A stretch of 64,000 nucleotides of DNA. It comes from an uncultured Clostridia bacterium (GTDB taxonomy: Bacteria; Bacillota; Clostridia; Oscillospirales; Acutalibacteraceae). The position numbers and the translations under genes are program-made. Below the pieces are notes generated by a model that was not told the DNA's origin, did no database searches, and was given only the letters and a program-made list of their open reading frames with translations. The stretch lies in the NCBI GenBank assembly GCA_944384995.1, contig CALWVN010000004.1:48993-112992 (forward strand), written 5' to 3'. Below, one piece after another: positions 1 through 64,000 of the stretch; position 1 is the stretch's first letter, and each line of letters opens with the position of its first letter.

Positions 1-2
1 CC

Positions 3-380
3 GCGAAACGTGCAATGGGCATGAACCTTGCCGTATTCGGCGTTCTGGTGGTGCTTTTGTCGGTGCTTTCGTTTAACGTGTTTGCTGCATCGGATACAAA
101 CACGGCGGCGGACACCGCGCAGACCGAGCAGACCGCCGCGCAGGCGGAGCAGACCGCCGGAGATTCCTCAAAAGGTCTCGGGCTTTTGGCGGCAGGGCTT
201 GTAACGGGCCTTGCGGGCATCGGCGGCGGTATCGCGCTGGCAGCGGCAGCTCCTGCCGCAATCGCTGCAACCGCTGAGAACCCGAAATCCTTCGGTAAAT
301 CCCTGATCTTCGTGGCGCTCGGCGAATCCATCGCGCTGTTCGGCGTGGTCATCTCGATTTTGATCATCAACGAGCTGTAA
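3..380 (+). CDS. atpK: V-type ATP synthase subunit K (proteolipid c ring), 5' end probably outside window
   Basis: Forms the membrane rotor ring that carries H+ or Na+ through the V-type ATP synthase. The chain has a signal-like hydrophobic N terminus, an Ala/Thr/Gln-rich linker, then a Gly/Ala-rich helical hairpin. The ion-binding carboxylate sits in the ALGES motif (Glu104 counting from the ATG at 15). The frame is open to the left edge, and no Shine-Dalgarno site precedes the ATG codons at 15 or 21, so the true start probably lies upstream. It begins a tight run K-F-E-A-B-D. Subunits C and I are not visible and presumably lie upstream. Confidence 0.9.
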   Translation, partial: AKRAMGMNLAVFGVLVVLLSVLSFNVFAASDTNTAADTAQTEQTAAQAEQTAGDSSKGLGLLAAGLVTGLAGIGGGIALAAAAPAAIAATAENPKSFGKSLIFVALGESIALFGVVISILIINEL

Positions 381-392
381 GAGGGCGCAAAT

Positions 393-698
393 ATGCGACT
401 GTTTTTGGTCAGCGATAAGCTGGATCCCGTGATCGGCATGCGCCTTGCAGGCGTGGAGGGCGCGTGCCTGCGTTCGAGCGCCGACATGGAAAAGGCGCTG
501 TGCGACGCCGCCGCAAACGCGGAGATCGGTGTTATCCTTTATACGGCAGGCGTGCGCGAAGCGTGCGCCGAGACCGTTGCGCGGCTGCAGCGAAAGCCAC
601 GTCCGCTGCTTTTGGAGATCCCGGACGGCGAAAGCGAGACGGGCAGCACGAGCAGCATTACACAATATATTCAAGAGGCGGTCGGCATCCGTTTGTGA
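393..698 (+). CDS. atpF: V-type ATP synthase subunit F
   Basis: Small central-stalk subunit of about the usual family length (101 aa). The N-terminal LFLVSDK strand, the G-V-I-L-Y-T stretch and the LLEIPDG motif form the Rossmann-like core typical of subunit F. The hydrophilic C-terminal helix is thought to move into the catalytic head during regulation. It starts 12 bases after the K subunit stop, within the same operon. Confidence 0.9.
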   Translation: MRLFLVSDKLDPVIGMRLAGVEGACLRSSADMEKALCDAAANAEIGVILYTAGVREACAETVARLQRKPRPLLLEIPDGESETGSTSSITQYIQEAVGIRL

Positions 699-725
699 GC
701 CGCCGCAGGCAAGAGGTGAAAGTCC

Positions 726-1334
726 TTGGATATTCCAAACGGCAATATCACAGTCTTTCTCGACGCTGTCCGCCGGCTTGCGGATGCGGAGTGTGAGAAA
801 ATCGACTGCGAGACCGAGGCTGTGCGCACGCAGCGGCTGGAGACTTTGCAGCAGGAAGCAAAAGCGCGCAGCGATGCATACGCGCAGTATGAGATCGCGC
901 GCATCGATGCAGATTTTAACCGCGAGATCTCCGCACTGGAGGAGGCTTCGCGCAAGCGGCTCACAGAGAGGCGCACTGAATTGGAAAAACAGGTGTTTGA
1001 CCGCGTGCGCGCGCGCATCACTGCGTTCACCGAAACGCCGGAATACCGCGATATGCTGAAAAAAAGCGCCGAACAGGCGGCTGCGGCTGTCGGCGGCAGG
1101 AATTTGACGGTGTATCTTCGGGAGGCGGATATGCCCCTTGCCGAAACGCTTTGTGCAGACCTGCCGAAAGACACGCAGTTCGTCTGCGACGCGACGATCT
1201 TGCTCGGCGGGGTAAAGGTACGTGCCGGAGCGACCGGGCTTTTGGCGGATGATACACTTGACGCGCGATTGGAACAGCAGAAGACGCAGTTTTTGGCTGT
1301 TTCCGGACTTTCCATAGAGGAGGCGGAAGAATGA
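726..1334 (+). CDS. atpE: V-type ATP synthase subunit E (peripheral stalk)
   Basis: Peripheral-stalk subunit that links the catalytic head to subunit I. The 202-residue chain has a long charged helical first half (Lys/Glu/Arg/Ala-rich, about residues 15-105) followed by the globular family domain with a V-R-A-G motif near residue 175. The start is TTG, placed six bases after an AGAGGTGA ribosome site at 712-719. Its stop overlaps the next start as ATGA, so translation is probably coupled to subunit A. Confidence 0.9.
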   Translation: MDIPNGNITVFLDAVRRLADAECEKIDCETEAVRTQRLETLQQEAKARSDAYAQYEIARIDADFNREISALEEASRKRLTERRTELEKQVFDRVRARITAFTETPEYRDMLKKSAEQAAAAVGGRNLTVYLREADMPLAETLCADLPKDTQFVCDATILLGGVKVRAGATGLLADDTLDARLEQQKTQFLAVSGLSIEEAEE

Positions 1335-3085
1335 CGGCGTATCAGATCTACGGCATCAACGGGCCGGTCATTACCGTCCGCGGCGAAACCGGTCTTCAGA
1401 TGATGGAGACGGTCTATGTCGGCAACGCGCGACTCATCGGCGAAGTCATCGGGCTGCAGCAAGACAAAACCACCATCCAGGTTTACGAAGAGACGGCAGG
1501 GCTAAAAGTGGGCGAACCCGTATACGCTACGGGCAGCGCAATGAGCGTTACACTCGGACCCGGGCTTTTGGGCAATATTTTCGACGGCATCCAGCGCCCG
1601 CTGCCGGCTTTGGAAAAACAGTTCGGCGCATTCATCGGGCGCGGCGCGAAATTTTCACCGCTGGATACCGAAAAGACCTATGATGTCCACCTGTGCATAA
1701 AAGTCGGCGACCGTCTTTCGGGCGGCGATGTGTATGCGACCTGTCCCGAGACAGCGGCTGTCGAGCACAAGGTGATGCTCGCACCGAATCTTTCGGGCAC
1801 GGTGTCGGAGGTTCTCCCCGACGGCGCATATCATGTGCAGGATACCGTCGCAAGGCTTCAAACCGACGACGGAAAAGAAATCGATCTGACGCTGATGCAG
1901 ACGTGGCCCATTCGCACGCCGCGTCCCACCAGAAAGCGTCTGCCCGCCGACCGTCCGCTGATCACCGGGCAGCGCGTGATCGATACGGTGTTCCCCGTAG
2001 CCAAGGGCGGCGCGGCGGCGATCCCCGGCGGCTTCGGTACGGGCAAAACTATGACACAGCACCAGCTTGCCAAATGGTGCGACGCGGACATCATCATCTA
2101 CGTCGGCTGCGGCGAACGCGGCAACGAAATGACGCAGGTGCTCTCCGAATTTTCGGAGCTTACCGACCCGCGCACGGGCAAGTCGCTCCTTGACCGAACG
2201 GTGCTCATCGCCAACACCTCCAATATGCCCGTCGCGGCGCGCGAAGCGTCCATTTACACGGGCATCACCCTTGCGGAATACTACCGCGATATGGGTTACC
2301 ATACCGCGCTTATGGCGGACTCGACCTCTCGTTGGGCGGAAGCGCTGCGTGAGATTTCAGGGCGGCTTGAAGAAATGCCTGCCGACGAGGGCTTCCCCGC
2401 ATATCTGCCTTCGCGCCTTTCGGAGTTCTATGAGCGCGCGGGGCGTACCGAAACCTTAAACGGCAGCGAAGGCTCCGTAACGCTGATCGGTGCGGTCTCG
2501 CCGCAGGGCTCGGATTTTTCGGAGCCTGTCACACAGAATACCAAGCGGTTCACGCGCTGCTTTTGGGCGCTGGACAAATCCTTGGCCTACGCACGGCATT
2601 ACCCCGCAATCAACTGGACGCTTTCATACAGTGAGTACACGAACGAGCTGACGAATTGGTACCGCGATAACGTCTCGCCCCAGTTCTCGAGCGACCGCGA
2701 CGAGCTGTGCGCGCTCTTGCAAGAGGAAAACACGCTCATGGAGATCGTCAAGCTCATCGGTGCCGACGTGCTGCCGGACGACCAGAAGCTGGTCATCGAG
2801 ATCGCGCGCGTGATCCGCGTCGGATTTTTGCAGCAAAACGCCTTCCATGCGGAGGACACCTATGTGCCGCTGGAAAAGCAGTATAAAATGATGCATGTGA
2901 TTTTGCATCTGTACCACCGCGCCAGAGAAGTCGTCGCACGGCAGATTCCGATTTCCGTGCTGCTGCAAACGGGGATCTTTGAACAGCTTGTCAAAATGAA
3001 ATACGATGTGCCGAACGACAAGACGGAGATGCTCGACGATTATATCCGCGACATCGACGCCGCCGTAGACGGCATCCTGCGCTGA
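1331..3085 (+). CDS. atpA: V-type ATP synthase catalytic subunit A
   Basis: Catalytic nucleotide-binding subunit of the V1 head. At 584 residues it has normal family length, including the non-homologous insert (about residues 105-190) that separates V-type A from F-type beta. The Walker A motif GGFGTGKT is at residues 233-240, followed by the C-G-E-R-G-N-E motif with the catalytic Glu/Arg region near 260 and a DSTSRW motif. The ATG start overlaps the subunit E stop by four bases. Confidence 0.97.
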
Positions 3086-3099
3086 AAGGGGGCGGAACT

Positions 3100-4476
3100 T
3101 TGCTTGTCAGACATTTGAAATTAAGCGGCGTGAACGGGTCGCTTGCAACCCTTTCCGGCGTGGAAAACGCCGCAAATGAAGAGATCGTGCGCCTGCACCT
3201 GACGGACGGTACCGAGCGCACGGGGCGCGTTGTCAAGATCGACGGCGACGAGGTCTCTGTGCAGGTGTTCGAGGGCACGCGCGGCATGTCCATGTCGAAT
3301 ACCGAAACGATCTTTACGGGTAAGCCCATGCAGGTCGCGCTGTCTCCCGAGATTTTAGGGCGCGTGTTCGATGGCCTCGGCAGACCCATCGACGGGCTCG
3401 GCGAGGTGTTCCCCGAGGAGGTGCGCGACGTAAACGGCGCGCCCATCAACCCCGTTTCGCGCGAATACCCGCGCAACTACATCCACACCGGTATTTCCTC
3501 TATTGATGCGCTCGCCACGCTCATCCGCGGGCAGAAGCTACCCATTTTTTCGGGCTCCGGCATGCAGCACAACGAGCTTGCCGTGCAGATCGTGCGGCAG
3601 GCGTCTACCGCTGACGGCAGCGATTTTGCGGTCGTGTTTGCGGCGATGGGCGTGAAAAACGACGTGGCACAGTATTTCCGCACCTCGTTTGAAGAAGCGA
3701 ACGTCATGCACCGCGTGGTAATGCTCTTAAACCTTGCCAACGACCCGATCGTTGAGCGCATTATGACGCCGCGCGTCGCGCTGACCATTGCGGAGTATCT
3801 GGCGTTCACGCGGCATATGCACATTCTTGTCATTTTAACGGATATGACCTCTTACGCCGAGGCGCTGCGGGAATTTTCCGGCTCCAAGGGCGAGATCCCC
3901 GGCAGAAAGGGCTTCCCCGGCTATCTGTATTCCGATCTTGCGTCGCTTTATGAGCGCGCGGGCATGCTCAAAGGCGTGGAAGGCTCGGTCACGCAGATCC
4001 CGATCCTCACCATGCCCAATGACGACATCACCCACCCGATCCCCGACTTAACAGGCTATATCACCGAAGGGCAGATCGTCTTGAACCGCGACTTGGACTA
4101 CAAGGGCATTTACCCGCCCGTGGATGTTCTGCCGTCGCTGTCGCGTTTGATGAAGGACGGCATCGGCGCAGGCTTTACGCGCGAGGACCACGCGGACTTA
4201 AGCAACCAGCTTCTCGCGTCCTATGCCAAGGTGCAGGATGCAAAGGCGCTCGCATCGGTCATCGGCGAAGAGGAGCTTTCTGCTGACGATAAGCTGCTCA
4301 TGGAATTCGGCAGAGCGTTTGAAGCGCGGTTCTTGAACCAGAGCTTTACGGAAAACCGTACAATGGATCAGACGCTCGACCTCGGCTGGGCGCTTTTGTC
4401 CATGCTGCCGCGCCGCATGCTCGACCGTGTGGATGAAAAGACGCTCGAAAAGCATTACAAAGGCGAATCTGCATAA
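3100..4476 (+). CDS. atpB: V-type ATP synthase subunit B
   Basis: Non-catalytic nucleotide-binding subunit alternating with A in the head. The 458-residue chain contains the family motifs [14 protein letters not shown], a degenerate P-loop ([10 protein letters not shown], lacking the Walker Lys-Thr), and [12 protein letters not shown]. The start is TTG behind the purine-rich AAAGGGGGCGG at 3085-3095, directly after the subunit A stop. Confidence 0.97.
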
Positions 4477-4511
4477 CGCGATTTTGAATTCGATTCGGGA
4501 GGTGAATTCGC

Positions 4512-5159
4512 TTGGCGCAGGTGTTTCCGACAAAGGCAAATTTAATGGCGACCCAGAAGTCGCTGGAGCTCGCGCGCATGGGCTATGAGCTGATGGATCG
4601 CAAACGCAGCATTTTGGTGCGTGAGATGATGCAGCTCGTGGATGAAGCGCGTGCGGTCGAGTCGCAGATCGGCGACGTATACAAGCAGGCTTATGCTTCG
4701 CTGCGGCTTGCAAATATCACCTTGGGGCTCTGCGGCAACTTTGCGCGCAGTGTGCCCGTAGATGTTTCCCTTTCGGCGCGCGGCAAAAGCGTCATGGGCG
4801 TGGAGATCCCGATTTTAGAGCTGCCGGAGACCCAGGCGGAGCCCCACTACGGCTTTCATCGGACGAATTCGCACCTCGACGAAGCGTATCGGCAGTTCAA
4901 CCGTGCAAAGCAGCTAACCGTGCGGCTGGCCGAAACGCAGGCGTCGATCTTCCGTCTGGCGGATGCAGTTAAGAAAACACAAAAACGCGCAAATGCGTTG
5001 AGCAACATTTTGATCCCGCAGTTTGAGGCGACCGTGAAGTTCATCACGGAGGCGCTCGACGAAAAGGAACGTGAGGATTTCACGCGCCTCAAGGTCGTAA
5101 AAAACGCCAAACTGCGCGCACAGGCAAACGCAGAAACCCCAGCGGACGAAGCGCAGTAA
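4512..5159 (+). CDS. atpD: V-type ATP synthase subunit D (central rotor shaft)
   Basis: Rotor shaft that turns within the A3B3 head. The 215 residues open with the family signature P-T-K-A-N-L, followed by a long N-terminal coiled coil with many Arg and Met, and a second C-terminal helix rich in Lys/Ala that ends in an acidic tail. The start is a TTG eight bases downstream of GGGAGGTGA (about 4497-4504). This is the third TTG start in the operon. It is the last gene, with a hairpin following. Confidence 0.93.
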   Translation: MAQVFPTKANLMATQKSLELARMGYELMDRKRSILVREMMQLVDEARAVESQIGDVYKQAYASLRLANITLGLCGNFARSVPVDVSLSARGKSVMGVEIPILELPETQAEPHYGFHRTNSHLDEAYRQFNRAKQLTVRLAETQASIFRLADAVKKTQKRANALSNILIPQFEATVKFITEALDEKEREDFTRLKVVKNAKLRAQANAETPADEAQ

Positions 5160-5180
5160 AATTATTTTCAGCAAATATAA

Positions 5181-5208
5181 AACAGGCTGTCCAAACGGAC
5201 AGCCTGTT
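5181..5208. terminator. Convergent hairpin terminator
   Basis: Perfect 12-bp stem (AACAGGCTGTCC with its complement) around an AAAC loop, between the V-ATPase operon and the convergent minus-strand gene. The U-rich side lies on the minus strand (TTTTATATTT after the stem), so it fits best as terminator of the 5225-7516 minus operon. It may also end V-ATPase transcripts. Confidence 0.75.
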
Positions 5209-5224
5209 GCTATGTATAAACGAT

Positions 5225-5551
5225 TTAGAGATATGTTTCTTTCGAGTCACAATATTTTTTGAAATCCTCCGGATACAAATAACGTTCTATCAGCGTGTTT
5301 GCTTTTCCTGCTGTTTGTATAAGCATAGCTTCGTAATCTTCCAAAAGAGTTGCGATGTCTTCTGCGAAGTTATCCATGTCGCCGGCGATGTCACGTACTT
5401 CATCGATTGCTACACTATAACCGTCCGGATTATCACATTCCTCTATCCACCATTCTTCTGCTTGATCCGCTAGCTTTTCCAACGCATCTGCTTTTTTGCG
5501 TGTCTCGGCTTTGAGCGTGCGCAGCATTTGCAGCATATCCCGAGTCAACAT
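5225..5551 (-). CDS. Hypothetical coiled-coil protein
   Basis: Family not recognised. The 108-residue acidic protein is almost entirely helical by composition. It has a Lys/Glu/Ala/Leu coiled-coil stretch at about residues 8-35, a Trp-Trp pair near 34, and a Tyr/Lys-rich C terminus. There is no signal peptide. The ATG is preceded by GAGGAGG with good spacing. It is the last gene of a minus-strand group scfA, scfB, membrane protein, this gene, ending at the hairpin at 5181. That context makes it a candidate accessory of the SCIFF cluster, but no function can be assigned from sequence. Confidence 0.6.
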   Translation of the reverse strand: MLTRDMLQMLRTLKAETRKKADALEKLADQAEEWWIEECDNPDGYSVAIDEVRDIAGDMDNFAEDIATLLEDYEAMLIQTAGKANTLIERYLYPEDFKKYCDSKETYL

Positions 5552-5575
5552 AAAACATCCTCCTCTTTTTGCTTT

Positions 5576-5854
5576 CTATTTCTCTTTGCGTTCCCGTGCG
5601 CGTTTGCCAAGCGTATCCGCAAAGTAGACGCCGACCAAAACGCCTGCCGCAATAAGCGTGGAATACAGGCGGTTCCACCCGAACCGCACCTCCAGAACGC
5701 CGGTTGCAAACAGCACACCGACGATCGATAGGATATACACAATCAGCAAAACGACCCTGCACTTGTTCTGCGGGCGTTCACTGTAAGAAAGCCCGTAGAC
5801 AGACAGCATCACGAGCACCGCGACGCCGATATAGCCGGCTAAGAATGCGGTCAT
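5576..5854 (-). CDS. Small hypothetical membrane protein
   Basis: Unrecognised protein of 92 residues with three predicted membrane helices (about residues 3-22, 35-52 and 62-80 from the chosen start) and a basic C-terminal tail ending in RARERKEK. A GTG nine bases upstream is possible, but AAGGGGTG at 5861-5868 is ideally spaced only for the ATG at 5854. It lies 39 bases after scfB and 24 before the coiled-coil gene, so it is probably cotranscribed with the SCIFF genes. Export or immunity roles are speculation. Confidence 0.6.
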   Translation of the reverse strand: MTAFLAGYIGVAVLVMLSVYGLSYSERPQNKCRVVLLIVYILSIVGVLFATGVLEVRFGWNRLYSTLIAAGVLVGVYFADTLGKRARERKEK

Positions 5855-5893
5855 GCGCTTCACCCCTTGTTTGTCGGAATCGCCGTTAAAGGC

Positions 5894-7285
5894 TTATGCG
5901 TTGCTTTCCGCTTTGTCCAGCGCTTCGGCGACTTTCAGCATGATCGCGCATTCCATCCGCTTTTTGAAAAGCTTACAGCCAAGCTCATAAACGCCCGTGA
6001 CCGACCCTGTTGCGTGGTAGGCGTTCGCCGCGCACCCGCCGCTGCAATAGAGCTTTGCCCAGCAGTCGCGGCATTCTTCGCGCGCATAGGCATTGCACAG
6101 CTTGAATTCCTGCTGCACGGCGGTGTTGGTTACGCCGTTCCAAATGTCGCCCAAACGGTATTTTTCATCGCCGACGAATTGGTGGCAGGGGTACAGGTCG
6201 CCCCACGGCGTCACGGCAAGGTATTCCGTGCCCGAGCCGCAGCCGGAAATGCGCTTGTAAATGCACGGCCCGCCCGACAGATCGATCATGTAGTGATAAA
6301 ACGTGAAAGGCTTGCCCGCGCGTCTGCGGCGCAGCATCTCTTCGGCGAGCAGTTCATACTGCTTATAAAGCGTGGGCAGATCCGCGTCGCTTAAGGCATA
6401 CGGGTCGTCGGGCGCGCTGACCACGGGCTCCATGGAAAGCTCCGTAAAGCCTAAGTCCGCCATATGGAAAATATCGTTTGTGAAATCCAAATTATACTTC
6501 GTATATGTCCCGCGCACGTAGTAGCCGCGGTTGCCGCGCTTTTGCACGAAATCCTGAAACTTCGGCACGATCAAATCATAGCTGCCTGCGCCGTTCACGG
6601 TCTTGCGCAGGCGGTCGTGCACTTCCTTGCGCCCGTCTAAAGAGAGCACAACGTTGTGGCACTCACGGTTGGCAAATTCTGTCACTTCGTCGTTTAACAG
6701 AACGCCGTTTGTCGTTAAGGTGAACCGGAAGTTTTTGCCCGCTTCCTTTTCGATGCTGCGCGCATACGCCACAAGTTCCTTCACAACTTCAAAATTCATC
6801 AGCGGCTCGCCGCCGAAAAAGTCGACTTCTAAGTTTTTTCGCGTGCCCGAATGTTCCACTAAAAAGTCGAGCGCACGCTTGCCCGTTTCAAACGACATCA
6901 GCGCCCGTTCGCCGTGGTATTTGCCCTGCGCGGCGAAGCAGTATGAGCAGTTGAGATTGCAGGTGTGCGCCACATGCAGGCAGAGCGCTTTGACAACCGT
7001 ATTGCGGTTTTTGAAATCGAACGCACGGTCGGCGTAGACATCCTCGGTGAACAGCTTGCCGTCGGTTTTTAGCTGCTCGATGTCCGCAAGCACCTCGTCA
7101 AGCTCCTTTACGGAAAGGTTTTCGCCTTCCCCGTATTTTTTGAGAAGTTCTGCCTTGATCTCATCTTTTGTGTGCGTTTCGTACAGCGCGATCGCGTCAT
7201 AAGCGACCTCGTCCACCGCATGCACCGCGCCGCTGAATACGTCGAGCACGATGTTGTAGCCGCCGAGCTTATACTGATGTACCAA
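5894..7285 (-). CDS. scfB: SCIFF peptide maturase (radical SAM/SPASM thioether-forming enzyme)
   Basis: Uses S-adenosylmethionine radical chemistry to form a thioether cross-link in the SCIFF precursor encoded just upstream. The 463-residue chain has an N-terminal precursor-recognition region beginning near V-H-Q-Y-K-L, the radical-SAM CNLNCSYC cluster motif near residue 100, and a C-terminal SPASM region with a Cys-rich segment C-R-D-C-W-A-K-L-Y-C-S-G-G-C that binds auxiliary Fe-S clusters. I chose the TTG at 7285, placed after GAAAGGA, because related proteins begin near this point. An upstream TTG at 7315 would overlap the attenuator hairpin. It is separated from scfA by that hairpin. Confidence 0.92.
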   Translation of the reverse strand: MVHQYKLGGYNIVLDVFSGAVHAVDEVAYDAIALYETHTKDEIKAELLKKYGEGENLSVKELDEVLADIEQLKTDGKLFTEDVYADRAFDFKNRNTVVKALCLHVAHTCNLNCSYCFAAQGKYHGERALMSFETGKRALDFLVEHSGTRKNLEVDFFGGEPLMNFEVVKELVAYARSIEKEAGKNFRFTLTTNGVLLNDEVTEFANRECHNVVLSLDGRKEVHDRLRKTVNGAGSYDLIVPKFQDFVQKRGNRGYYVRGTYTKYNLDFTNDIFHMADLGFTELSMEPVVSAPDDPYALSDADLPTLYKQYELLAEEMLRRRRAGKPFTFYHYMIDLSGGPCIYKRISGCGSGTEYLAVTPWGDLYPCHQFVGDEKYRLGDIWNGVTNTAVQQEFKLCNAYAREECRDCWAKLYCSGGCAANAYHATGSVTGVYELGCKLFKKRMECAIMLKVAEALDKAESNA

Positions 7286-7319
7286 AGCGGCACGTCCTTT
7301 CCCGTATTTTCTCAAAAAG

Positions 7320-7343
7320 AAAAGCCGTCTGACAACGGCTTTT
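7320..7343 (-). terminator. Hairpin between scfA and scfB (leaky terminator)
   Basis: A 9-bp perfect stem (AAAAGCCGT with ACGGCTTTT, six-base loop) is followed on the minus strand by TCTTTTTG. It lies in the gap between precursor and maturase genes. Partial termination here would give more scfA than scfB transcript, a common arrangement for RiPP precursor and enzyme pairs. Confidence 0.75.
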
Positions 7344-7363
7344 CCGAAGTGTGCGTTTTTGCG

Positions 7364-7516
7364 TTATTTCTGCTCCATGCACTTTTCGCACTGCTGGTTC
7401 GCAACGCCGCAGGAGGTTTTGCAGGCGCTCTGGCAAGAGGTCTGGCACTCGCCGCAGCCGCCGTTTTCGACGCTCTTTTTCAGGTCGCGGGTATCCAGGG
7501 TCTGGATTCTTTTCAT
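7364..7516 (-). CDS. scfA: SCIFF (six cysteines in forty-five) ribosomal peptide precursor
   Basis: A 50-residue precursor peptide (ranthipeptide class) modified by the adjacent maturase. The conserved Cys-rich core reads CGECQTSCQSACKTSC (residues 21-36), followed by VANQQC. There are seven Cys, one more than the name implies (extra Cys46). The position after Cys36, normally Thr in the SCIFF peptides I know, is Gly37 here. The ATG at 7516 follows TAAGGAGT. A strong promoter lies immediately upstream, and its -35 box includes the stop codon of the preceding decarboxylase. Confidence 0.92.
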   Translation of the reverse strand: MKRIQTLDTRDLKKSVENGGCGECQTSCQSACKTSCGVANQQCEKCMEQK

Positions 7517-7549
7517 ATGTATCGACTCCTTATCGTTTTGTTCGGTAGT

Positions 7550-7578
7550 ATAGTAGCACACCGCGCGCCTTTTGTCAA
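7550..7578 (-). promoter_or_regulatory. Promoter of scfA
   Basis: TTGACA, a 17-base spacer ending in TGC, then TACTAT on the minus strand, about 34 bases before the scfA ATG. This near-consensus sigma-A promoter, with an extended -10 element, suggests high constitutive expression. The TGA in TTGACA is also the stop codon of the decarboxylase. Confidence 0.8.
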
Positions 7579-9002
7579 TCGCAAACGCGCAGAAGCGGCA
7601 GTGCGCCGTGGGTGGACAGCACCGAAAGACCGTGCGCCTGCGCTTGAAGGATATGGGAAACCATGTCCTGATTTACGATCTCGCCGGGGACGAGCAGCGG
7701 CGTGCCGGGCGGGTAGCAGAATACATACTCAAGACTCATTTTGCCCGCTGCTTCTTGCAATGGACAAAGCCTTCCGGAAAGACTTGCGGCTTCGGCGGGC
7801 GTGCAGCGCCGTTCGGGCAGCGCCGACATGGAAAACACAGGGGGCTTTTCACAAAATTTTGCTTCACGGTCGATGACGGAAAGCGCGTCGAACAGGCGTA
7901 TGAAACCCGCTTCGGTGTCGCAGACGGAGGTCATCAGCAGCGCGTAAGAGATCGCCGCCATTTCGCCCTCGATGGCAAAATCCTCCCGCAAATGCTCTAA
8001 CAGCGCCTGTCCGTCCAAGGTCGTATGCGCGGTGACCACGGGCAGCTTACCGGTATCGAAGGCAAAAAACGCGGGGTGGTTTTCAAGCTTGTCCGCGCCT
8101 TTGCCGAGCACGCGCAGACGCTCAAGCGCACGGCAGCGTTCGGAAAAATCGGAAAGCCGCGCGCGGTAAGCGGCGAACGCCGCCGCACCCCGCGTTTCCA
8201 AAAAATCCGCACACTGCGCAACGGATGCGAGCAGCACATACGAGGGGCTGGAGGTCTCAAACATCGAAAGCGCCTGTTGAAAGCGCATCGGGTCTACGAT
8301 CGTCCCGCAAAGGTGCGCGGCGGCGCACTGCGTAAGGGCGGTGAGGGTTTTATGCAGAGAATGGATCACGATGTCCGCACCCGCGCGCACCGCACTGCGT
8401 TCTGCCTGTTCGGTGAAAACCAGATGCGCCCCGTGTGCTTCGTCGGCGAGCACGGGAACACCCGCTTCATGCGCGGTACGCACAATCCCCGCCATATCGC
8501 TGATCACCCCGTCGTAGGTCGGCGAGGTCACGACGACGAGCCGCGCGTTCGGGTGCGCTTCGAGTGCACGGCGGACCTGTTCGGGCGTGATGCTGCCCGC
8601 AATGCCGCTTTCTGTATCCACCGGCGGTACAAGATAGACAGGGCTTGCACCCGTAAGCTCGATAGCGTGGTAGACACTCCGGTGGCAGTTGCGTGCGACG
8701 AGCACCGTGTCCCCGCGCGAAACGCACGCCGCCACCCCTGCCAAAATGCCGCAGGTCGAACCGTTTACAAGCGCAAAGCTCTGCTCGCTGCCCCAGATGC
8801 GGGAAAGCTGTTCATTTAACTGCTTCAGAATACCCTGTGGGGCGTGGAGGTTGTCAAAGCCGTCGATTTCGGTGATGTCAATGGTATAGGGGAGTGCTTC
8901 GCCCAAAAGCGCCGTATTGCGCTTGTGCCCGGGCATATGGAACGGATATATATTCTGTTTTGCGTAACATAAAAGCTGCTCAAACAAATTTTTCTCGTTC
9001 AT
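7575..9002 (-). CDS. Orn/Lys/Arg decarboxylase family PLP enzyme
   Basis: Fold-type I PLP enzyme of the short (475 aa) Gram-positive basic amino acid decarboxylase group. The family signature FHMPGHKR is at residues 21-28, the cofactor-binding D-E-A-H-G-A-H is near 187-193, and the Schiff-base lysine is Lys218 in HSLHKTL. It probably decarboxylates arginine or lysine for polyamine synthesis or acid resistance; substrate cannot be decided from sequence. Its ATG overlaps the AraC-family stop by four bases (ATGA), so the two are translationally coupled. Confidence 0.88.
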   Translation of the reverse strand: MNEKNLFEQLLCYAKQNIYPFHMPGHKRNTALLGEALPYTIDITEIDGFDNLHAPQGILKQLNEQLSRIWGSEQSFALVNGSTCGILAGVAACVSRGDTVLVARNCHRSVYHAIELTGASPVYLVPPVDTESGIAGSITPEQVRRALEAHPNARLVVVTSPTYDGVISDMAGIVRTAHEAGVPVLADEAHGAHLVFTEQAERSAVRAGADIVIHSLHKTLTALTQCAAAHLCGTIVDPMRFQQALSMFETSSPSYVLLASVAQCADFLETRGAAAFAAYRARLSDFSERCRALERLRVLGKGADKLENHPAFFAFDTGKLPVVTAHTTLDGQALLEHLREDFAIEGEMAAISYALLMTSVCDTEAGFIRLFDALSVIDREAKFCEKPPVFSMSALPERRCTPAEAASLSGRLCPLQEAAGKMSLEYVFCYPPGTPLLVPGEIVNQDMVSHILQAQAHGLSVLSTHGALPLLRVCD

Positions 9003-9838
9003 ACGGCGCTTCCTTTCCGATACTGCCGCGGCGTCGTGCCCTTATATTTGCGGAAGGTCTTTACAAAATAGCTTAAATCGTTAAAGCCGCAAGAAAGCGC
9101 GATCTCCGTGACGCTTTCGTCCGTATAGGTCAGCCGTTCGCAGGCGCGCTCCACGCGGTAAAAATTCAGATAATCGATGGGCGTGCGCCCGGTCATCTCC
9201 GAGAAAAAGCGGCAGAAATAGCGCGGCGACATCCCCGCCGCCTCGGCGAGCTCGTCGAGCGTGACGGGTCTTGCATAGCGCTTTCGGATAAATTTGAGCG
9301 CACTTTTCAGCTGCCGCACGCGCCGCTGAGAGCGTGCCGTGCGTTCCTCGCTTAAAACGTACCGATGATTTTGTAAGATCAGCCCCACAAGCTGTAAAAT
9401 AAGGCCCTGCGCCAAAAAGGCATAGCCTGTGCCCGCGGCCTGCACGGTATCGAACAGCCGCCCGATGGTGCGCGCTTCTTCGCTGTCTTTCGGGAAGGTC
9501 GCGTCGAGGACGACGGTGTCCGAATCCGCAAAATCCGGCACGTTGCCGCGCAGGAATGCATGTAAGTCCATGTCGATACACTGGTACACGCAGTCCCTCG
9601 GCACCCCGCCGTGCACGACGCCCTCCTGCACGAGCGCGACGTCGCCCGAAGAGAGCGTCAGACTGCGCGTATCCAGCGAGAGCGAAAGCTCGCCGGAAAG
9701 CACGCGGATCAGCTCATAATCCATGTGCCAGTGCAGCGGCATGTGGTAACGCGGATGGGTCTTGTCTACATGATGAAATTCCAGAGGAAAGGCAAATGTG
9801 CCCCGCGGTCTTTGTTCCTGAACGGCAGACGTGAACAT
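8999..9838 (-). CDS. AraC family transcriptional regulator with cupin sensor domain
   Basis: N-terminal cupin-like sugar-sensing half (H-W-H-M-D-Y-E-L near residue 36, typical of RhaR/RhaS-type regulators) and a C-terminal double helix-turn-helix half (about residues 175-270) with the AraC signature F-N-D-L-S-Y-F-V-K-T-F-R-K-Y. The ATG at 9838 is preferred over the GTG two codons upstream because GAGG then has usable spacing. It is divergent from fucI, so it probably activates the fucose operon. It is also translationally coupled to the decarboxylase downstream. Confidence 0.9.
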   Translation of the reverse strand: MFTSAVQEQRPRGTFAFPLEFHHVDKTHPRYHMPLHWHMDYELIRVLSGELSLSLDTRSLTLSSGDVALVQEGVVHGGVPRDCVYQCIDMDLHAFLRGNVPDFADSDTVVLDATFPKDSEEARTIGRLFDTVQAAGTGYAFLAQGLILQLVGLILQNHRYVLSEERTARSQRRVRQLKSALKFIRKRYARPVTLDELAEAAGMSPRYFCRFFSEMTGRTPIDYLNFYRVERACERLTYTDESVTEIALSCGFNDLSYFVKTFRKYKGTTPRQYRKGSAV

Positions 9839-9861
9839 GAGCACCTCAAAAAGTGAATATT

Positions 9862-9916
9862 ATTATACTTTATAGATAGTATACTACAAGTTTTCCCGAA
9901 AAAACAACAGTATAAT
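9862..9916. promoter_or_regulatory. Divergent araC/fucI promoter region with palindromic operator candidate
   Basis: Minus strand: TTGTAG (9884-9889) and TATAAT (9862-9867), 16-base spacing, reading toward the AraC gene. Plus strand: TATAAT at 9911-9916 reading toward fucI, with no good -35, as expected for an activator-dependent promoter. The exact 10-bp palindrome TAGTATACTA at 9877-9886 lies between them and is a possible regulator site. Confidence 0.55.
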
Positions 9917-9955
9917 GAAAAAAGAATCAAACAAAAACAGAGAGGAGCAACCCCT

Positions 9956-11746
9956 ATGAGCAACAGATATGTAGGCGATTATCCCGTGATCGGCATCCGA
10001 CCGACCATCGACGGCAGACGCGGGCCCTTGAAGGTGCGCGAATCGCTCGAGGCGCAGACCATGGGGATGGCGAAAGCCGCGGCGGCGCTGTTCCGTGAAA
10101 ATCTGCGGTACACGAACGGCGAACCCGTTCAAGTCGTCCTTGCCGACACCACCATCGGCCGCGTGGCGGAGGCCGCCGCGTGCGAGGACAAATTCCGCAA
10201 GGCGGGCGTTGCGATCACGCTGACGGTCACGCCCTGCTGGTGCTACGGCTCGGAAACCATGGATATGGACAAAAACACCATCAAGGGCGTTTGGGGCTTC
10301 AACGGCACCGAGCGGCCGGGTGCGGTGTATCTTGCTTCCGTGCTTGCATCGCACGCGCAAAAGGGGCTGCCCGCGTTCGGCATTTACGGGCGCGACGTGC
10401 AGGATGCCGACGAAACGGAGATCCCCGACGACGTGAAAGAAAAACTGCTGCGCTTCGGGCGCGCGGCGGTGGCGGCGGCGACCATGCGCGGCAAATCCTA
10501 TTTGCAGATCGGCTCGATTTGCATGGGTATCGCGGGATCGATCATCAACCCGGATTTCTTTGAGGAATATCTCGGTATGCGCGTGGAGTCCGTAGACGAG
10601 GTCGAAATTCTCCGCCGCATGGAAGAGGGTATTTACGACGAAGCCGAATTCCAAAAGGCGCTCGCCTGGGCGAAGGAGAATTGCAAGGAGGGCTTCGACA
10701 AAAACCCCGACTGGTTCAAAAAGACCGACGCGCAAAAGGAAGAGGCGTGGGAATTCGTCGTCAAGATGATGTGCATTATCAAAGATCTGTATGCGGGCAA
10801 CCCGAACCTGCCCGAGGGCCGCGAAGAAGAGGCGGTCGGGCACAACGCACTGTGCGGCGGCTTCCAGGGCCAGCGGCAGTGGACGGACCATTATCCGAAC
10901 TGCGACTTCCCCGAGGCGCTGCTCAACTCGTCGTTTGACTGGAACGGCGCGCGCGAGCCGTATGTGCTCGCAACCGAAAACGACACGCTCAACGGCGTCT
11001 CCATGCTGTTCGGCAAACTACTGACGAACACCGCGCAGATGTTCTCCGACGTGCGCACGTTCTGGAGCCCCGAGGCGGTCAAAAAAGCGGCGGGCTATAC
11101 GCTCACCGGCAAGGCGGCGGAAGCCGGCGGCTTTATCCACCTCATCAACTCCGGCGCGTCCTGTCTGGACTTCTGCGGTGCGGTCAAGGATGCAAACGGC
11201 AACGGCGTTGTCAAGCCGTTTTGGGAAATGACCGAAGCGGACTGCAAAGCATGCTTGGACGCGACCACCTGGAACGCGGCGGACATGGGCTATTTCCGCG
11301 GCGGCGGCTTCTCCTCGCGGTTTTTGACGCGCAGCGAAATGCCCGCCACGATGTGCCGTCTGAATATCGTCAAGGGCTTAGGCCCGGTTATGCAGATCGC
11401 CGAAGGCTACACCGTCGCCCTGCCCGACGAGGTCTCCGACAAGCTTTGGAAGCGCACCGACTATACCTGGCCGTGCACCTGGTTCGCGCCGCGGCTTACG
11501 GGCAAGGGCGCGTTCAAATCGGCATATGACGTGATGAACAACTGGGGCGCGAACCACGGCGCGATCAGCTACGGGCACATCGGCGCGGATCTCATCACGC
11601 TTTGCTCGATTCTGCGCATCCCCGTTTGCATGCACAACGTGCCGGAGGAAAAGATCTTCCGCCCTGCGGTGTGGAATGCGTTCGGTATGGATAAGGAGGG
11701 GCAGGATTTCCGCGCATGCGCGGCGTTCGGCCCGATGTACAAATGA
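9956..11746 (+). CDS. fucI: L-fucose isomerase
   Basis: Converts L-fucose to L-fuculose in the cytoplasm, first step of fucose catabolism. The 596-residue length matches the family. The Mn2+ ligand positions known from E. coli FucI fall on Glu341 (ATENDTLNG), Asp365 (MFSDVRTFW) and a C-terminal His (SYGHIGADL), with a constant shift of about four residues. An AGAGGAG ribosome site precedes the ATG. The next gene overlaps its stop by four bases. Mucin-derived fucose is the likely source in a gut organism, but no fucose transporter is in the window. Confidence 0.96.
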
Positions 11747-13221
11747 GCGCCGAAAAACGGTATCTGTGCCTGGATTTCGGCGCGTCAAGCGGGCGCGCCA
11801 TCCTTGGGAAATACAACGGCGAGACACTCGCTTTAGAGGAGATCCACCGTTTCTCCAACGACCCTGTCGAGGTCTGCGGTACGCTGTATTGGGACGTGCT
11901 GCGGCTGTTTCACGAGATCAAGCAGGCGTTGCTGAAATCCAAGGCATACGGTGCGGTAGAAAGCATCGGCGTGGACACCTGGGGCGTGGACTTCGGGCTT
12001 TTGGATAAAGACGGCTTTTTGCTCGAAAACCCCGTGCATTACCGCGACGCGCGCACGGCGGGCACGCTGGAACAGGCGTTTCAAAAGCTCCCGCGTGAAG
12101 AATTCTATCAAATTACGGGCAATCAGTTCATGGAGATCAACACCGCGTTCCAGCTGCTCGCACTGAAAACGAAGCGGCCGCAGGTGCTCGAAAATGCGGA
12201 AACGCTGCTGCTCATGCCCGATCTGTTTAACTATCTGTTGACGGGTGAGCGCAAAGCAGAGTATTCGATCGCCTCTACAACGCAGCTTTTGGATGCAAAA
12301 CGGCGGGTCTGGTCTAACCGCGTGCTGTCCGCTCTGGGCATCCCGAAGCGGCTGTTCCCCAATGTGATACCGACCGCTTCGCCCGTCGGACAGCTTTGCC
12401 CGGCGCTTTGCGAGGAACTGGGGCTTGCCCCCACGCGCGTGACCGCCGTAGCGGGGCACGATACGCAGTGCGCCATGGCAAGCGTGCCTGCTGAAAGCGA
12501 AGACTTCCTGTTTTTAAGCTGCGGGACATGGTCGCTTTTAGGCACAGAGCTTGCCGCACCGCTGATCACGGACGGGGCATACCGCTGCAATGTCACCAAT
12601 GAGGGCGGCTACGGCGGGAAGGCATCTTTCTTAAAAAACATCATCGGGCTTTGGCTCATTCAGGAGACGCGGCGGCAGTGGCAGCGCGAGGGTGAAGCGC
12701 TTTCCTTTGCCGAAATGGAGTCGCTCGCCGAAAGCGCAAAACCGTTTCAAAGCTTTATCAATCCCGACGACGCACGCTTTGCGCCGACCGGGAACATCCC
12801 AAAGCGTATTCGGGCATACTGTGCCGAAACGGGCCAAATCGTCCCCGAAAGCAAGGCGGAGGTGCTTCGCTGCATTTATGACAGTCTTGCCATGAAATAC
12901 CGCTATGCGATCGGGCAGATCGAGCGCTGTACGCAGAAGCGCTATGATACGCTGCACATCGTCGGCGGCGGCGTCAAGGATCAGCTTTTATGTGCGCTCA
13001 CGGCGGATGTTTGTCAGAAAACCGTGTGCGCGGGACCCGTGGAAGCGACCGCCTACGGGAATCTGCTTTTGCAGATGCTTGCCGACGGTACGATAGAAGA
13101 TCTGCCGGTCGCGCGTGCGCTTGTGCGCCGGTGCGAACAGCCGCAGCTTTTCACACCGCATCCGCCGGAGAACACAGACGCGGCGTATCAACGATTTTTG
13201 AAGGTGACACGCTTATGTTAA
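11743..13221 (+). CDS. Rhamnulokinase-type FGGY sugar kinase (functional fuculokinase)
   Basis: Phosphorylates a deoxy-ketose at O1. The 492-residue chain opens with the FGGY-family ATP-binding strand [12 protein letters not shown] and contains [17 protein letters not shown] and the GHDTQCAM and SCGTWSLLG motifs. Overall it looks like RhaB rather than FucK. Its place between fucI and fucU/fucA argues that its working substrate is L-fuculose, possibly also L-rhamnulose. The start is the ATG in the ATGA overlap with fucI; an in-frame ATG at 11716 lies inside fucI and is less likely. Confidence 0.9.
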
Positions 13222-13658
13222 AAGGAATCCCGAAAATTCTGCCGCCCGCGCTCTTAAAGGCGCTGTGTGAAATGGGACACGGCGACACGCTGGTGCTTGC
13301 GGACGGCAATTTCCCGGTACATACCGTGGGCAAAAACGCGGTGGTCGTGCGTATGGACGGGCACGGCATACCGGAAATATTGGATGCGATCTTACAGCTC
13401 GTGCCGCTGGACACCTATGTGGAAAAACCCGTAGGACGCATGCAAATCGTGCCGGGCGATCCTGTAGAGACCCCGATCTGGGATGTTTATGATGGTATCC
13501 TTGCAAAATACGACGTGCGCGGCGCGGACACGGTCGAGGAGATCGAGCGCTTTGCCTTTTATGAGCGCGCGAAAGGCGCATACCTGATCATTGCGACCGG
13601 CGAACAGGCGCTGTATGCCAATTTGCTTTTGCAAAAAGGCGTTGTGACGGATGAATAG
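13215..13658 (+). CDS. fucU: L-fucose mutarotase (RbsD/FucU family)
   Basis: Interconverts alpha and beta anomers of L-fucose to feed the isomerase. The 147-residue protein starts [17 protein letters not shown] and holds the family motifs M-G-H-G-D and A-D-G-N-F-P, with the catalytic His region near residue 25, and ends in an aromatic and Gly-rich segment. The ATG lies inside the end of the kinase gene (7-base overlap), consistent with coupled translation in the fuc operon. Confidence 0.92.
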   Translation: MLKGIPKILPPALLKALCEMGHGDTLVLADGNFPVHTVGKNAVVVRMDGHGIPEILDAILQLVPLDTYVEKPVGRMQIVPGDPVETPIWDVYDGILAKYDVRGADTVEEIERFAFYERAKGAYLIIATGEQALYANLLLQKGVVTDE

Positions 13659-13674
13659 GAAAGGAAGCAGAACG

Positions 13675-14358
13675 ATGCAATACATGGAAACGCGCGAAGT
13701 GATGTGCGACATCTGCCATAAAATGTGGCAGCTCGGCTGGGTGGCGGCAAACGACGGCAACCTTTCCGTCCGCCTGCCGAACGGCAATTTCTTAGCGACC
13801 CCGACGGGGATCTCGAAAAGCTTTATCACGCCGGAAAAGCTGGTGGTCATCGACGCCGACGGCAATGTGCTGGAGGCAGAGAACGGCTACCGTCCGTCGT
13901 CCGAGATCAAAATGCACCTGCGCTGCTACAAGGAGCGCGAGGATGTCGGCGCGGTGCTGCACGCGCATCCGCCCACGGCAACGGGTTACGCCGTGGCGCA
14001 TGTGCCGCTGGACCGTTACACCATGATCGAAACGGTCGCCGCCATCGGCTCGATCCCCGTAACACCCTACGGCACGCCGTCCACCTATGAGGTGCCCGAT
14101 GCCATCGCGCCCTATTTGCAGGAGCACGACGTGCTGCTTTTGGCAAACCACGGTGCACTGACCGTCGGCGCGGACGCGATCACCGCGTATTACCGCATGG
14201 AAACGCTGGAGCTGTTCGCCAAGATCAGCCTGACGGCGCATCTGCTGGGCGGGGAAAAGGAGATCTCCGAAGAGAATATCCAGAAGCTCATCGACCTGCG
14301 CAAATACTACGGCATCACGGGGCGTCACCCGGGCTATAAGCATTACCGCGAGGACTAA
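13675..14358 (+). CDS. fucA: L-fuculose-1-phosphate aldolase (class II, zinc)
   Basis: Splits L-fuculose-1-phosphate into dihydroxyacetone phosphate and L-lactaldehyde. Length is 227 residues. The zinc and catalytic residues of E. coli FucA (Glu73, His92, His94, His155) align with Glu77 (SSEIKMH), His96, His98 (HAHP) and His159 (NHGAL). The ATG at 13675 is chosen because AAAGGAAG precedes it; an in-frame ATG at 13651 lies inside fucU. Last gene before a strong terminator. Confidence 0.93.
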   Translation: MQYMETREVMCDICHKMWQLGWVAANDGNLSVRLPNGNFLATPTGISKSFITPEKLVVIDADGNVLEAENGYRPSSEIKMHLRCYKEREDVGAVLHAHPPTATGYAVAHVPLDRYTMIETVAAIGSIPVTPYGTPSTYEVPDAIAPYLQEHDVLLLANHGALTVGADAITAYYRMETLELFAKISLTAHLLGGEKEISEENIQKLIDLRKYYGITGRHPGYKHYRED

Positions 14359-14381
14359 GACCATACCCATACATACAATGC

Positions 14382-14418
14382 CCCCCGAAGAAAAGTGCAG
14401 CTTTTCTTCGGGGGTTTT
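14382..14418 (+). terminator. Terminator of the fucose operon
   Basis: A 14-bp perfect stem (CCCCCGAAGAAAAG and complement), loop TGCAG, then TTTTGT. Very strong intrinsic terminator just after fucA and before the convergent azlD. Confidence 0.92.
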
Positions 14419-14435
14419 GTATAGAACATTCGATA

Positions 14436-14753
14436 TTAAAGCAGGGTCGGCAGCCATTCGGCTAAGAATACGGCAGCGCATGCGCACAGCGCAACGGTGA
14501 CAAGCCCTCTTTCGAAAAAGGCGAGCACCACCGCGACGATAAGTCCCGCAAGCGCCGACCACAGCCCGCCGCCCGTGGAGGAAAATACGGCGGGGAAGGT
14601 CATGGCGGCAAGCACCGCGTAGGGGATGTAGTGCAAAAACGAGCGAATAAAGCGGTTTTCGATTTTTTTGCGGAAGATCACCAGCGGCAGCATACGCACA
14701 AGGTAGGTCACGCCCGCCATCACCGCCAGCTGGATCCAGAAATAGGCGGTCAT
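14436..14753 (-). CDS. azlD: Branched-chain amino acid export protein AzlD
   Basis: Small partner subunit of the AzlCD (LIV-E) exporter for branched-chain amino acids. The 105-residue protein is made of about four membrane helices and carries the family-typical stretch M-L-P-L-V-I-F followed by a basic loop and Y-I-P-Y-A-V-L-A-A-M. It overlaps azlC by four bases. Confidence 0.88.
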   Translation of the reverse strand: MTAYFWIQLAVMAGVTYLVRMLPLVIFRKKIENRFIRSFLHYIPYAVLAAMTFPAVFSSTGGGLWSALAGLIVAVVLAFFERGLVTVALCACAAVFLAEWLPTLL

Positions 14754-15466
14754 GCTGTGCCCTCCTTTTCGGAAACAGGCTTTATGATCGCGCCGAGCGC
14801 CGCTGCGGCGACCGCGCAGATAATGATGACAAAGCCCGATGAGACGGACTGTAAAAACGGGAGATAGTGAAACGCACAGCTAAGTCCCGCCGCCGTGAGC
14901 ACCACCGCCGCGACAGCGCCCGATTTTTTCATCGGCGGGATGAAGATCGCCAAAAACATCCCGTAGATCGCAATGCCAAGCGCGGAACGAAGGCCCTCGG
15001 GCAAAAGACTGTTTGCCGCCGCGCCTAAGAAAGTCCCCAGTGCCCAGCCGATATACGGTAAGGCAATAAGCCCAAACATATAGCGGCTGCCCACGGAAGC
15101 GCTTTGCCCGCTTGCTACGGCGAAAATTTCATCGGTGTTGCCGAACGCGATCCAAAAGCGGTCAAAAAGCCGCACGCTTTTGTGGAGCTTTTGCGAAAGG
15201 GAAACGGACATCAGCGCATAGCGCAGATTGATGACCAGTTGTGCGAGCGCCATTTCTGCGTAAGCACCGCCCGAAAGCATCAACGAAAGCCCCGCGAACT
15301 GTCCGGCGGAGGTGAGGTTGGTCATGGAGATCGCGACGATGAACGCGGTGGGAAGCCCGCCCGCTGCCGCCATCATGCCAAAGGTGAACGAAACGGACAA
15401 ATACCCGAGCGCAATGGGTACGCCGTCGCGCAATCCCTTTGCAAATCGGTTTTCACACGCTGCCAT
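14750..15466 (-). CDS. azlC: Branched-chain amino acid export protein AzlC
   Basis: Large membrane subunit of the AzlCD exporter. The 238 residues contain the family N-terminal motif G-L-R-D-G-V-P-I-A-L-G-Y and five to seven membrane helices, with the characteristic FGNTDE segment near the middle. Transcribed from the minus-strand promoter at 15506-15534 and coupled to azlD. Confidence 0.9.
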   Translation of the reverse strand: MAACENRFAKGLRDGVPIALGYLSVSFTFGMMAAAGGLPTAFIVAISMTNLTSAGQFAGLSLMLSGGAYAEMALAQLVINLRYALMSVSLSQKLHKSVRLFDRFWIAFGNTDEIFAVASGQSASVGSRYMFGLIALPYIGWALGTFLGAAANSLLPEGLRSALGIAIYGMFLAIFIPPMKKSGAVAAVVLTAAGLSCAFHYLPFLQSVSSGFVIIICAVAAAALGAIIKPVSEKEGTA

Positions 15467-15505
15467 GCCTTCCCCTCGCTTTCCTTTCTTAACTTTTGCC
15501 GCATT

Positions 15506-15534
15506 ATTGTAGCACGCACCGCCGCAAAGCGCAA
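15506..15534 (-). promoter_or_regulatory. Promoter of azlCD
   Basis: TTGCGC, a 17-base spacer ending in TGC, and TACAAT on the minus strand, 40 bases upstream of azlC. The extended TGC-TACAAT form recurs upstream of pncB. Confidence 0.6.
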
Positions 15535-15650
15535 GCAGTTTACAGAAACCCGTTTAGGGGGCGGGAACAGGTGCTGCTGCGGCGCACACAGTTATTTCGG
15601 TCATATTTTTTGTCGTTTTGTCAAAGAGCCTTTTTCCGGCGGGCAAATCC

Positions 15651-15659
15651 TGCTATAAT
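15651..15659 (+). promoter_or_regulatory. Extended -10 promoter for a candidate RNA
   Basis: TGC followed by consensus TATAAT on the plus strand, with no convincing -35. The predicted transcript would start near 15666, where no open reading frame of note follows before the terminator at 15826. Confidence 0.55.
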
Positions 15660-15665
15660 TTCCCT

Positions 15666-15864
15666 ACCGGGTAGAAATGCGGTGTTTCGACGAATGAACG
15701 AAACATGTCCGGCAATTTGAGGGTTGACATAAAGTGCGTATGTCTGTTGCCCGGCAAAGACGCCGTTTTCGGCGCGGCGGGCAGAGCGCAAGCTCTGTCC
15801 GCGTTTTCCGAAAATACGCACAAAAAGCTCCCCTTCGCTTTTTGCGAGGGGGAGTTCTCTTTTT
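15666..15864 (+). ncRNA. Candidate structured non-coding RNA, family unknown
   Basis: This 404-base gene-free stretch (15467-15870) holds the azlC promoter and, beyond it, what looks like an RNA gene of about 200 nt. By eye it folds into a hairpin TGTTTCG/CGAAACA (about 15687-15709), a paired CCGGCAA/TTGCCCGG element enclosing GACAT/ATGTC, a long-range GTGCGTAT/ATACGCAC pair, a CGCCG/CGGCG hairpin and a CAGAGC-GCAA-GCTCTG hairpin with a GNRA loop. It ends in an intrinsic terminator. I do not recognise it as tmRNA, SRP RNA, RNase P or a common riboswitch. The size is compatible with 6S RNA, but the ends do not obviously pair. Confidence 0.45.
15826..15864. terminator. Bidirectional terminator
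   Basis: An 11-bp stem CTCCCCTTCGC with its partner GCGAGGGGGAG (one wobble) and loop TTTTT. It is followed by TTCTCTTTTT on the plus strand and CTTTTTG on the minus strand, so it can end both the candidate RNA and gtrA. Confidence 0.85.
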
Positions 15865-15870
15865 CCCGAT

Positions 15871-16428
15871 TTACGCTTTCTTAGCAGGTTCTTTTTCTTC
15901 TTTCTCGGCGTCTTTGTCCTCTTTTTTCTTGTGGAACAAAATCTTATCCACGGGAAAATACAGGAAGAACTGGATCGCACCGCAGACCGCACCGGAAATG
16001 GAGATGGCGGCGTTTTCCCCGACATATTCTGTGAAGAAACTGATGAGTGTCGGCGAAAGCCAAGCCGAAAAGCAAATGAGTGCGATCGTAAATACGATAT
16101 AGATGGGCAGCGTCACCGCGATATTCGCGCTGGAATTAAACGTCTTTTCACGGTTGATGAAGAACGATACGATCTGGGCAATAACGTTGCTGATGTTGGC
16201 GGCAAGGAAAATGCCGAGGCCGGTTTCTGCCGTTGACTGGAAAAGACCCCAGTCGAAAGCCCGATGCAGAAACTCGTCCGTCATCGGGAGTTTGATAAGC
16301 AAGGGCAGAAACGTTTGAATCACAAACGCACCGAGACTGACAACGATAAACTTTACAAATTGCCACAGGGTCTCGATCCCCTTCCCTTTGCCCGCGGCAG
16401 CTTTGTCGATCTGATTTAATTTTCCCAT
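15871..16428 (-). CDS. GtrA family membrane protein
   Basis: GtrA-like proteins have four membrane helices and are linked to moving polyprenyl-linked sugars across the membrane for cell-surface polysaccharide. Here 185 residues show four hydrophobic helices (about 25-47, 73-93, 103-123 and 140-158), the family motif F-F-I-N-R-E-K-T-F, and a highly charged Lys/Glu-rich C-terminal tail. No glycosyltransferase partner is adjacent. Confidence 0.8.
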   Translation of the reverse strand: MGKLNQIDKAAAGKGKGIETLWQFVKFIVVSLGAFVIQTFLPLLIKLPMTDEFLHRAFDWGLFQSTAETGLGIFLAANISNVIAQIVSFFINREKTFNSSANIAVTLPIYIVFTIALICFSAWLSPTLISFFTEYVGENAAISISGAVCGAIQFFLYFPVDKILFHKKKEDKDAEKEEKEPAKKA

Positions 16429-16459
16429 ACAATACTCTCCCTATATAAAAATCTTTATT

Positions 16460-16488
16460 ATTTTAGCATGCTGCTCCGCGCCGTGCAA
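16460..16488 (-). promoter_or_regulatory. Promoter of gtrA
   Basis: TTGCAC, a 17-base spacer ending in TGC, and TAAAAT on the minus strand, about 30 bases before the gtrA ATG. Confidence 0.55.
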
Positions 16489-16599
16489 GAGATAAATCAA
16501 ACAAGATTTTTGAACGCGATTTGTAAATTGTGTCCAAAAAGCCACGACCAAATTGGTAAATGTTTAACAAGCTCGTGTGCATGCTGATCGGATGCCGCA

Positions 16600-16628
16600 T
16601 TGCAAAACACGAAAAAAGTCTGTATAAT
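16600..16628 (+). promoter_or_regulatory. Promoter of tcdA
   Basis: TTGCAA, a 17-base spacer, and consensus TATAAT on the plus strand, about 35 bases upstream of the tcdA start. Confidence 0.7.
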
Positions 16629-16663
16629 AAACCCGAGAAATTGCAGAAGGCAGGTGGCGCACA

Positions 16664-17377
16664 ATGGATGAGACGTTTTCCAGAGAACGGCTGCTCTTCG
16701 GCGATGCGGCAATGCAAAGGCTTTGGCACGCGCATGTTGCAGTGTTCGGTGTGGGCGGTGTGGGCGGCTATGTGTGCGAAGCGCTTGCCCGCAGCGGCGT
16801 CGGGCATTTGACGCTTATCGACGGCGATACGGTAAGTGCCAGCAACATCAACCGCCAGATCATCGCGCTGCACTCGACCGTCGGGCAGAAAAAAACCGAC
16901 GTGATGCGCGCGCGGCTTCTGGATATTTCGCCCGAGATGCAGGTGTCTGTGCGAGACAGCTATTTTAGCCCCGGAAACGCGGATGAATTCGACCTTTCTG
17001 CCTTTTCCTATGTGGTGGACGCGATAGACGATGTGCAAGCCAAGGTCGAGCTTGCCGTGCGCTGCGAGCAGTTAGGCGTGCTGCTGATCTCCTCCATGGG
17101 CGCGGGCAACAAGCTGCATCCCGAACGCTTCGAGCTTGCCGATATTTATGAAACATCCGTCTGCCCGCTGGCGCGCACTATGCGCGCGGCGCTTCGCAAA
17201 CGCGGCGTTCGGCGCTTGCGGGTGGTCTATTCCAAAGAGCCGCCCTGCGCGGTGGCCGTACCGCCGGCGGACGGGAGGCGCGTGCCGGGCAGCACGGCGT
17301 TTGCACCGCCCGCGGCGGGGCTCATACTTGCGGGCGCAGTCGTGCGCGCACTCGCCGAGATAGAGGAGGAAGCATAA
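16664..17377 (+). CDS. tcdA: tRNA threonylcarbamoyladenosine dehydratase (TcdA/CsdL)
   Basis: E1-like ATP-dependent enzyme that cyclises t6A37 to ct6A in ANN-decoding tRNAs. The 237 residues contain the adenylation P-loop GVGGVGGY (about 28-35), the D-G-D and N-R-Q motifs (S-N-I-N-R-Q) typical of the ThiF/MoeB fold, and A-I-D-D near 125. The C terminus has the family segment Y-S-K-E-P. ATG follows GCAGGTGG. Its stop overlaps the next start as TAATG. Confidence 0.9.
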   Translation: MDETFSRERLLFGDAAMQRLWHAHVAVFGVGGVGGYVCEALARSGVGHLTLIDGDTVSASNINRQIIALHSTVGQKKTDVMRARLLDISPEMQVSVRDSYFSPGNADEFDLSAFSYVVDAIDDVQAKVELAVRCEQLGVLLISSMGAGNKLHPERFELADIYETSVCPLARTMRAALRKRGVRRLRVVYSKEPPCAVAVPPADGRRVPGSTAFAPPAAGLILAGAVVRALAEIEEEA

Positions 17378-18495
17378 TGCAATATCGGGATTTTGGAAAA
17401 ACAGGGGAACGTGTGTCTGTGCTGGGCTTCGGCTGTATGCGCCTGCCCGTGCGGGAGAATCGGCTGAAAAGCATCGACACGCCTGCGGCTGTCCGCCTTC
17501 TGCACGAAGGGATTGACGGCGGCATCAATTATTTTGACACCGCTTTTTTCTATCATCGCGGCAGAAGTGAATCGCTTGTGGGCAAGGCGCTGGAAGGCGG
17601 CAAGCGGCAGCAGGTGCTGCTTGCGACGAAATCGCCGTTCGGCGGGTTTAAATTCGGCTTTGAATTTGAAAAAACGCTGGAAACGCAGCTGCGCCGCTTA
17701 AAAACGGATTATATCGATATGTATCTGCTCCATGCGGTCAACCTGCGCTCCTGGCAGCAGTCCGCGCTGAAATTCGACTTGCTTACAAAGCTCGAAAAAG
17801 CGCGTGAACAGGGGAAGATCCGCTATATCGGCTTCTCGTTTCATGATAGCTTCGATGCGTTTATGACCGTGCTTGACGGCTACGCGCACTGGGATTTCTG
17901 CCAGATCCAATACAATTATTTCGACGTGGATTATCAGGCGGGCGAGCGCGGTCTTTGCGAAGCGGCAAAAAGGGGCTTGGGTGTGATTATTATGGAACCG
18001 CTGCGCGGCGGCAAGCTTGCTGCCGTGCCGGAAAATGTGCGTGCGGTACTGCCCGACGGCTCGCCCGTGCAGGCGGCGCTGGATTTTGTGTGGGACCGCC
18101 CTGAAACGAGCCTGCTGCTCAGCGGCATGAGCAATGAACAGCAGCTGCGCGATAACCTCCGCTTTGCACACGAAAGCCGACCGAACAAGCTGACACAAAT
18201 GGACAAAGCGAAATTCGCACAGGCGCGGGAGATCCTGCAAAGCGCCGCGCGCGTGAACTGCACGCGCTGTGAATATTGTCTGCCCTGCCCGAAGGGCGTG
18301 AAGATCCCCGAGGTGTTCGCGTTATATAATCGCAGCGTCATGGATGCGGACGGCGCGAAAAAAGCATACGGGAAGTTGAAGGGTGACGCGAGAAGCTGTG
18401 TGCAGTGCGGCAAATGCGAGACGAAATGCCCGCAGCAGCTGCCCATTCGCAGGCTGCTTGCCGAGGCGCATACGGCGCTCGGCGGCAAAGGGTAA
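17377..18495 (+). CDS. Aldo/keto reductase with C-terminal 4Fe-4S ferredoxin domain
   Basis: Cytoplasmic oxidoreductase of unknown substrate. Residues 1 to about 265 form the aldo/keto reductase barrel: G-F-G-C-M-R-L-P, the catalytic Asp/Tyr/Lys/His set from D-T-A-F-F-Y-H to the LLHAV strand, and a C-terminal G-M-S-N-E. The last 100 residues hold a Cys-rich module with CTRCEYCLPCPKG and CVQCGKCETKCP, as in many clostridial AKRs thought to couple to ferredoxin-like redox. It is coupled to tcdA by a one-base overlap. Confidence 0.88.
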   Translation: MQYRDFGKTGERVSVLGFGCMRLPVRENRLKSIDTPAAVRLLHEGIDGGINYFDTAFFYHRGRSESLVGKALEGGKRQQVLLATKSPFGGFKFGFEFEKTLETQLRRLKTDYIDMYLLHAVNLRSWQQSALKFDLLTKLEKAREQGKIRYIGFSFHDSFDAFMTVLDGYAHWDFCQIQYNYFDVDYQAGERGLCEAAKRGLGVIIMEPLRGGKLAAVPENVRAVLPDGSPVQAALDFVWDRPETSLLLSGMSNEQQLRDNLRFAHESRPNKLTQMDKAKFAQAREILQSAARVNCTRCEYCLPCPKGVKIPEVFALYNRSVMDADGAKKAYGKLKGDARSCVQCGKCETKCPQQLPIRRLLAEAHTALGGKG

Positions 18496-18506
18496 AGGAG
18501 GCACGC

Positions 18507-20588
18507 ATGGAAAATCGTTTGCAGCAGCGCCCCGATCCGGTCTTGCAAAACGAACCGTTTGCCATGCGAAATGCTCTTGTGACGGATGCATTTTGGCGTG
18601 AGAAAATGCGTCTTGTGTGCAATACGGTGCTGCCGCACCAGTGGAAGCTGTTGAACGATGCGGTGCCGGGGGCGGCAAAAAGCTACTGTATCCACAATTT
18701 CCGTGCCGCCGCCGAAGCGACTGTCCGCCGTAAAAACGGGCAGGAGGCTGCGCCGCATTACACGGATCGCGGCTTTGAAGTGCTGCCCGAAGATCCCGAT
18801 GCGCCGCTGCCCGACCGCTTTTACGGCTTCGTGTTTCAGGACAGCGACCTCTATAAGTGGCTCGAAGCGGTCGCCTATGCGCTGGCGGACGAACCCAACG
18901 AAGCGCTGGAGGCGCAGGCGGATGCGGCGATCGACCTTGTCTGCCAAGCACAACAGGCAGATGGGTATTTGGACACCTATTACATCTTGAACGGGCTTGA
19001 CGGCGCGTTCACAAATCTCAAGGATCACCACGAGCTGTATTGCTTTGGGCATCTTGCCGAAGCTGCTGTGGCGTATGCACAAGTGACAGGTAAAACGAAG
19101 CTGCTTGAAGCGACCTGCCGCTGGGCGGATCTTTTGGATGCGCGTTTTTCGGATTCTCCCGACGGCTGCCAAGGCTACCCCGGGCACCCGGAAACGGAAT
19201 TGGCGCTGTTCCGGCTGTTTGCGGCAACAGGCTGCGCGCGTTACCGTGATTTGGCGCTGCGCTTTTTAAACCGCCGCGGGCAGCGGCCGTATTATTTTGA
19301 CAAAGAACGCGGCTGTACGCCTGCCGCGCCTGAGGAACCGCGCTATATCTATTATCAGGCGCACCTGCCTGTGCGCGAACAGCACGAGGCGGTGGGACAC
19401 GCCGTGCGGGCGATGTACCTGTACTGCGGCATGGCGGACGCGGCGCGCCTGACGGGGGACGAGATGCTGTTGCGAGCCTGCCGTGCGCTTTTTGAGGACA
19501 TCACGACGCGCAAAATGTATGTGACGGGCGGCGTGGGCAGCACCGCCGACGGCGAAGCGTTCACCTTTGCCTACGACTTGCCGAACGATACCGCCTATGC
19601 CGAGACCTGTGCGGCGGCGGGGCTTTTGTTCTTTGCGCGCCGCATGCTGCAAATCGAACCGCGCGCCGCATACGCCGACGTGATGGAGCGCGTACTCTAC
19701 AATGGATTGCTTTCAGGAATGTCGGCGGACGGCAAGCGGTTCTTCTATGTAAATCCCTTAGAGGTCGATCCCGCCGCCTGCGCGGGCGATCCGCGCAAGC
19801 GCCATGTGCACCCTGCGCGGCAGGCGTGGTTCGGCTGCGCGTGCTGCCCGCCGAATCTGGCGCGCGTGATCGGCTCTGTGGGGCAGTATGCATGGACAAA
19901 GACACAGGACACGCTGTTTGTGCATCTGCACATCGGCGGCGAGGTGCTGCTGCAAACGCGAAGCGGAAAATCACAGGTTCTTATGAAATCTGAACTTCCA
20001 TGGAAAGGCAATTTTTCCGTGCACTTTCCGGACGGCTGCGGCGACATTTTTACGCTGGCGGTACGCATCCCCGCGTGGTGTGCGGGGCAATATACGGTAG
20101 AGGGCGCAGAAAACGCAAAACGGTGGGCGTGCGGCGGCTATTTGTATCTGCAAAAGGCATGGAATACGCAGGATGTCCTGCACTTTAACTTTGCTTTGCA
20201 TCCGCAGTTCGTGCGGGCGGACGCCCGCGTGCGGGAAAACATCGGCAAGGTCGCGCTTGTGCGCGGCCCGCTGGTCTATTGCATGGAGGAAGCGGATAAC
20301 GGGAAAGATTTGCATTTGTGTGCGCTGGATACCGCCGCCGAGGTCGATGTTTCGTGGGAGATACTTTTGCCGCATACGCGCGTACCGGTTCTGACAGCGT
20401 CCGGCTTCCGCATATATTACCCGGAAGCAGCCCCACCGTTGTATGCGTCCGCCGTACCGCCGAAGCGGGAAAAAGTGCGGTTCCGATTTATCCCGTACTA
20501 CCTGTGGGCGAACCGAACGGCGGGGGAGATGCAGGTTTGGACGCGCGCCGAGGGGGAGTCGGCCTTTGCGGGTGAAAAAAAGTGTTGA
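18507..20588 (+). CDS. Glycoside hydrolase family 127 (beta-L-arabinofuranosidase-like)
   Basis: Retaining enzyme that uses a zinc-bound Cys nucleophile, known for releasing beta-linked arabinofuranose from plant glycoproteins. The 693-residue protein keeps the active-site set of Bifidobacterium HypBA1: Glu350, Glu366-Thr-Cys368, and the C-A-C-C-P-P-N motif with Cys446 and Cys447, at nearly identical spacings. No signal peptide, so it acts on imported oligosaccharides. The ATG at 18507 follows AAAGGAGG; longer frames run into the upstream gene. The stop codon lies within the -35 box of the tRNA promoter. Confidence 0.9.
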   Translation: MENRLQQRPDPVLQNEPFAMRNALVTDAFWREKMRLVCNTVLPHQWKLLNDAVPGAAKSYCIHNFRAAAEATVRRKNGQEAAPHYTDRGFEVLPEDPDAPLPDRFYGFVFQDSDLYKWLEAVAYALADEPNEALEAQADAAIDLVCQAQQADGYLDTYYILNGLDGAFTNLKDHHELYCFGHLAEAAVAYAQVTGKTKLLEATCRWADLLDARFSDSPDGCQGYPGHPETELALFRLFAATGCARYRDLALRFLNRRGQRPYYFDKERGCTPAAPEEPRYIYYQAHLPVREQHEAVGHAVRAMYLYCGMADAARLTGDEMLLRACRALFEDITTRKMYVTGGVGSTADGEAFTFAYDLPNDTAYAETCAAAGLLFFARRMLQIEPRAAYADVMERVLYNGLLSGMSADGKRFFYVNPLEVDPAACAGDPRKRHVHPARQAWFGCACCPPNLARVIGSVGQYAWTKTQDTLFVHLHIGGEVLLQTRSGKSQVLMKSELPWKGNFSVHFPDGCGDIFTLAVRIPAWCAGQYTVEGAENAKRWACGGYLYLQKAWNTQDVLHFNFALHPQFVRADARVRENIGKVALVRGPLVYCMEEADNGKDLHLCALDTAAEVDVSWEILLPHTRVPVLTASGFRIYYPEAAPPLYASAVPPKREKVRFRFIPYYLWANRTAGEMQVWTRAEGESAFAGEKKC

Positions 20589-20613
20589 CAAGCCGTTCCC
20601 TTTATATTATAAT
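20585..20613 (+). promoter_or_regulatory. Promoter of the tRNA-Met/tRNA-Glu operon
   Basis: TTGACA, a 17-base spacer and TATAAT: perfect consensus. The TGA of TTGACA (20586-20588) is also the stop codon of the GH127 gene. Confidence 0.88.
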
Positions 20614-20642
20614 AACAAAGCCGCCGAAAAGGCGGTAAGTTT

Positions 20643-20719
20643 GGCGGCATAGCTTAGTTGGCTAGAGCGTCCGGTTCATACCCGGAAGGTCACAGGTTCA
20701 AGTCCCGTTGCCGCTACCA
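20643..20719 (+). tRNA. tRNA-Met (anticodon CAT)
   Basis: Cloverleaf with acceptor GGCGGCA/TGCCGCT, anticodon stem TCCGG/CCGGA around loop TTCATAC, T-loop TTCAAGT and encoded ACCA end. It lacks the three GC pairs of initiator anticodon stems, so it is elongator Met, or possibly lysidine-modified Ile2. Confidence 0.93.
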
Positions 20720-20753
20720 AACCGCGGCGGCATTTTCGTGCCGCCGCGCATAC

Positions 20754-20828
20754 GGCCCGGTGGTCAAGCGGTTAAGACACCGCCCTTTCACGGCGGTAAC
20801 ACGAGTTCGATTCTCGTCCGGGTCACCA
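20754..20828 (+). tRNA. tRNA-Glu (anticodon TTC)
   Basis: Acceptor GGCCCGG/CCGGGTC, anticodon stem CCGCC/GGCGG around loop CTTTCAC, T-loop TTCGATT and encoded ACCA. Cotranscribed with tRNA-Met, 34 bases upstream. Confidence 0.95.
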
Positions 20829-20829
20829 A

Positions 20830-20866
20830 AAACAGCGCACAGTCAAAAACTGTGCGCTGTTTGCTT
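20830..20866 (+). terminator. Terminator of the tRNA operon
   Basis: A 14-bp stem AAACAGCGCACAGT and complement with loop CAAAA, then GCTTTG, directly after tRNA-Glu. Confidence 0.85.
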
Positions 20867-20889
20867 TGTATGCTTTATCCAAAATCAAA

Positions 20890-20916
20890 CCCCCGCACGC
20901 GGACAGCGTACGGGGG
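20890..20916 (-). terminator. Terminator of the zinc-ribbon gene
   Basis: An 11-bp stem CCCCCGCACGC with GCGTACGGGGG (one wobble) and loop GGACA. It is followed on the minus strand by TTTGATTTT, 19 bases after the stop of the zinc-ribbon gene. Confidence 0.75.
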
Positions 20917-20934
20917 CGAATTTACAGTCGCGGG

Positions 20935-21216
20935 TTATGCCTGCTGCTCCTTGAGCTTTGCAAAGCACTCGCTGCAATACACCGGACGGTCGTCACGGGG
21001 CTGGAAGGGCACCTTCGCCTCGCCGCCGCACGCCGCGCACGTCGCGGTGAACATTTCCCGTTCTCCCCTTGCCGCGTTCTTTCTCGCGTCCCGGCACGCC
21101 TTGCAGCGCTGGGGCTCGTTCACAAAGCCTTTCTCCGCGTAGAACTCCTGCTCGCCGGCGGTGAAAACGAACTCGTTCCCGCATTCTTTGCAAACAATGG
21201 TCTTGTCTTCGTACAT
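20935..21216 (-). CDS. Zinc-ribbon domain protein
   Basis: A 93-residue protein with paired Cys motifs: CKECG near residue 9 and CKACRDARK near 38 form a first zinc ribbon, and CAACGGEAKVPF with CSECF a second one at about 60-84. This is the small zinc-ribbon protein common in Clostridia, usually of unknown role, perhaps nucleic-acid or protein binding. It stands alone between a tRNA operon and a sigma factor gene. Confidence 0.82.
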   Translation of the reverse strand: MYEDKTIVCKECGNEFVFTAGEQEFYAEKGFVNEPQRCKACRDARKNAARGEREMFTATCAACGGEAKVPFQPRDDRPVYCSECFAKLKEQQA

Positions 21217-21329
21217 GTTGCTACCTCGCTTGATAAAAATTTTTACTTACCCCAAGCGGACTTGCACCGCCGCATAGTGTCAATGCTCTCCTTGCCGAGA
21301 AAGGGCATATTGTTGGATAAATGCCGCGG

Positions 21330-21890
21330 CTACCCCCGCAGCTTGTGCCGAACCCTTTGAAGCGCATTGTCAACGGATTTGGGCGTGGTGCCGGTTTTTT
21401 CTGCAATTTCCTTGTAGGAAAAACCGTTGAGAAACAGACGAAGCACGGTTTGCTCGGCAGGCGACAGACGCGTGGAAACGCTGTGCAGCAGCTTTTCGCA
21501 CTCGTCGCGCAGCAGCTGCTGTTCTTCGGGACTTTGCGCCGCGTCGGGAAGAAAGCGGTCGTCGAACGGGACGAACTGCGCCGTCTGCGCGCCGCCGGTG
21601 CTTTTGCGCAAAGCGGAGACGATGCGGTTGTTCACACAAACGGACGCATACGTCCGAAAGGAAGCACCGCCGTCTTCCGAAAAGGTGCGCACCGCCGCAA
21701 GCAGCCCTAACATCCCTTCCTGAAACAGGTCGTCGCCGTCAAGCAAAAGGCTTTTGTATTTTGCCGCAAGGCCTCGTACAAGGGGCATCATCTCCGCCGC
21801 AAGGCGGGAAAGCGCCGCTTCATCCCCCTGCTGCGCAGCCAAAGCCAGCGCCGAAAGGCAGTCGGAGGACTTGTCCGAAGCTTTTGCCAA
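21330..21890 (-). CDS. RNA polymerase sigma factor, sigma-70 family (SigH-like size)
   Basis: Directs RNA polymerase to a special promoter class. Region 2 is seen as D-L-F-Q-E-G-M-L-G-L-L-A-A-V, with SFRTYASVCVNNRI for core and -10 binding. Region 4 is L-S-P-A-E-Q-T-V-L-R-L-F and Y-K-E-I-A-E-K-T-G-T-T-P-K-S-V-D-N, a helix-turn-helix. The 186-residue form from the TTG at 21890 is preferred because GAGGTGA lies five bases upstream; a TTG at 21926 has no ribosome site. Length and motifs resemble sporulation sigma-H type factors rather than ECF, but assignment is uncertain. Confidence 0.82.
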   Translation of the reverse strand: MAKASDKSSDCLSALALAAQQGDEAALSRLAAEMMPLVRGLAAKYKSLLLDGDDLFQEGMLGLLAAVRTFSEDGGASFRTYASVCVNNRIVSALRKSTGGAQTAQFVPFDDRFLPDAAQSPEEQQLLRDECEKLLHSVSTRLSPAEQTVLRLFLNGFSYKEIAEKTGTTPKSVDNALQRVRHKLRG

Positions 21891-21926
21891 GCACGTCACC
21901 TCGCAGGCGCAAAATACAAATTCCAA

Positions 21927-21941
21927 TGAACCGTTGGTTCA
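21927..21941 (-). promoter_or_regulatory. Palindrome in the sigma factor leader
   Basis: TGAACC-GTT-GGTTCA is an exact interrupted palindrome placed just after the predicted transcription start and before the ribosome site of the sigma gene. Candidate operator or short leader hairpin. Confidence 0.4.
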
Positions 21942-21955
21942 ATCGTACAAATTAG

Positions 21956-21983
21956 ATTGTACCATAATTACAGATTTTGTCAA
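21956..21983 (-). promoter_or_regulatory. Promoter of the sigma factor gene
   Basis: TTGACA, a 16-base spacer and TACAAT on the minus strand, about 65 bases before the TTG start. Confidence 0.7.
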
Positions 21984-22034
21984 CTAAAATTTTGTATAAT
22001 GTGCATAGGCGACAGAATCTGTCAAAATACAGCG

Positions 22035-22139
22035 TCAATATACGCCGAAGAGCGACAAAAGCACCGTGAGCGTACCGCTTGCCATGAGCACGACGAGCAG
22101 TACGCAAATCACACGGATCGCGGTTTTTCGATTAAACAT
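22035..22139 (-). CDS. 34-residue membrane microprotein, Prli42-like
   Basis: A very short gene starting at an ATG six bases after the GGGTGA ribosome site. The TGA in that site is the stop codon of pgcA, so the two are translationally coupled. The product has a basic N terminus (MFNRKTAIR), one membrane helix (VICVLLVVLMASGTLTVLL) and a short hydrophobic tail. Length and layout match Prli42, the stressosome-anchoring miniprotein of Firmicutes, but similarity over 34 residues cannot prove it. No stressosome genes are in the window. Confidence 0.6.
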   Translation of the reverse strand: MFNRKTAIRVICVLLVVLMASGTLTVLLSLFGVY

Positions 22140-22145
22140 AAACGG

Positions 22146-23870
22146 TCACCCTTTTATGCCGAGCAGTGCTTCCATAGCTTCCCCGATCGTCTGCGCCTTT
22201 TCTTCGGCGGCCTCTTCGGACTCGGCGACAGCCGTGATATAGACCTTGATTTTCGGCTCTGTGCCGGACGGGCGCACGATCACGCCGTCTGAGCCGTCGA
22301 GCCGATAGCTTAATACATTGGAGCGCGGCAGTTCGATGGCAGTCTGCGCGCCGTTCTCGGTATCGGTGGTCAGGCGGGTCTGATAATCGGAAATTCTGTG
22401 CACCGTTTCCCCGGCGATCACCTTCGGCGGGTTTTGCCGCAGGGTTTCCATCATATTGCGCATGGTCTCCATGCCCGCCGCGCCCTCAAAGCCGAAGTTG
22501 AGCACGGTGTTGCAATACATTCCGTAGCGCCGATAAAGGCTCTGCATAAAGTCATACAGACTCATGCCCTTCGCCTTGTAGTACGCCGCCATTTCGCAGA
22601 TGAGCATTGAGGCGACCACCGCGTCCTTGTCGCGCGCATGCGTGCCGCGCAGATAGCCGTAGGATTCCTCCATGCCGAGCACGAAGCGATCTGCTTCGCC
22701 TGCCGCTTCGAGCTTCGTGACAAGCTCGCCGATATACTTAAAGCCTGTGAGCAGATCGGCGGTTTCGGCGCCGTAATGTGCGGCGATCTGCGCGATCAGG
22801 CGCGAGGTCACGATGGTTTTCACGACGATCGGCTTTTCGGGCAGCTTCCCTTGCTCTTGCAGCGCGGAAAGGACGTATTCGGTCAGCATAGCGCCGACCT
22901 CGTTGCCCGTCATCAGCTTGTATTCGTCCCCGTCGCGCACCGCGATACCCACACGGTCGCAGTCGGGGTCGGTCGCCAAAAGCAGATCTGCCTTTTTCGT
23001 TTCGGAAAGCGCAATGGCGCATTCAAATGCCTGCCGGATCTCCGGGTTCGGGTACGGGCAGGTTGGGAAATTCCCGTCAGGATATTCCTGCTCGGGCACA
23101 ACGGTCACATCACGGATTCCGATACGCTTGAGGATCTCGCGCACGGGCTTGTTGCCGGTGCCGTTTAAGGGCGTATAAATAACGGAAAGATCCGTATTCG
23201 CCGCCGCGTCGGGATTGACCTGCGCACGAAGCACCGCTTCGTAAAAGCCCTCGAATATCTCTTGCCCGATGTAGGAGATCATCCCCTTTTCGAGCGCCTC
23301 GTCAAAGTCCATGGTCTTTACGCCGTCAAATATATCGACCTTTTGAATAAAGCCGTAGGTCTTTGCCGCCGCCTCGTCGGTCATCTGATAGCCGTTGGGG
23401 TCGTAGCACTTGTAGCCATTATACTTCGAGGGGTTGTGGCTCGCGGTGAGAATGATCCCGGAGCTGCAGTGCAAGGTGCGCACCGCGTAGGAAAGCATGG
23501 GCGTGGGGACGAGCTCAGGGTAAAGGTAGACCTTTACGCCGTTTGCCGCAAGCACGCACGCCGCCGAACGTGCAAACACATCGGATTTGATGCGCGAATC
23601 GTAGGCAATGGCGATGGTGGGTTCTTCGAAATCTGCGTTGAGATAGTCCGCAAGCCCCTGCGTCGCCTGGTTGACGGTATAGACGTTCATACGGTTCGTG
23701 CCCGCGCCGATCACGCCGCGAAGCCCCGCCGTGCCGAATTCGAGATTTTTGTAGAAACGGTCGAGGATCTCCTCTTCGTTTCCCTTGACCGCTTCCAGTT
23801 CCGGCAGCAGATCCTTGTCCGCCGTCGCCTTTTCACACCAAAGGTCGTAAAGCGCATGGATATCGTTCAT
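22146..23870 (-). CDS. pgcA: Phosphoglucomutase/phosphomannomutase (phospho-sugar mutase)
   Basis: Interconverts glucose-6-P and glucose-1-P, feeding UDP-glucose and surface glycans (galE lies in the same window). The 574-residue protein has the N-terminal E-F-G-T-A-G-L-R-G, the phosphoserine loop TASHNPSKYNG (about residues 142-152), the metal-binding D-P-D-C-D-R, the sugar-binding G-M-E-E-S-Y-G and the phosphate-binding RPSGTEPK motif. ATG start. Cotranscribed with the microprotein. Confidence 0.95.
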   Translation of the reverse strand: MNDIHALYDLWCEKATADKDLLPELEAVKGNEEEILDRFYKNLEFGTAGLRGVIGAGTNRMNVYTVNQATQGLADYLNADFEEPTIAIAYDSRIKSDVFARSAACVLAANGVKVYLYPELVPTPMLSYAVRTLHCSSGIILTASHNPSKYNGYKCYDPNGYQMTDEAAAKTYGFIQKVDIFDGVKTMDFDEALEKGMISYIGQEIFEGFYEAVLRAQVNPDAAANTDLSVIYTPLNGTGNKPVREILKRIGIRDVTVVPEQEYPDGNFPTCPYPNPEIRQAFECAIALSETKKADLLLATDPDCDRVGIAVRDGDEYKLMTGNEVGAMLTEYVLSALQEQGKLPEKPIVVKTIVTSRLIAQIAAHYGAETADLLTGFKYIGELVTKLEAAGEADRFVLGMEESYGYLRGTHARDKDAVVASMLICEMAAYYKAKGMSLYDFMQSLYRRYGMYCNTVLNFGFEGAAGMETMRNMMETLRQNPPKVIAGETVHRISDYQTRLTTDTENGAQTAIELPRSNVLSYRLDGSDGVIVRPSGTEPKIKVYITAVAESEEAAEEKAQTIGEAMEALLGIKG

Positions 23871-23905
23871 GGAAAAGCCTCCTAAAACTTTCCGATATTG
23901 ATTTC

Positions 23906-23934
23906 AGTATACTATATTTCCCAAAAGAACGCAA
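23906..23934 (-). promoter_or_regulatory. Promoter of pgcA
   Basis: TTGCGT, a 17-base spacer and TATACT on the minus strand, 36 bases upstream of the pgcA ATG. Confidence 0.6.
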
Positions 23935-23966
23935 ATAAAATCTGTCGAAAGGGCTTGGGGGATTCG

Positions 23967-23995
23967 TTGCACAGTTCGGCAAAATATGCTATGAT
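23967..23995 (+). promoter_or_regulatory. Promoter of the yifB/comM gene
   Basis: TTGCAC, a 17-base spacer ending in TGC, and TATGAT on the plus strand, 33 bases before the TTG start at 24029. Divergent from the pgcA promoter. Confidence 0.6.
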
Positions 23996-24028
23996 AATTT
24001 TGAAAAGATACAAGAGGGGGCGGCTGTT

Positions 24029-25558
24029 TTGTTCGCAAGTGTCAACAGCGTCGGGCTGTTTGGGTTGGAGGCATACATCGTGGCGGTGGAAGCGGATCTT
24101 TCCGCCGGCTTACCGCGCTTTGATATGGTGGGGCTTCCGGACGCGGCGGTTAGTGAGAGCCGCGAGCGCGTGCGCGCCGCCATCCACAACAGCGGTTTGG
24201 AGTTTCCCGTTTCGCGCATCACCATCAACCTCGCGCCGGCGGACATTCGCAAGGAGGGCCCCGTTTACGACCTGCCCGTACTCATCGCCCTGCTCAAGGC
24301 GACAGGGCAGCTTTCCTGCGATACGGACTCGCGCGCCTTTGTCGGCGAGCTTTCATTAAACGGCGAGGTGCGGCACATCAACGGCGTGCTGCCGATGGTG
24401 ATTGAGGCGCGCCGCGCGGGGCTTCGGGAGATCTACATTCCGCACGCAAACCTTGCCGAAGGCGCGGTGGTCGAGGGGATCGCGGTGTACCCCGTTAAGG
24501 CTGTGTCCGAGCTGCTTCGGCACTTGCGCGGGGAAGAATCCATCGAGCCCGTGACCGCCAAGGACTACACGGAATATACCCTCCCGCCCGACCTGCCCGA
24601 TTTCGCGGACGTCAAAGGGCAGCACGAGGCGAAGCGGGCGCTGGAGGTCGCTGCCGCAGGCGGGCATAATGTGATGATGATCGGCCCGCCGGGTTCGGGC
24701 AAAAGCATGCTTGCCAAGCGAATTCCGTCGATTTTACCCGACATGACCTTTGAAGAGGCGCTGGAGACGACGAATATCTATTCCGTGGCGGGCGTGCTGC
24801 CGCGGGATGTTTCCTTAATGAAAGCGCGCCCGTTCCGCGCGCCGCACCATACCGTTTCGCCCGCCGGCCTTTCGGGCGGCGGCACCGTGCCGCATCCGGG
24901 CGAGATCTCCTTAGCGCACAACGGCGTGCTGTTTTTAGACGAACTGCCCGAGTTTTCACGCACGGCGATGGAGATCATGCGCCAGCCCATTGAGGACGGC
25001 AAGATCACGATCGCGCGCGTGGCGGCGACATTTTCCTACCCCTGCTCGGTGATGCTGGTGTGTGCCATGAACCCGTGCCCCTGCGGGTTTTACGGGCACC
25101 CCACGCGCAAATGCACCTGCCCCGCCGGTACGCCGCAGCGCTATCTTTCGCGCGTGTCAGGGCCGCTGTTGGATCGGCTCGATATCCACATTGAAGTGCC
25201 GCCCGTGGACTTCGACGACCTTTCCAAAACGGCGGAAGAAGAGCCCTCCGCTGCGATCAAAGCACGCGTAGACAAGGCGCGCACAGTTCAGCGCGAGCGC
25301 TTTGCCGGGACGGGGATTTCCTGCAACGCTAAAATGGACGCCGCCATGACGCGTAAATTCTGTGCACCTACGCCTGCGGCGGCAGAACTTTTAAAGCAGG
25401 TGTTTGAACGTCTCGGCCTTTCGGCGCGGGCGTATGATAAGATTTTGCGTGTCGCACGCACCATCGCAGACCTTGCGGGGGATGAACAGGTAGATGTCCC
25501 GCATGTTGCCGAAGCGGTGCAGTACCGCAGCCTTGACCGTAAATTCTGGAAAGCTTAA
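24029..25558 (+). CDS. comM: YifB/ComM family Mg-chelatase-like AAA ATPase
   Basis: Hexameric ATPase; ComM homologues act as branch-migration helicases during natural transformation. The 509 residues comprise an N-terminal ChlI-like domain (V-G-L-P-D-A-A-V-S-E-S-R-E-R-V near 33), the AAA core with Walker A GPPGSGKSMLAKR (about 222) and Walker B LFLDELPEF, a CMNPCPCG zinc-like Cys loop and the C-terminal helical lid. The TTG start follows AAGAGGGGGCGG. Monocistronic, ended by the hairpin at 25571. Confidence 0.92.
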   Translation: MFASVNSVGLFGLEAYIVAVEADLSAGLPRFDMVGLPDAAVSESRERVRAAIHNSGLEFPVSRITINLAPADIRKEGPVYDLPVLIALLKATGQLSCDTDSRAFVGELSLNGEVRHINGVLPMVIEARRAGLREIYIPHANLAEGAVVEGIAVYPVKAVSELLRHLRGEESIEPVTAKDYTEYTLPPDLPDFADVKGQHEAKRALEVAAAGGHNVMMIGPPGSGKSMLAKRIPSILPDMTFEEALETTNIYSVAGVLPRDVSLMKARPFRAPHHTVSPAGLSGGGTVPHPGEISLAHNGVLFLDELPEFSRTAMEIMRQPIEDGKITIARVAATFSYPCSVMLVCAMNPCPCGFYGHPTRKCTCPAGTPQRYLSRVSGPLLDRLDIHIEVPPVDFDDLSKTAEEEPSAAIKARVDKARTVQRERFAGTGISCNAKMDAAMTRKFCAPTPAAAELLKQVFERLGLSARAYDKILRVARTIADLAGDEQVDVPHVAEAVQYRSLDRKFWKA

Positions 25559-25570
25559 CGTATACAAGTA

Positions 25571-25607
25571 CAGCCCCGCACGCCGTTCTGCGTGCGGGGC
25601 TGCGTTT
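25571..25607 (+). terminator. Terminator after the yifB/comM gene
   Basis: A 13-bp perfect stem CAGCCCCGCACGC and complement, loop CGTTCT, then CGTTTTTG. Confidence 0.9.
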
Positions 25608-25615
25608 TTGGGCTT

Positions 25616-27049
25616 TTAATATGCGATTTCGATCTCTGCCGTTTGCGGTGCGCTCTCATTGCCGTAAGTGTCCGCAGCATACAGCGCGACGGTATACGTC
25701 CCGGCAGGCAGCGCGGTCGCATACTTTTCAGCCGGCAGCGTAAAGCGCATGGTATCGCTGCGCTGTGCAGCCGGAAGCGCATAGTCGGAAATCAGCGTCA
25801 GGCTGTCATAGGTCGTTTCCCCAAAGGTAAACGTCACAGGACTGCCGTTTTGTGTAAACACCGCACGGTAGCTTTGCACCGCGTCCTCGTGCAGCGCCGC
25901 AGGGAAGGTGATCCGGCAGCCGCGCACCTCGGCGCCCTCGTCGTCTGTGAACGACACGCCCTCAGCCGAAACGGAGAATCCGTCCGCCCAGGTCGGCGCC
26001 GCCGAAGTTTGCGCACGCGCCTCGGTGTAACGGAATTCGTCTTTATTCATGGGCAGGTCGATCACCCACGGCGCCTTTTGCGCTTCGCCGGTCAATACGC
26101 TGTACCGCTGGATGGAAAGCTGCGCTCCGTCCACACTGAGGATCATGACCATGGGGTTGTTTTCGATAAATGCGCCGTCGTCATGCACGACCGCGTTTTC
26201 GGTTTCGGGCAAAGTCGTGTAAGACACGGACTGCGTGTTGATCGCCGTGTAATCGCCCTGCCAGATCGCGCGTTCATCCATCAAAGGCGCATGGCTGTGC
26301 GCCCCGATGGAGACCACCTGCGGGTATTCGCGGTACAGCGCGTCTAAATTTTGGAACGTGTTGTCCTCGCTCATGGCGACGGTGTTTTCCGGGCTGAAGT
26401 GCGTCATGACAAACACGGGAAGCGCGGGGTCGTCCGCCACGGCAGCTTCGATTTGCTCCCGCATCCACATAAGCAGCTCGTCATCATATGATGTGCTGTC
26501 CATATCGCCGCTTTTCGGGCTTGCGGCGATAAAGTGGTAACCGTTCACGACGGTGTGCGTCCACGGGGACTGCGAGTAGGTGTATTCGCAAAAGCGCGAC
26601 TGCATGACACGCGTGAAGGGGATCTCCCAGCAATCCACGAACATCGGCAGCCAATAGTCGTGGTTGCCCATGATGCTGCAGAGCACAATCGATTCGCGCT
26701 CGGCTTCCGAGTATACGCTGTCAAAGATCCGCTTTTGGTTTTGATATGCCTCTTCGGTGGCGGTATCCGTAAAATCCCCGGCGTTGAGGATCACGTTTAC
26801 GCCCTGTGCTTTGAACAGCTCCAGCGCCTTTTGATAATGCATGTCATAGGTCTCGCCCTGTCCCTCGGGTGTGAGCTGCAAATCACTTAAAATGCCGATC
26901 CGTAAAACGCCGTCACTTGTGTCCGCCTGCCGCTGTACGGTTTCGGCGGGGGAAAGTCCCGTCATCAGGTAAAACACCGTTCCGCCCAAAGCGACCAGAA
27001 CGATCAAAACGACGCACAGAACGATTTTCCAAGCCTTTCTCTTTTTCAT
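25616..27049 (-). CDS. Membrane-anchored calcineurin-like metallophosphoesterase
   Basis: Secreted, N-terminally anchored phosphoesterase of unknown substrate. Residues 8-29 form a membrane helix after a basic start. The metal-binding motifs follow in order: D-L-Q (near 56), G-D-F-T-D (near 92), G-N-H-D (near 127), T-H-F-S and G-A-H-S-H (about 215 and 245). The last 150 residues look like an Ig-like beta-sandwich, ending in a T-Y-T-V-A-L-Y-A-A-D strand pattern. Stands alone on the minus strand. Confidence 0.85.
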   Translation of the reverse strand: MKKRKAWKIVLCVVLIVLVALGGTVFYLMTGLSPAETVQRQADTSDGVLRIGILSDLQLTPEGQGETYDMHYQKALELFKAQGVNVILNAGDFTDTATEEAYQNQKRIFDSVYSEAERESIVLCSIMGNHDYWLPMFVDCWEIPFTRVMQSRFCEYTYSQSPWTHTVVNGYHFIAASPKSGDMDSTSYDDELLMWMREQIEAAVADDPALPVFVMTHFSPENTVAMSEDNTFQNLDALYREYPQVVSIGAHSHAPLMDERAIWQGDYTAINTQSVSYTTLPETENAVVHDDGAFIENNPMVMILSVDGAQLSIQRYSVLTGEAQKAPWVIDLPMNKDEFRYTEARAQTSAAPTWADGFSVSAEGVSFTDDEGAEVRGCRITFPAALHEDAVQSYRAVFTQNGSPVTFTFGETTYDSLTLISDYALPAAQRSDTMRFTLPAEKYATALPAGTYTVALYAADTYGNESAPQTAEIEIAY

Positions 27050-27195
27050 AAAAATCTCCGTCTCCCATTTGCCCGTCTGCGGCGGGCGATCATCTTACGC
27101 ATTATTTTAGCATACTGGGCGCGGCGGAGAAATGGGAAAACTGTCAAATTTGTGCGGCAAAACTTTGGAGAAAGCTACAAATCAAGGTGCAAAAG

Positions 27196-27234
27196 AAAAC
27201 GGCGCGCCCATATTGCATGTTGGGTACGCCGTTT
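27196..27234 (-). terminator. Terminator after the capA-like gene
   Basis: AAACGGCG and its complement CGCCGTTT pair, with an inner CCCA/TGGG stem around TATTGCATGT. CTTTTGC follows on the minus strand, 24 bases after the CapA stop. Confidence 0.7.
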
Positions 27235-27257
27235 GTATCGGTATTGTTTTGATCCCG

Positions 27258-28466
27258 TTACGACGCAAGAAATTCCGCGTCGATCACGCCGCTTACAAAT
27301 TCCTCAATGTAAGAGACGCTGAAATCCGACTGCTTGATGCGCGATGCCTGCCGTTTGGCGAGTGCGTCCGTATATTCGGACAGCGGGTAGATCTGCACGT
27401 CGTGCGAGCCGTTGACATAGTGCGTGACAATGGTCTCAAATTTTACGTTGCCTACTGTGACCGAACCGTTTTGCGGGTCGATCGTCATGTCGTAGTGCAG
27501 CATCCCGCCGATCACACGCGCGGCGGTATTCTGCTGGGAAATGAAGTTGCCCAACGAATAGGCGACCAGCGTGCGCGAGCCGTCGTCGTTTTCGATCCAT
27601 TCCACGGGCTGCAAGACATGCGGGTGGTGCCCGATGATCACGTCCGCGCCCCAGGACGCCATTTGTGCCGCAAGGTTGCGCTGGTCCTGTGAGGGCGTGG
27701 TGGTGTATTCGCTGCCCCAGTGGACATTGACGAGCACCGCGTCACAGGCCGCAGCCGTCGCCTTGATCTTTTGCTCAATGGCGTCCGTCTCCGAGGTGTA
27801 AAGGATCTCCAGCTCGCTGCTTTCGGGCAGTGACAGGCCGTTTGTATACTGCGTGATGCCCACAAGTCCGATCTTCATGCCGTCGCGCTCGATGTATTCG
27901 ACCTCGGCAAGCTCGTCGGCATTCCGATACGCGCCCGTGCGCACAACGCCTTCCTGACTGTCCCAAAAATCCATGGATTCCGTAAGACCTTTTGCAGTCT
28001 TGTCCAGCATATGGTTGTTCGCCATATTCACCACATCAAAGCCGATCTCCCGTACTTCCTGCCCCAATTCCGCGGGGGAATTGAACAGCGGATAGCCGGA
28101 CGGGTCATAGCTTTCTGCGACGGGTGTTTCCTGATTGATGGTGGCGATGTCTGCCGCCGCGATCGTGTCGGCGATGCGCTCGTAGCAGAACGTGAAATCA
28201 TAGCCGTTCCCGTCCGCGCGGCGGTTGGCCTGCTTATAAATCCCGTCGTGGATCAGGTTGTCCCCGACCGACAAAAAGGAAAGCGTGACAGGTTGTGCGG
28301 CTGCGGTAGTGCTTTCCGGCGCCTGCGTCTGGGCGACCGTCGCCCCGGCGGGCACGGCGTCCGGCTGCCTGCCGTTGATCACGGTATTGCCTACGGCGAC
28401 GGCGCCGACGATCAGCACCACCGCAACAATGACGGATAAAAATACTTTTACGCTCTTATTGCTCAT
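27258..28466 (-). CDS. CapA family protein (poly-gamma-glutamate synthesis type metallophosphatase fold)
   Basis: Extracytoplasmic, N-terminally anchored protein of 402 residues: basic start, membrane helix at about 7-28, a Thr/Gln/Pro/Ala linker, then the CapA domain with S-V-G-D-N-L-I-H-D, N-Q-E-T-P, M-A-N-N-H-M-L-D, V-H-W-G-S-E-Y and G-H-H-P-H-V motifs. CapA proteins work in capsule polymer synthesis, but the CapB/C partners are absent, so the role is open. ATG at 28466 follows AAGGGGAAG. It sits 24 bases after ppa, in an apparent pncB-ppa-capA operon. Confidence 0.85.
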   Translation of the reverse strand: MSNKSVKVFLSVIVAVVLIVGAVAVGNTVINGRQPDAVPAGATVAQTQAPESTTAAAQPVTLSFLSVGDNLIHDGIYKQANRRADGNGYDFTFCYERIADTIAAADIATINQETPVAESYDPSGYPLFNSPAELGQEVREIGFDVVNMANNHMLDKTAKGLTESMDFWDSQEGVVRTGAYRNADELAEVEYIERDGMKIGLVGITQYTNGLSLPESSELEILYTSETDAIEQKIKATAAACDAVLVNVHWGSEYTTTPSQDQRNLAAQMASWGADVIIGHHPHVLQPVEWIENDDGSRTLVAYSLGNFISQQNTAARVIGGMLHYDMTIDPQNGSVTVGNVKFETIVTHYVNGSHDVQIYPLSEYTDALAKRQASRIKQSDFSVSYIEEFVSGVIDAEFLAS

Positions 28467-28489
28467 AACTTCCCCTTGCATTTTTCCGC

Positions 28490-29023
28490 TTATTTATCGG
28501 GATACAGCTCTTTATAGCGCTCAATGGCATCCTCAATGATCTCAATCGCCGTTGCGGCGCCCTTGGCTTCGTCGATCACGGTCTTTTTACGCTCCAGCAT
28601 TTTGTAGACCGAGAAAAAATGCGTCATTTCATCAAAAACATGTGCGGGCAGCTGGGAGATGTCCGTGTAGCCATTATAGGTCGGGTCGCCGACGGGGATG
28701 GCGATGATCTTGTCGTCCGGGTCGTCGTTGTCGAGCATCGTGATGACGCCGATCGGGCAGCAGGTCACAAGTGTCATCGGGACGATCTTTTCCGAGCACA
28801 GTACCAGCACGTCAAGCGGGTCGTTGTCCAGCGCATAGGTACGCGGGATCAGCCCGTAGTTCGCGGGGTAGTGCGTCGAGGTGTGCAGCACGCGGTCGAG
28901 CCGCAAAATTCCGGTCTCCTTGTCGAGTTCATATTTCATCTTGCTGCCCTTGCTGATCTCGATGACCGCGTCGAAGGAATGGCTGCTGATGCGTTCGGGG
29001 GCGATGTCATGCCAAATATTCAT
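28490..29023 (-). CDS. ppa: Inorganic pyrophosphatase, family I
   Basis: Hydrolyses pyrophosphate to phosphate. The 177-residue soluble hexameric-type enzyme has the active-site sequence E-I-S-K-G-S-K-M-K-Y-E, then Y-P-A-N-Y-G-L-I-P and the D-N-D-P-L-D-V-L-V metal motif, followed by D-D-K-I. The ATG overlaps the pncB stop (ATGA). Since nicotinate phosphoribosyltransferase releases pyrophosphate, coupled expression would pull that reaction forward. Confidence 0.95.
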   Translation of the reverse strand: MNIWHDIAPERISSHSFDAVIEISKGSKMKYELDKETGILRLDRVLHTSTHYPANYGLIPRTYALDNDPLDVLVLCSEKIVPMTLVTCCPIGVITMLDNDDPDDKIIAIPVGDPTYNGYTDISQLPAHVFDEMTHFFSVYKMLERKKTVIDEAKGAATAIEIIEDAIERYKELYPDK

Positions 29024-30483
29024 TTGCGTACTCCTTTATACTCCTCGATCAACAACTTGCGGATCTCCCACAGCTTTGCGGAAAGATCTACATAGTATTT
29101 GTGCGGGTTTTCAAATCGTTTGACCTCATCCCAAAGGGTGTCCACCTGCTCCGAGCAGTATTCGCGGATCTCGGCGGGCGTGGGGGAGTCGTATACACAT
29201 TCGCCCTTTTTGAAGATCTGAACGAGCAGCGGGCGCGCGACGTAGTTTTCGATCTCCTTGCGCTTCCAGGTGTAGTCGGGGTCAAATAACTCATAGGGCT
29301 TGGAGTCGTCAAGCTCCTCGCTGTCGGTGGTCAGAACGTCGGCGATCGCCTTGCCCGAATCCATGTCAAACAGGCGGTAGACGTTTTTCGAGGAGGGGAT
29401 GGTGATCTTGTGCACGTTTTCCGAAAGATTGATCTTCGGGACAATGCGGCCGTCCGGCTGTTCGACCGCGCACAGCTTGTAGACTCCGCCGAACAGCGGC
29501 GACGAGGCGGAGGTGATCAGTCGCTCGCCGACGATGAAGCAGTCTACCTTCGCCCCCTGCGCGAGCATGTCCGAAATAATGTGCTCGTCAAGGGAGTTGG
29601 AGGCGAGGATGCCGCAGTCGGGGAAGCCCGCTTCATCGAGCATCTTGCGCACGCGCTTGGAAAGGTAGGGGATATCGCCCGAGTCGATGCGCACGCTTTT
29701 CGGGCGTCGGCCCAAGGGAAGCAGCACGTCGTTGAACGCGCGGATCGCATTCGGTACGCCCGAACGCAGCGTGTCGTAGGTGTCCACCACAAAGGTGCAG
29801 TCGTCGGGATAACGCCGCGCATACGCGCAGAACGCCTCATATTCGGAATCAAACATCTGCACCCAGCTGTGGATCATGGTTTGCAGCACGGGAATACCGA
29901 ATTTCCGTGCGGGCAGTACGCCCGAGGTCGCCGTGCAGCCGCCGATATACGCCGCGCGCGCACCGTAGACCGCTTCGTCAAAGCCCTGCGCGCGCCGCGT
30001 GCCGAATTCCGCGACCGCCGTGCCGCGTGCCGCCCGCACCAGGCGGTTTGCCTTGGTGGCAATGAGGCTTTGCTGGTTGATGCACAGCAGCAGCGCCGTT
30101 TCGATCATCTGCGCCTGCACCACGGGCCCGCGCACCTTCACGATGGGTTCATTCGGGAAGATCGGGGTGCCTTCGGGGATCGCCCATACGTCGCAGGCAA
30201 ACCGGAAATCCCGCAGATAGTCGAGAAACGGCTCCGAAATGCCCTGCGTCCGCAGGAATTGGAGATCCTCTTCGGAAAAATGCAGGTTTTGCAGGTGCTC
30301 GATCACCTGCTGCAAGCCCGCCATAATGGCAAAGCCGCCGTTGTCGGGAACGCGGCGGAAAAACAGGTCGAAGCAGGCAATCGTCTCGCCCAAACCGCAG
30401 GCATAGTACCCGTCTGCCATGGCAAATTCGTAAAGCTCCGTAAGCACAGCCGACCGCGTGCTGCTTTTTTCAGACGCACCCAT
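29020..30483 (-). CDS. pncB: Nicotinate phosphoribosyltransferase
   Basis: Makes nicotinate mononucleotide from nicotinate and PRPP with ATP, the entry step of the NAD salvage (Preiss-Handler) pathway. At 487 residues it belongs to the longer Gram-positive type. Features: L-T-D-x-Y-E-like start (LTELYEFAMADGY near 14), F-G-T-R-R-A with the family Arg pair, the phosphate-binding R-I-D-S-G-D and D-C-F-I-V-G-E motifs. The start is the ATG at 30483 after AAGGAGGTG; the open frame upstream is not coding. First gene of the operon. Confidence 0.94.
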   Translation of the reverse strand: MGASEKSSTRSAVLTELYEFAMADGYYACGLGETIACFDLFFRRVPDNGGFAIMAGLQQVIEHLQNLHFSEEDLQFLRTQGISEPFLDYLRDFRFACDVWAIPEGTPIFPNEPIVKVRGPVVQAQMIETALLLCINQQSLIATKANRLVRAARGTAVAEFGTRRAQGFDEAVYGARAAYIGGCTATSGVLPARKFGIPVLQTMIHSWVQMFDSEYEAFCAYARRYPDDCTFVVDTYDTLRSGVPNAIRAFNDVLLPLGRRPKSVRIDSGDIPYLSKRVRKMLDEAGFPDCGILASNSLDEHIISDMLAQGAKVDCFIVGERLITSASSPLFGGVYKLCAVEQPDGRIVPKINLSENVHKITIPSSKNVYRLFDMDSGKAIADVLTTDSEELDDSKPYELFDPDYTWKRKEIENYVARPLLVQIFKKGECVYDSPTPAEIREYCSEQVDTLWDEVKRFENPHKYYVDLSAKLWEIRKLLIEEYKGVRK

Positions 30484-30510
30484 GCGCGCACCTCCTTGTT
30501 TGTCTGCTTC

Positions 30511-30539
30511 ATTGTAGCACACTTTCTGCCTTTGCGCAA
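30511..30539 (-). promoter_or_regulatory. Promoter of pncB-ppa-capA
   Basis: TTGCGC, a 17-base spacer ending in TGC, and TACAAT on the minus strand. Same -35 and extended -10 as the azlC promoter. Confidence 0.65.
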
Positions 30540-30574
30540 TGCGAAATCCGTCGTGCGCGCGTCGAAAAGGGGCG

Positions 30575-30603
30575 TTGCAATTCACACAGCGACTCGGTAT
30601 AAT
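30575..30603 (+). promoter_or_regulatory. Promoter of the nitroreductase gene
   Basis: TTGCAA, 17-base spacer and consensus TATAAT on the plus strand, 32 bases before the ATG. Confidence 0.68.
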
Positions 30604-30634
30604 ATAAAAGGAATTTGTGTAAGGAGAGTGTGTT

Positions 30635-31171
30635 ATGGAATCTTTTTTCGATTTGGAACGCCGCCGGCAAAGCTGCCGCCGGTTCTCACCGCGCGAAGTA
30701 GAGCATGAAACGTTAGAACAGCTTGCCGAGGCGGTCAGGCTTTCCCCATCTGCGTGCAATTCACAGCCGTGGCACATCATCTTTGCAACGGGCGAGACAG
30801 CAAAAGCGGTGCGCGCGGGCGTGCAGGTGGACGGCAGCAATCCCTTTGCCGAGGGCTGTCCCGCGTTTGCGGTGCTCGTAGAAGAGCCCGCCGTGTTAAA
30901 GCCCGCTGTGGCGGAAAAATTCGGCAGCCGGGCGTTTGCGCAGATCGACCTCGGCATCGCGACGGCGCACTACTGCCTTGCCGCTACGGACTTGGGGCTT
31001 TCGACCTGTGTGCTCGGCTGGATCGACGAAGCGGCGCTGCAAACGGCGCTTGGCGTTTCACCGGAACGGCGTATCCGGCTGGTGATCGCTACGGGCTACG
31101 CCGAAGCGGGCGCGAAGATCCGCGAAAAAACGCGCAAACCGCTTTCTGAGATCGCGGAATTTCGGGATTGA
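30635..31171 (+). CDS. Nitroreductase family protein
   Basis: FMN-dependent NAD(P)H oxidoreductase of 178 residues. The flavin-phosphate contact R-R-R-Q-S-C-R-R-F and the A-V-R-L-S-P-S-A-C-N-S-Q-P-W motif are typical, as are D-L-G-I-A-T-A-H and the late G-Y-A-E. Short length suggests the minimal nitroreductase fold without an added ferredoxin domain. Substrate unknown. The next gene starts within its stop region. Confidence 0.88.
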   Translation: MESFFDLERRRQSCRRFSPREVEHETLEQLAEAVRLSPSACNSQPWHIIFATGETAKAVRAGVQVDGSNPFAEGCPAFAVLVEEPAVLKPAVAEKFGSRAFAQIDLGIATAHYCLAATDLGLSTCVLGWIDEAALQTALGVSPERRIRLVIATGYAEAGAKIREKTRKPLSEIAEFRD

Positions 31172-32697
31172 GCACGATGGAACATTTCCCGCTTCTGCTT
31201 GCCTCTGCGGCTCTGCTGTTTTTGGCGGCTTCCTATCGCTTTCGGTGGTACGAAACGCCGTATACTTCAAAAAAACGGGCGCACAACCTGCTGGTGGTCG
31301 GCTGTGCGCTGTGCTGTCTTGCGCCGTGCATCGCCGTTTTCTGCACACTGCCGCACGAAAACATCGCCTATCCGTTCGAGGGGCTTTTGGAAAATCAGAA
31401 CGCCTACGAGCAGCAGTTTGACGCATTTTTAAAAAGGCAGATCGCACTGGATTTCGCCCCCGATGAACGGATCCTGTCGCTCGAAAATCCTTATATCTGG
31501 GATACGCGCACCGAAACGGGCGCGTGGTACCCGTGGGACCGCGTACTGTATGACGGGCAGTACTATTCGTATTTCGGCATCGCGCCGATCCTCACGATCT
31601 ATTTTCCGTGGTATTTTATTACGGGAACGCTGCCCGCCGCCGGGACGGTTTGCTTCATCCTGTGCATGGTCGGGATTCTCGCGGCAGCGGCGCTGCTCGT
31701 CGTCCTTGTGCGGCGGTTCGTGCCGAACGCGACGCTTTCGCTTCTTTGCCTCGGCATTTTCGCCGTATCGTTCGGCAGCCTGATGTTCATAGTGCAGGCT
31801 TCGGCGGACATGTATTACATTGCCGTGCAAAGCGGGATGACCAATCTTATACTGTTCCTGCTGTTTACGGTCCTCGGCTGCGGGAAAAACGGGAAAACGC
31901 CCCGACGCGTCGTGTGCCTGTTCCTTGCGGCGGTATTTTTGGTGCTGACTGCCCTGTCGCGCCCGAATCTTTTGCTGTTTGCTTTGGTGAGTGTGCCGCT
32001 GTTCCTCTCCATGCTGACCGAAAAGACCGTCCGCCCGTCCCGACGCGCTGTAAAGCTGTTGAGCTTTATCGTTCCGACTCTGCTCGGCGCGGCATTCGTG
32101 ATGTGGTATAACTATGTCCGCTTTGACTCTGTGTTCGAATTCGGCGCGCGCTATCAGCTGACCGTCGCCGATGTGTCCACCTATTCGGTTTCCCTCGCGC
32201 TGCTGCTGCCGTCGATCTACTGCTACTTCCTGCAAATGCCCATAGTACAAGGGAAATTCCCGTATTTGGTGCTGACGTATGAACCGATCCAAAGCTATGG
32301 CGGGTACCTGTATACCACCTGGATGATGGGCGCGTTCGCTATGCCGTCGCTAAGCGGGATCCTCCTGTCACCGATCGCGCGCAGACGCGGTGGGAAAAAG
32401 GACAATGTAAAGCTGTTTACCTTTATACTTGCAGCATTCTGCTGCTTCCTGCTCGCCTTTGTGGATATCTGCTTTGCGGGGGTCTGTATTCGGTATTTGG
32501 CGGATATTACCGCCGTTGCCGCCGTATTTTCCACCGCGCTTTGGTTCGACCTCGATACGCGCGCCGCGTCGCTTTCGCACGGCAAACGGTTTGCGGTGTA
32601 TGCGGTCATTTCCGTCCTGCTGTTTGCGACGATCCTTGTCGGCACGCTGCTGATCTTTGAAAACGAGCGACGGTATCTTTTGCAGCCGACCGTATAA
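31168..32697 (+). CDS. Polytopic membrane protein of unknown function (glycosyltransferase C-like layout)
   Basis: A 509-residue integral membrane protein with about ten hydrophobic helices. A hydrophilic, aromatic-rich loop at about residues 75-135 contains W-Y-P-W-D-R and Y-Y-S-Y-F-G, similar in layout to lipid-linked-sugar glycosyltransferases of the GT-C fold. No clear catalytic motif can be named. The start is either TTG 31168, overlapping the nitroreductase stop, or ATG 31177; neither has a strong ribosome site, so coupling to the upstream gene is likely. Confidence 0.72.
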   Translation: MSTMEHFPLLLASAALLFLAASYRFRWYETPYTSKKRAHNLLVVGCALCCLAPCIAVFCTLPHENIAYPFEGLLENQNAYEQQFDAFLKRQIALDFAPDERILSLENPYIWDTRTETGAWYPWDRVLYDGQYYSYFGIAPILTIYFPWYFITGTLPAAGTVCFILCMVGILAAAALLVVLVRRFVPNATLSLLCLGIFAVSFGSLMFIVQASADMYYIAVQSGMTNLILFLLFTVLGCGKNGKTPRRVVCLFLAAVFLVLTALSRPNLLLFALVSVPLFLSMLTEKTVRPSRRAVKLLSFIVPTLLGAAFVMWYNYVRFDSVFEFGARYQLTVADVSTYSVSLALLLPSIYCYFLQMPIVQGKFPYLVLTYEPIQSYGGYLYTTWMMGAFAMPSLSGILLSPIARRRGGKKDNVKLFTFILAAFCCFLLAFVDICFAGVCIRYLADITAVAAVFSTALWFDLDTRAASLSHGKRFAVYAVISVLLFATILVGTLLIFENERRYLLQPTV

Positions 32698-32718
32698 AAT
32701 CAAATCCCTTCGTGAAAA

Positions 32719-32862
32719 TTAAAGCGGGACTCTTTTAAGAGCCGCCGCTTGTTTTTTGCTTGCTTGGCCTTGAGAGAAATATGCTTTAAAAAGGCACCTA
32801 TAAAAAGCAACCCTCTTATCCGGAATTTCAATCGGAAAAGAGGGGTCGATGTATTCAATCAT
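32719..32862 (-). pseudogene. Overlapping small frame, possible frameshifted tail of the next gene
   Basis: A 47-codon frame MIEYIDPSFPIEIPDK... continues almost without gap from the C terminus of the gene at 32855, in another frame, overlapping by a few bases (ATGATTGA). It reads like ordinary protein and could be the true C terminus separated by a frameshift, or a tiny coupled gene. Low local GC supports one shared origin. Confidence 0.35.
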
Positions 32863-33295
32863 TATAAAACGAAAAAGCTTTTTCGTAGAGCGTTCTTGTC
32901 TGGGTTTCGTCTCCCCACGACAAAGCATCATCTGCATAGCACAACGTCCAAAACGGCTCTGCTTGCGCAAGCTTGGAAGGAATATCGTGCCACAGCAGAA
33001 CACAGCGTTTCCCAAAATCCGCAATGCTAAAAGTGTTAGCATTATGGACGCTTCTTAATCCGGCGAACAGGCGCTTTCCAAATGTATCTGCGTTTATTCC
33101 GGCACAGGAATCGCCCCAATAGCGCATAAAGCATCCCTTTGTGCCGCGAAAATCATGCGAGCATGCTTCCAGTTCTAATAAAAAACTGTTGTTGGGATCA
33201 TTTAGGAAGGTTTCGTTTAGCAATGCTTCGTATCGCTCTTCAGAGTTAAATCCGTGGAGCCCTAAAAGGAACTCTGCATACAATTCTTCCATCAT
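32855..33295 (-). CDS. Hypothetical protein in a low-GC patch
   Basis: An unrecognised soluble 146-residue acidic protein. It has a helical start (MEELYAEFLLGLHGF), a repeat-like L-L-N-E-T-F-L-N-D-P-N-N-S-F-L-L-E-L-E segment and several Trp and Cys residues. Base composition is clearly lower in GC than the flanking genes, suggesting acquisition. Size and helical pattern resemble small immunity-type proteins, but this is only an impression. Its end may be frameshifted (see 32719-32862). Confidence 0.55.
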   Translation of the reverse strand: MMEELYAEFLLGLHGFNSEERYEALLNETFLNDPNNSFLLELEACSHDFRGTKGCFMRYWGDSCAGINADTFGKRLFAGLRSVHNANTFSIADFGKRCVLLWHDIPSKLAQAEPFWTLCYADDALSWGDETQTRTLYEKAFSFYND

Positions 33296-33370
33296 GTTAT
33301 GTTCGCTATCTTCCTTGTGAGAATAAGAAATAGGGTACCATTTAATGATTAGGATAGGATGCAGGTAGGA

Positions 33371-34339
33371 TTATTCCGCCGGCTGCATATGCACAAAGTC
33401 GGAGGACTCTTTTTCGTCGAGCGACACCCACTCGGGCTTTTGCACCATGATGCGCACCGCGTGCTTTAAGGTGGTGGCTTCCACCTCCGTTTGATTGCCG
33501 CCGAACTCGCCGTCGAGCGTGAACGGCGTAGGCGTATCGAACATGAACTTAATGTGCTTGCAGTGGCGAATTGTCACGAGCTTGTTGTCTGCCACGGTCT
33601 TGCTGGCCATGGAGTTGGCAAGCGACAGGATCTCGGCGGGGTTTTTGAACATCTCCACGAGCACCAGCTCGTGCAGCCCGTCGTCAAATTCCACGCCCAT
33701 ATTGTGCAGCACCGGCATCCCGCCGACGCCGTAGGAATTGGACGCCGCGCCGTAAAAATAGTCGCCCTCGAAAAATTCCCCGTCCGCCTCCACGCGCGCG
33801 TGGTACGGCTTCATGTGGAAGAAGTCGTGCACCGCCTGCAAATAGTAGGCGTTTTTGCCGAGGACGTTTTTTGCCTTCTGATTCGCGGAATACGAGATCG
33901 CCGTGAAGTTGCCGAACGCCGCAACATAAATGAAGAATTCATCGCCGAACTTCCCGATGTCCATGGGCTTCGGTTCGCCGTTGATGATCGCCTCCACCGC
34001 CGCGAATACGTCGGTCGGGATCTCCAAAGAATGCGCAAAGTCGTTGGTCGAGCCCATCGGCAGATACCCGACGGGGATATCCGTCCCAAGGCTCATAATG
34101 CCGCAGATCGTCTCTTTGAGCGTACCGTCGCCGCCGCAGCAGACCACGATGTCAAATTCCCGCCCGCGGGTGCGCACGATCTCATAGGCATTTTTGTTGA
34201 CCTGCGTGCAGCAGGCGGTCACGCTGTACCCTGCCTGATCAAAACGGTTGATGATCCGCATCATGTATTGCTTCGCCAGCTTCTTCCCCGAAACGGGGTT
34301 GACTACCAGCAGCATTTTCTGCTTGTTTTCTTCCGCCAT
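33371..34339 (-). CDS. Diacylglycerol kinase-family lipid kinase (YegS/DgkB-like)
   Basis: Soluble lipid kinase that phosphorylates diacylglycerol or a related lipid to recycle head groups. The 322-residue protein has N-P-V-S-G-K-K near the start, the nucleotide-binding G-G-D-G-T-L-K-E loop at about 70, G-S-T-N-D-F-A-H, and the late T-L-D-G-E-F motif. The ATG at 34339 lies six bases after GAGGTG; a GTG three codons upstream would place the site too close. Confidence 0.9.
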   Translation of the reverse strand: MAEENKQKMLLVVNPVSGKKLAKQYMMRIINRFDQAGYSVTACCTQVNKNAYEIVRTRGREFDIVVCCGGDGTLKETICGIMSLGTDIPVGYLPMGSTNDFAHSLEIPTDVFAAVEAIINGEPKPMDIGKFGDEFFIYVAAFGNFTAISYSANQKAKNVLGKNAYYLQAVHDFFHMKPYHARVEADGEFFEGDYFYGAASNSYGVGGMPVLHNMGVEFDDGLHELVLVEMFKNPAEILSLANSMASKTVADNKLVTIRHCKHIKFMFDTPTPFTLDGEFGGNQTEVEATTLKHAVRIMVQKPEWVSLDEKESSDFVHMQPAE

Positions 34340-34363
34340 CTCCGTCACCTCAAAAACCCTCGG

Positions 34364-35746
34364 TTAAAAATGCAGCTTTTCGCCCACGTACGCCGCAAGG
34401 GAATCAATCGGAATACGCACCTGCTCCATCGTATCGCGGTCGCGCACCGTTACGCTCCGGTCCTCGCCGCTTTCAAAGTCATAGGTGATGCAAAGCGGCG
34501 TGCCGATCTCATCCTGCCGGCGGTAACGCTTGCCGATGGAACCCGTCTCGTCGAAATCGACCATGAATTCCTTTTGCAGCCGTTCGTAAATAGGCATTGC
34601 TTCAGCAGAGAGCTTCTTGGAAAGGGGCAGCACCGCCGCCTTGTATGGCGCGACAACGGGATTTAAGTGTAGCACCACGCGCGTGTCGTTCTTTTCGGCG
34701 TCGAGCACTTCTTCGTCATACGCTTCGCACAACAGCGCGAGCACGGTGCGATCCAACCCATAGGTGGACTCGATGATATAGGGGATAAAGCGCTCGTTCG
34801 TCTCGGGATCAAGATATTCCATCTTCTGCCCGCTGTATTCCTGGTGGCGCTTCAAATCGAAGTCCGTGCGGTTGTGCGTGCCGTTGATCTCGCCCCAGCC
34901 GAACGGGAACAGGAATTCGATGTCGCACGCGGCTTTTGCGTAGTGCGCGAGCTTTTCATGGTCGTGGAAGCGCAGGTGTTCGGGCGCAATGCCGAGATCC
35001 TCAAAATATTTCCGGCCGTAAGCCTTGAAATATTCGTACAGCTCGGCGTCCGAGCCCTCTTTGCAGAAGGTCTGGAATTCCATCTGCTCAAATTCGATGG
35101 TGCGGAACGTGAAGTTGCCGGGCGTGATCTCGTTGCGGAACGCCTTGCCGATCTGCCCGATGGAAAACGGGAGTTTAGCACGCATGCTGCGCTGGACGTT
35201 CAGATAGTTCACATATTCACCCTGCGCGTTTTCGGGGCGCAGGTAGATGATGCTTTTTGCATCATTCGTCACGCCGCGGAAGGTCTGAAACATCAGGTTG
35301 AATTCGCGGATGGGCGTAAAATTGTGCTTGCCGCAGTGCGGGCAGGGGATGGAGTGCGCCTTGATGAACTCGAACATCTCCTCTTTGGTCATACCGTCCG
35401 CGTGCGCATTCGGGTCAAAGTCGTCGATCAGATTATCCGCACGGTGGCGCATTTTGCATTCCTTGCAGTCCAAAAGCGGGTCGGAAAAGCTCGCAACATG
35501 ACCGCTTGCCTCCCACACGCGCGGGTGCATGAGAATGTCCGCGTCCACCTCATAGCTGTTTTTGCGCTCTTGGATGAAGCGCTTGCGCCAGGTATCCTTG
35601 ACGTTATTTTTCATGCGCGCGCCCAAAGGGCCGTAATCCCAAGTGTTCGCAAGGCCGCCGTAAATTTCGCTGCCCGCGAAGATGAAGCCCCTGTTTTTGC
35701 ACAGCGCTACGATTTTTTCCATGGTTTTTTCGGTATTGCTCAGCAT
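34364..35746 (-). CDS. glyS: Glycyl-tRNA synthetase, dimeric type
   Basis: Charges tRNA-Gly. The 460-residue single-chain (alpha2, eukaryote/Gram-positive type) class II enzyme has motif 1 region Y-G-P-L-G-A-R-M-K, the Cys-rich insert with C-K-E-C-K-M-R-H and C-P-H-C-G-K-H, motif 2 R-N-E-I-T, and motif 3 G-L-D-R-T in E-S-T-Y-G-L-D-R-T-V-L-A-L-L. A C-terminal anticodon-binding domain follows. The ATG is preceded by AAAGGA. The leader is short and no T-box is present. Confidence 0.96.
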   Translation of the reverse strand: MLSNTEKTMEKIVALCKNRGFIFAGSEIYGGLANTWDYGPLGARMKNNVKDTWRKRFIQERKNSYEVDADILMHPRVWEASGHVASFSDPLLDCKECKMRHRADNLIDDFDPNAHADGMTKEEMFEFIKAHSIPCPHCGKHNFTPIREFNLMFQTFRGVTNDAKSIIYLRPENAQGEYVNYLNVQRSMRAKLPFSIGQIGKAFRNEITPGNFTFRTIEFEQMEFQTFCKEGSDAELYEYFKAYGRKYFEDLGIAPEHLRFHDHEKLAHYAKAACDIEFLFPFGWGEINGTHNRTDFDLKRHQEYSGQKMEYLDPETNERFIPYIIESTYGLDRTVLALLCEAYDEEVLDAEKNDTRVVLHLNPVVAPYKAAVLPLSKKLSAEAMPIYERLQKEFMVDFDETGSIGKRYRRQDEIGTPLCITYDFESGEDRSVTVRDRDTMEQVRIPIDSLAAYVGEKLHF

Positions 35747-35763
35747 AAGAACCGTCCTTTATC

Positions 35764-35821
35764 CCTTTCGGACGAAAGGTTTCTGAAAGATAATTCTATC
35801 CCATAAAAAATATACTGTCAA
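35764..35821 (-). promoter_or_regulatory. glyS promoter and leader palindrome
   Basis: Minus strand TTGACA (35816-35821), 17-base spacer, TAGAAT (35793-35798). The early leader contains the palindrome CCTTTCG-TC-CGAAAGG (35764-35779), which can fold as a short hairpin before the ribosome site. Confidence 0.72.
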
Positions 35822-35940
35822 GGAAAATCCCAACATTTTGACAAGTTTTCAATTTCTGTCGATTGGCACAGTGCACTGCTCGGATCGCCTTATACATCCG
35901 GCTGTAAAAAAAGAAAAAGGGAAAAAGATAAAATTTACGG

Positions 35941-35969
35941 TTGACATTTCCGCAAAGCAGGGGTATAAT
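35941..35969 (+). promoter_or_regulatory. Promoter of tRNA-Ala
   Basis: Perfect TTGACA, 17-base spacer, perfect TATAAT, 14 bases before the tRNA. Confidence 0.92.
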
Positions 35970-35983
35970 CTGTATTGCTGTTT

Positions 35984-36059
35984 GGGCCCGTAGCTCAGCT
36001 GGGAGAGCGTACGGTTCGCATCCGTAAGGTCGAGAGTTCGATCCTCTTCGGGTCCACCA
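35984..36059 (+). tRNA. tRNA-Ala (anticodon CGC)
   Basis: Acceptor GGGCCCG/CGGGTCC includes the alanine identity pair G3-U70. Anticodon stem TACGG/CCGTA around TTCGCAT, T-loop TTCGATC, encoded ACCA. Reads GCG codons. Confidence 0.94.
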
Positions 36060-36104
36060 AAAAGAAACGACAATTTTCGCAAGAGAATTGTCGTTTCTTT
36101 TTGT
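36060..36104 (+). terminator. Terminator of tRNA-Ala
   Basis: A stem of about 16 bp (AAAAGAAACGACAATT and complement, ten-base loop) that closes in TTTCTTTTTG just after the tRNA. Confidence 0.88.
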
Positions 36105-36125
36105 GCTTTTCACTTTCCGCTATGT

Positions 36126-36186
36126 ACTATTCACTTTTCTCTAAAATTGTCGTTTCCGGAGAAAAGTGAAAAGAGAATAGTGAAAA
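36126..36186. repeat. Intergenic inverted and direct repeats
   Basis: TTCACTTTTCT (36130-36140) and AGAAAAGTGAA (36160-36170) form a perfect 11-bp inverted repeat. Between them, AATTGTCGTTTC (36145-36156) duplicates the 3' arm of the tRNA terminator (36086-36097). Degenerate GTGAAAAG/GAATAGTGAA words follow. This AT-rich patch looks like a small intergenic repeat element beside the tRNA. Confidence 0.55.
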
Positions 36187-36257
36187 AATCGGGGGCTTTG
36201 CTGCGCAAGCGATTGAATAAAAAGACGAACCGTTATATAATCTGTATGGTGATGTAA

Positions 36258-36522
36258 ATGAACAGCCCCTTGCTTAACAAATCCTTGGATTTTGCCACGG
36301 AAATCGTTTTGTTCTATGAAACATACACCAAAACCAGAAAAGATACCACACTTGCAAAACAACTGCTTCGCTCGGCGCCAATAGCAATGCGGCGATTATG
36401 ATGCTTTTGACGATGCCGAATAGCTGATAAACTTTATCCAAACGGGCATAAGGCGATACTGCAGCACACGGAATGAAACCGAATTGCGCAATCCGTTTCG
36501 CACGGGAAAGGAACTAGACTAG
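36258..36522 (+). pseudogene. Decayed four-helix-bundle (23S rRNA intervening-sequence type) protein
   Basis: The first 40 codons read as a good family start (MNSPLLNKSLDFATEIV and TLAKQLLRSA), with a ribosome site GGTGATG before the ATG. The frame then breaks: the normal S-I-G-A-N segment is garbled, a stop follows at 36399, and a later frame still shows the conserved N-E-T-E-L. The middle helices are shortened or lost. It sits beside the repeats downstream of tRNA-Ala and fills the otherwise gene-free 36105-36524 stretch. Confidence 0.7.
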
Positions 36523-36524
36523 CC

Positions 36525-37205
36525 ATGACCACAGCCGAATACAAAAAAATCGAAGCCTATATGCACGACTGCATGATGGAGAGCGCGCACGACCGTGAAC
36601 ACGTGTATCGCGTGCTGTATACGGCGCTTTTCATCGCCGAAGGCGAGCAGACGGTGGATTTTGACGTGTTGCTTGCCGCCTGTCTGCTGCACGATATCGG
36701 GCGGCTTGCACAAAATCAAAATCCCGCGCTCGACCACGCCGAGGTCGGCGCGCAAAAGGCGCAGGCGTTTTTGGCGGAAAACGGGTTCCCCGAGACGTTT
36801 TGCACGCGTGTGGCAGATTGCATTTATACGCACCGTTTTCGCAGTTCCCGCCCGCCTGAAACGGTCGAAGCGAAGATCCTGTTTGATGCGGATAAGCTCG
36901 ATGCGACCGGGGCGATGGGCATTGCGCGCACGCTTTCCTATCGCAGTACGGTAGATGAACCACTATATACGCTTTGCGCCGACGGCACGGTCTGCGACGG
37001 TACGGGCGATGCGCCGCCGTCTTTTTTTCAGGAATACAAATTTAAGCTTGAACAGCTGTATGATCGCTTTTATACCAAGCGCGGCAAAGCTCTCGCGCTC
37101 GAACGCCGGGCGGCGGCGGTCTCGTTCTACGAAAACCTGCTTTCAGAAGTCCGCGCAGCGCAGGACGGCGGCGAACGGCGGGTGCAGTCGCATTTGAGCA
37201 ATTGA
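36525..37205 (+). CDS. HD domain phosphohydrolase
   Basis: Metal-dependent phosphohydrolase of the YedJ type, substrate unknown. The 226 residues show the HD signature: H in D-R-E-H-V-Y-R-V (about residue 25), the paired L-L-H-D-I-G-R (about 57-63), a following His in H-A-E-V-G-A and the late D-A-D-K-L-D-A. No membrane segment. The ribosome site AAAGGA is rather far (about 13 bases) from the ATG, within the remnant of the upstream pseudogene. Confidence 0.85.
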   Translation: MTTAEYKKIEAYMHDCMMESAHDREHVYRVLYTALFIAEGEQTVDFDVLLAACLLHDIGRLAQNQNPALDHAEVGAQKAQAFLAENGFPETFCTRVADCIYTHRFRSSRPPETVEAKILFDADKLDATGAMGIARTLSYRSTVDEPLYTLCADGTVCDGTGDAPPSFFQEYKFKLEQLYDRFYTKRGKALALERRAAAVSFYENLLSEVRAAQDGGERRVQSHLSN

Positions 37206-37284
37206 TTTTTTTGCGTGGTCGAACGCTGCCTTCCTTTGCGCATATTCGCGCCCGTGTGCGGGAATACTGTTTGCGGGTGATACC

Positions 37285-37539
37285 ATGCAAAACGACAGAA
37301 AAAAGGACAGAAAACGCGTTGAGATCGAGATCGCCGTGCAGTCCGTCGGCGGCGCGCCGGAGGATTCCTTTGATCTCATCAACAAATACGGGACGTATGA
37401 GATCCAGCCGACCGTCGATACGGTCAATTTGTTCCCAACGGTCGGGCAGGGCTTTCCGCAAAGCGGCGTCGTACCGCTGACCCGTGCGGACGAGCCGCCT
37501 GACGGCGCGCCGAAAGCAGAGAACGGCGAGAAAGAATAA
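37285..37539 (+). CDS. Hypothetical small protein
   Basis: Not recognised. The 84 residues start very basic (QNDRKKDRKRVE), have a short beta-like middle (IEIAVQS, TYEIQPTVDTVNLFP) and end in an acidic Pro/Gly/Glu tail. GGGTGA lies before the ATG. The frame is followed by a clean terminator, which supports a real gene, but no domain is visible. Confidence 0.5.
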   Translation: MQNDRKKDRKRVEIEIAVQSVGGAPEDSFDLINKYGTYEIQPTVDTVNLFPTVGQGFPQSGVVPLTRADEPPDGAPKAENGEKE

Positions 37540-37543
37540 AAGC

Positions 37544-37585
37544 AAAAAAAGCACGGACGCCTTTCGCGTCCGTGCACTTTTTTGC
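37544..37585. terminator. Bidirectional terminator
   Basis: A 10-bp perfect stem GCACGGACGC/GCGTCCGTGC with loop CTTTC, flanked by AAAAAAA on the left and ACTTTTTT on the right. It serves both the plus-strand gene at 37285 and the coat genes on the minus strand. Confidence 0.85.
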
Positions 37586-37586
37586 T

Positions 37587-37835
37587 TCACTGTGCTGCGG
37601 AATATTTTTGCTTCACAGTGTTCATCTGCGTCTGGTCGGCTTGCTCGGTCGGGTACCAGCCCTTCTGTTCCATTTTGCTGTACAGGGTGTCCTGCATGCA
37701 AAGCGATTCGTTGAGCGCAGCGGAAAATGCGCTTCGCACATTGTCGGTGGGCGCTTCCATAGTGCCGTGCATATACAGGTCGCATACGCCTTTTTCCAAA
37801 AGCAGCATGCCCTCCATTAAGTTCTTGTCATCCAT
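37587..37835 (-). CDS. Spore coat protein, CotF family
   Basis: An 82-residue helical protein of the CotF-like coat family: M-D-D-K-N-L-M-E-G start, an S-A-L-N-E-S-L-C-M-Q-D helix and a C-terminal Y-S-K-M-E-Q-K-G-W-Y-P with the conserved Gly-Trp-Tyr. Presumed to be laid down in the spore coat by the mother cell. GGAGG precedes the ATG. Pairs with the coat-like gene 13 bases upstream. Confidence 0.78.
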   Translation of the reverse strand: MDDKNLMEGMLLLEKGVCDLYMHGTMEAPTDNVRSAFSAALNESLCMQDTLYSKMEQKGWYPTEQADQTQMNTVKQKYSAAQ

Positions 37836-37848
37836 GTTTGTTCCTCCT

Positions 37849-38022
37849 TTACAGCAGCCCGTAAAAGCTCTGGAAAAGCTGCTGATGCTTTTGTGCCATC
37901 TGCTGCACGCACATTTTCAGTTCCGCATCCTGCAGCTGGTTTGCGACTTCATTGCAGCGCGTCTGAAAATACTGCTCGTGCCCAAGCGCATCCTCTACAT
38001 ACAAAAGCTCCTTGTTGGTCAT
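37849..38022 (-). CDS. Small spore-coat-like protein (CotF-associated)
   Basis: A 57-residue helical protein (MTNKELLYVEDALGHEQYFQ...), typical of the short partner often found beside CotF-like genes. The ATG at 38022 is chosen since GGAGGTG lies six bases upstream; an ATG at 38046 would overlap the predicted sporulation promoter. First gene of the two-gene coat operon. Confidence 0.72.
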   Translation of the reverse strand: MTNKELLYVEDALGHEQYFQTRCNEVANQLQDAELKMCVQQMAQKHQQLFQSFYGLL

Positions 38023-38046
38023 GCGGTTCACCTCCGTTTCGGTCAT

Positions 38047-38074
38047 AGTGTATGGGAAAACGGCAGATTTATAC
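38047..38074 (-). promoter_or_regulatory. Candidate sigma-E type promoter of the coat operon
   Basis: On the minus strand CATACACT (38047-38054) matches the sigma-E -10 consensus, and GTATAAAT (38067-38074), 12 bases upstream, is a reasonable -35. The leader would be about 18 nt, just enough for the GGAGGTG site. Confidence 0.42.
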
Positions 38075-38171
38075 AGAAAAGCCTGCGTCGGGCAAAAAAT
38101 ACCGCTGCACGCCGCTTTTGCAGCCCCTTTTTTTGTGGAAAAAGCCTATTACATTTCGTCGGAAATCGCGT

Positions 38172-38260
38172 TATAATATGTATAGAAACAAATACAACAC
38201 GCAATTTGCGAAAGCCAAACGCAAGTCCGGTTGGGTTTCGTAAGTTGTGTGTTGTTTTTT
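38172..38260 (+). promoter_or_regulatory. carD leader: promoter followed by terminator-like hairpin
   Basis: TATAAT at 38172-38177 (weak -35). Then a nearly perfect 25-bp stem (5' arm 38194-38218, 3' arm 38231-38255, with wobbles and one mismatch) runs straight into TTTTTT. This is an intrinsic terminator placed between promoter and the carD ribosome site (GGGAGG, 38275-38280), so carD may be controlled by attenuation. Confidence 0.55.
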
Positions 38261-38287
38261 CTTAGTTGAAGATCGGGAGGAATTTTT

Positions 38288-38800
38288 GTGTATGCCGTCA
38301 ATGATAAGGTAATGTACGGGCAGTCGGGCGTTTGCAGGATCACGGACATCTGCACGAAAAAATTCGGCAAGACCGCCGTGGAATATTATGTTCTGCACCC
38401 GATGTACGGGGAGGATACGACCATATATTGCCCGGTTCAAAACGCGCACACGCCCATGCGCCGTTTGCTTGGAAAAGAAGAGGTGCAGGCGCTTATCCTC
38501 GAGATGCCGAGCGTGCAGACGGAGTGGATCGAAAACGACGCACAGCGTAAAGAGGCACAGACTAAGGTGCTGCACGACGGCGACCACCGCGAGCTGATGC
38601 GCATGATCAAAAGTCTGCACATTCGGCGCAGGGACCGTTTGGCGGCGGGGAAACGCTTCCATCAGGCGGATGAACGCGCGCTGGACGAGGCGGAGAATCT
38701 ATTGTATCAGGAATTTGCGCAGGTGCTGGGGCTCAAGCCTGAGGAGGTCCTGCCGCTGATGAAAAAAAGCGCGCTGCAAACCGCCGATGCGGCAACATAA
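38288..38800 (+). CDS. carD: CarD family transcriptional regulator
   Basis: Binds the RNA polymerase beta lobe and stabilises open complexes. The 170 residues hold the N-terminal Tudor-like RNAP-interaction domain (V-N-D-K-V-M-Y-G-Q-S-G-V-C-R-I and Y-Y-V-L-H-P-M-Y) and a C-terminal helical DNA-binding domain (R-E-L-M-R-M-I-K to the A-E-N-L-L-Y-Q-E-F helix). The start is GTG seven bases after GGGAGG. Preceded by an unusual hairpin leader and followed by a perfect 36-bp palindrome. Confidence 0.92.
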   Translation: MYAVNDKVMYGQSGVCRITDICTKKFGKTAVEYYVLHPMYGEDTTIYCPVQNAHTPMRRLLGKEEVQALILEMPSVQTEWIENDAQRKEAQTKVLHDGDHRELMRMIKSLHIRRRDRLAAGKRFHQADERALDEAENLLYQEFAQVLGLKPEEVLPLMKKSALQTADAAT

Positions 38801-38823
38801 AACAGGATTTGTCAGAGTAAAAC

Positions 38824-38859
38824 CGGCAACGGGCAAGCGCATGCGCTTGCCCGTTGCCG
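38824..38859. terminator. Perfect 36-bp palindrome after carD
   Basis: CGGCAACGGGCAAGCGCATG and its exact mirror complement form an 18-bp stem with no free loop bases, between convergent carD and the metallophosphatase. U-runs are poor, so it may act as bidirectional terminator or cruciform. Confidence 0.6.
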
Positions 38860-38935
38860 CGTTCTGTGTTAAAAAGCTCGAAATACACCGGTATTCCTGC
38901 ACGATTTCAGCATGTGGAGTGCGGCGCTCGGCTGC

Positions 38936-40495
38936 TTATCTCCAGACGACCGTTTCCTGTACGGTGGTCTGCCCGCTGTTGTCTATAGACAGAACCCCGA
39001 TGCCCTCGGGCGTTAAGGTGAGCATGGACGCGACATAGCTGTTTGCACCGTTTGCATTCCAGCCGCCGTCAATAAGCGTAGGATAGCTGTGCTCCGTTTT
39101 AAACTCCGTTGTATGCCAGTGCCCGCTGACCAAAAGGCTGACGCCTAAGCTGTCCAGCTTTTCATGTGCGGCGGCGGAAAGATCCTCTTCTATACAGATC
39201 TCTTCGGAATGTGAAAGCGCAACCGTTTTTTCACCGCTTGGATTTTCAAGAGACTGAAGCCATGTTACCATATCTCGGCGGCTTTGCTCATAATCCGTCA
39301 TGCCGCCGTATTCGGGATGATCATCCGCCTTATCCTCGCCGCTGTCGAGTATAATGAAATGATATTGCCCGAACTGCGCCGTATAATACAGACTGTCCAT
39401 TCCCAAATATTCGGGCAGATTCGAAGCCTCTTTGCCGCGCGTCTCATGATTGCCGCGGGCAAAAAGAACCGGCTTTTGCCCGCCTGTCAGCGTTGCGCCG
39501 AAGTCGAGAATATACGCGGCGACTTCCTCCGGCTGCATAAGCCCTGTGGCGCTGTCGCCCAGCATGATCAGTGCGTCAAAGCTTCCGAGCTGCTGCGCCG
39601 TATCCAGCGCAAGCCGGTTTTGCATATGCCAATCCGAAAGCGTGAGTACCTTTACTTCATCGGAAAATGCACCCCCGAAAGCAATAGATTCGCTTTCGAT
39701 CGTTTTACCGCTGCGCCCGCCGTAGCTGAGTTCATCCAGAACACGTGTCGCACCGACTTTGTAGGTGTTGTTTGTCAATTCTTCATACGGTACGCAAACG
39801 GTGTGAATACAGCTGTCCCCGTTTTTACGCCCGCCGGATGCGTCATAGCGGCGGACGGTCTCGCCGGAAATTTCGTATTCTATATATGCCGTGCCGATAT
39901 CGTTTGTTGCAAACACCACGCTGTATGCACTGCCCGTGTCGAATACGACCGGCAGTGCGGTAAAACGGAACGGCGTCAGCGGGAAAAACGCAGCATAAAC
40001 GGCAATCAGAAGACAAACGCAAAGGATGCCTGAAAAAATACGCTTCAGGCGGTCTTTGTGTATGTATGGCAGAAGCAGCGCTGCAGCTGCCAGCGCCAGC
40101 GCGCCGAGCCACATCGGCAGAGACTTTTTACAGAGCCTGAGCCCTACAAGCAGGCTTTCCGAGCCGCCGATGAACAGGTTGCCGAACGAAAACCCGAACG
40201 CGATGACGGCAAGCACGATGGCAAGTATGCCGCCGAGTACCGAAAGAACACGGTAAGCCTTACCCTTTGTGCGTTCAGGGGCTTGCAGGCGTGTGCTCCA
40301 CAGGCAGAACAGAAGCGCCGTATCTAAAACGGCGGCTATAAACAGTGCGAAGGAGAAGCCTGAGAATATAACAGTATCTACAAAAACGTTGGAATTACGG
40401 AAGCCGTGCAGCAAAAGCGCTGAGATCGCAGCGAGCAGCGTAAATACGGGAACGGATGCTTTGCCGAAAAACAGCGCGTTCAAAAACCGCTTCAA
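38936..40495 (-). CDS. Polytopic membrane metallophosphoesterase
   Basis: N-terminal third has five membrane helices (about 15-32, 40-65, 85-105, 125-145 and 155-175). A beta-rich extracytoplasmic domain (185-270) follows, then a calcineurin-like phosphoesterase with L-S-D-W-H near 285, M-L-G-D-S, A-R-G-N-H-E-T-R, L-S-H-S-E and S-G-H-W-H-T. The layout resembles membrane-bound phosphatases acting on cell-wall or phospholipid substrates, but the substrate is unknown. Monocistronic. Confidence 0.85.
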   Translation of the reverse strand: MKRFLNALFFGKASVPVFTLLAAISALLLHGFRNSNVFVDTVIFSGFSFALFIAAVLDTALLFCLWSTRLQAPERTKGKAYRVLSVLGGILAIVLAVIAFGFSFGNLFIGGSESLLVGLRLCKKSLPMWLGALALAAAALLLPYIHKDRLKRIFSGILCVCLLIAVYAAFFPLTPFRFTALPVVFDTGSAYSVVFATNDIGTAYIEYEISGETVRRYDASGGRKNGDSCIHTVCVPYEELTNNTYKVGATRVLDELSYGGRSGKTIESESIAFGGAFSDEVKVLTLSDWHMQNRLALDTAQQLGSFDALIMLGDSATGLMQPEEVAAYILDFGATLTGGQKPVLFARGNHETRGKEASNLPEYLGMDSLYYTAQFGQYHFIILDSGEDKADDHPEYGGMTDYEQSRRDMVTWLQSLENPSGEKTVALSHSEEICIEEDLSAAAHEKLDSLGVSLLVSGHWHTTEFKTEHSYPTLIDGGWNANGANSYVASMLTLTPEGIGVLSIDNSGQTTVQETVVWR

Positions 40496-40538
40496 ATGAA
40501 AAACCTCCTTAACAAAAGTGCAAACACCGCATAATCGG

Positions 40539-40856
40539 TCAGAGCATGACTGCAGTGCCCGAAACGGTCACCATCATCATATTGCCGCCCTGCCCGAGCA
40601 CCTCGTAATCCACATCAATGCCGACTACGGCGTTCGCGCCCATCTGCTCGGCACGCTGCACAAGTTCCTCGATTGCCTGTGCACGCGCGTCGGTCAGCTC
40701 GTTTTCATACGAAGCGGAACGCCCGCCGAAAAAGTTGCGCATCCCGGCTGCAAAATCCTTGACAAAATCCACGCCGGAAATGACCTCGCCGCAGACAAGC
40801 CCCAGATAGTTTTGGATCGGATGGCCTTCAACGGTCGGTGTAGTGGTCAAAAGCAT
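40539..40856 (-). CDS. YbjQ/UPF0145 family heavy-metal-binding-like protein
   Basis: A 105-residue protein of the pentameric YbjQ family. It has the [10 protein letters not shown] start, G-L-V-C-G-E-V, the [10 protein letters not shown] loop, and the Gly/Met-rich C terminus with [11 protein letters not shown]. Function unknown. The ATG at 40856 follows AGGGAGG; the frame extending upstream belongs to other reading frames. Confidence 0.88.
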
Positions 40857-40935
40857 ATAGTTTCCTCCCTTTATTTGGTAGGAATATTGTAGCATAAATA
40901 CAAAAGCGCTGCAACCGCCGTTTTGACCGCCGCGT

Positions 40936-41670
40936 TCAGAATGCAGGCGGCGCGCACAGGTCGGACAGCGCGGCGTACACAGGCGAAAGCCGATCCGAAA
41001 GCCAATCCGCAAAGCAGGCGCGCGTCCCGGCGGGGCAGAGCGCGTCCTGCCCGCTGCGCCGTATCGAAAAGGCAAGCGTCGCCTGCCTGCCCGCGCAGCC
41101 TGAAAGCAGCCGCCCGCCGTGGGCGGACGCCGTGCGGCGCGCAAAACAAAGCCCGCTGCCCGGCCGGCTTGCGGCGCGTGCGAGCGCGTCTGCGGGAATG
41201 CTTGCGGGCGCACTGACCGCAAAGCCGGCAAAGTCTTTGTGCGCAAACACGCGCAGCAGGATCGGTGCGCCGTCGGACAGCCGCAGCGCACAGGCAAGCA
41301 TCTCCAGTGCCGCCCACAAAAGCGCGCGCGGCGCACATACTGCATGTACCGTGCGTGCCGGGCAAAAAACCACACGCCCCTCACCGCACAGCAGGTCACA
41401 GCAAAAAGCCACATCCTCGAAAAAAGCATTCAGTTCCAAACGCACGCGCCCGTCCTGCGCGCACGGGCTTTGTGCGTTGTAAAAGGCGCGCAGCGTGCGC
41501 ATGCCGCGGCGGTACGCGTCCTCCAGCAGCCTTGGCGGCGCACCGCGACCTGCCTGATACAGCAGCTCGTCGAAATATCCCTGCAAACGATCGCGCAGCG
41601 CGTCTGTGGCGCTGCCGCTTTGCAGGGCGCGTTCCATATCCTCGATCTCCTCTAAAAGCGTGTTCTGCAT
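40936..41670 (-). CDS. Degenerate histidine-kinase-like (GHKL) protein
   Basis: A 244-residue cytoplasmic protein. Residues 1-90 are helical ([11 protein letters not shown]...); the last 120 resemble a GHKL ATPase fold: [14 protein letters not shown] in place of the N box, and [18 protein letters not shown] as the G2 box. The key Asn of the N box and a D-x-G-x-G G1 box are missing, and no phospho-accepting His helix is clear. It is likely a non-catalytic sensor or anti-sigma-like binder. ATG follows AAGGGG. Confidence 0.55.
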
Positions 41671-41811
41671 GTTTTCCCCTTCTCGGCCGAATTTTTCCAT
41701 GCGCGGCGGGCATACTGAAAACGATGCCGCGCCGTTATAGGAATAGCATACCCTTTTTCGCCGGTGATACGAATATTTTAGGCAGTACGACAAAGTTTTC
41801 ACAAAGCACGG

Positions 41812-41841
41812 GGAAATTTGGAAAACTTCTTGCAAATTTCC
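41812..41841. promoter_or_regulatory. Inverted repeat upstream of gap
   Basis: GGAAATTTG and CAAATTTCC are exact 9-bp complements separated by 12 bases. The right arm overlaps the probable -35 (TTGCAA) of the gap promoter, whose -10 (TATAAA/TAAAAT) lies near 41850-41857. Candidate operator for a glycolytic or redox regulator. Confidence 0.5.
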
Positions 41842-41900
41842 GGTATTCGGTATAAAATGTTAAACGCAAAAGTAAAAATACTTTTTTGGAGGTAATTCCT

Positions 41901-42938
41901 ATGTCCGTAAAAGTTGCAATCAACGGCTTCGGCCGTATCGGCCGTCTGGCGTTCCGTCAGATGTTCGGCGCAGAAGGCTATGAGGTCGTCGCGATCAACG
42001 ACCTGACCAAGCCCTCGATGCTCGCGCACCTGCTCAAGTACGATACCGCACAGGGCGGCTACTGCGGCAAGATCGGCGAAAATCTGCACACGATCTCCGC
42101 AGATGACGAAGCCGGCACCATCACCGTGGACGGCAAGACCTTGAAGATCTATGCTATGGCGAACGCTGCGGAGCTTCCGTGGGGCGAGATCGGCGTAGAC
42201 GTCGTGCTCGAGTGCACGGGCTTCTATTGCTCGAAGGCGAAGAGCCAGGCGCACATTGACGCCGGTGCGAAGAAAGTCGTTATTTCCGCGCCCGCGGGCA
42301 ACGACCTGAAGACCATCGTTTACAGCGTCAACGAAAAGACCCTGACTGCGGAGGACACCATCATTTCCGCCGCTTCCTGCACGACCAACTGCCTGGCGCC
42401 CATGGCGAAAGCGCTCAATAACTATGCGCCCATCCAGAGTGGTATCATGAGCACCATCCACGCTTACACCGGCGACCAGATGATCCTCGACGGCCCGCAC
42501 AGAAAGGGCGACCTTCGCCGCGCACGTGCCGGCGCTGCCAACATCGTTCCGAACTCCACCGGCGCTGCAAAAGCCATCGGCCTGGTTATCCCGGAACTCA
42601 ACGGCAAGCTCATCGGCTCCGCACAGCGCGTGCCCGTTCCGACCGGCTCGACCACGATCCTGACCGCAGTTGTCAAGGGCGCGGACGTCACGGTTGAGGG
42701 CATCAATGCTGCGATGAAGGCGGCTGCGAGCGAGAGCTTCGGCTACAATGAGGACCCGATCGTCTCCTCCGACGTCATCGGCATGCGTTACGGCTCGCTG
42801 TTTGATGCGACCCAGACCATGGTCTCGAAGATCGCCGACGATCTGTATGAAGTGCAGGTCGTTTCCTGGTACGACAACGAGAACTCCTACACCAGCCAGA
42901 TGGTTCGCACCATCAAGTATTTCGCGGAGCTTGCGTAA
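41901..42938 (+). CDS. gap: Glyceraldehyde-3-phosphate dehydrogenase, type I
   Basis: NAD-dependent glycolytic enzyme. The 345-residue protein shows the Rossmann start [14 protein letters not shown], the catalytic Cys160 in ASCTTNC, the catalytic His in [10 protein letters not shown] and the C-terminal W-Y-D-N-E-N-S-Y. The ATG at 41901 follows TTGGAGG; an in-frame ATG five codons upstream is too close to the site. Monocistronic with a strong terminator. Confidence 0.97.
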
Positions 42939-42960
42939 GCAAACCGAATATGACCTCTTG

Positions 42961-42988
42961 CGGGGACGCATTTTGCGTCCCCGTTTTT
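42961..42988 (+). terminator. Terminator of gap
   Basis: A 10-bp stem CGGGGACGCA/TGCGTCCCCG, loop TTT, then TTTTTG. Confidence 0.92.
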
Positions 42989-43050
42989 GTTGCGAAGCGG
43001 TGCGGGATTTGGTATACTGAGCTTAAACGAAAGCGAAAGGAATGGCACGT

Positions 43051-43545
43051 ATGACGCGGGAACAGTATATGCGGCTGGCAGAACCCTTCCAAAAGCATCC
43101 GGCGCTTTTGCGCGCGCTGCGCGGTACGGACAAGGTGCTGACGGCACTCGTGTACTGCGCCTATCCCGCGCTGCTTTGCGTGTTTTTATTTACGCGGGAC
43201 ACGCGCTTTTGGCGGTGCTTGCTCGTGCCGGGTGTGTCGTTCGCGGTGGTGAGCGTCCTGCGCCGCGTCATCAATGCCAAGCGCCCGTATGAGGCGCTTA
43301 AATTTCAGCCGCTGCTTCAAAAGGACAAGCAAGGCGAATCCTTTCCGAGCCGCCATGTGTTTTCGGTATTTGTCATCGCGTTTGCATTTTATTATACGTT
43401 CGTGCCCGCCGGGATCGTGCTGACCGTGCTCGGTGTGCTGCTCGCCGTCGTCCGTGTGGTTGGCGGGGTGCATTTCCCGCGTGACGTGCTCTGCGGCGCG
43501 GCGATCGGAATTCTTTGCGGCGCGGTCGGCTTTTTCCTGCTGTAA
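43051..43545 (+). CDS. PAP2 family membrane phosphatase
   Basis: Lipid phosphatase of the phosphatidate/undecaprenyl-pyrophosphate group. Motifs are in order: N-A-K-R-P-Y-E (C1), F-P-S-R-H-V (C2) and R-V-V-G-G-V-H-F-P-R-D-V (C3), with four to five membrane helices. The 164-residue form from ATG 43051 is used because AAAGGA lies nine bases upstream; the ATG at 43042 directly abuts it. Probably recycles bactoprenyl or phospholipid phosphates at the membrane. Confidence 0.88.
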   Translation: MTREQYMRLAEPFQKHPALLRALRGTDKVLTALVYCAYPALLCVFLFTRDTRFWRCLLVPGVSFAVVSVLRRVINAKRPYEALKFQPLLQKDKQGESFPSRHVFSVFVIAFAFYYTFVPAGIVLTVLGVLLAVVRVVGGVHFPRDVLCGAAIGILCGAVGFFLL

Positions 43546-43599
43546 GCTGCGGGGAAAACATATCAAAGGTGTCTCGCTTGTCCGAAAGCCTTGCGCGCC

Positions 43600-43629
43600 T
43601 TGACACACGTAAGTCATGTGTGATAGGAT
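43600..43629 (+). promoter_or_regulatory. Promoter of the small membrane protein gene, with internal palindrome
   Basis: TTGACA (43600-43605), 18-base spacer, TGA-TAGGAT extended -10 (43624-43629). The spacer and flanks form an imperfect palindrome CACACGTAAGTCATGTGTG, a likely operator position. Confidence 0.5.
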
Positions 43630-43666
43630 ATAGAAGAAAGCGTGGGATAAGAAAGGGGTATGAGAG

Positions 43667-43888
43667 ATGCTTGAGAAGAAAAAATTGGTTTTGGCGATCC
43701 TCAAGTCTATGGTAGGGCTTGCGGTGCTGCTTGCGGGCGTCGTGTGCGGCGCGATGCAGTTCATGTACGGTGCGATCCCGCTGGCGGTCATCGGGCTTGC
43801 GGTGTGCCTGTTTTCGTATCTGAATCTGCGCATCGAAGTGGAGCATGAGGAAGAAAATGAGCCTGCGCAAAACGACACAGAGGGATAA
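43667..43888 (+). CDS. Small membrane protein
   Basis: Not recognised. The 73 residues begin with a basic MLEKKKLVL, followed by two membrane helices (about 9-29 and 33-53) and a strongly acidic tail (EVEHEEENEPAQND). A purine-rich AAAGGGG precedes the ATG. It has its own promoter and a strong terminator. Confidence 0.6.
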   Translation: MLEKKKLVLAILKSMVGLAVLLAGVVCGAMQFMYGAIPLAVIGLAVCLFSYLNLRIEVEHEEENEPAQNDTEG

Positions 43889-43912
43889 ACCATCATAAGA
43901 ATGGGAAAAATG

Positions 43913-43953
43913 ACCCGCCCCGCACATCTTTGGATGTGCGGGGCGGGTTTTTG
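43913..43953. terminator. Bidirectional terminator
   Basis: A 16-bp perfect stem ACCCGCCCCGCACATC with loop TTTG, then TTTTGTG on the plus strand; on the minus strand TCATTTTTC follows. Confidence 0.92.
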
Positions 43954-43977
43954 TGTGAGAAAACAGCCGGCCGGGCT

Positions 43978-45048
43978 TTATGCAGCCGCCCAGCCTGTAT
44001 TCGCGCTCTCGAATTGATGCAACTGCTCGGCGATGGCATACGCCTGCTCCTGCAGCCCCAGGGCCATGCAGCAGTCGTAGTATTCCTCAAGATTCAGATA
44101 CATTTCCTCATATGAGGTGGAAGCGGCAATCAGCGCGTCAAAACCACGCACGATCACCTGCGCCTGTTCCTCGGTCGGCACAAAATAGTCATTATCAATA
44201 TAAGAGACGAATGCGCTTGAGGTCATGTAATAATACTCGGTTACAGGGTCATATTCCAGCATCTTTTCCGTAAAGATGCGCACGTAGTTGTCGTAATCCC
44301 CGTTTTGTAGCATCAGCACGAAGTAGTCTGCCATGAATGTATTATAGCAGGCAAAAGCGTTTTCGTAGATGTCCGCGCAGCTTGTGGAGGGGAAGGTATT
44401 ATAAAAGAGGTCGGGATCGCGCGTGACCTCTGCAAAACACGATTGCAAGCCCACCGTATCGCCGATGCTCATCAAAAACGTATCGTACAGGTCGCAGATT
44501 CCCATCAGTGTGGCGAAATCCCCGGACTCAGCATATGCCGCAAGCTGGGTTTGAGGTGAAAGCGCCTTGCGGGCGAACAGAAAACCGCCGACACCAAACA
44601 GGAGACCGAGCACGACAAGGACGGAAACCACAATGGCGACAATCTTGCCGGCGGAAAGCTTTTTCTTTTGCGGCTGTGCCGCCATATACGGATACGGCTG
44701 CTGCGCAGTGCCATACGGGATATACGGCTGCTGTGCGGGATTGGCGGGCTGTGCACCGTAGGGAATTTGCCCCGCTGCGCCGTAAGGAGACTGTTGTGCA
44801 GGATTGGGCTGCGCGCCGTAGGGAACCTGCCCCTGCGCACCATAAGGGGGCTGTGCGGGATTGGCGGGCTGCGCGCCGTAAGGGATTTGTCCCGCCGCGC
44901 CGTAAGGCGCTTGCTGTGCGGGAGCCGGCTGTGCACTGTCAGACGGCTGCTGCGCGGGGTATGCTTGTTCCGCAGGCGCATTTTCCGCCGGATTGGGCTG
45001 CATATCTTCCGTTGCAGAGGGGTTCGGCAATTTATTGGGTTGATCCAT
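43978..45048 (-). CDS. Single-pass membrane protein with PYGA-repeat cytoplasmic tail
   Basis: A 356-residue protein of unknown function. Residues 1-127 are Pro/Gln/Ala/Tyr-rich and disordered, with three near-identical 20-residue repeats of the form PYGAxGQxPYGAQPxNPAQ (48-107). A Lys-Lys-Lys stop, a membrane helix (about 134-158) and an acidic, Tyr/Phe-rich extracellular domain (165-356) follow. The tail resembles those of zinc-ribbon/DUF membrane sensors in Gram-positives. Encoded repeats make this stretch prone to length change. Monocistronic. Confidence 0.75.
   Translation of the reverse strand: MDQPNKLPNPSATEDMQPNPAENAPAEQAYPAQQPSDSAQPAPAQQAPYGAAGQIPYGAQPANPAQPPYGAQGQVPYGAQPNPAQQSPYGAAGQIPYGAQPANPAQQPYIPYGTAQQPYPYMAAQPQKKKLSAGKIVAIVVSVLVVLGLLFGVGGFLFARKALSPQTQLAAYAESGDFATLMGICDLYDTFLMSIGDTVGLQSCFAEVTRDPDLFYNTFPSTSCADIYENAFACYNTFMADYFVLMLQNGDYDNYVRIFTEKMLEYDPVTEYYYMTSSAFVSYIDNDYFVPTEEQAQVIVRGFDALIAASTSYEEMYLNLEEYYDCCMALGLQEQAYAIAEQLHQFESANTGWAAA
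44728..44907. repeat. Tandem 60-bp coding repeats
   Basis: Three consecutive repeats of about 60 bases encode the PYGA units at residues 48-107 of the membrane protein. Variation between copies is small (QGQV instead of AGQI in the second). Confidence 0.8.
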
Positions 45049-45183
45049 GGTATCCTCCTTGCTTTATAGCAGAACTTCTCCGCTTCCATAGTACAGGAAA
45101 GCGCGGCGCCCGTCAAGCGAATAAATCTTACAAATATTTACAAACCATCTGTACGAACACAAGCGATATCGAAAATTCGGCAG

Positions 45184-45212
45184 TTGACTTTTTGGGTGAT
45201 CCGGTTTATACT
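45184..45212 (+). promoter_or_regulatory. Promoter of the thiamine transport operon
   Basis: TTGACT, 17-base spacer and TATACT, 25 bases upstream of the riboswitch. Confidence 0.75.
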
Positions 45213-45237
45213 GCATATAAAGTCTTATGACAAGAAA

Positions 45238-45325
45238 CAGGGGGGCTGGCGCCAAGCCGGCTGAGATAAAGGATAGCGCTCCTTTGACCCTACGACCTGA
45301 TGCGGGTAATGCCGCCGTAGGAAGC
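45238..45325 (+). promoter_or_regulatory. TPP riboswitch (THI box)
   Basis: Conserved THI elements are in order: GGGG, GGCTGAGA (about 45259-45266), GACCC, ACCTGATGCGGGTAATGCC and GTAGG. It senses thiamine pyrophosphate and controls the downstream terminator hairpin, shutting the ABC transporter operon when thiamine is plentiful. Confidence 0.95.
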
Positions 45326-45350
45326 TTTTTGTTTTGCGTGAAAACATCGA

Positions 45351-45388
45351 AAGCCTTACGACAGCTTGCCGTAAGGCTTATTTTTTTG
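45351..45388 (+). terminator. Riboswitch expression-platform terminator
   Basis: A 10-bp stem AAGCCTTACG/CGTAAGGCTT, nine-base loop, then ATTTTTTT. It lies between the TPP aptamer and the first gene, and would form when the aptamer is bound. Confidence 0.92.
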
Positions 45389-45406
45389 CAAACGGAGGAA
45401 AAAACA

Positions 45407-45706
45407 ATGAAAGCAAGCGTAGCCATCCAGGTCCTGCCCGGCGTGCAGGATACGAAAGAAGTCGTGCGGATCGTAGACGAGGTCATCGACTATATCGCGT
45501 CCACAGGACTTCACTATTCTGTCGGCCCCTTTGAGACGACCATCGAGGGCGAGGATTACGATCAACTGATGGAGATCGTCAAAGAGTGCCAGCACGTCGC
45601 CGTGCGTGCGGGCGCGCCGTCGGTTTCCGCCTATGTCAAAATTTCGTACAAGCCCGAGGGCGGGGTGCTGACCATTGACGAAAAAGTTACAAAACATCAC
45701 AAATAA
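45407..45706 (+). CDS. Thiamine-binding protein, MTH1187/YkoF family
   Basis: A 99-residue ferredoxin-like fold protein that binds thiamine or its pyrimidine in the cytoplasm. It shows the family strand pattern K-A-S-V-A-I-Q-V-L-P, a Y-S-V-G-P-F-E-T-T-I-E-G motif and a long V-K-E-C-Q-H-V-A helix. ATG follows CGGAGGAA. First gene after the TPP switch; its end overlaps the permease start by 32 bases. Confidence 0.9.
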   Translation: MKASVAIQVLPGVQDTKEVVRIVDEVIDYIASTGLHYSVGPFETTIEGEDYDQLMEIVKECQHVAVRAGAPSVSAYVKISYKPEGGVLTIDEKVTKHHK

Positions 45707-46451
45707 GCTGTCGCCCATCGCGGCGCTGCTTGTGGTCGTGGCGCTTTGGGCGGCGGCGACGGGCTTTGAATGGGTTCCGGCGTTCATGCTGCCGTCTCCG
45801 CGCGCGGTGCTCGATGCATTCGTTTCGGATTTCCCGCTGCTCTTGCAGCATGCGGGCGTGACGCTGTGCGAAGCGTTCGCAGGGCTTACGATCGGTGTGC
45901 TGCTCGCCTTTGTGCTCGCGGCGTTGATGAACCGCTTTGCGTTTCTTTACAAGGCGCTTTACCCGGTGCTGGTCATCACGCAGACCATCCCGACCATCGC
46001 CATCGCACCGCTTTTGGTGCTGTGGATGGGCTTCGGTATGGCGCCGAAGATCACGCTGGTCGTCATCACCACGTTCTTCCCCATCGCCGTAAGTCTTTTG
46101 GACGGCTTTCGCAGTGCCGACGCGGATGCGGTCAATCTGCTGCGCAGCATGGGCGCGGGCAGGCTCAAAATTTTCCGCCATGTGCTCATGCCCTCGGCGC
46201 TCGGCTCATTTTTTGCGGGGCTGAAAGTCTCTGCCTCCTATGCGGTGGTGGGCGCGGTCATTTCGGAATGGCTCGGCGGCTTTGAGGGCTTGGGCGTATA
46301 TATGACGCGCGTGCAAAAAGCATATGCGTTTGACAAGATGTTTTCCGTGATCTTATTTATCACGCTCATAAGTCTCGTGCTGATGTGGGGCGTGACGCTG
46401 CTGCGGTATCTTGTGATGCCGTGGGAACGAAAGGAGAAAGAGAGCAAATGA
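45675..46451 (+). CDS. thiX: ABC transporter permease for thiamine precursor (ThiX-like)
   Basis: Membrane subunit of a hydroxymethylpyrimidine or thiamine-precursor importer. The 258-residue protein has about six helices and the ABC-permease EAA motif (F-R-S-A-D-A-D-A-V-N-L-L-R-S-M-G-A-G-R-L-K) facing the ATPase. TTG start after GGGGTG, inside the end of the binding-protein gene. Coupled to thiY by an ATGA overlap. Confidence 0.88.
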   Translation: MTKKLQNITNKLSPIAALLVVVALWAAATGFEWVPAFMLPSPRAVLDAFVSDFPLLLQHAGVTLCEAFAGLTIGVLLAFVLAALMNRFAFLYKALYPVLVITQTIPTIAIAPLLVLWMGFGMAPKITLVVITTFFPIAVSLLDGFRSADADAVNLLRSMGAGRLKIFRHVLMPSALGSFFAGLKVSASYAVVGAVISEWLGGFEGLGVYMTRVQKAYAFDKMFSVILFITLISLVLMWGVTLLRYLVMPWERKEKESK

Positions 46452-47461
46452 AATCGATTTTGAAAAAGCTCGGCGCGCTGCTTTTGTGTGCGGCGATGCT
46501 GTTTTCGCTGGCGGCGTGCGCGGGCGACCAAACCGGGAATGGCGATCTGACGGAGATCACCCTGTCGCTCGACTGGACGCCGAACACCAACCACACCGGC
46601 ATTTATGTGGCGCTCGCCAACGGCTATTTTGAAGAAGCGGGCCTTTCCGTTACCGTGGTGCAGCCGCCCGAAACGGGCGCGGCAGCCATGTGTGCGGCGG
46701 GGCAGGCGCAGTTTGCCGTAGAAGCGCAGGACACGCTTGCCGCAGCGTTTGTGACGGACGAGCCCTTGGGCATTACGGCGGTGGCGGCGCTTTTGCAGCA
46801 TAATACCTCCGGTATCATCTCGCGCGCGGGCGAGGGGATGGACAGACCGAAAGGTCTTGAGAACCACACCTATTCCACCTGGGATTCGCCTATCGAGCTT
46901 GCCACGCTGCGCGCGGTCGTCGAGCGTGACGGCGGCGATTTTGACAAGGTGAATCTGATCCCCAATACCATCACCGACGAAGCGGGTGCACTGCGCGAGC
47001 ATCTGACGGATGCGATCTGGGTGTTTTACGGCTGGGGCTGCATCGCGGCCGAGCTTTCGGGTTTGGATTTCGACTATTTCAATTTCAAGGACATCGATCC
47101 CGTGTTCGATTACTACACGCCGGTGCTCATTGCAAACAATACATTTTTGGAGGAGCACCCCGACGAGACGCGGGCGTTCCTCGACGCTTTGCGCAAGGGC
47201 TATGAATACGCGATCGACAATCCCGAAGAGGCGGCGCAGATCCTTGTGGACGGCGATACCACCGGGTCACTTCGCGATTCGCTGGAGCTTGTGACCGCAA
47301 GCCAGAAGTGGATCTCCGAGCAGTATAAGGCGGAGGTCGAGCAGTGGGGCTACATCGACCCCGCGCGCTGGGATGCATTTTATGCGTGGCTTTGGGACAA
47401 CGGGCTTGTCGAAAAAGAGCTGCCCGCAGGAACGGGGTATACGAATGCCTACCTCTCCTGA
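46448..47461 (+). CDS. thiY: Substrate-binding lipoprotein for thiamine precursor (NMT1/THI5-like)
   Basis: Extracytoplasmic binding protein. A lipoprotein signal with lipobox L-A-A-C at residues 22-25 is followed by the NMT1-type domain: L-D-W-T-P-N-T-N-H-T-G near 41, P-P-E-T-G-A-A-A-M, and the Cys/Trp-rich W-V-F-Y-G-W-G. It probably binds HMP or formylaminopyrimidine. The 337-residue size is normal for the family. Confidence 0.9.
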   Translation: MKSILKKLGALLLCAAMLFSLAACAGDQTGNGDLTEITLSLDWTPNTNHTGIYVALANGYFEEAGLSVTVVQPPETGAAAMCAAGQAQFAVEAQDTLAAAFVTDEPLGITAVAALLQHNTSGIISRAGEGMDRPKGLENHTYSTWDSPIELATLRAVVERDGGDFDKVNLIPNTITDEAGALREHLTDAIWVFYGWGCIAAELSGLDFDYFNFKDIDPVFDYYTPVLIANNTFLEEHPDETRAFLDALRKGYEYAIDNPEEAAQILVDGDTTGSLRDSLELVTASQKWISEQYKAEVEQWGYIDPARWDAFYAWLWDNGLVEKELPAGTGYTNAYLS

Positions 47462-48200
47462 CGCGGTGCTGCGCGCCGAGCACATCTCTAAAAGCTTCGG
47501 TGACCACAAGGTGCTCGAGGACGTGAGCATTTCCCTGCAAAAAGGGGAGCTCGTCTGCTTGCTCGGCATCAGCGGTGCGGGAAAGACAACGCTGTTCAAC
47601 ATTTTGTCGGGACTTATGCAGCCCGACAGCGGGCATGTGTATGTAAACGGCGCGGAGACGACCGGGCAGCCCGGCAAGATCAGCTATATGCTGCAAAAGG
47701 ATCTGCTTTTGCCGTTCCGCACGGTGCTCGACAATGTTGCGCTGCCCTTGATGCTGCGCGGCGTGCCGAAAAAAGAGGCGCGCGAGCAGGCGGCGTCGCA
47801 TTTTGCGCGGTTCGGGCTTGCGGGAACGGAAAAGAAATATCCCGACAAGCTTTCGGGCGGCATGCGCCAGCGCGCGGCGCTTTTGCGCACCTACCTTGCT
47901 TCCGACGGAATTGCGCTATTGGACGAGCCGTTCAGTGCGCTGGACACCATCACCAAGGGCGCCATTCACGAATGGTACCTTGACATCATGCGCGACATTG
48001 AGCTTACGACCTTGTTTATCACGCACGACGTGGACGAGGCGGTCAAGCTGTCCGACCGCGTGTGCATTTTGGGCGGCAGCCCCGGGACGATCTTTGCACA
48101 GATCCCCATAGAAGAGCTGCGTCCGCGCGCGCATGACTTCATGCTCGGCGAAGCCTTTCTCGGCTACAAGCGGAAAATTTTTGAAGCGCTGCAGCTGTAA
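47445..48200 (+). CDS. thiZ: ABC transporter ATP-binding protein (ThiZ-like)
   Basis: Energises the thiamine-precursor importer. Walker A GISGAGKTT near residue 41, Q-loop in Y-M-L-Q-K-D, signature L-S-G-G-M-R-Q-R, Walker B I-A-L-L-D-E-P and H-loop L-F-I-T-H-D. The ATG at 47445 overlaps the thiY end by 17 bases, the fourth overlapping or coupled gene in this operon. 251 residues. Confidence 0.92.
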   Translation: MPTSPDAVLRAEHISKSFGDHKVLEDVSISLQKGELVCLLGISGAGKTTLFNILSGLMQPDSGHVYVNGAETTGQPGKISYMLQKDLLLPFRTVLDNVALPLMLRGVPKKEAREQAASHFARFGLAGTEKKYPDKLSGGMRQRAALLRTYLASDGIALLDEPFSALDTITKGAIHEWYLDIMRDIELTTLFITHDVDEAVKLSDRVCILGGSPGTIFAQIPIEELRPRAHDFMLGEAFLGYKRKIFEALQL

Positions 48201-48217
48201 ACAGAAAAACGCTATAA

Positions 48218-48256
48218 CGGGCGTCTGTTCCTTTCGGAACGGGCGCCCGCTTTTGT
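48218..48256 (+). terminator. Terminator of the thiamine transport operon
   Basis: A 14-bp stem CGGGCGTCTGTTCC with GGAACGGGCGCCCG (two wobbles), loop TTTC, followed by CTTTTG. Confidence 0.82.
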
Positions 48257-48324
48257 AAACAAACCGAAAAACGGGGATGCCGTATGCACGGCGTCCCCTT
48301 GTGCTTTTTCCTGCGTGTTTGTCG

Positions 48325-48639
48325 TCAGCTTACCGCGTCTGAGACCGCGTCGCCCGCACCCGTGACGAGGTCCTCTGCGACGTCGCCTGCGCCGGAAACA
48401 AGATCTCCGGCCGCATCGCCTGCGTCGGAAACCGCATCGCCCACGGCATCGCCCGCGTCTTGCGCGGCTTCGCCTACGGCGTCTCCGGCGTCGGAGACCG
48501 CGTCGCCTGCGTCCGTCATCATGTCTTGTGCATCCGTCATCAAATCCGTGCCCGCATTGTCGTCATTGCCGCCGCATGCCGCTAAGAACACACAGAGCAC
48601 AACGGCGACCGCCGCCAGGATCCATATGGTTTTTTTCAT
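48325..48639 (-). CDS. Acidic Ala/Asp-repeat lipoprotein
   Basis: A 104-residue lipoprotein: basic start, hydrophobic core, lipobox L-A-A-C (Cys22), then a low-complexity tail built from D-A-G-D-A-V units with Asp, Ala, Gly and Val repeating at short period. The tail is probably a long amphipathic helix or coiled coil on the outer face of the membrane. Family not recognised. It lies 62 bases after ypeB on the same strand, which hints at a role in spore membrane or germination. Confidence 0.72.
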   Translation of the reverse strand: MKKTIWILAAVAVVLCVFLAACGGNDDNAGTDLMTDAQDMMTDAGDAVSDAGDAVGEAAQDAGDAVGDAVSDAGDAAGDLVSGAGDVAEDLVTGAGDAVSDAVS

Positions 48640-48701
48640 AGTAAGTCCCTCTTTTTTACGTTTTCGGACGTCTCTATTTTTTACCGAAAAATTTGATTTA
48701 T

Positions 48702-50045
48702 TCATTTTGTCAAAACGCCGTCATCGCCGTAAAGCAGCAGCAAAATTTCTTCCTCATAACCTGTCTGCGTGCTGATATAGACTAAGAATTCTTCGTCGCT
48801 TTTGTTTTTGCAGTGGAACTCATAGGTGAGCACTTCCCCGCCGCTGTCGGTCGGGATCACGGCAAGACGCGCGTCCGTGACCGTCAAAAGGGGACTGACA
48901 TTCGCCTCGGCCGCTTCGCGCGTCACTGCGGGCGCGGTATAGGTGCGCGCCTTGTGGTTCATCACGTAACCGCGGCAGTCCGCCGAAAGCACCGTGCCGT
49001 CCGCAAGGCTCACGCTGACCTTGATGAGATCGGGATAGCAGATATAGCCGTTTTCCGTGAAGGCGTAGTTAATGGTGCAAATGCCGTCGGAGACCGTGTA
49101 ATAGCTTTCCTGCATATCGGTAAACCCGCAGTGCGTCAGAAAGTCGGCGGCGTAAGTGCGCGCATCCTCATATTGAAGCGTCGCCTCGCCCACAAAGCTG
49201 CCCGAAAGCAGATACAAAAGATATCCCCCGCGCTTTGTAACGGCGATAGTCGCGTCCTCCGTCCCGAACACGTAAGCGGCGGAATTGTCCTCCTCCGTGC
49301 CGACAAAGGTCAGCGCATCCTTTTCCATACCCAAAATCTCCGCCGCGCGCTCGTGCGCCTGCTCCCGGGTGAGCTCCTCGGCTGCGACAAGCAGCTCAGA
49401 TTCCATCTGATTGATATGATCTGAGAACGGGCCGTCATAAATGAGCGACGGATATTCCGTCAGCGCCTGTTCGGTGTCCTCCATATCGCCGGAAAGCGTG
49501 CCGATCTGTTCGGTATCCGCAGCAAGCGTGTTTTCTGCGGCGGTAAAGTCCAAAAACCCTTCGTAAAGCTGTGTGCGCATATCAGAGATCTGTGTGCTTA
49601 AGGTCTCTGCGAAATCCAAAAGCGCAAACATCTGTTGGCGTTCGTCATCGGTGATCTGCTCGCCTGCCTCCACCTTGCGGCTTAAAGACATGACAAAATC
49701 ACCGACCTGCGACAGGAATTTGTACGTGTTGTCAAGCCTTGTGTCCGAAAGCGGCAGGACCGCAAGGCTGCTTTTTGCCGATGTCGCTTCGCGCCAAAGC
49801 TCGGTCGCCATGGTGCCGAGCATCGGTGCGGTGTTGGCATACACGCCCTTTTGCAGGTTCGTCTGCATACTGCTTAAGGAATCGTCCAATTCTGCGAGCG
49901 CCCGTTCGCCCGAAGCGCGCAGCTGCCGTTCATATCGGTTCGCACGCACCGTACCGGCTATGGCAAAGGCAGACAGCGTGAGCACAACCGCCGCCGCAAA
50001 AGAAAAGAGCCGGATCCGGCTTCGTTTGGACTTAGGTTTCCCCAT
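48702..50045 (-). CDS. ypeB: Germination protein YpeB
   Basis: Stabilises and controls the spore cortex-lytic enzyme SleB in Bacillus-type spores. The 447-residue protein has an N-terminal membrane helix (about 13-33), a long helical domain (40-210) and C-terminal PepSY-like repeats (A-A-E-I-L-G and A-R-T-Y-A-A-D-F-L). The ATG at 50045 lies six bases after GAGGTG; a GTG three codons earlier is worse. sleB, the usual partner, is not adjacent. Confidence 0.88.
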   Translation of the reverse strand: MGKPKSKRSRIRLFSFAAAVVLTLSAFAIAGTVRANRYERQLRASGERALAELDDSLSSMQTNLQKGVYANTAPMLGTMATELWREATSAKSSLAVLPLSDTRLDNTYKFLSQVGDFVMSLSRKVEAGEQITDDERQQMFALLDFAETLSTQISDMRTQLYEGFLDFTAAENTLAADTEQIGTLSGDMEDTEQALTEYPSLIYDGPFSDHINQMESELLVAAEELTREQAHERAAEILGMEKDALTFVGTEEDNSAAYVFGTEDATIAVTKRGGYLLYLLSGSFVGEATLQYEDARTYAADFLTHCGFTDMQESYYTVSDGICTINYAFTENGYICYPDLIKVSVSLADGTVLSADCRGYVMNHKARTYTAPAVTREAAEANVSPLLTVTDARLAVIPTDSGGEVLTYEFHCKNKSDEEFLVYISTQTGYEEEILLLLYGDDGVLTK

Positions 50046-50121
50046 ATCGTTCACCTCGTGGATAGATTTTGCAGTCGCGCCGAAAATATACGAAAAAAAC
50101 CGCAGAAATCACGGTTTTTGT

Positions 50122-50150
50122 TTGCCAAAAGGGCGTTCCTCGTGTATAAT
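50122..50150 (+). promoter_or_regulatory. Promoter of the nifS-to-TPM gene run
   Basis: TTGCCA, 17-base spacer and consensus TATAAT, 53 bases before nifS. No terminator is seen in the following 9.9 kb of same-strand genes. Confidence 0.72.
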
Positions 50151-50202
50151 ATAAAATCGGAATCGTATTGTTCCGCAAAACGCCGCAGAAAGGAGCCGCC
50201 GC

Positions 50203-51333
50203 ATGGAAAGCTATCTCGACAACAGCGCAACCACACAGCCGTGTAAAGAGGCGGTGGCTGCCGCAGTGGACGCGATGACCGAGCACTTCGGCAATCCGTC
50301 ATCTTTGCATCAAAACGGTATGGCGGCACAGCAGCAGCTCGAACGCGCGCGAAAAACGATCGCGGACAGCCTTCGCGCCGAAAGCGGCGAGATCGTCTTC
50401 ACCCCAAGCGGCACGGCGGCGAACAACACGGCGATCTTCGGCGCTGTGGCCCGATACCGCAGCGGGAAGATCGTGACTTCCGCCATGGAGCATCCGAGCG
50501 TCGAGCAGTGCATGCAGGCGCTCGAAGCGCGGGGCTTTACGGTCGTGCGATTGCACCCTAACAAAAACGGACATATCGCCGAAGAGCAGATCGCCGAGGC
50601 GGTGGATGAGAAAACCGTGCTCATAAGTCTGATGGCGGTCAACAATGAGGTCGGCAGCGTCCTGCCGTATTCGGCGCTCGGGCGCATTGTGCGCGCCAAA
50701 AAATCGCCCGCACTCGTGCATGTGGACGCGGTGCAGGGCTTTTTGAAGCTGCCCATCGTGCCGAAAAAATGCGGCATCGATCTGTTGAGCGTCAGCGCGC
50801 ACAAGGTGCACGGACTTAAGGGCGCAGGGGCTTTGTATGTGCGCAAGGGCGTGCGTATCAAGCCTTACTTACTCGGCGGCGGGCAGGAAAACGGGCTTTG
50901 CTCGGGCACGCAGCCCATGCCCGCCATTGCGGCGTTCGCGGCGGCGGTGCGCGCTTACGGCGACAGTGCAACGCACCTTGCCCATGTACGCGCGCTGCGT
51001 GATAGGCTTACGGAACAGTTGTCGGCGCTTTCGGGCGTGCAGGTCAATTCCCCGCCCGACGCGCTGCCGTACATCCTCAATATTTCCCTGTGCGGCGTGC
51101 CCGCGCAGGTCGGCGTCAACGCGCTGTCCGCACGCGGGGTGTGCGTTTCGGCGGGCTCTGCGTGCTCACGCGGGCACCGCAGCGCCGTGCTCACGGCAAT
51201 GGGGCTTTCCCCGGAGCGCATAGATACGGCGCTTCGCATCAGCCTCTCGCGCGGGACGACCGAAGCCGAGATCGACGCGTGCGCGTCGGCTGTGGCGGAC
51301 GTCCTCAAAACAATCGGCAAAAAAGGAACATAA
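50203..51333 (+). CDS. Cysteine desulfurase (NifS/NifZ-like)
   Basis: PLP enzyme that moves sulfur from cysteine to a persulfide. The 376-residue protein shows Y-L-D-N-S-A-T-T-Q at the start, the cofactor Lys in S-V-S-A-H-K-V-H-G (about 205), and the catalytic Cys in S-A-G-S-A-C-S-R-G (about 324). Placed directly before thiI, as nifZ is in Bacillus subtilis, so it most likely delivers sulfur to ThiI for tRNA thiolation. Confidence 0.92.
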   Translation: MESYLDNSATTQPCKEAVAAAVDAMTEHFGNPSSLHQNGMAAQQQLERARKTIADSLRAESGEIVFTPSGTAANNTAIFGAVARYRSGKIVTSAMEHPSVEQCMQALEARGFTVVRLHPNKNGHIAEEQIAEAVDEKTVLISLMAVNNEVGSVLPYSALGRIVRAKKSPALVHVDAVQGFLKLPIVPKKCGIDLLSVSAHKVHGLKGAGALYVRKGVRIKPYLLGGGQENGLCSGTQPMPAIAAFAAAVRAYGDSATHLAHVRALRDRLTEQLSALSGVQVNSPPDALPYILNISLCGVPAQVGVNALSARGVCVSAGSACSRGHRSAVLTAMGLSPERIDTALRISLSRGTTEAEIDACASAVADVLKTIGKKGT

Positions 51334-51337
51334 GATT

Positions 51338-52516
51338 ATGCAGGAAATCATACTCATCAAAAACGGCGAGCTCGCGCTCAAGGGGCTCAACCGGGCAACC
51401 TTTGAAAGCGTTTTGGTAAAAAATATCAAACGGCGGCTGCACGATTTAGGACATTTCGTCATAAACCGTTCACAATCTACGATTACAATAGAACCGACGG
51501 GATCGGACTTCGATACGGACGAGGCAGTTGAACGCCTGCGCCGTGTGTTCGGCATCGCCGCGTTCCAGCGCGCCGCTGCGGTGGAAAAACGCATGGACGC
51601 GATTTTGGAAACGGCGGGTGCGTATCTCCGGGAAGATATGGCGGGCATTTCTGCGTTCAAGGTGGAGTCCAAGCGTTCGGACAAAACGTTCCCTCTGACT
51701 TCGCCGCAGATCAGCGCGGAAGTCGGCGGCAAGCTGCTGGAAGCTTTTCCGCATCTGCATGTGGATGTGCACAACCCCGAAAAGATCGTCACGGTCGAAA
51801 TTCGCGAGCATGCGGCATACATCCACTGTGACCAGCTGAAGGGCGCGGGCGGCATGCCCGTCGGCACGGGCGGCAAGGCAATGCTGCTCATTTCCGGCGG
51901 CATCGACAGCCCGGTTGCGGGGTGGATGATGTCCAAGCGCGGCATCGTGCTTGACGCGGTGCATTTTGCATCGCCCCCGTACACCTCGCCGCAGTCGGAA
52001 ATGAAGGTGCACGATCTGCTCGGGCAGGTTGCACGTTATTCCGGGGACATCGGGCTTTACACCGTGCCGTTTACCGAAATTCAGGAGCAGATCCGCGACA
52101 ACTGCCCCGAAGCACTGTTCACGCTGGTGATGCGGCGGTTCATGATGCGCATTGCCGAGCGCATTGCGCGCCGTGAAAAATGCGATGCGCTCATTACGGG
52201 CGAAAGCGTGGGACAGGTCGCGAGCCAGACCATGCTCGCCTTAGGGTGCACGGACGCCGCGGCGACGCTGCCCGTGTTCCGTCCGCTCATCGGTATGGAC
52301 AAAGATGAGATCATCGTCCGCGCGCGGCAGATCGAGACGTTTGACATTTCCATCCGCCCGTATGAGGATTGCTGCACGGTCTTTACACCGCGCCACCCGC
52401 GCACGCGCCCGTCGCTTTCGCTTGTGGAAGCAGCGGAACAGAAGCTCGATGTAGAAGCACTCGTTTCCCGCGCGGCGCAGGATGCGAAATTTGAGATCAT
52501 AAGGAACGGTCGATAA
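51338..52516 (+). CDS. thiI: tRNA 4-thiouridine synthase ThiI
   Basis: Thiolates uridine-8 of tRNA, protecting against near-UV. The 392-residue form lacks the C-terminal rhodanese domain, as in other Firmicutes. Domains: N-terminal ferredoxin-like and THUMP (about 1-170), then a PP-loop ATPase with S-G-G-I-D-S-P-V-A-G-W at about 187-197. It starts four bases after the desulfurase. Confidence 0.94.
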   Translation: MQEIILIKNGELALKGLNRATFESVLVKNIKRRLHDLGHFVINRSQSTITIEPTGSDFDTDEAVERLRRVFGIAAFQRAAAVEKRMDAILETAGAYLREDMAGISAFKVESKRSDKTFPLTSPQISAEVGGKLLEAFPHLHVDVHNPEKIVTVEIREHAAYIHCDQLKGAGGMPVGTGGKAMLLISGGIDSPVAGWMMSKRGIVLDAVHFASPPYTSPQSEMKVHDLLGQVARYSGDIGLYTVPFTEIQEQIRDNCPEALFTLVMRRFMMRIAERIARREKCDALITGESVGQVASQTMLALGCTDAAATLPVFRPLIGMDKDEIIVRARQIETFDISIRPYEDCCTVFTPRHPRTRPSLSLVEAAEQKLDVEALVSRAAQDAKFEIIRNGR

Positions 52517-52517
52517 C

Positions 52518-52997
52518 ATGACGCTTGCGGAACAGGCGGTAAAAAAGCTGAAGGCACAGCATAAAACGCTCGTCACGGCGGAATCGTGCACGGGCGGATG
52601 GATCGCCAAGCGCATCACCGACATCGCCGGCGCGTCTGAGGTGTTTGAATGCGGCATCGTTTGCTATTCCAACCGCATCAAAACGGAGCTGCTCGGCGTG
52701 CGAAAGGAAACGCTCACCGAATTCGGCGCGGTCAGCGAACAGACCGCGCGGGAAATGGCGCTCGGTGCGCTGGATGTGTCAAAAGCGGATGTGGCGGTCG
52801 CGGTTACAGGAATCGCAGGTCCCGATTCCGATAATACGGGAAAACCTGTGGGGCTTGTATACATTGCTGTTGCAGACCGCACGCGCGTGGAAGTGCACGA
52901 GTTCCGCAATCACTTTACGGACAACGTCCGGGACAATAACCGCCGCGCTTCGGCGGACAATGCGCTTGCAGCTTTGGGGAGGTTCTTAGACACATGA
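52518..52997 (+). CDS. pncC: NMN amidohydrolase (PncC, CinA C-terminal domain)
   Basis: Deamidates nicotinamide mononucleotide to nicotinate mononucleotide. The 159-residue stand-alone CinA C-terminal domain has the catalytic loop A-E-S-C-T-G-G-W near residue 22, Y-S-N-R-I-K, G-A-V-S-E-Q-T-A-R-E-M and V-T-G-I-A-G-P-D. Its product enters the same NAD pathway as pncB at 29-30 kb. It lies one base after thiI and overlaps the first sortase by four bases. Confidence 0.92.
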   Translation: MTLAEQAVKKLKAQHKTLVTAESCTGGWIAKRITDIAGASEVFECGIVCYSNRIKTELLGVRKETLTEFGAVSEQTAREMALGALDVSKADVAVAVTGIAGPDSDNTGKPVGLVYIAVADRTRVEVHEFRNHFTDNVRDNNRRASADNALAALGRFLDT

Positions 52998-53956
52998 GCA
53001 CACAAAACGAGCAGGCCCCGCGCCCGAGAAAGCAAAAAAAACAGTCCCGCTTCAGCAAAACGGTCAACCGCGTCATTACGATCGTCGCGGTTCTGGTTCT
53101 GCTTGTGGCAGGGGCGGTGTGCGTCAAGTATTTTGTCGAGCTTTACCAGAACAAAAATCAGACTGAGGAACTCGCCGCGCTCGTGACGGAGTCCGAAGAA
53201 AACTATCCGGACGAACCGGCTTGGGTGCAGCCGAAATACCGGGAGCTTTATAACCAAAACAACGATTTCGTCGGCTGGATCACGGTGCCGAACACCGCGA
53301 TCAACCATCCCGTGATGCAGAGCGACGACAACGAGTATTACCTGCGGCGGGACTTCTATAAAAACTATCTGCGCCGCGGCACGGTGTTCATGGATTACCG
53401 CAACGACCCGGAAAACCTGAATGTGAACACCATTTTGTACGGGCACAACTATCTGGATTCCACAATGTTTTCCGATCTGGAGAAATATAAGGACATCGAG
53501 TTTTATAAGACGGCGCCCGTTATCGAGTTCAACACGATCTACGCCGACCACAAATGGAAGGTGTTTGCCGTGTTCCTGACGACGGCGTCCCCGGAGCTTG
53601 ACAACAACTATGTGTTCAATTACATTTACCCGTTCATGACGGAGTCGAGCTTTGCGGAATTCATCGACGAGGTCGCCAAGCGCAGCCTGTATGATACCGG
53701 CGTGGAGGTGCTGCCGACGGATAAGATCCTGACGCTTTCCACCTGCACGCGGGATATGGACATCACCAGCAAGCAGGAAAATGCGCGCTGTGTCGTGATG
53801 GCGCGGCTCGTGCGTGAGGGCGAGGACGAATCGGTGGATACGTCTCAGGCGACGGTGAATCCGAATCCGAAATATCCGCAGCTTTGGTATGACAAATACG
53901 GGATCGAAAACCCGTATAAGGATGATGAAAAATGGTACCCGAGAGGTGAGGGTTGA
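52994..53956 (+). CDS. srtB: Class B sortase
   Basis: Cell-surface transpeptidase joining sorting-signal proteins to peptidoglycan. Residues 1-25 are basic and cytoplasmic, 26-46 a membrane helix. The catalytic set is His151 (Y-G-H-N), Cys251 (L-S-T-C) and Arg265. The C terminus carries an extension Y-P-Q-L-W-Y-D-K-Y-G-I shared with the next gene. No obvious sorting-signal substrate (NPQTN- or LPXTG-like) is encoded in the window. Confidence 0.92.
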   Translation: MSTQNEQAPRPRKQKKQSRFSKTVNRVITIVAVLVLLVAGAVCVKYFVELYQNKNQTEELAALVTESEENYPDEPAWVQPKYRELYNQNNDFVGWITVPNTAINHPVMQSDDNEYYLRRDFYKNYLRRGTVFMDYRNDPENLNVNTILYGHNYLDSTMFSDLEKYKDIEFYKTAPVIEFNTIYADHKWKVFAVFLTTASPELDNNYVFNYIYPFMTESSFAEFIDEVAKRSLYDTGVEVLPTDKILTLSTCTRDMDITSKQENARCVVMARLVREGEDESVDTSQATVNPNPKYPQLWYDKYGIENPYKDDEKWYPRGEG

Positions 53957-55419
53957 TGCCGAAAAACGAAAAAGAACACGCGGAGGATATGCTTTCGTTT
54001 GACGAACTCAAGGATAAAGTGCAGCCGGATACGGACGAGACCGACCCTGAGGTTGCCGCGCTGCTTGATTCCCTGAGGGATATAGAACCGCCGCCCGAAC
54101 CGGCACAGACGCCCGCCGAAGCACAAACCCCTGCCGAAGCAGCGCCCGAAACGCCGAGTGAAGCGGAGAATTACAAAAGCATTTATAACGACGTGCTGCG
54201 TTCGGTGATGCAAAACGAACAGGAAAGCGAAAAGACCACCCGCAAAGCCAAGTTTTTATCGGATGAGAGCCAATTTGTCGATGTGACCGACCGGTATGAG
54301 GGGTTCGCCGATCTGCAAAAGCAGCCCGAAGCCGATCCCCCCGCTGCCGCAGCACCGGCGGAAGCGACACGGGAAACCGAAGCAAAAGCGCAAACCGAGA
54401 CGGAAGAAGTGCCCGCCGAGGAAAAGCAGTACCGCACTTTTAATGAGATCTTCAAAAGCGGGCTGCGCAAAATTTTCCCGAATAAGCGTGACACCGTCGG
54501 CGAAGGGATCCGCAAGGTGATCGTCGATCTGTCTGTGCTCGCGCTCGTTGCCTGCGGCGTCTATTTTGGCGTTTACGCCTATCAAAGCCATGCCGCAAAA
54601 GCGCAGCAGGCAGAGATCACCGGGCAGATCATTGCGGAGGATACCGTTGACAGCGAGAGCGATGTGTGGGCGGAATTCTTCGCGCAGTATCCCAATATCC
54701 AGCTTCCCGAGGGCATGATGGCAAAATACGCCTATCTGTATGCGATCAACCAGGACTTAGTCGGCTGGATCCGGATCCCGAATTCCATCGTCGATGTGCA
54801 GGTGGTGCAGAGCGAGGAAAACGGCGAATACCTGAAAAAAGATTTTTACGGCAATTACAGCCGCTACGGCTGCCCGTATATGGACTACCGCAACGATCCG
54901 AAATACCTCGGGCAGAACACCATTATTTACGGGCATCATATGAGCGACGGGCTGGTGTTCGCCGATCTCACCAAGTACAAGACCATAGAAGGCTTCCAGG
55001 AGTCTCCGATCATTCAGTTCGATACGCTGTACCGCAGCTACACCTTTAAGGTGTATGCCGTGCTCATTACAAACAGCCAGGCGGACGATGATAACGGGTA
55101 TATCTTCAACTATACCGTGACGGACTTCGGCTCCGAGGAAAACTTCATGGAATATATTGCGGCGGTGGATGAGCGCAAGCTGTATACGACCGGCGTGGAC
55201 ATTCAGCCCGGCGACAAGCTTTTGACACTGCAAACGTGCACCTATGAATTCTCCGACGCACGCCTGGTCGTCATCGGCAGGATGGTGCGCGACGGCGAGA
55301 GCACGTCGGTGGACACGAGTCTGGCGGTGGAAAATGCTTCGCCGCGCTATCCGCAGGCGTGGTATGACAAGCAGGGGATCGCGAACCCCTATGCGGACGC
55401 TGAAAAATGGATGCCGTAA
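53956..55419 (+). CDS. srtB: Second class B sortase with long acidic cytoplasmic tail
   Basis: A paralogue of the preceding gene but with a 185-residue N-terminal extension, rich in Glu, Pro, Ala and Thr (P-A-E-A-Q-T-P-A-E-A-A repeats), before the membrane helix (about 188-209). The sortase domain keeps His327 (Y-G-H-H), Cys428 (L-Q-T-C) and Arg436. The shared tail Y-P-Q-A-W-Y-D-K-Q-G-I-A-N-P-Y ends it. ATG 53956 overlaps the previous stop (TGATG). The cytoplasmic tail is unusual for sortases and suggests regulation or docking. Confidence 0.9.
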   Translation: MPKNEKEHAEDMLSFDELKDKVQPDTDETDPEVAALLDSLRDIEPPPEPAQTPAEAQTPAEAAPETPSEAENYKSIYNDVLRSVMQNEQESEKTTRKAKFLSDESQFVDVTDRYEGFADLQKQPEADPPAAAAPAEATRETEAKAQTETEEVPAEEKQYRTFNEIFKSGLRKIFPNKRDTVGEGIRKVIVDLSVLALVACGVYFGVYAYQSHAAKAQQAEITGQIIAEDTVDSESDVWAEFFAQYPNIQLPEGMMAKYAYLYAINQDLVGWIRIPNSIVDVQVVQSEENGEYLKKDFYGNYSRYGCPYMDYRNDPKYLGQNTIIYGHHMSDGLVFADLTKYKTIEGFQESPIIQFDTLYRSYTFKVYAVLITNSQADDDNGYIFNYTVTDFGSEENFMEYIAAVDERKLYTTGVDIQPGDKLLTLQTCTYEFSDARLVVIGRMVRDGESTSVDTSLAVENASPRYPQAWYDKQGIANPYADAEKWMP

Positions 55420-55447
55420 TCCGAGAGTAAGGGATGGATGAGAGAAC

Positions 55448-57559
55448 ATGGATATGAAACTGCTCGCATTGACGGCGGGGGAGGAGCACGCACATCTTTT
55501 GGTGCGTATCTCCGGTACGCTCAGCGGGTTTTGTGATACAGACACGGCGTTTGCTGCGTACCCGACGCTCAAAACGCTGCTGCCCGCCTTTGCTGAGGCG
55601 CTGAAGGCACAGGGTGTGATCGTGCTTGCCGTGGACGGCGCGAAGTACAATGCGATCCGTACTAAACTGTGCGCGGCGCTGTCGCTTGCGACGGTCGAAG
55701 ATCGGGCGCTTTATGAGCGCTTGTCCGAAAATACGGCGCTGCCGCCCGAGGAGATCGAGCAGATCGCCCGCGTGCCGAAAAATGCGGCGCTGTTCCCGAA
55801 CACGGATGGGCTGTATACGGGTCTTGCGGTGGAAAAGGGCAAACAGACCATCGTGTTTTTGCCGCTGGAGGAAGAAAGCCTTACGCACGTGCTCAAAAAC
55901 GGGCTGGTGCCGTATCTGATGCGCAAATCGGTCAAGGCGGAGAGCGCAGCGCCCGAAAAGCATGTGACACCTGCCCCCGAAGTATCTGCCGCCGCCGGTG
56001 AAGTGGTACGGCGTACGGTGAATCTGCTGCGTGAAAACAATGCTACGGTCGCCGTAAGCAGCACCCCGAGCGCGCAGATCATCCGTTCGCTCGGCGTAAA
56101 CACGCCGGATTTTGAAACGTTCTTCCTGTTTACACCCCATGTCGAGGACAAGGGCGATTACAGCATGACCGACTACGCCGCGCTGCTGGCAAAATCCGCC
56201 AAGGAGCTTTCAGGTGCAACGTTCGGTGCGTGCATTTCCGATGTCTGCGATGCTGAGGGCGGCACATATGTCTGCGTCACGGTGGCGGATGACAAGACCG
56301 CCGTGGTGCGCAAGCTCTACAAGGAGGATGACGAGACCGAGAACAGCTTCCTGCACGACGCCGCCGAGGAGCTCGTGGAACTGATCGGCGAAAAAGCAGC
56401 GGGCAAGGGCATGGTCGGCATCGAGGTCGCGGACGCAGCGAGCGAGAAAAGCAGCGGCGGGTTTCTTTCCAAGCCCGCCGGCAAGGTGACAATGTCCGTG
56501 ATCGCGCTGGTGCTTGTCGCAGCGGTCACGGTGGGCTGCATCTTCTTTGTCCGCGAACGCCGTGCGCGCGAAGCGCAAAGCACCACACAGCCGCCCATTG
56601 TGACGGAACAGCCCGACACGACCATTGCGCCGGTCGTGACCGACACGGTGACGATCTCGGAATTTATTTATAATGAAATGCAAAACGGCGTGCAGGAAAC
56701 GCCCGCCGAAACGACCACCGCCAGTGCGGCCGGCGTCGCGATCGATACGACCGGCGGCAGCACCGCCACGGGCGACGAGATCCCGTCGGAAATGATCGTC
56801 AACGGCAGGATGCTCGACGCCAAAGAGGCGGTCGCCCGCATGATCGAGGCGGAAATGGACAGCACCTACAATACCGAGGCGCTCAAGGCGCAGACGGTGG
56901 CGATATACACCTATCTCAAATACCGCAATACGAATTGGAAGATCACGGGCGTTACGCTCGCCGACGATTACAGCGACGAGGTCTACAATGCGGTGCGCGC
57001 GGTGTTCGGCGAATATCTGAGCTTCAACGGCGCGCCGGCATTCACGCCGTTCTTCCGCCTTTCGGCAGGCAGAACCGCCGCCTGTGAGACGGTGTTCGGC
57101 ACAAGCTACGCGTATCTGCGTGCGGCGGACAGCATTTCCGACCGCACGGAGGACGGGTACTTAACGCAGCTCATCATTCCGGCAGACGAGATCCGGGAAC
57201 TCGTAGAAGCCTATGACGCGAGCATCACGCTCGGCGAGGAAACCGCCGACTGGCTGGAGGTAACGGAGCACGACGGCGCGGTGGATACGGGAACGGGCTA
57301 TGTGCACACCATCCGCGTCGGCGACCGCGAGATCTCGGGCAGGGAGTTTGTAGACGTGGTCATGGCAGGGAAAAACCTGCCGTCCGTGTGCTTCTCGGTG
57401 ATGTATCAGAGCGAAACCAATGAATTTCTGTTCGAGGTCTACGGTATCGGCTACGGCGTCGGTATGAGCCAGCGCGGCGCGGACCGTATGGCGGCAACGG
57501 GCGCGGAATACACGGAAATATTGTCCCGCTATTACAGCGGTACACAGCTTACGGTTTAA
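55448..57559 (+). CDS. CinA-like pseudoenzyme fused to an extracytoplasmic SpoIID/LytB domain
   Basis: A 703-residue single-pass membrane protein. Residues about 1-160 resemble the CinA N-terminal MoCF domain: the line from VIVLAVDG to P-K-N-A-A-L-F-P-N-T-D-G and L-P-L-E-E-E-S-L aligns with CinA, but the catalytic T-G-G-L-G-P-T is lost. Residues 188-315 resemble the NMN-amidase domain, with A-E-S-x-T-G-G changed to A-V-S-S-T-P-S. A membrane helix (about 347-368) and a Thr/Pro linker follow. The C-terminal SpoIID domain (about 445-703) is intact, with catalytic Glu469 in E-A-E-M, A-L-K-A-Q and G-Y-G-V-G-M-S-Q-R-G. SpoIID is a peptidoglycan lytic transglycosylase. Confidence 0.82.
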   Translation: MDMKLLALTAGEEHAHLLVRISGTLSGFCDTDTAFAAYPTLKTLLPAFAEALKAQGVIVLAVDGAKYNAIRTKLCAALSLATVEDRALYERLSENTALPPEEIEQIARVPKNAALFPNTDGLYTGLAVEKGKQTIVFLPLEEESLTHVLKNGLVPYLMRKSVKAESAAPEKHVTPAPEVSAAAGEVVRRTVNLLRENNATVAVSSTPSAQIIRSLGVNTPDFETFFLFTPHVEDKGDYSMTDYAALLAKSAKELSGATFGACISDVCDAEGGTYVCVTVADDKTAVVRKLYKEDDETENSFLHDAAEELVELIGEKAAGKGMVGIEVADAASEKSSGGFLSKPAGKVTMSVIALVLVAAVTVGCIFFVRERRAREAQSTTQPPIVTEQPDTTIAPVVTDTVTISEFIYNEMQNGVQETPAETTTASAAGVAIDTTGGSTATGDEIPSEMIVNGRMLDAKEAVARMIEAEMDSTYNTEALKAQTVAIYTYLKYRNTNWKITGVTLADDYSDEVYNAVRAVFGEYLSFNGAPAFTPFFRLSAGRTAACETVFGTSYAYLRAADSISDRTEDGYLTQLIIPADEIRELVEAYDASITLGEETADWLEVTEHDGAVDTGTGYVHTIRVGDREISGREFVDVVMAGKNLPSVCFSVMYQSETNEFLFEVYGIGYGVGMSQRGADRMAATGAEYTEILSRYYSGTQLTV

Positions 57560-57586
57560 GCATAATTTTTTCGGGAGGAATGAACT

Positions 57587-58603
57587 ATGGCAATTCTGGT
57601 AACGGGCGGTACGGGCTTTATCGGTTCGCACACCTGCATCGCACTCACGGAGGCGGGGTATGACGCCGTCATCGTGGATAATTACTACAATTCCAGCCCC
57701 AAGTCGCTCGAACGCATCAACGAGTTGTGCGGCAAGGAACTGAAATTCTATGAGTGCGATATCCGCGACCGCGAGGGGATGACGCGCGTTTTCAAGGAAA
57801 ACAAGATCGACGCGGTGATTCATTTTGCGGGGCTCAAAGCGGTGGGCGAATCCTGCCAAAAGCCGATGGAATATTATGACAACAACATCGGCGGCACACT
57901 GACGCTCTGCGAGGTTATGCGCGACTGCGGCTGTAAGAACATTGTTTTCAGCTCATCCGCGACGGTGTACGGCATGCACAATGTCTCTCCACTCAAGGAA
58001 ACCATGCCCGCAGGCGGTACGACGAACCCCTACGGCACGACCAAATACATGATTGAGATCATTTTGGAAGACATTTACAAGGCGGACAACGACTGGAACG
58101 TCACACTGCTTCGCTATTTTAATCCTATCGGGGCGCATAAAAGCGGCAGAATCGGTGAAAATCCGAACGGGATCCCGAATAATCTCATGCCTTACATTAC
58201 GCAGGTCGCGGTCGGTAAACTGCCTGAGCTTTCGATCTACGGCGACGATTACGACACCAAGGACGGTACCGGTGTGCGCGATTATATCCATGTGGTCGAT
58301 CTCGCAGAAGGGCACGTTAAGGCGCTCGACAACATTTTGTCCGGCAAACGCGGCGTGCAGATTTTCAACCTCGGCACCGGCGTCGGGTACAGCGTTTTGG
58401 ATATCGTGCATGCCTTTGAAGAAGCAAACGGCGTAAAGATCCCGTATAAGATCGTGGGCAGACGCCCCGGCGACATTGCCACCTGCTATTCCGACCCGAC
58501 CAAAGCAAAAGAGGTGCTCGGCTGGCAGGCGAAACGCGGCCTTGCCGAGATGTGCGAAGACTCGTGGCGTTGGCAGAAGCAGAATCCCAACGGATTTGAA
58601 TAA
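57587..58603 (+). CDS. galE: UDP-glucose 4-epimerase
   Basis: Interconverts UDP-glucose and UDP-galactose with bound NAD. The 338-residue SDR enzyme has GGTGFIGSHT (6-15), the catalytic Ser-Tyr-Lys set (S-S-S-A-T-V-Y and Y-G-T-T-K, Lys at about 153) and the family L-R-Y-F-N-P-I-G-A-H. It starts 27 bases after the SpoIID fusion, with GGGAGGA before the ATG, so it is in the same transcript. Confidence 0.95.
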   Translation: MAILVTGGTGFIGSHTCIALTEAGYDAVIVDNYYNSSPKSLERINELCGKELKFYECDIRDREGMTRVFKENKIDAVIHFAGLKAVGESCQKPMEYYDNNIGGTLTLCEVMRDCGCKNIVFSSSATVYGMHNVSPLKETMPAGGTTNPYGTTKYMIEIILEDIYKADNDWNVTLLRYFNPIGAHKSGRIGENPNGIPNNLMPYITQVAVGKLPELSIYGDDYDTKDGTGVRDYIHVVDLAEGHVKALDNILSGKRGVQIFNLGTGVGYSVLDIVHAFEEANGVKIPYKIVGRRPGDIATCYSDPTKAKEVLGWQAKRGLAEMCEDSWRWQKQNPNGFE

Positions 58604-58653
58604 AACCTACCCGTAAAAAAGCGGCAACCTCTGCCGCAAACAGGAGGAAAAAC

Positions 58654-59229
58654 ATGAAAAGCAAAAAGTCTCTTTGGATCACGCTTGCCGTGGTGGCGGT
58701 CGTCGTGATCGCTGTCGTGGGTTGGATCATGTCCACCTACAACGGGCTTGTGGAAACGCGCGAGCAGGTGACCGCACAGCAGGCGACCGTACAAAGCCAG
58801 CTGCAAAGACGCGCCGACCTGATCCCGAATCTGGTCAGCACGGTGCAGGCGTACGCCACGCATGAGGAAGAGGTTTACACCGCCCTTGCCGACGCACGCG
58901 CGGCGCTCGCGGGCGCGAGCACGGTCGACGAGCTCAACGAGGCAAACAGCGCTTTGGATTCCGCGCTCTCGCGGCTGCTCGTGGTGGTAGAAAACTACCC
59001 GGAACTGCAGGCTAGCCAAAATTTCATCAATTTGCAGGATGAGCTGGCGGGCACCGAAAACCGCATTGTGCAGGCACGCAATACGTACAACGATATGGCG
59101 CGTGAATACAATACACGCATTCAGCGCTTCCCGTCCTCTTTGATTGCGAGCATCGGCAATTTCGAACAGGCGGATTATTTTGAAGCCTCCGCAGAATCAC
59201 AGACCGTGCCGACTGTGAGCTTTGACTGA
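58654..59229 (+). CDS. lemA: LemA family protein
   Basis: Cell-envelope protein of unknown biochemical function. The 191 residues show an N-terminal membrane helix (about 5-27), then the LemA helical domain: Y-N-G-L-V-E-T-R-E-Q-V, the hallmark R-R-A-D-L-I-P-N-L-V, E-N-Y-P-E-L-Q-A-S-Q-N-F and Y-N-D-M-A-R-E-Y-N-T. Usually found beside a TPM-domain protein, as here. Confidence 0.92.
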   Translation: MKSKKSLWITLAVVAVVVIAVVGWIMSTYNGLVETREQVTAQQATVQSQLQRRADLIPNLVSTVQAYATHEEEVYTALADARAALAGASTVDELNEANSALDSALSRLLVVVENYPELQASQNFINLQDELAGTENRIVQARNTYNDMAREYNTRIQRFPSSLIASIGNFEQADYFEASAESQTVPTVSFD

Positions 59230-59251
59230 TGCAGGGCTTTGGAGGAGAAGG

Positions 59252-60049
59252 ATGAAACGAATTTCGGCGCTCGTGCTGGGGCTTTTGGCAGCGGCGCTTT
59301 TGGTGCTGCCCGCTTCGGCGGCGCGAACGGAAAACCCCGAGCCGACAAGTGACTTTTTCGTCAACGACTTCGCGGGCTGTTTAAACGCCGAGGATGCGCA
59401 GGAGATGCAAGCTTTGGGCGAGGCGCTGTACCGTGCGACGGGGGCGCAGGCGGTCGTGGTGACGGTGGAGTCCTTGAACGGTGCATCCATAGAGGATTAC
59501 GGCTACGACCTTGCCAACGGCTGGGGTATCGGCGACGGTGACGCGGACTCGGGCGTACTGCTGCTGCTTTCCACCAGGGACCGGCAGGTGCGCATCGAGG
59601 TCGGCAGCGGCCTTGAAGGCAGGCTGACCGACGGCAAAACGGGGCGTATACTCGATACATACGCCATACCGTATTTGCAGGTTGATGATTTTTCCACCGG
59701 GCTTTTGGAAGCGTATAAGTCCATTGTCAATGAGGTGTATATCGAATACGGGCTGGAACCCTCCGACGGATATGTCCCCGTGGAGGAAACGGATGAACTC
59801 ACAGATGAAGAACTGAATGGCTTTATTGCGGTTGCAGCGCCGCTTACCTTGGTGTTTGGACTTACGGTGTTCCTTATCCTGCGCCGGCATGGGCACGGCG
59901 GCGGAGGCGGCGGCTTCTATGGCGGTGGCTTTTACGGCGGCTATCACGGCGGCGGGTTCTCCGGCGGCGGAGGATTTTCCGGTGGCGGAGGCGGCTTCTC
60001 GGGCGGAGGCGGCGGGTTCTCCGGCGGCGGCAGCTCGCGCGGGTTCTGA
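59252..60049 (+). CDS. TPM domain membrane protein (YgcG family)
   Basis: A 265-residue secreted/membrane protein paired with LemA. Signal peptide at about 1-23, TPM domain at about 30-165 (F-V-N-D-F-A-G-C-L, Y-G-Y-D-L-A-N-G-W-G-I-G, S-G-L-E-G-R-L-T-D), membrane helix at about 190-210 and a C-terminal Gly/Phe/Ser-rich low-complexity tail ending S-S-R-G-F. The ATG at 59252 follows GGAGGAG. Last gene of the run that starts at nifS. Confidence 0.9.
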   Translation: MKRISALVLGLLAAALLVLPASAARTENPEPTSDFFVNDFAGCLNAEDAQEMQALGEALYRATGAQAVVVTVESLNGASIEDYGYDLANGWGIGDGDADSGVLLLLSTRDRQVRIEVGSGLEGRLTDGKTGRILDTYAIPYLQVDDFSTGLLEAYKSIVNEVYIEYGLEPSDGYVPVEETDELTDEELNGFIAVAAPLTLVFGLTVFLILRRHGHGGGGGGFYGGGFYGGYHGGGFSGGGGFSGGGGGFSGGGGGFSGGGSSRGF

Positions 60050-60072
60050 CAGAATGCAGAATATCAAAGCAA

Positions 60073-60108
60073 AAACGGACTTCGAAAAACCGAAGTCCGT
60101 TTCGTTTT
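60073..60108. terminator. Bidirectional terminator
   Basis: A 12-bp stem AAACGGACTTCG and complement, loop AAAAAC, then CGTTTTGC on the plus strand and TTTTGCTTTG on the minus strand. It ends both the TPM gene and citrate synthase. Confidence 0.88.
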
Positions 60109-60128
60109 GCTGCAATATCGTCCGGCGC

Positions 60129-61490
60129 TTACCGTTCTGTAAGCGGCACATACGGCTTTACGCCGGAGACGCTTTTGTATGCGGGGCGGATGATCTTGTC
60201 GACATTCGTCAATTCTTCGAGCATATGTGCGCTCCAGCCCACGATGCGCGCCATGGCGAAGATCGGCGTGTAAAGCTCGGGCGGGATGTCCAGCATGCTG
60301 TACACAAAGCCGCTGTAAAAGTCCACATTCGGGCTGACGCCCTTGTAAATGCGCCGCCGTTCGGCGATAACCTGCGGGCCTAAGCGTGCAATCATGCTGT
60401 ACAGCGCAAAATCCTCGCCGCGCTTTTTCTCCTGCGCGAGCTTCTGTACGAAGCCCTCAAAAATCTCAGCGCGCGGGTCGGAAATGGAGTATACCGCGTG
60501 CCCCATGCCGTAGATCAGGCCCTTTTTATCAAAAGCTTCACGGTTAAGCAGCTTTTCAAGATACGCGCGCACCTCGTCTTCATCGTGCACATCCCGCACA
60601 TGGCGCTTGATGTCCTTGACCATTTCCACGACCTTGATGTTTGCGCCGCCGTGCTTCGGACCTTTGAGCGAGCAAAGCGCCGCTGCCATGACCGAGAAGG
60701 TGTCAGACCCGGAGGAGGCGACCACATGCGTTGTGAACGACGAGTTGTTGCCGCCGCCGTGCTCCATATGTAGGATCAGCGCGATGTCGAGCACCTGCGC
60801 TTCAAGCGCGGTGTATTTTTTATCGGGACGCAGCAGCCGCAGGATATTTTCCGCCGCCGAAAGCTTTGCGTCGGGGTGGTGGATATACAGGCTGTCGTTG
60901 CAGATATAGTGGTTGTATGCCTGATACCCGTACACGGCGAGCATCGGGAAACGGCTGATGAGCGACAGACACTGCCGCAGCACGTTTTCCTGCGTCATCT
61001 CCGTCGGGTTGCTGTCATATGCCGAAAGCGTCAGCACGCTGCGCGTCAGGCTGTTCATAATGTCCTTGCTCGGCGCTTTCATCACGACGTCGCGCACAAA
61101 GTTGCGCGGCAGGCAGCGCATCGTCGAAAGTATGTCGCAAAACTCCGAAAGCTGCGCTTCGTTCGGCAGCGCCCCAAACAAGAGCAGGTACGCCGCCTCC
61201 TCAAAGCCAAAGCGCTTTTCCCGAATACAGCCGCGCACAAGCTCCGTAACATTGATTCCGCGGTAGCGAAGCTCACCGGCGCAGGGCTTGCGTCCCTCCG
61301 GCGTCTCTTCGTATGCTTTAACATTGGAAATCGTCGTTAAGCCTGCTAAAACGCCCACGCCGTTTTTGTCGCGCAAACCGCGCTTTACGGCATATTGTTC
61401 ATATAGCTCGGGATCAATGGTGCTGTATGCGGTGTTCTCTAAACTCATCTTTGCTGCATAATCCATGATCTCCGTTCTGGTCTTTCGCAT
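60129..61490 (-). CDS. gltA: Citrate synthase
   Basis: Condenses oxaloacetate and acetyl-CoA to citrate. The 453-residue protein carries the family R-Y-R-G-I-N, an H-M-E-H-G-G-G-N-N-S-S loop, the catalytic G-P-K-H-G-G-A-N and G-M-G-H-A-V-Y-S, and D-F-Y-S-G with the catalytic Asp. It belongs to the longer, clostridial type; methylcitrate activity cannot be excluded. The ATG at 61490 lies eight bases after AAGGAGG. Monocistronic on the minus strand. Confidence 0.93.
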   Translation of the reverse strand: MRKTRTEIMDYAAKMSLENTAYSTIDPELYEQYAVKRGLRDKNGVGVLAGLTTISNVKAYEETPEGRKPCAGELRYRGINVTELVRGCIREKRFGFEEAAYLLLFGALPNEAQLSEFCDILSTMRCLPRNFVRDVVMKAPSKDIMNSLTRSVLTLSAYDSNPTEMTQENVLRQCLSLISRFPMLAVYGYQAYNHYICNDSLYIHHPDAKLSAAENILRLLRPDKKYTALEAQVLDIALILHMEHGGGNNSSFTTHVVASSGSDTFSVMAAALCSLKGPKHGGANIKVVEMVKDIKRHVRDVHDEDEVRAYLEKLLNREAFDKKGLIYGMGHAVYSISDPRAEIFEGFVQKLAQEKKRGEDFALYSMIARLGPQVIAERRRIYKGVSPNVDFYSGFVYSMLDIPPELYTPIFAMARIVGWSAHMLEELTNVDKIIRPAYKSVSGVKPYVPLTER

Positions 61491-61613
61491 CTTGCATCCT
61501 CCTTTTTCTTTTTGATTTTGCAAACCTTTATTCTCTGTTTCTAATCATAATGGAAAAAACCCGCCGGTGTCAACGCCTAAATTGTAAATATTATGTGAAC
61601 TGTCGTGATTTTG

Positions 61614-61642
61614 TTGACAGATTATAGGGAAAGGTATATATT
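61614..61642 (+). promoter_or_regulatory. Promoter of the MarR-type gene
   Basis: TTGACA, a 17-base spacer and TATATT, 24 bases before the ATG. Confidence 0.75.
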
Positions 61643-61665
61643 ATAGGCAAATAGGGGGCGGTTTG

Positions 61666-62097
61666 ATGCCAAATACTGAACGGCAGGAAGCTGCCGAAAT
61701 GCTTACCGAGTTGCTGTTCCGCTTTTACAGCGCAGGTCAGCGCCACCCGCGCGTAACACCGGGACCGAAGATCCACACCCATGCATTCCATGTGCTGTAT
61801 CTGCTCTCCCGCGCGCATGACAAACGGTTGTCCTTGAGCTTTCTACTTACGGAATTGCAGGTGACGAAACAGCAGCTCTCTAAGCTCATCAACGAGCTGG
61901 AGGACTTCGGGTATGTAGAGCGAATGCGCACCGGGCGCGACCGCCGAAACGTGATGCTGTGCCTGACGGGGTCGGGCGATCAATATTATGCCGAGCGCGA
62001 GCAGGCGGTTGCCGATCAGATCGCTGCATTCCTCGAAAAATATCCGCCCGAAAAAACCGAGATTTTGCATGAGCTGCTTGTACAGCTGGGCTCGTGA
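61666..62097 (+). CDS. MarR family transcriptional regulator
   Basis: A 143-residue winged-helix regulator. Helix-turn-helix region S-F-L-L-T-E-L-Q-V-T-K-Q-Q-L-S-K-L-I (about 60-80) and a wing R-T-G-R-D-R-R-N-V are typical. Preferred start is ATG 61666 with GGGGGCGG before it. Between citrate synthase and the anaerobic nucleotide reductase genes; its targets are unknown. Terminator follows. Confidence 0.88.
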   Translation: MPNTERQEAAEMLTELLFRFYSAGQRHPRVTPGPKIHTHAFHVLYLLSRAHDKRLSLSFLLTELQVTKQQLSKLINELEDFGYVERMRTGRDRRNVMLCLTGSGDQYYAEREQAVADQIAAFLEKYPPEKTEILHELLVQLGS

Positions 62098-62121
62098 ATC
62101 CGAAAGCAACAAACTGCACAG

Positions 62122-62150
62122 AGCTTCCCCGCTTACGGGGGAGCTTTTTT
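62122..62150 (+). terminator. Terminator of the MarR-type gene
   Basis: AGCTTCCCC/GGGGGAGCT stem (one wobble), loop GCTTAC, then TTTTTT. Confidence 0.88.
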
Positions 62151-62166
62151 ATGCCTTAGACAAACT

Positions 62167-62232
62167 GCACAATATATTGCGCAAAATTTCGCCGCATTTC
62201 CGATTGCACACTAAATTTAGTGGTGCTATAAT
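62167..62232 (+). promoter_or_regulatory. nrdG promoter with two NrdR-like boxes
   Basis: Promoter TTGCAC (62204-62209), 17-base spacer, TATAAT (62227-62232). Two 16-bp palindromes centred on AATATATT (62167-62182) and CTAAATTTAG (62208-62223) match the NrdR box pattern; the second fills the promoter spacer. Centres are 41 bp apart, about four helical turns, consistent with cooperative repression. Confidence 0.65.
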
Positions 62233-62300
62233 AATAAAGCTTTCCTTTCCGCCGCGCGGGTGTGCAGCGGAAAGAATTTTATGTTGAACGGAGGAGCGCC

Positions 62301-62999
62301 ATGAAGATCAGCGGACTGCAAACCTTGACTTTGCTGGATTTTCCGGGCAAGGTTGCCTGCACGGTATTCACGAGCGGCTGCAACATGCGCTGCCCGTTTT
62401 GCCATAATGCTGGACTGGTGCTCGACCCTGACGAACCCGCACAGATGACCGAGGATGAATTTTTTGCCTTTCTTAAAAAACGCAAGGGCGTGCTTGACGG
62501 CGTTTGCGTGACGGGCGGCGAGCCGTTGCTGCAAACGGATCTGATCCCGTTTTTCCAAAGCGTAAAGGAACTCGGCTTTACGACGAAGCTCGACACCAAC
62601 GGCTTTTTGACCGACCGCCTGCGGCAGACCGTGGAAAGCGGCGCGGTGGATTATGTGGCGATGGACATCAAAAATGACCCGAGCCGCTATGCCGAAACGG
62701 TCGGCATCCCGAATTTTTCCATGGAACCGATCTTCGAGAGCGTGCAGTATTTGATGTCCTGCGGCGTAGACTATGAATTCCGCACCACGGTTGTCCGCGA
62801 GCTGCACCGCGCCGGCAATCTTACGGCGATCGCCGAATGGCTGCAAGGCGCAAAGCGGTATTTTTTGCAGGGCTTCCGCGATTCGGGCGAGATCTTGGGC
62901 GGCACCATGCACGCCTATTCTCCGCAGGAGATGCGCGACCTGCTTCATAAGGTGCAGAGCGTTTTGCCGCAGACGGAACTGCGCGGCGTAGATGTGTAA
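62301..62999 (+). CDS. nrdG: Anaerobic ribonucleoside-triphosphate reductase activating protein
   Basis: Radical-SAM enzyme that installs the glycyl radical on NrdD. The 232 residues have F-T-S-G-C-N-M-R-C-P-F-C with the CxxxCxxC cluster (about 27-34), then C-V-T-G-G-E-P-L-L and the D-T-N-G-F strand. ATG at 62301 after AACGGAGG; the frame upstream has no ribosome site. It precedes nrdD, in the reverse of the common nrdD-nrdG order, each with its own promoter. Confidence 0.9.
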   Translation: MKISGLQTLTLLDFPGKVACTVFTSGCNMRCPFCHNAGLVLDPDEPAQMTEDEFFAFLKKRKGVLDGVCVTGGEPLLQTDLIPFFQSVKELGFTTKLDTNGFLTDRLRQTVESGAVDYVAMDIKNDPSRYAETVGIPNFSMEPIFESVQYLMSCGVDYEFRTTVVRELHRAGNLTAIAEWLQGAKRYFLQGFRDSGEILGGTMHAYSPQEMRDLLHKVQSVLPQTELRGVDV

Positions 63000-63000
63000 G

Positions 63001-63084
63001 CAACAATATATTGTGCTCTGTAAGAATAAATTTAACAACATATTGTGAAAACGGCTTGACAGCTCCAAGCGGCTGTGATAGTAT
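63001..63084 (+). promoter_or_regulatory. nrdD promoter with tandem NrdR-like boxes
   Basis: Boxes centred at about 63008.5 (CAACAATATATTGTGC) and 63040.5 (ACAACATATTGTGA) are 32 bp apart, the classic NrdR spacing. They are followed by TTGACA (63056-63061), a 17-base spacer and TAGTAT (63079-63084). Confidence 0.75.
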
Positions 63085-63158
63085 AGATCATACAGGCGTT
63101 TCGGAGAAACACGATTTTAGAAACATAAAAACTTTTTAATAAAAGCGAGGGAAAAGGA

Positions 63159-64000
63159 ATGTATCAGGTCATCAAGCGAGACGGCAAACATGTGGATTTT
63201 GACCTCTCCAAGATCACTGAGGCGATCCGCAAGGCGTTCGAGGCGCAGGAACGGCAGTACAACATGGACATCATCGAGCTGCTGGCGCTCAAGGTCACTG
63301 CGGATTTCGAGAAGAAGATCAAGGACGGTCTCATCGGCGTGGAGGACATCCAGGACAGCGTTGAGGCGGTGCTCATCGCGGCGGACTATGCCGACGTGGC
63401 GAAAGGTTATATCCTTTACAGAAAGCAGCGCGAAAAGATCCGCAACATGAAGTCCACCGTGCTCGACTACAAGGAGATCGTGGACAATTACGTGCATCTG
63501 ACGGACTGGCGCGTCAAAGAAAATTCCACCGTGACCTATTCCGTCGGCGGCCTGATCTTAAGCAACTCCGGTGCGATCACGGCGAACTATTGGCTTTCGG
63601 AGATCTATGATAACGAGATCGCCGAGGCGCACCGCAACGCGGACATCCACATCCATGACCTGTCCATGCTTACGGGCTACTGCGCGGGTTGGTCGTTGAA
63701 GCAGCTCATCCAAGAGGGTCTGGGCGGTATCCCCGGCAAGATCACCTCGTCGCCCGCGTCGCATCTTTCGACGCTGTGCAACCAGATGGTCAACTTCCTC
63801 GGCATCATGCAGAACGAATGGGCGGGCGCGCAGGCGTTCTCCTCGTTCGACACCTACCTTGCCCCGTTTGTAAAGGTGGACAACTTGTCATATAAGGAAG
63901 TCAAGCAGTGCATCCAGTCCTTCGTCTACGGCGTCAATACGCCCAGCCGCTGGGGCACGCAGTCGCCGTTTACGAACATCACGCTGGACTGGACAGTCCC
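63159..64000 (+). CDS. nrdD: Anaerobic ribonucleoside-triphosphate reductase, 3' end outside window
   Basis: Glycyl-radical enzyme making deoxynucleotides without oxygen. The 280 visible codons cover the N-terminal ATP-cone (M-Y-Q-V-I-K-R-D-G-K-H-V-D-F) used for allosteric control, then the barrel start with T-Y-S-V-G-G-L-I-L-S-N-S-G-A and I-H-D-L-S-M-L-T-G-Y-C-A-G-W. The catalytic Cys and glycyl-radical site lie beyond the edge. A purine-rich AGGGAAAAGGA precedes the ATG. Controlled by the NrdR-like boxes upstream. Confidence 0.93.
   Translation, partial: MYQVIKRDGKHVDFDLSKITEAIRKAFEAQERQYNMDIIELLALKVTADFEKKIKDGLIGVEDIQDSVEAVLIAADYADVAKGYILYRKQREKIRNMKSTVLDYKEIVDNYVHLTDWRVKENSTVTYSVGGLILSNSGAITANYWLSEIYDNEIAEAHRNADIHIHDLSMLTGYCAGWSLKQLIQEGLGGIPGKITSSPASHLSTLCNQMVNFLGIMQNEWAGAQAFSSFDTYLAPFVKVDNLSYKEVKQCIQSFVYGVNTPSRWGTQSPFTNITLDWTV

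Follow-up and report, generated by a model that had tools for sequence, protein, structure and literature searches.

CinA and SpoIID are the families closest to the protein considered here. According to the available parts of the articles cited, CinA of T. thermophilus, whose catalytic residues have been assigned their roles, is a dimer (PMC4246079), while the PncC pocket is built by residues of two subunits and inactive CinA/PncC paralogues exist beside active ones, such as YfaY and YdeJ in E. coli (PMC3855486). Occasional fusions of CinA domains to other domains are also mentioned in the available part of the latter article, and left unanalysed there. The fusions of COG1058 named in the accessible part of another study are those with PncC and FAD synthase only, and plant forms lack catalytic residues (PMC3680494). 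As for SpoIID of C. difficile, the available text reports that mutation of E101 abolishes activity and describes the Zn-binding motif as exclusive to this protein (PMC6221140).

The window, i.e., the whole stretch of 64,000 nucleotides that was analysed, comes from a gut bacterium and carries a gene in which these two families meet. Throughout, dCinA designates a KH-less CinA copy with both known active sites lost.

The window protein and its CinA-derived half

The gene encodes a protein in which a degenerate CinA copy, a membrane helix and a SpoIID domain follow one another, as a sequence-only reading of the window had proposed.

55448..57559, + strand: dCinA::SpoIID fusion gene, 703 aa (intact ORF, from the translation)
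55448..55942, + strand: degenerate COG1058/MoCF half of CinA, residues 1-165 (hhalign; Foldseek, 3kbq, COG1058)
55943..55993, + strand: short low-confidence linker in place of the deleted CinA KH domain (opposite CinA ~190-270 in the alignment; pLDDT<50 at 166-179)
55994..56404, + strand: degenerate PncC (NMN amidase) half, residues 183-319 (hhalign; Foldseek, PncC entries)
56495..56551, + strand: transmembrane helix, residues ~350-368 (hydropathy 2.8)
56813..57556, + strand: SpoIID/LytB domain in canonical order, residues 456-703 (PF08486, TIGR02669, PDB 5i1t and 4rwr)
56852..56854, + strand: Glu469, the equivalent of C. difficile SpoIID E101 (alignment to 5txu)
57452..57454, + strand: Tyr669, replacing the His of the GxGHGxGMSQ motif (SpoIID domain alignment)

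The N-terminal part was confirmed to be a KH-less degenerate CinA, with homology in both halves, MoCF and NMN amidase, as the sequence-only reading had suspected by eye. A profile of 46 dCinA N-terminal regions, which excluded the partial L049 and any row bearing a GGLGPT or GGMGPN motif, aligned colinearly with that of 23 intact CinA of the same order at 99.4% (E 3.4e-21, score 159.9), and a profile-profile rerun with 41 of these 46 rows (profile A2) and 22 of the 23 CinA rows (A3) again gave 99.4% (E 3e-21). The controls were clean, reversed CinA scoring 13.4 against the dCinA profile and the best of 50 column shuffles 21.4. Each half recognised its own counterpart, the MoCF half at 98.5% (E 1.9e-15; 0.5% against the other half) and the PncC half at 97.2% (E 3.4e-11; 0.9% against the other half), and the 37 genus rows alone still reached 98.9% against the CinA profile. 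Whole-genome searches with the dCinA profile also found true CinA genes, well below those of dCinA (for example L153, E 8.5e-12; L119, E 2.3e-11; L053, E 3.2e-9).

Structural comparison was in line with this homology. The AlphaFold model of residues 1-346, built with 11 close sequences (pLDDT 78, pTM 0.50), found CinA 4ct8 in Foldseek at E 7.2e-13; the first 23 PDB rows were all CinA/PncC, as were all 21 rows at E<=0.001, and the top two rows of a structure search in a viral library were also named CinA/PncC. Full-length CinA matches had a low TM (0.33-0.38 over the model, rmsd 12-15 A), which is expected if the two domains sit differently, and the fold claim therefore rests on the domain-level matches, where TM by target length rose up to 0.68. 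By contrast, Pfam gave no CinA/MoCF match above noise for residues 1-334 of the window protein, and, at E<=0.01 over 41 dCinA members, it found PF02464 in one (0.0057) and PF00994 in none. The narrow profile A1 returned no CinA from the PDB, with only weak matches to sigma factors (E 0.06 and 0.2). Once Foldseek and broader profiles had given concordant results, these single-sequence Pfam and A1 searches were judged insensitive. With HMMER against the PDB, the wide profile A2 had a designed repeat protein as its top match (E 0.0016, although no stretch of it passed singly), and the next rows were CinA (6mr3, E 0.0048; 4ct8, E 0.033). In the window protein, the NCBIfam CinA model NF001813 reached residues 88-165 (E 3.1e-4), with a score far below the model cut-off. 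In place of the KH domain, CinA ~190-270 faces only the short linker, and PF18146 was found at E<=0.01 in none of the 41 members; this deletion is an addition to the anatomy first read from the sequence.

Both active-site motifs of CinA are indeed lost, as had been noticed in the window protein, and this holds for nearly all of the 41 rows of A2. The metal-ligand columns (Glu12, Asp45 and Asp76, T. thermophilus numbering) are acidic in 2, 0, and 0 of the 41 rows, the catalytic columns having been located through the motifs of L070 rather than on the 4CT8 chain, with a position-by-position alignment that is approximate at such distance. The PncC Lys301 column holds Lys in 3 rows and Asp or Glu in 31, and the Thr340 column is I, V, L, or M in all 41, of which 40 have Ser in the next column; were the alignment shifted by one column, this conserved Ser would be the equivalent of Thr340, so that some residual chemistry is possible. 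The ribose-binding Glu156 column contains Glu in 12 rows, including the window protein, Asn in 12 and Asp in 5. dCinA is under purifying selection, with no free drift: against seven relatives, dN/dS was 0.06-0.27 in the MoCF half and 0.02-0.27 in the PncC half (one of the 7 saturated), with 0.02-0.24 in SpoIID and 0.10-0.42 in the helix and linker. Mean column identity in A2 is 34%, and the dCinA-specific residues D120, G121, G125, P139, and S264 occur in at least 90% of the 41 rows.

Operon, relatives and the SpoIID domain

The fusion gene is one of a series of closely packed genes read in the same direction (cysteine desulfurase, ThiI, PncC, sortase, sortase, fusion, GalE, LemA, TPM), with a ypeB-like gene as divergent neighbour.

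50122..50150, + strand: sigma-70-like promoter before the operon, 11/12 matches (from a pattern match only; the region holds 7 such sites for 4.4 expected)
50203..51333, + strand: cysteine desulfurase, first gene of the co-directional run (PF00266; synteny)
51338..52516, + strand: ThiI (PF02568)
52518..52997, + strand: PncC, intact stand-alone NMN amidase (PF02464, E 7.6e-55; TIGR00199 over cut-off)
52994..53956, + strand: class B sortase 1, catalytic His, Cys and Arg present (TIGR03064, 194.5 bits for a cut-off of 153.75; motifs)
53953..55419, + strand: sortase 2, with a long N-terminal extension, catalytic residues present (PF04203; TIGR03064, 151.7 bits, just below 153.75; motifs)
57587..58603, + strand: GalE-like epimerase, next gene after the fusion (PF16363/PF01370)
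58654..60049, + strand: LemA and TPM-domain genes, which close the run (PF04011, PF04536)
60073..60102, + strand: hairpin resembling a terminator, downstream of the run, with a stem of 12 pairs (from a pattern match only; the region holds 24 such sites for 14.4 expected)

PncC, which the sequence-only reading had placed four genes upstream of the fusion, is intact and belongs to the same operon, and its position (52518) makes it the third gene upstream. The link of the fusion to pncC and srtB, raised at the same time, extends well beyond the window. Fusion homologues were found in 37 of the 38 same-genus genomes, two of these homologues being truncated at the end of a contig, and the genome without dCinA (G004) is 75% complete. 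In the family, dCinA occurs in 71 of 300 genomes and 31 genera at E<=1e-18, both counts having been made by eye from the match table; in a sample of 394 genomes of the order, 13 had a match at E<=1e-12, only two of them outside the family (G555 and G075, the G075 match being a 422-aa ORF of CinA size). The family operon comprises cysteine desulfurase, ThiI, CinA or PncC, one or more class B sortases, and dCinA, to which SpoIID may or may not be added. The gene just upstream of dCinA encodes a sortase in 68 of the 69 loci from outside the genus, which were picked because dCinA is present, and in all 17 genus loci examined, the sole exception being a locus that starts at a contig edge; CinA or PncC is encoded further upstream in 61 of the 69 and 13 of the 17. 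Whether through fusion or through gene order, dCinA is linked to SpoIID, and their operon encodes CinA or PncC as well, together with class B sortases.

The way in which dCinA and SpoIID are joined differs between lineages (one row counted per distinct ORF). In the genus, own protein included, 37 proteins consist of dCinA, helix and SpoIID in normal order, and one is cut by a contig end. In other genera, 25 consist of dCinA, helix and a circularly permuted SpoIID and one (L137) has the normal order, while 45 of the 71 dCinA proteins have no SpoIID in the ORF, 34 of these carrying the helix only and 11 having no helix. There are also 18 separate permuted SpoIID, of which 16 adjoin dCinA and two lie on another contig of a dCinA genome, so that 43 of the 44 SpoIID domains found with dCinA outside the genus are permuted. 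PF02464 matches in the genus are of PncC size (ORFs of 60-226 aa), with none in G004. No intact CinA MoCF was recognised in the genus, where a MoCF match was found in 6 of 39 genomes, 5 of them over the cut-off; judging by ORF size, we read these ORFs as probable MoeA and MogA types.

Related combinations of the same modules were observed. A sister set of 15 proteins joins a degenerate MoCF, a helix (15/15), a dead sortase, and a normal-order SpoIID; its N-terminal profile matched CinA MoCF at 98.0% (E 1.9e-13), vs 0.1% for reversed CinA, and only some rows match singly. The sortase of this set lacks the catalytic His and Cys in all 15 proteins and the Arg in 14, a Cys being found one column early in two proteins and two columns early in one. 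CinA-sortase fusions exist in several other genera: L061, L063, and L067 have MoCF, KH, PncC, and sortase recognised by Pfam, and L060, whose MoCF motif is altered, was seen by HMM. In a MoCF tree, intact CinA groups on one side (97), and the dead forms could have had a single origin, with the caveat of long branches.

The SpoIID domain of the window protein is recognised by PF08486 (E 1.1e-7, 32.8 bits for a cut-off of 23) and by NCBIfam TIGR02669 (102.8 bits for a cut-off of 83.3), and PDB SpoIID chains match it at E 8e-25 to 5e-19; its AlphaFold model (pLDDT 53) was left out of the analysis. The catalytic Glu was said to be kept, which is right for the window protein (E469), where the GHG His is replaced by Tyr, and does not extend to the whole genus: Glu is present in 34 of the 38 genus proteins, the window protein being one of them, with Asp in two and Ala in two, and the GHG His in 4, with another residue in 33 and a gap in one. 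Outside the genus set, all 70 SpoIID domains keep both Glu and GHG His. This erosion of catalytic residues means that wall cutting may be weak or lost in the genus, and the predicted lytic transglycosylase activity of genus SpoIID, with the GHG His mostly gone, is uncertain. In a SpoIID tree with the blocks restored to one order, the operon rows split from 21 non-operon SpoIID at SH-aLRT 97, with the exception of two f15 operon rows on the non-operon side; this was a quick tree, without bootstrap, of 83 of 107 rows, with the genus thinned to 13 and 13 double-dead proteins left out. Normal and permuted order require three changes on this tree, at least two of them forced by starred branches, and L137, of normal order, adjoins the permuted L144 at support 98. 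Taken together, the three changes and this pairing argue that the order of SpoIID switched more than once, in one direction or the other.

Possible roles of the dead CinA copy

The conserved gene cluster of the relatives suggests that the dead CinA copy now steers wall remodelling. Pseudoenzymes usually regulate living paralogues of the same compartment. The reading that we favour, tentatively and with a confidence a little short of even, is that dCinA acts as a cytoplasmic pseudoenzyme dock, recruiting SpoIID to an assembly of CinA (or PncC) and sortase. dCinA would pair with the active CinA/PncC of its own operon via the CinA dimer folds, a binding to which gene order, fusions, and the dimer precedent point. 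This pairing would hold the exported SpoIID domain beside the sortase at one membrane site, where SpoIID might trim glycan strands, or bind them, in the service of sortase-dependent attachment to the surface or of wall remodelling during growth, and its action could vary with the occupancy or the metabolic state of the CinA/PncC partner. Where a lineage has both CinA and sortase, whether as separate proteins or fused, its SpoIID proteins bear a dead CinA, or a dead MoCF and a dead sortase, and dead copies of the same modules on SpoIID proteins are expected if paralogous pairing is the docking principle. We further count in favour of such a dock the homology and fold of dCinA, its low dN/dS and conserved residues, the upstream sortase, the CinA-sortase fusions, the double-dead proteins, and the dimer and pockets known for CinA and PncC. 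Against it stand the deletion in dCinA of the KH domain, which is part of the CinA dimer, the partly eroded SpoIID of the genus, the Ser adjacent to the PncC Thr column in 40 of 41 rows, and ThiI and cysteine desulfurase, which have no obvious link to the wall. It also counts against it that 45 of the 71 dCinA proteins from other genera have no SpoIID in their ORF, since the role of dCinA cannot always require covalent SpoIID.

A serious rival, albeit an unlikely one, is a transmembrane ligand sensor, in which a remodelled pocket of dCinA would bind a small ligand, such as a nucleotide, and dCinA would gate SpoIID outside via the single helix; NMN and ADP-ribose were the ligands suggested by the sequence-only reading, among others. 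In line with it, the columns that map to the active-site loops of CinA show, taken together, somewhat higher conservation than the other columns (p 0.013 by circular shift, uncorrected), and one of the eight single loops computed fell below 0.05, i.e., the GTAPG loop, now DG(L/M)Y(S/T)GF (p 0.028, uncorrected). The ribose-binding Glu kept in some rows, window protein included, and the low dN/dS agree with a sensor, and so does the charge pattern around the helix, since, of the 26 fused proteins from other genera, 25 have more K+R before the helix than after it (N-in/C-out pattern). Among the 38 genus proteins, window protein included, the N side was higher in 23, equal in 9, and reversed in 6, the window protein itself having 3 before the helix and 4 after it. 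By contrast, the metal-holding loops of CinA (GTELLLG, VGDN, GGLGPT) showed no raised conservation (p 0.58-0.83), and the loss of nearly all metal-ligand acids and of the PncC Lys, the frequency of dCinA without fused SpoIID, and the erosion of SpoIID itself in the genus also speak against a sensor. A single helix with a long linker is, moreover, a poor route for a conformational signal.

We consider it quite improbable that dCinA is a vestige, left by a read-through fusion after duplication in a cinA-srtB operon and now a mere cytoplasmic anchor. Gene neighbours do make such a fusion easy, and both active sites are lost, but purifying selection acts on both dCinA halves, conserved residues are common to several genera, and dCinA persists without SpoIID in the ORF in 45 of the 71 non-genus proteins. 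It is less probable still that the protein is a sporulation (engulfment) SpoIID with an added domain, in spite of the ypeB-like divergent neighbour and of SpoIIP, found in 35 of 36 genus genomes, that of the window among them: this genome also encodes another SpoIID (L002), with 277 bits for a cut-off of 234.75 in the sporulation equivalog TIGR02870, when the fusion reaches only 115.3, the operon SpoIID form the clade apart described above, and the upstream promoter-like site is of housekeeping type (pattern match only). This reading was set aside on the TIGR02870 score and the separate clade. Equally improbable is a swap of CinA chemistry for another reaction, for which new conserved polar residues (D120, E233, D234, and S264) lie near the old pocket loops, but among which no cluster like a known catalytic site was identified by eye, in a protein whose overall conservation, at the mean column identity given above, is moderate.

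There is also a wider proposal, which we regard as possible but doubtful: that one clostridial family has an unrecognised envelope system, in which cytoplasmic CinA/PncC, class B sortases, and SpoIID carried on dead CinA copies (in sister lineages, on dead sortase too) would form one membrane complex. The dead paralogues would be its docking and regulatory subunits, through which the recycling of pyridine nucleotides in the cell would be linked to the cutting of peptidoglycan and the anchoring of proteins outside, with SpoIID repeatedly switching between normal and permuted order. The interest of the locus lies in a dead cofactor-recycling enzyme kept beside, or fused to, cell-wall enzymes across the membrane in 31 genera of the family sample (by eye). 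A membrane role of CinA would become testable in a defined operon, and the natural circular permutations of a lytic transglycosylase domain offer a comparison set for the construction of its active site.

Comparison with described systems

In the openly licensed PMC literature, nothing was found that joins CinA, sortase, and SpoIID, that describes a CinA-sortase fusion in Clostridia, or that links SpoIID with circular permutation or with a pseudoenzyme, which is weak evidence of novelty in each case. The available text of PMC3855486 has no mention of "sortase," "SpoIID," or "transmembrane," and the CinA-domain fusions mentioned in its available part weaken a strong claim of novelty. Both parts of the protein belong to known families; on this weak evidence, what may be new is the fusion, the chain of dead CinA, sortase, and SpoIID, and the family-wide operon, none of which was met in the literature.

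With SpoIID of C. difficile (5I1T) and B. anthracis (4RWR), the window protein shares the domain family and the catalytic Glu, whereas it falls below the SpoIID equivalog cut-off, carries dCinA at its N-terminus, and has the GHG His replaced; the stretch of the C. difficile protein that contains the Zn-site Cys and His has nothing aligned to it here. COG1058 is likewise the fusing domain in the fusions named in the available part of PMC3680494, but the pairing of dCinA with SpoIID is not among these. As with YfaY and YdeJ of E. coli, an inactive paralogue stands beside an active PncC in one genome, whereas no fusion of these to a cell-wall enzyme is described in the available text of PMC3855486. 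The likeness is closest with CinA itself (T. thermophilus 4CT8, S. mutans 6MR3), in colinear homology of both enzymatic halves and in the same predicted folds, from which dCinA differs by the loss of the KH domain and of the catalytic residues, and by the addition of a membrane helix and SpoIID.

The SpoIID domain: GHG histidine and block order

The histidine of the SpoIID GHG motif, whose site in the window fusion gene is codon 57452-57454, was present in 4 of the 38 fusion homologues from the same genus (window protein included), whereas all 70 of the other SpoIID domains compared carried it. In 43 proteins, SpoIID was circularly permuted, the EALKAQ block coming after the GYGHGVGMSQ...YYPG block, and the SpoIID tree indicated at least two changes between normal and permuted order. 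Permuted domains occurred at these loci from other genomes:

L050, L053, L055, L056, L118-L122, L124 and others: circularly permuted SpoIID
L051:1082-2368: stand-alone permuted SpoIID protein
L054:6696-8096: stand-alone permuted SpoIID protein

Both stand-alone proteins contain repeats, presumably dockerin-like.

Chains including a sortase

Class B sortase was fused in-frame with CinA at four loci, and at L060 the MoCF motif was also changed, to GGMGPN. In 15 proteins, a single chain runs from a degenerate MoCF through a membrane helix and then a dead sortase to SpoIID.

L060:4696-7065: CinA-class B sortase fusion
L061:4848-7454: CinA-class B sortase fusion
L063:967-3927: CinA-class B sortase fusion
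L067:905-4201: CinA-class B sortase fusion
L063:3931-6870, L064:3729-6650, L205-L215, L217, L219: degenerate MoCF-helix-dead sortase-SpoIID proteins

In the family f15 loci L065 and L067, the SpoIID gene 3' of the CinA/PncC-sortase fusion encodes a Big_2 domain; degenerate CinA (dCinA) was not recognised in it.

dCinA variants and neighbouring genes

At L136 (genome G289) and L142 (G198), dCinA formed a tandem pair, with permuted SpoIID fused to the second copy only. At L173-L175, the operon's dCinA slot was filled by the MoCF half alone (204-211 aa), with a C-terminal helix. Around the window operon lie:

45227-47461, + strand: thiamine-binding protein and NMT1/THI5-like genes, upstream, close to ThiI
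48702-50054, - strand: ypeB-like germination gene, oriented divergently to the operon
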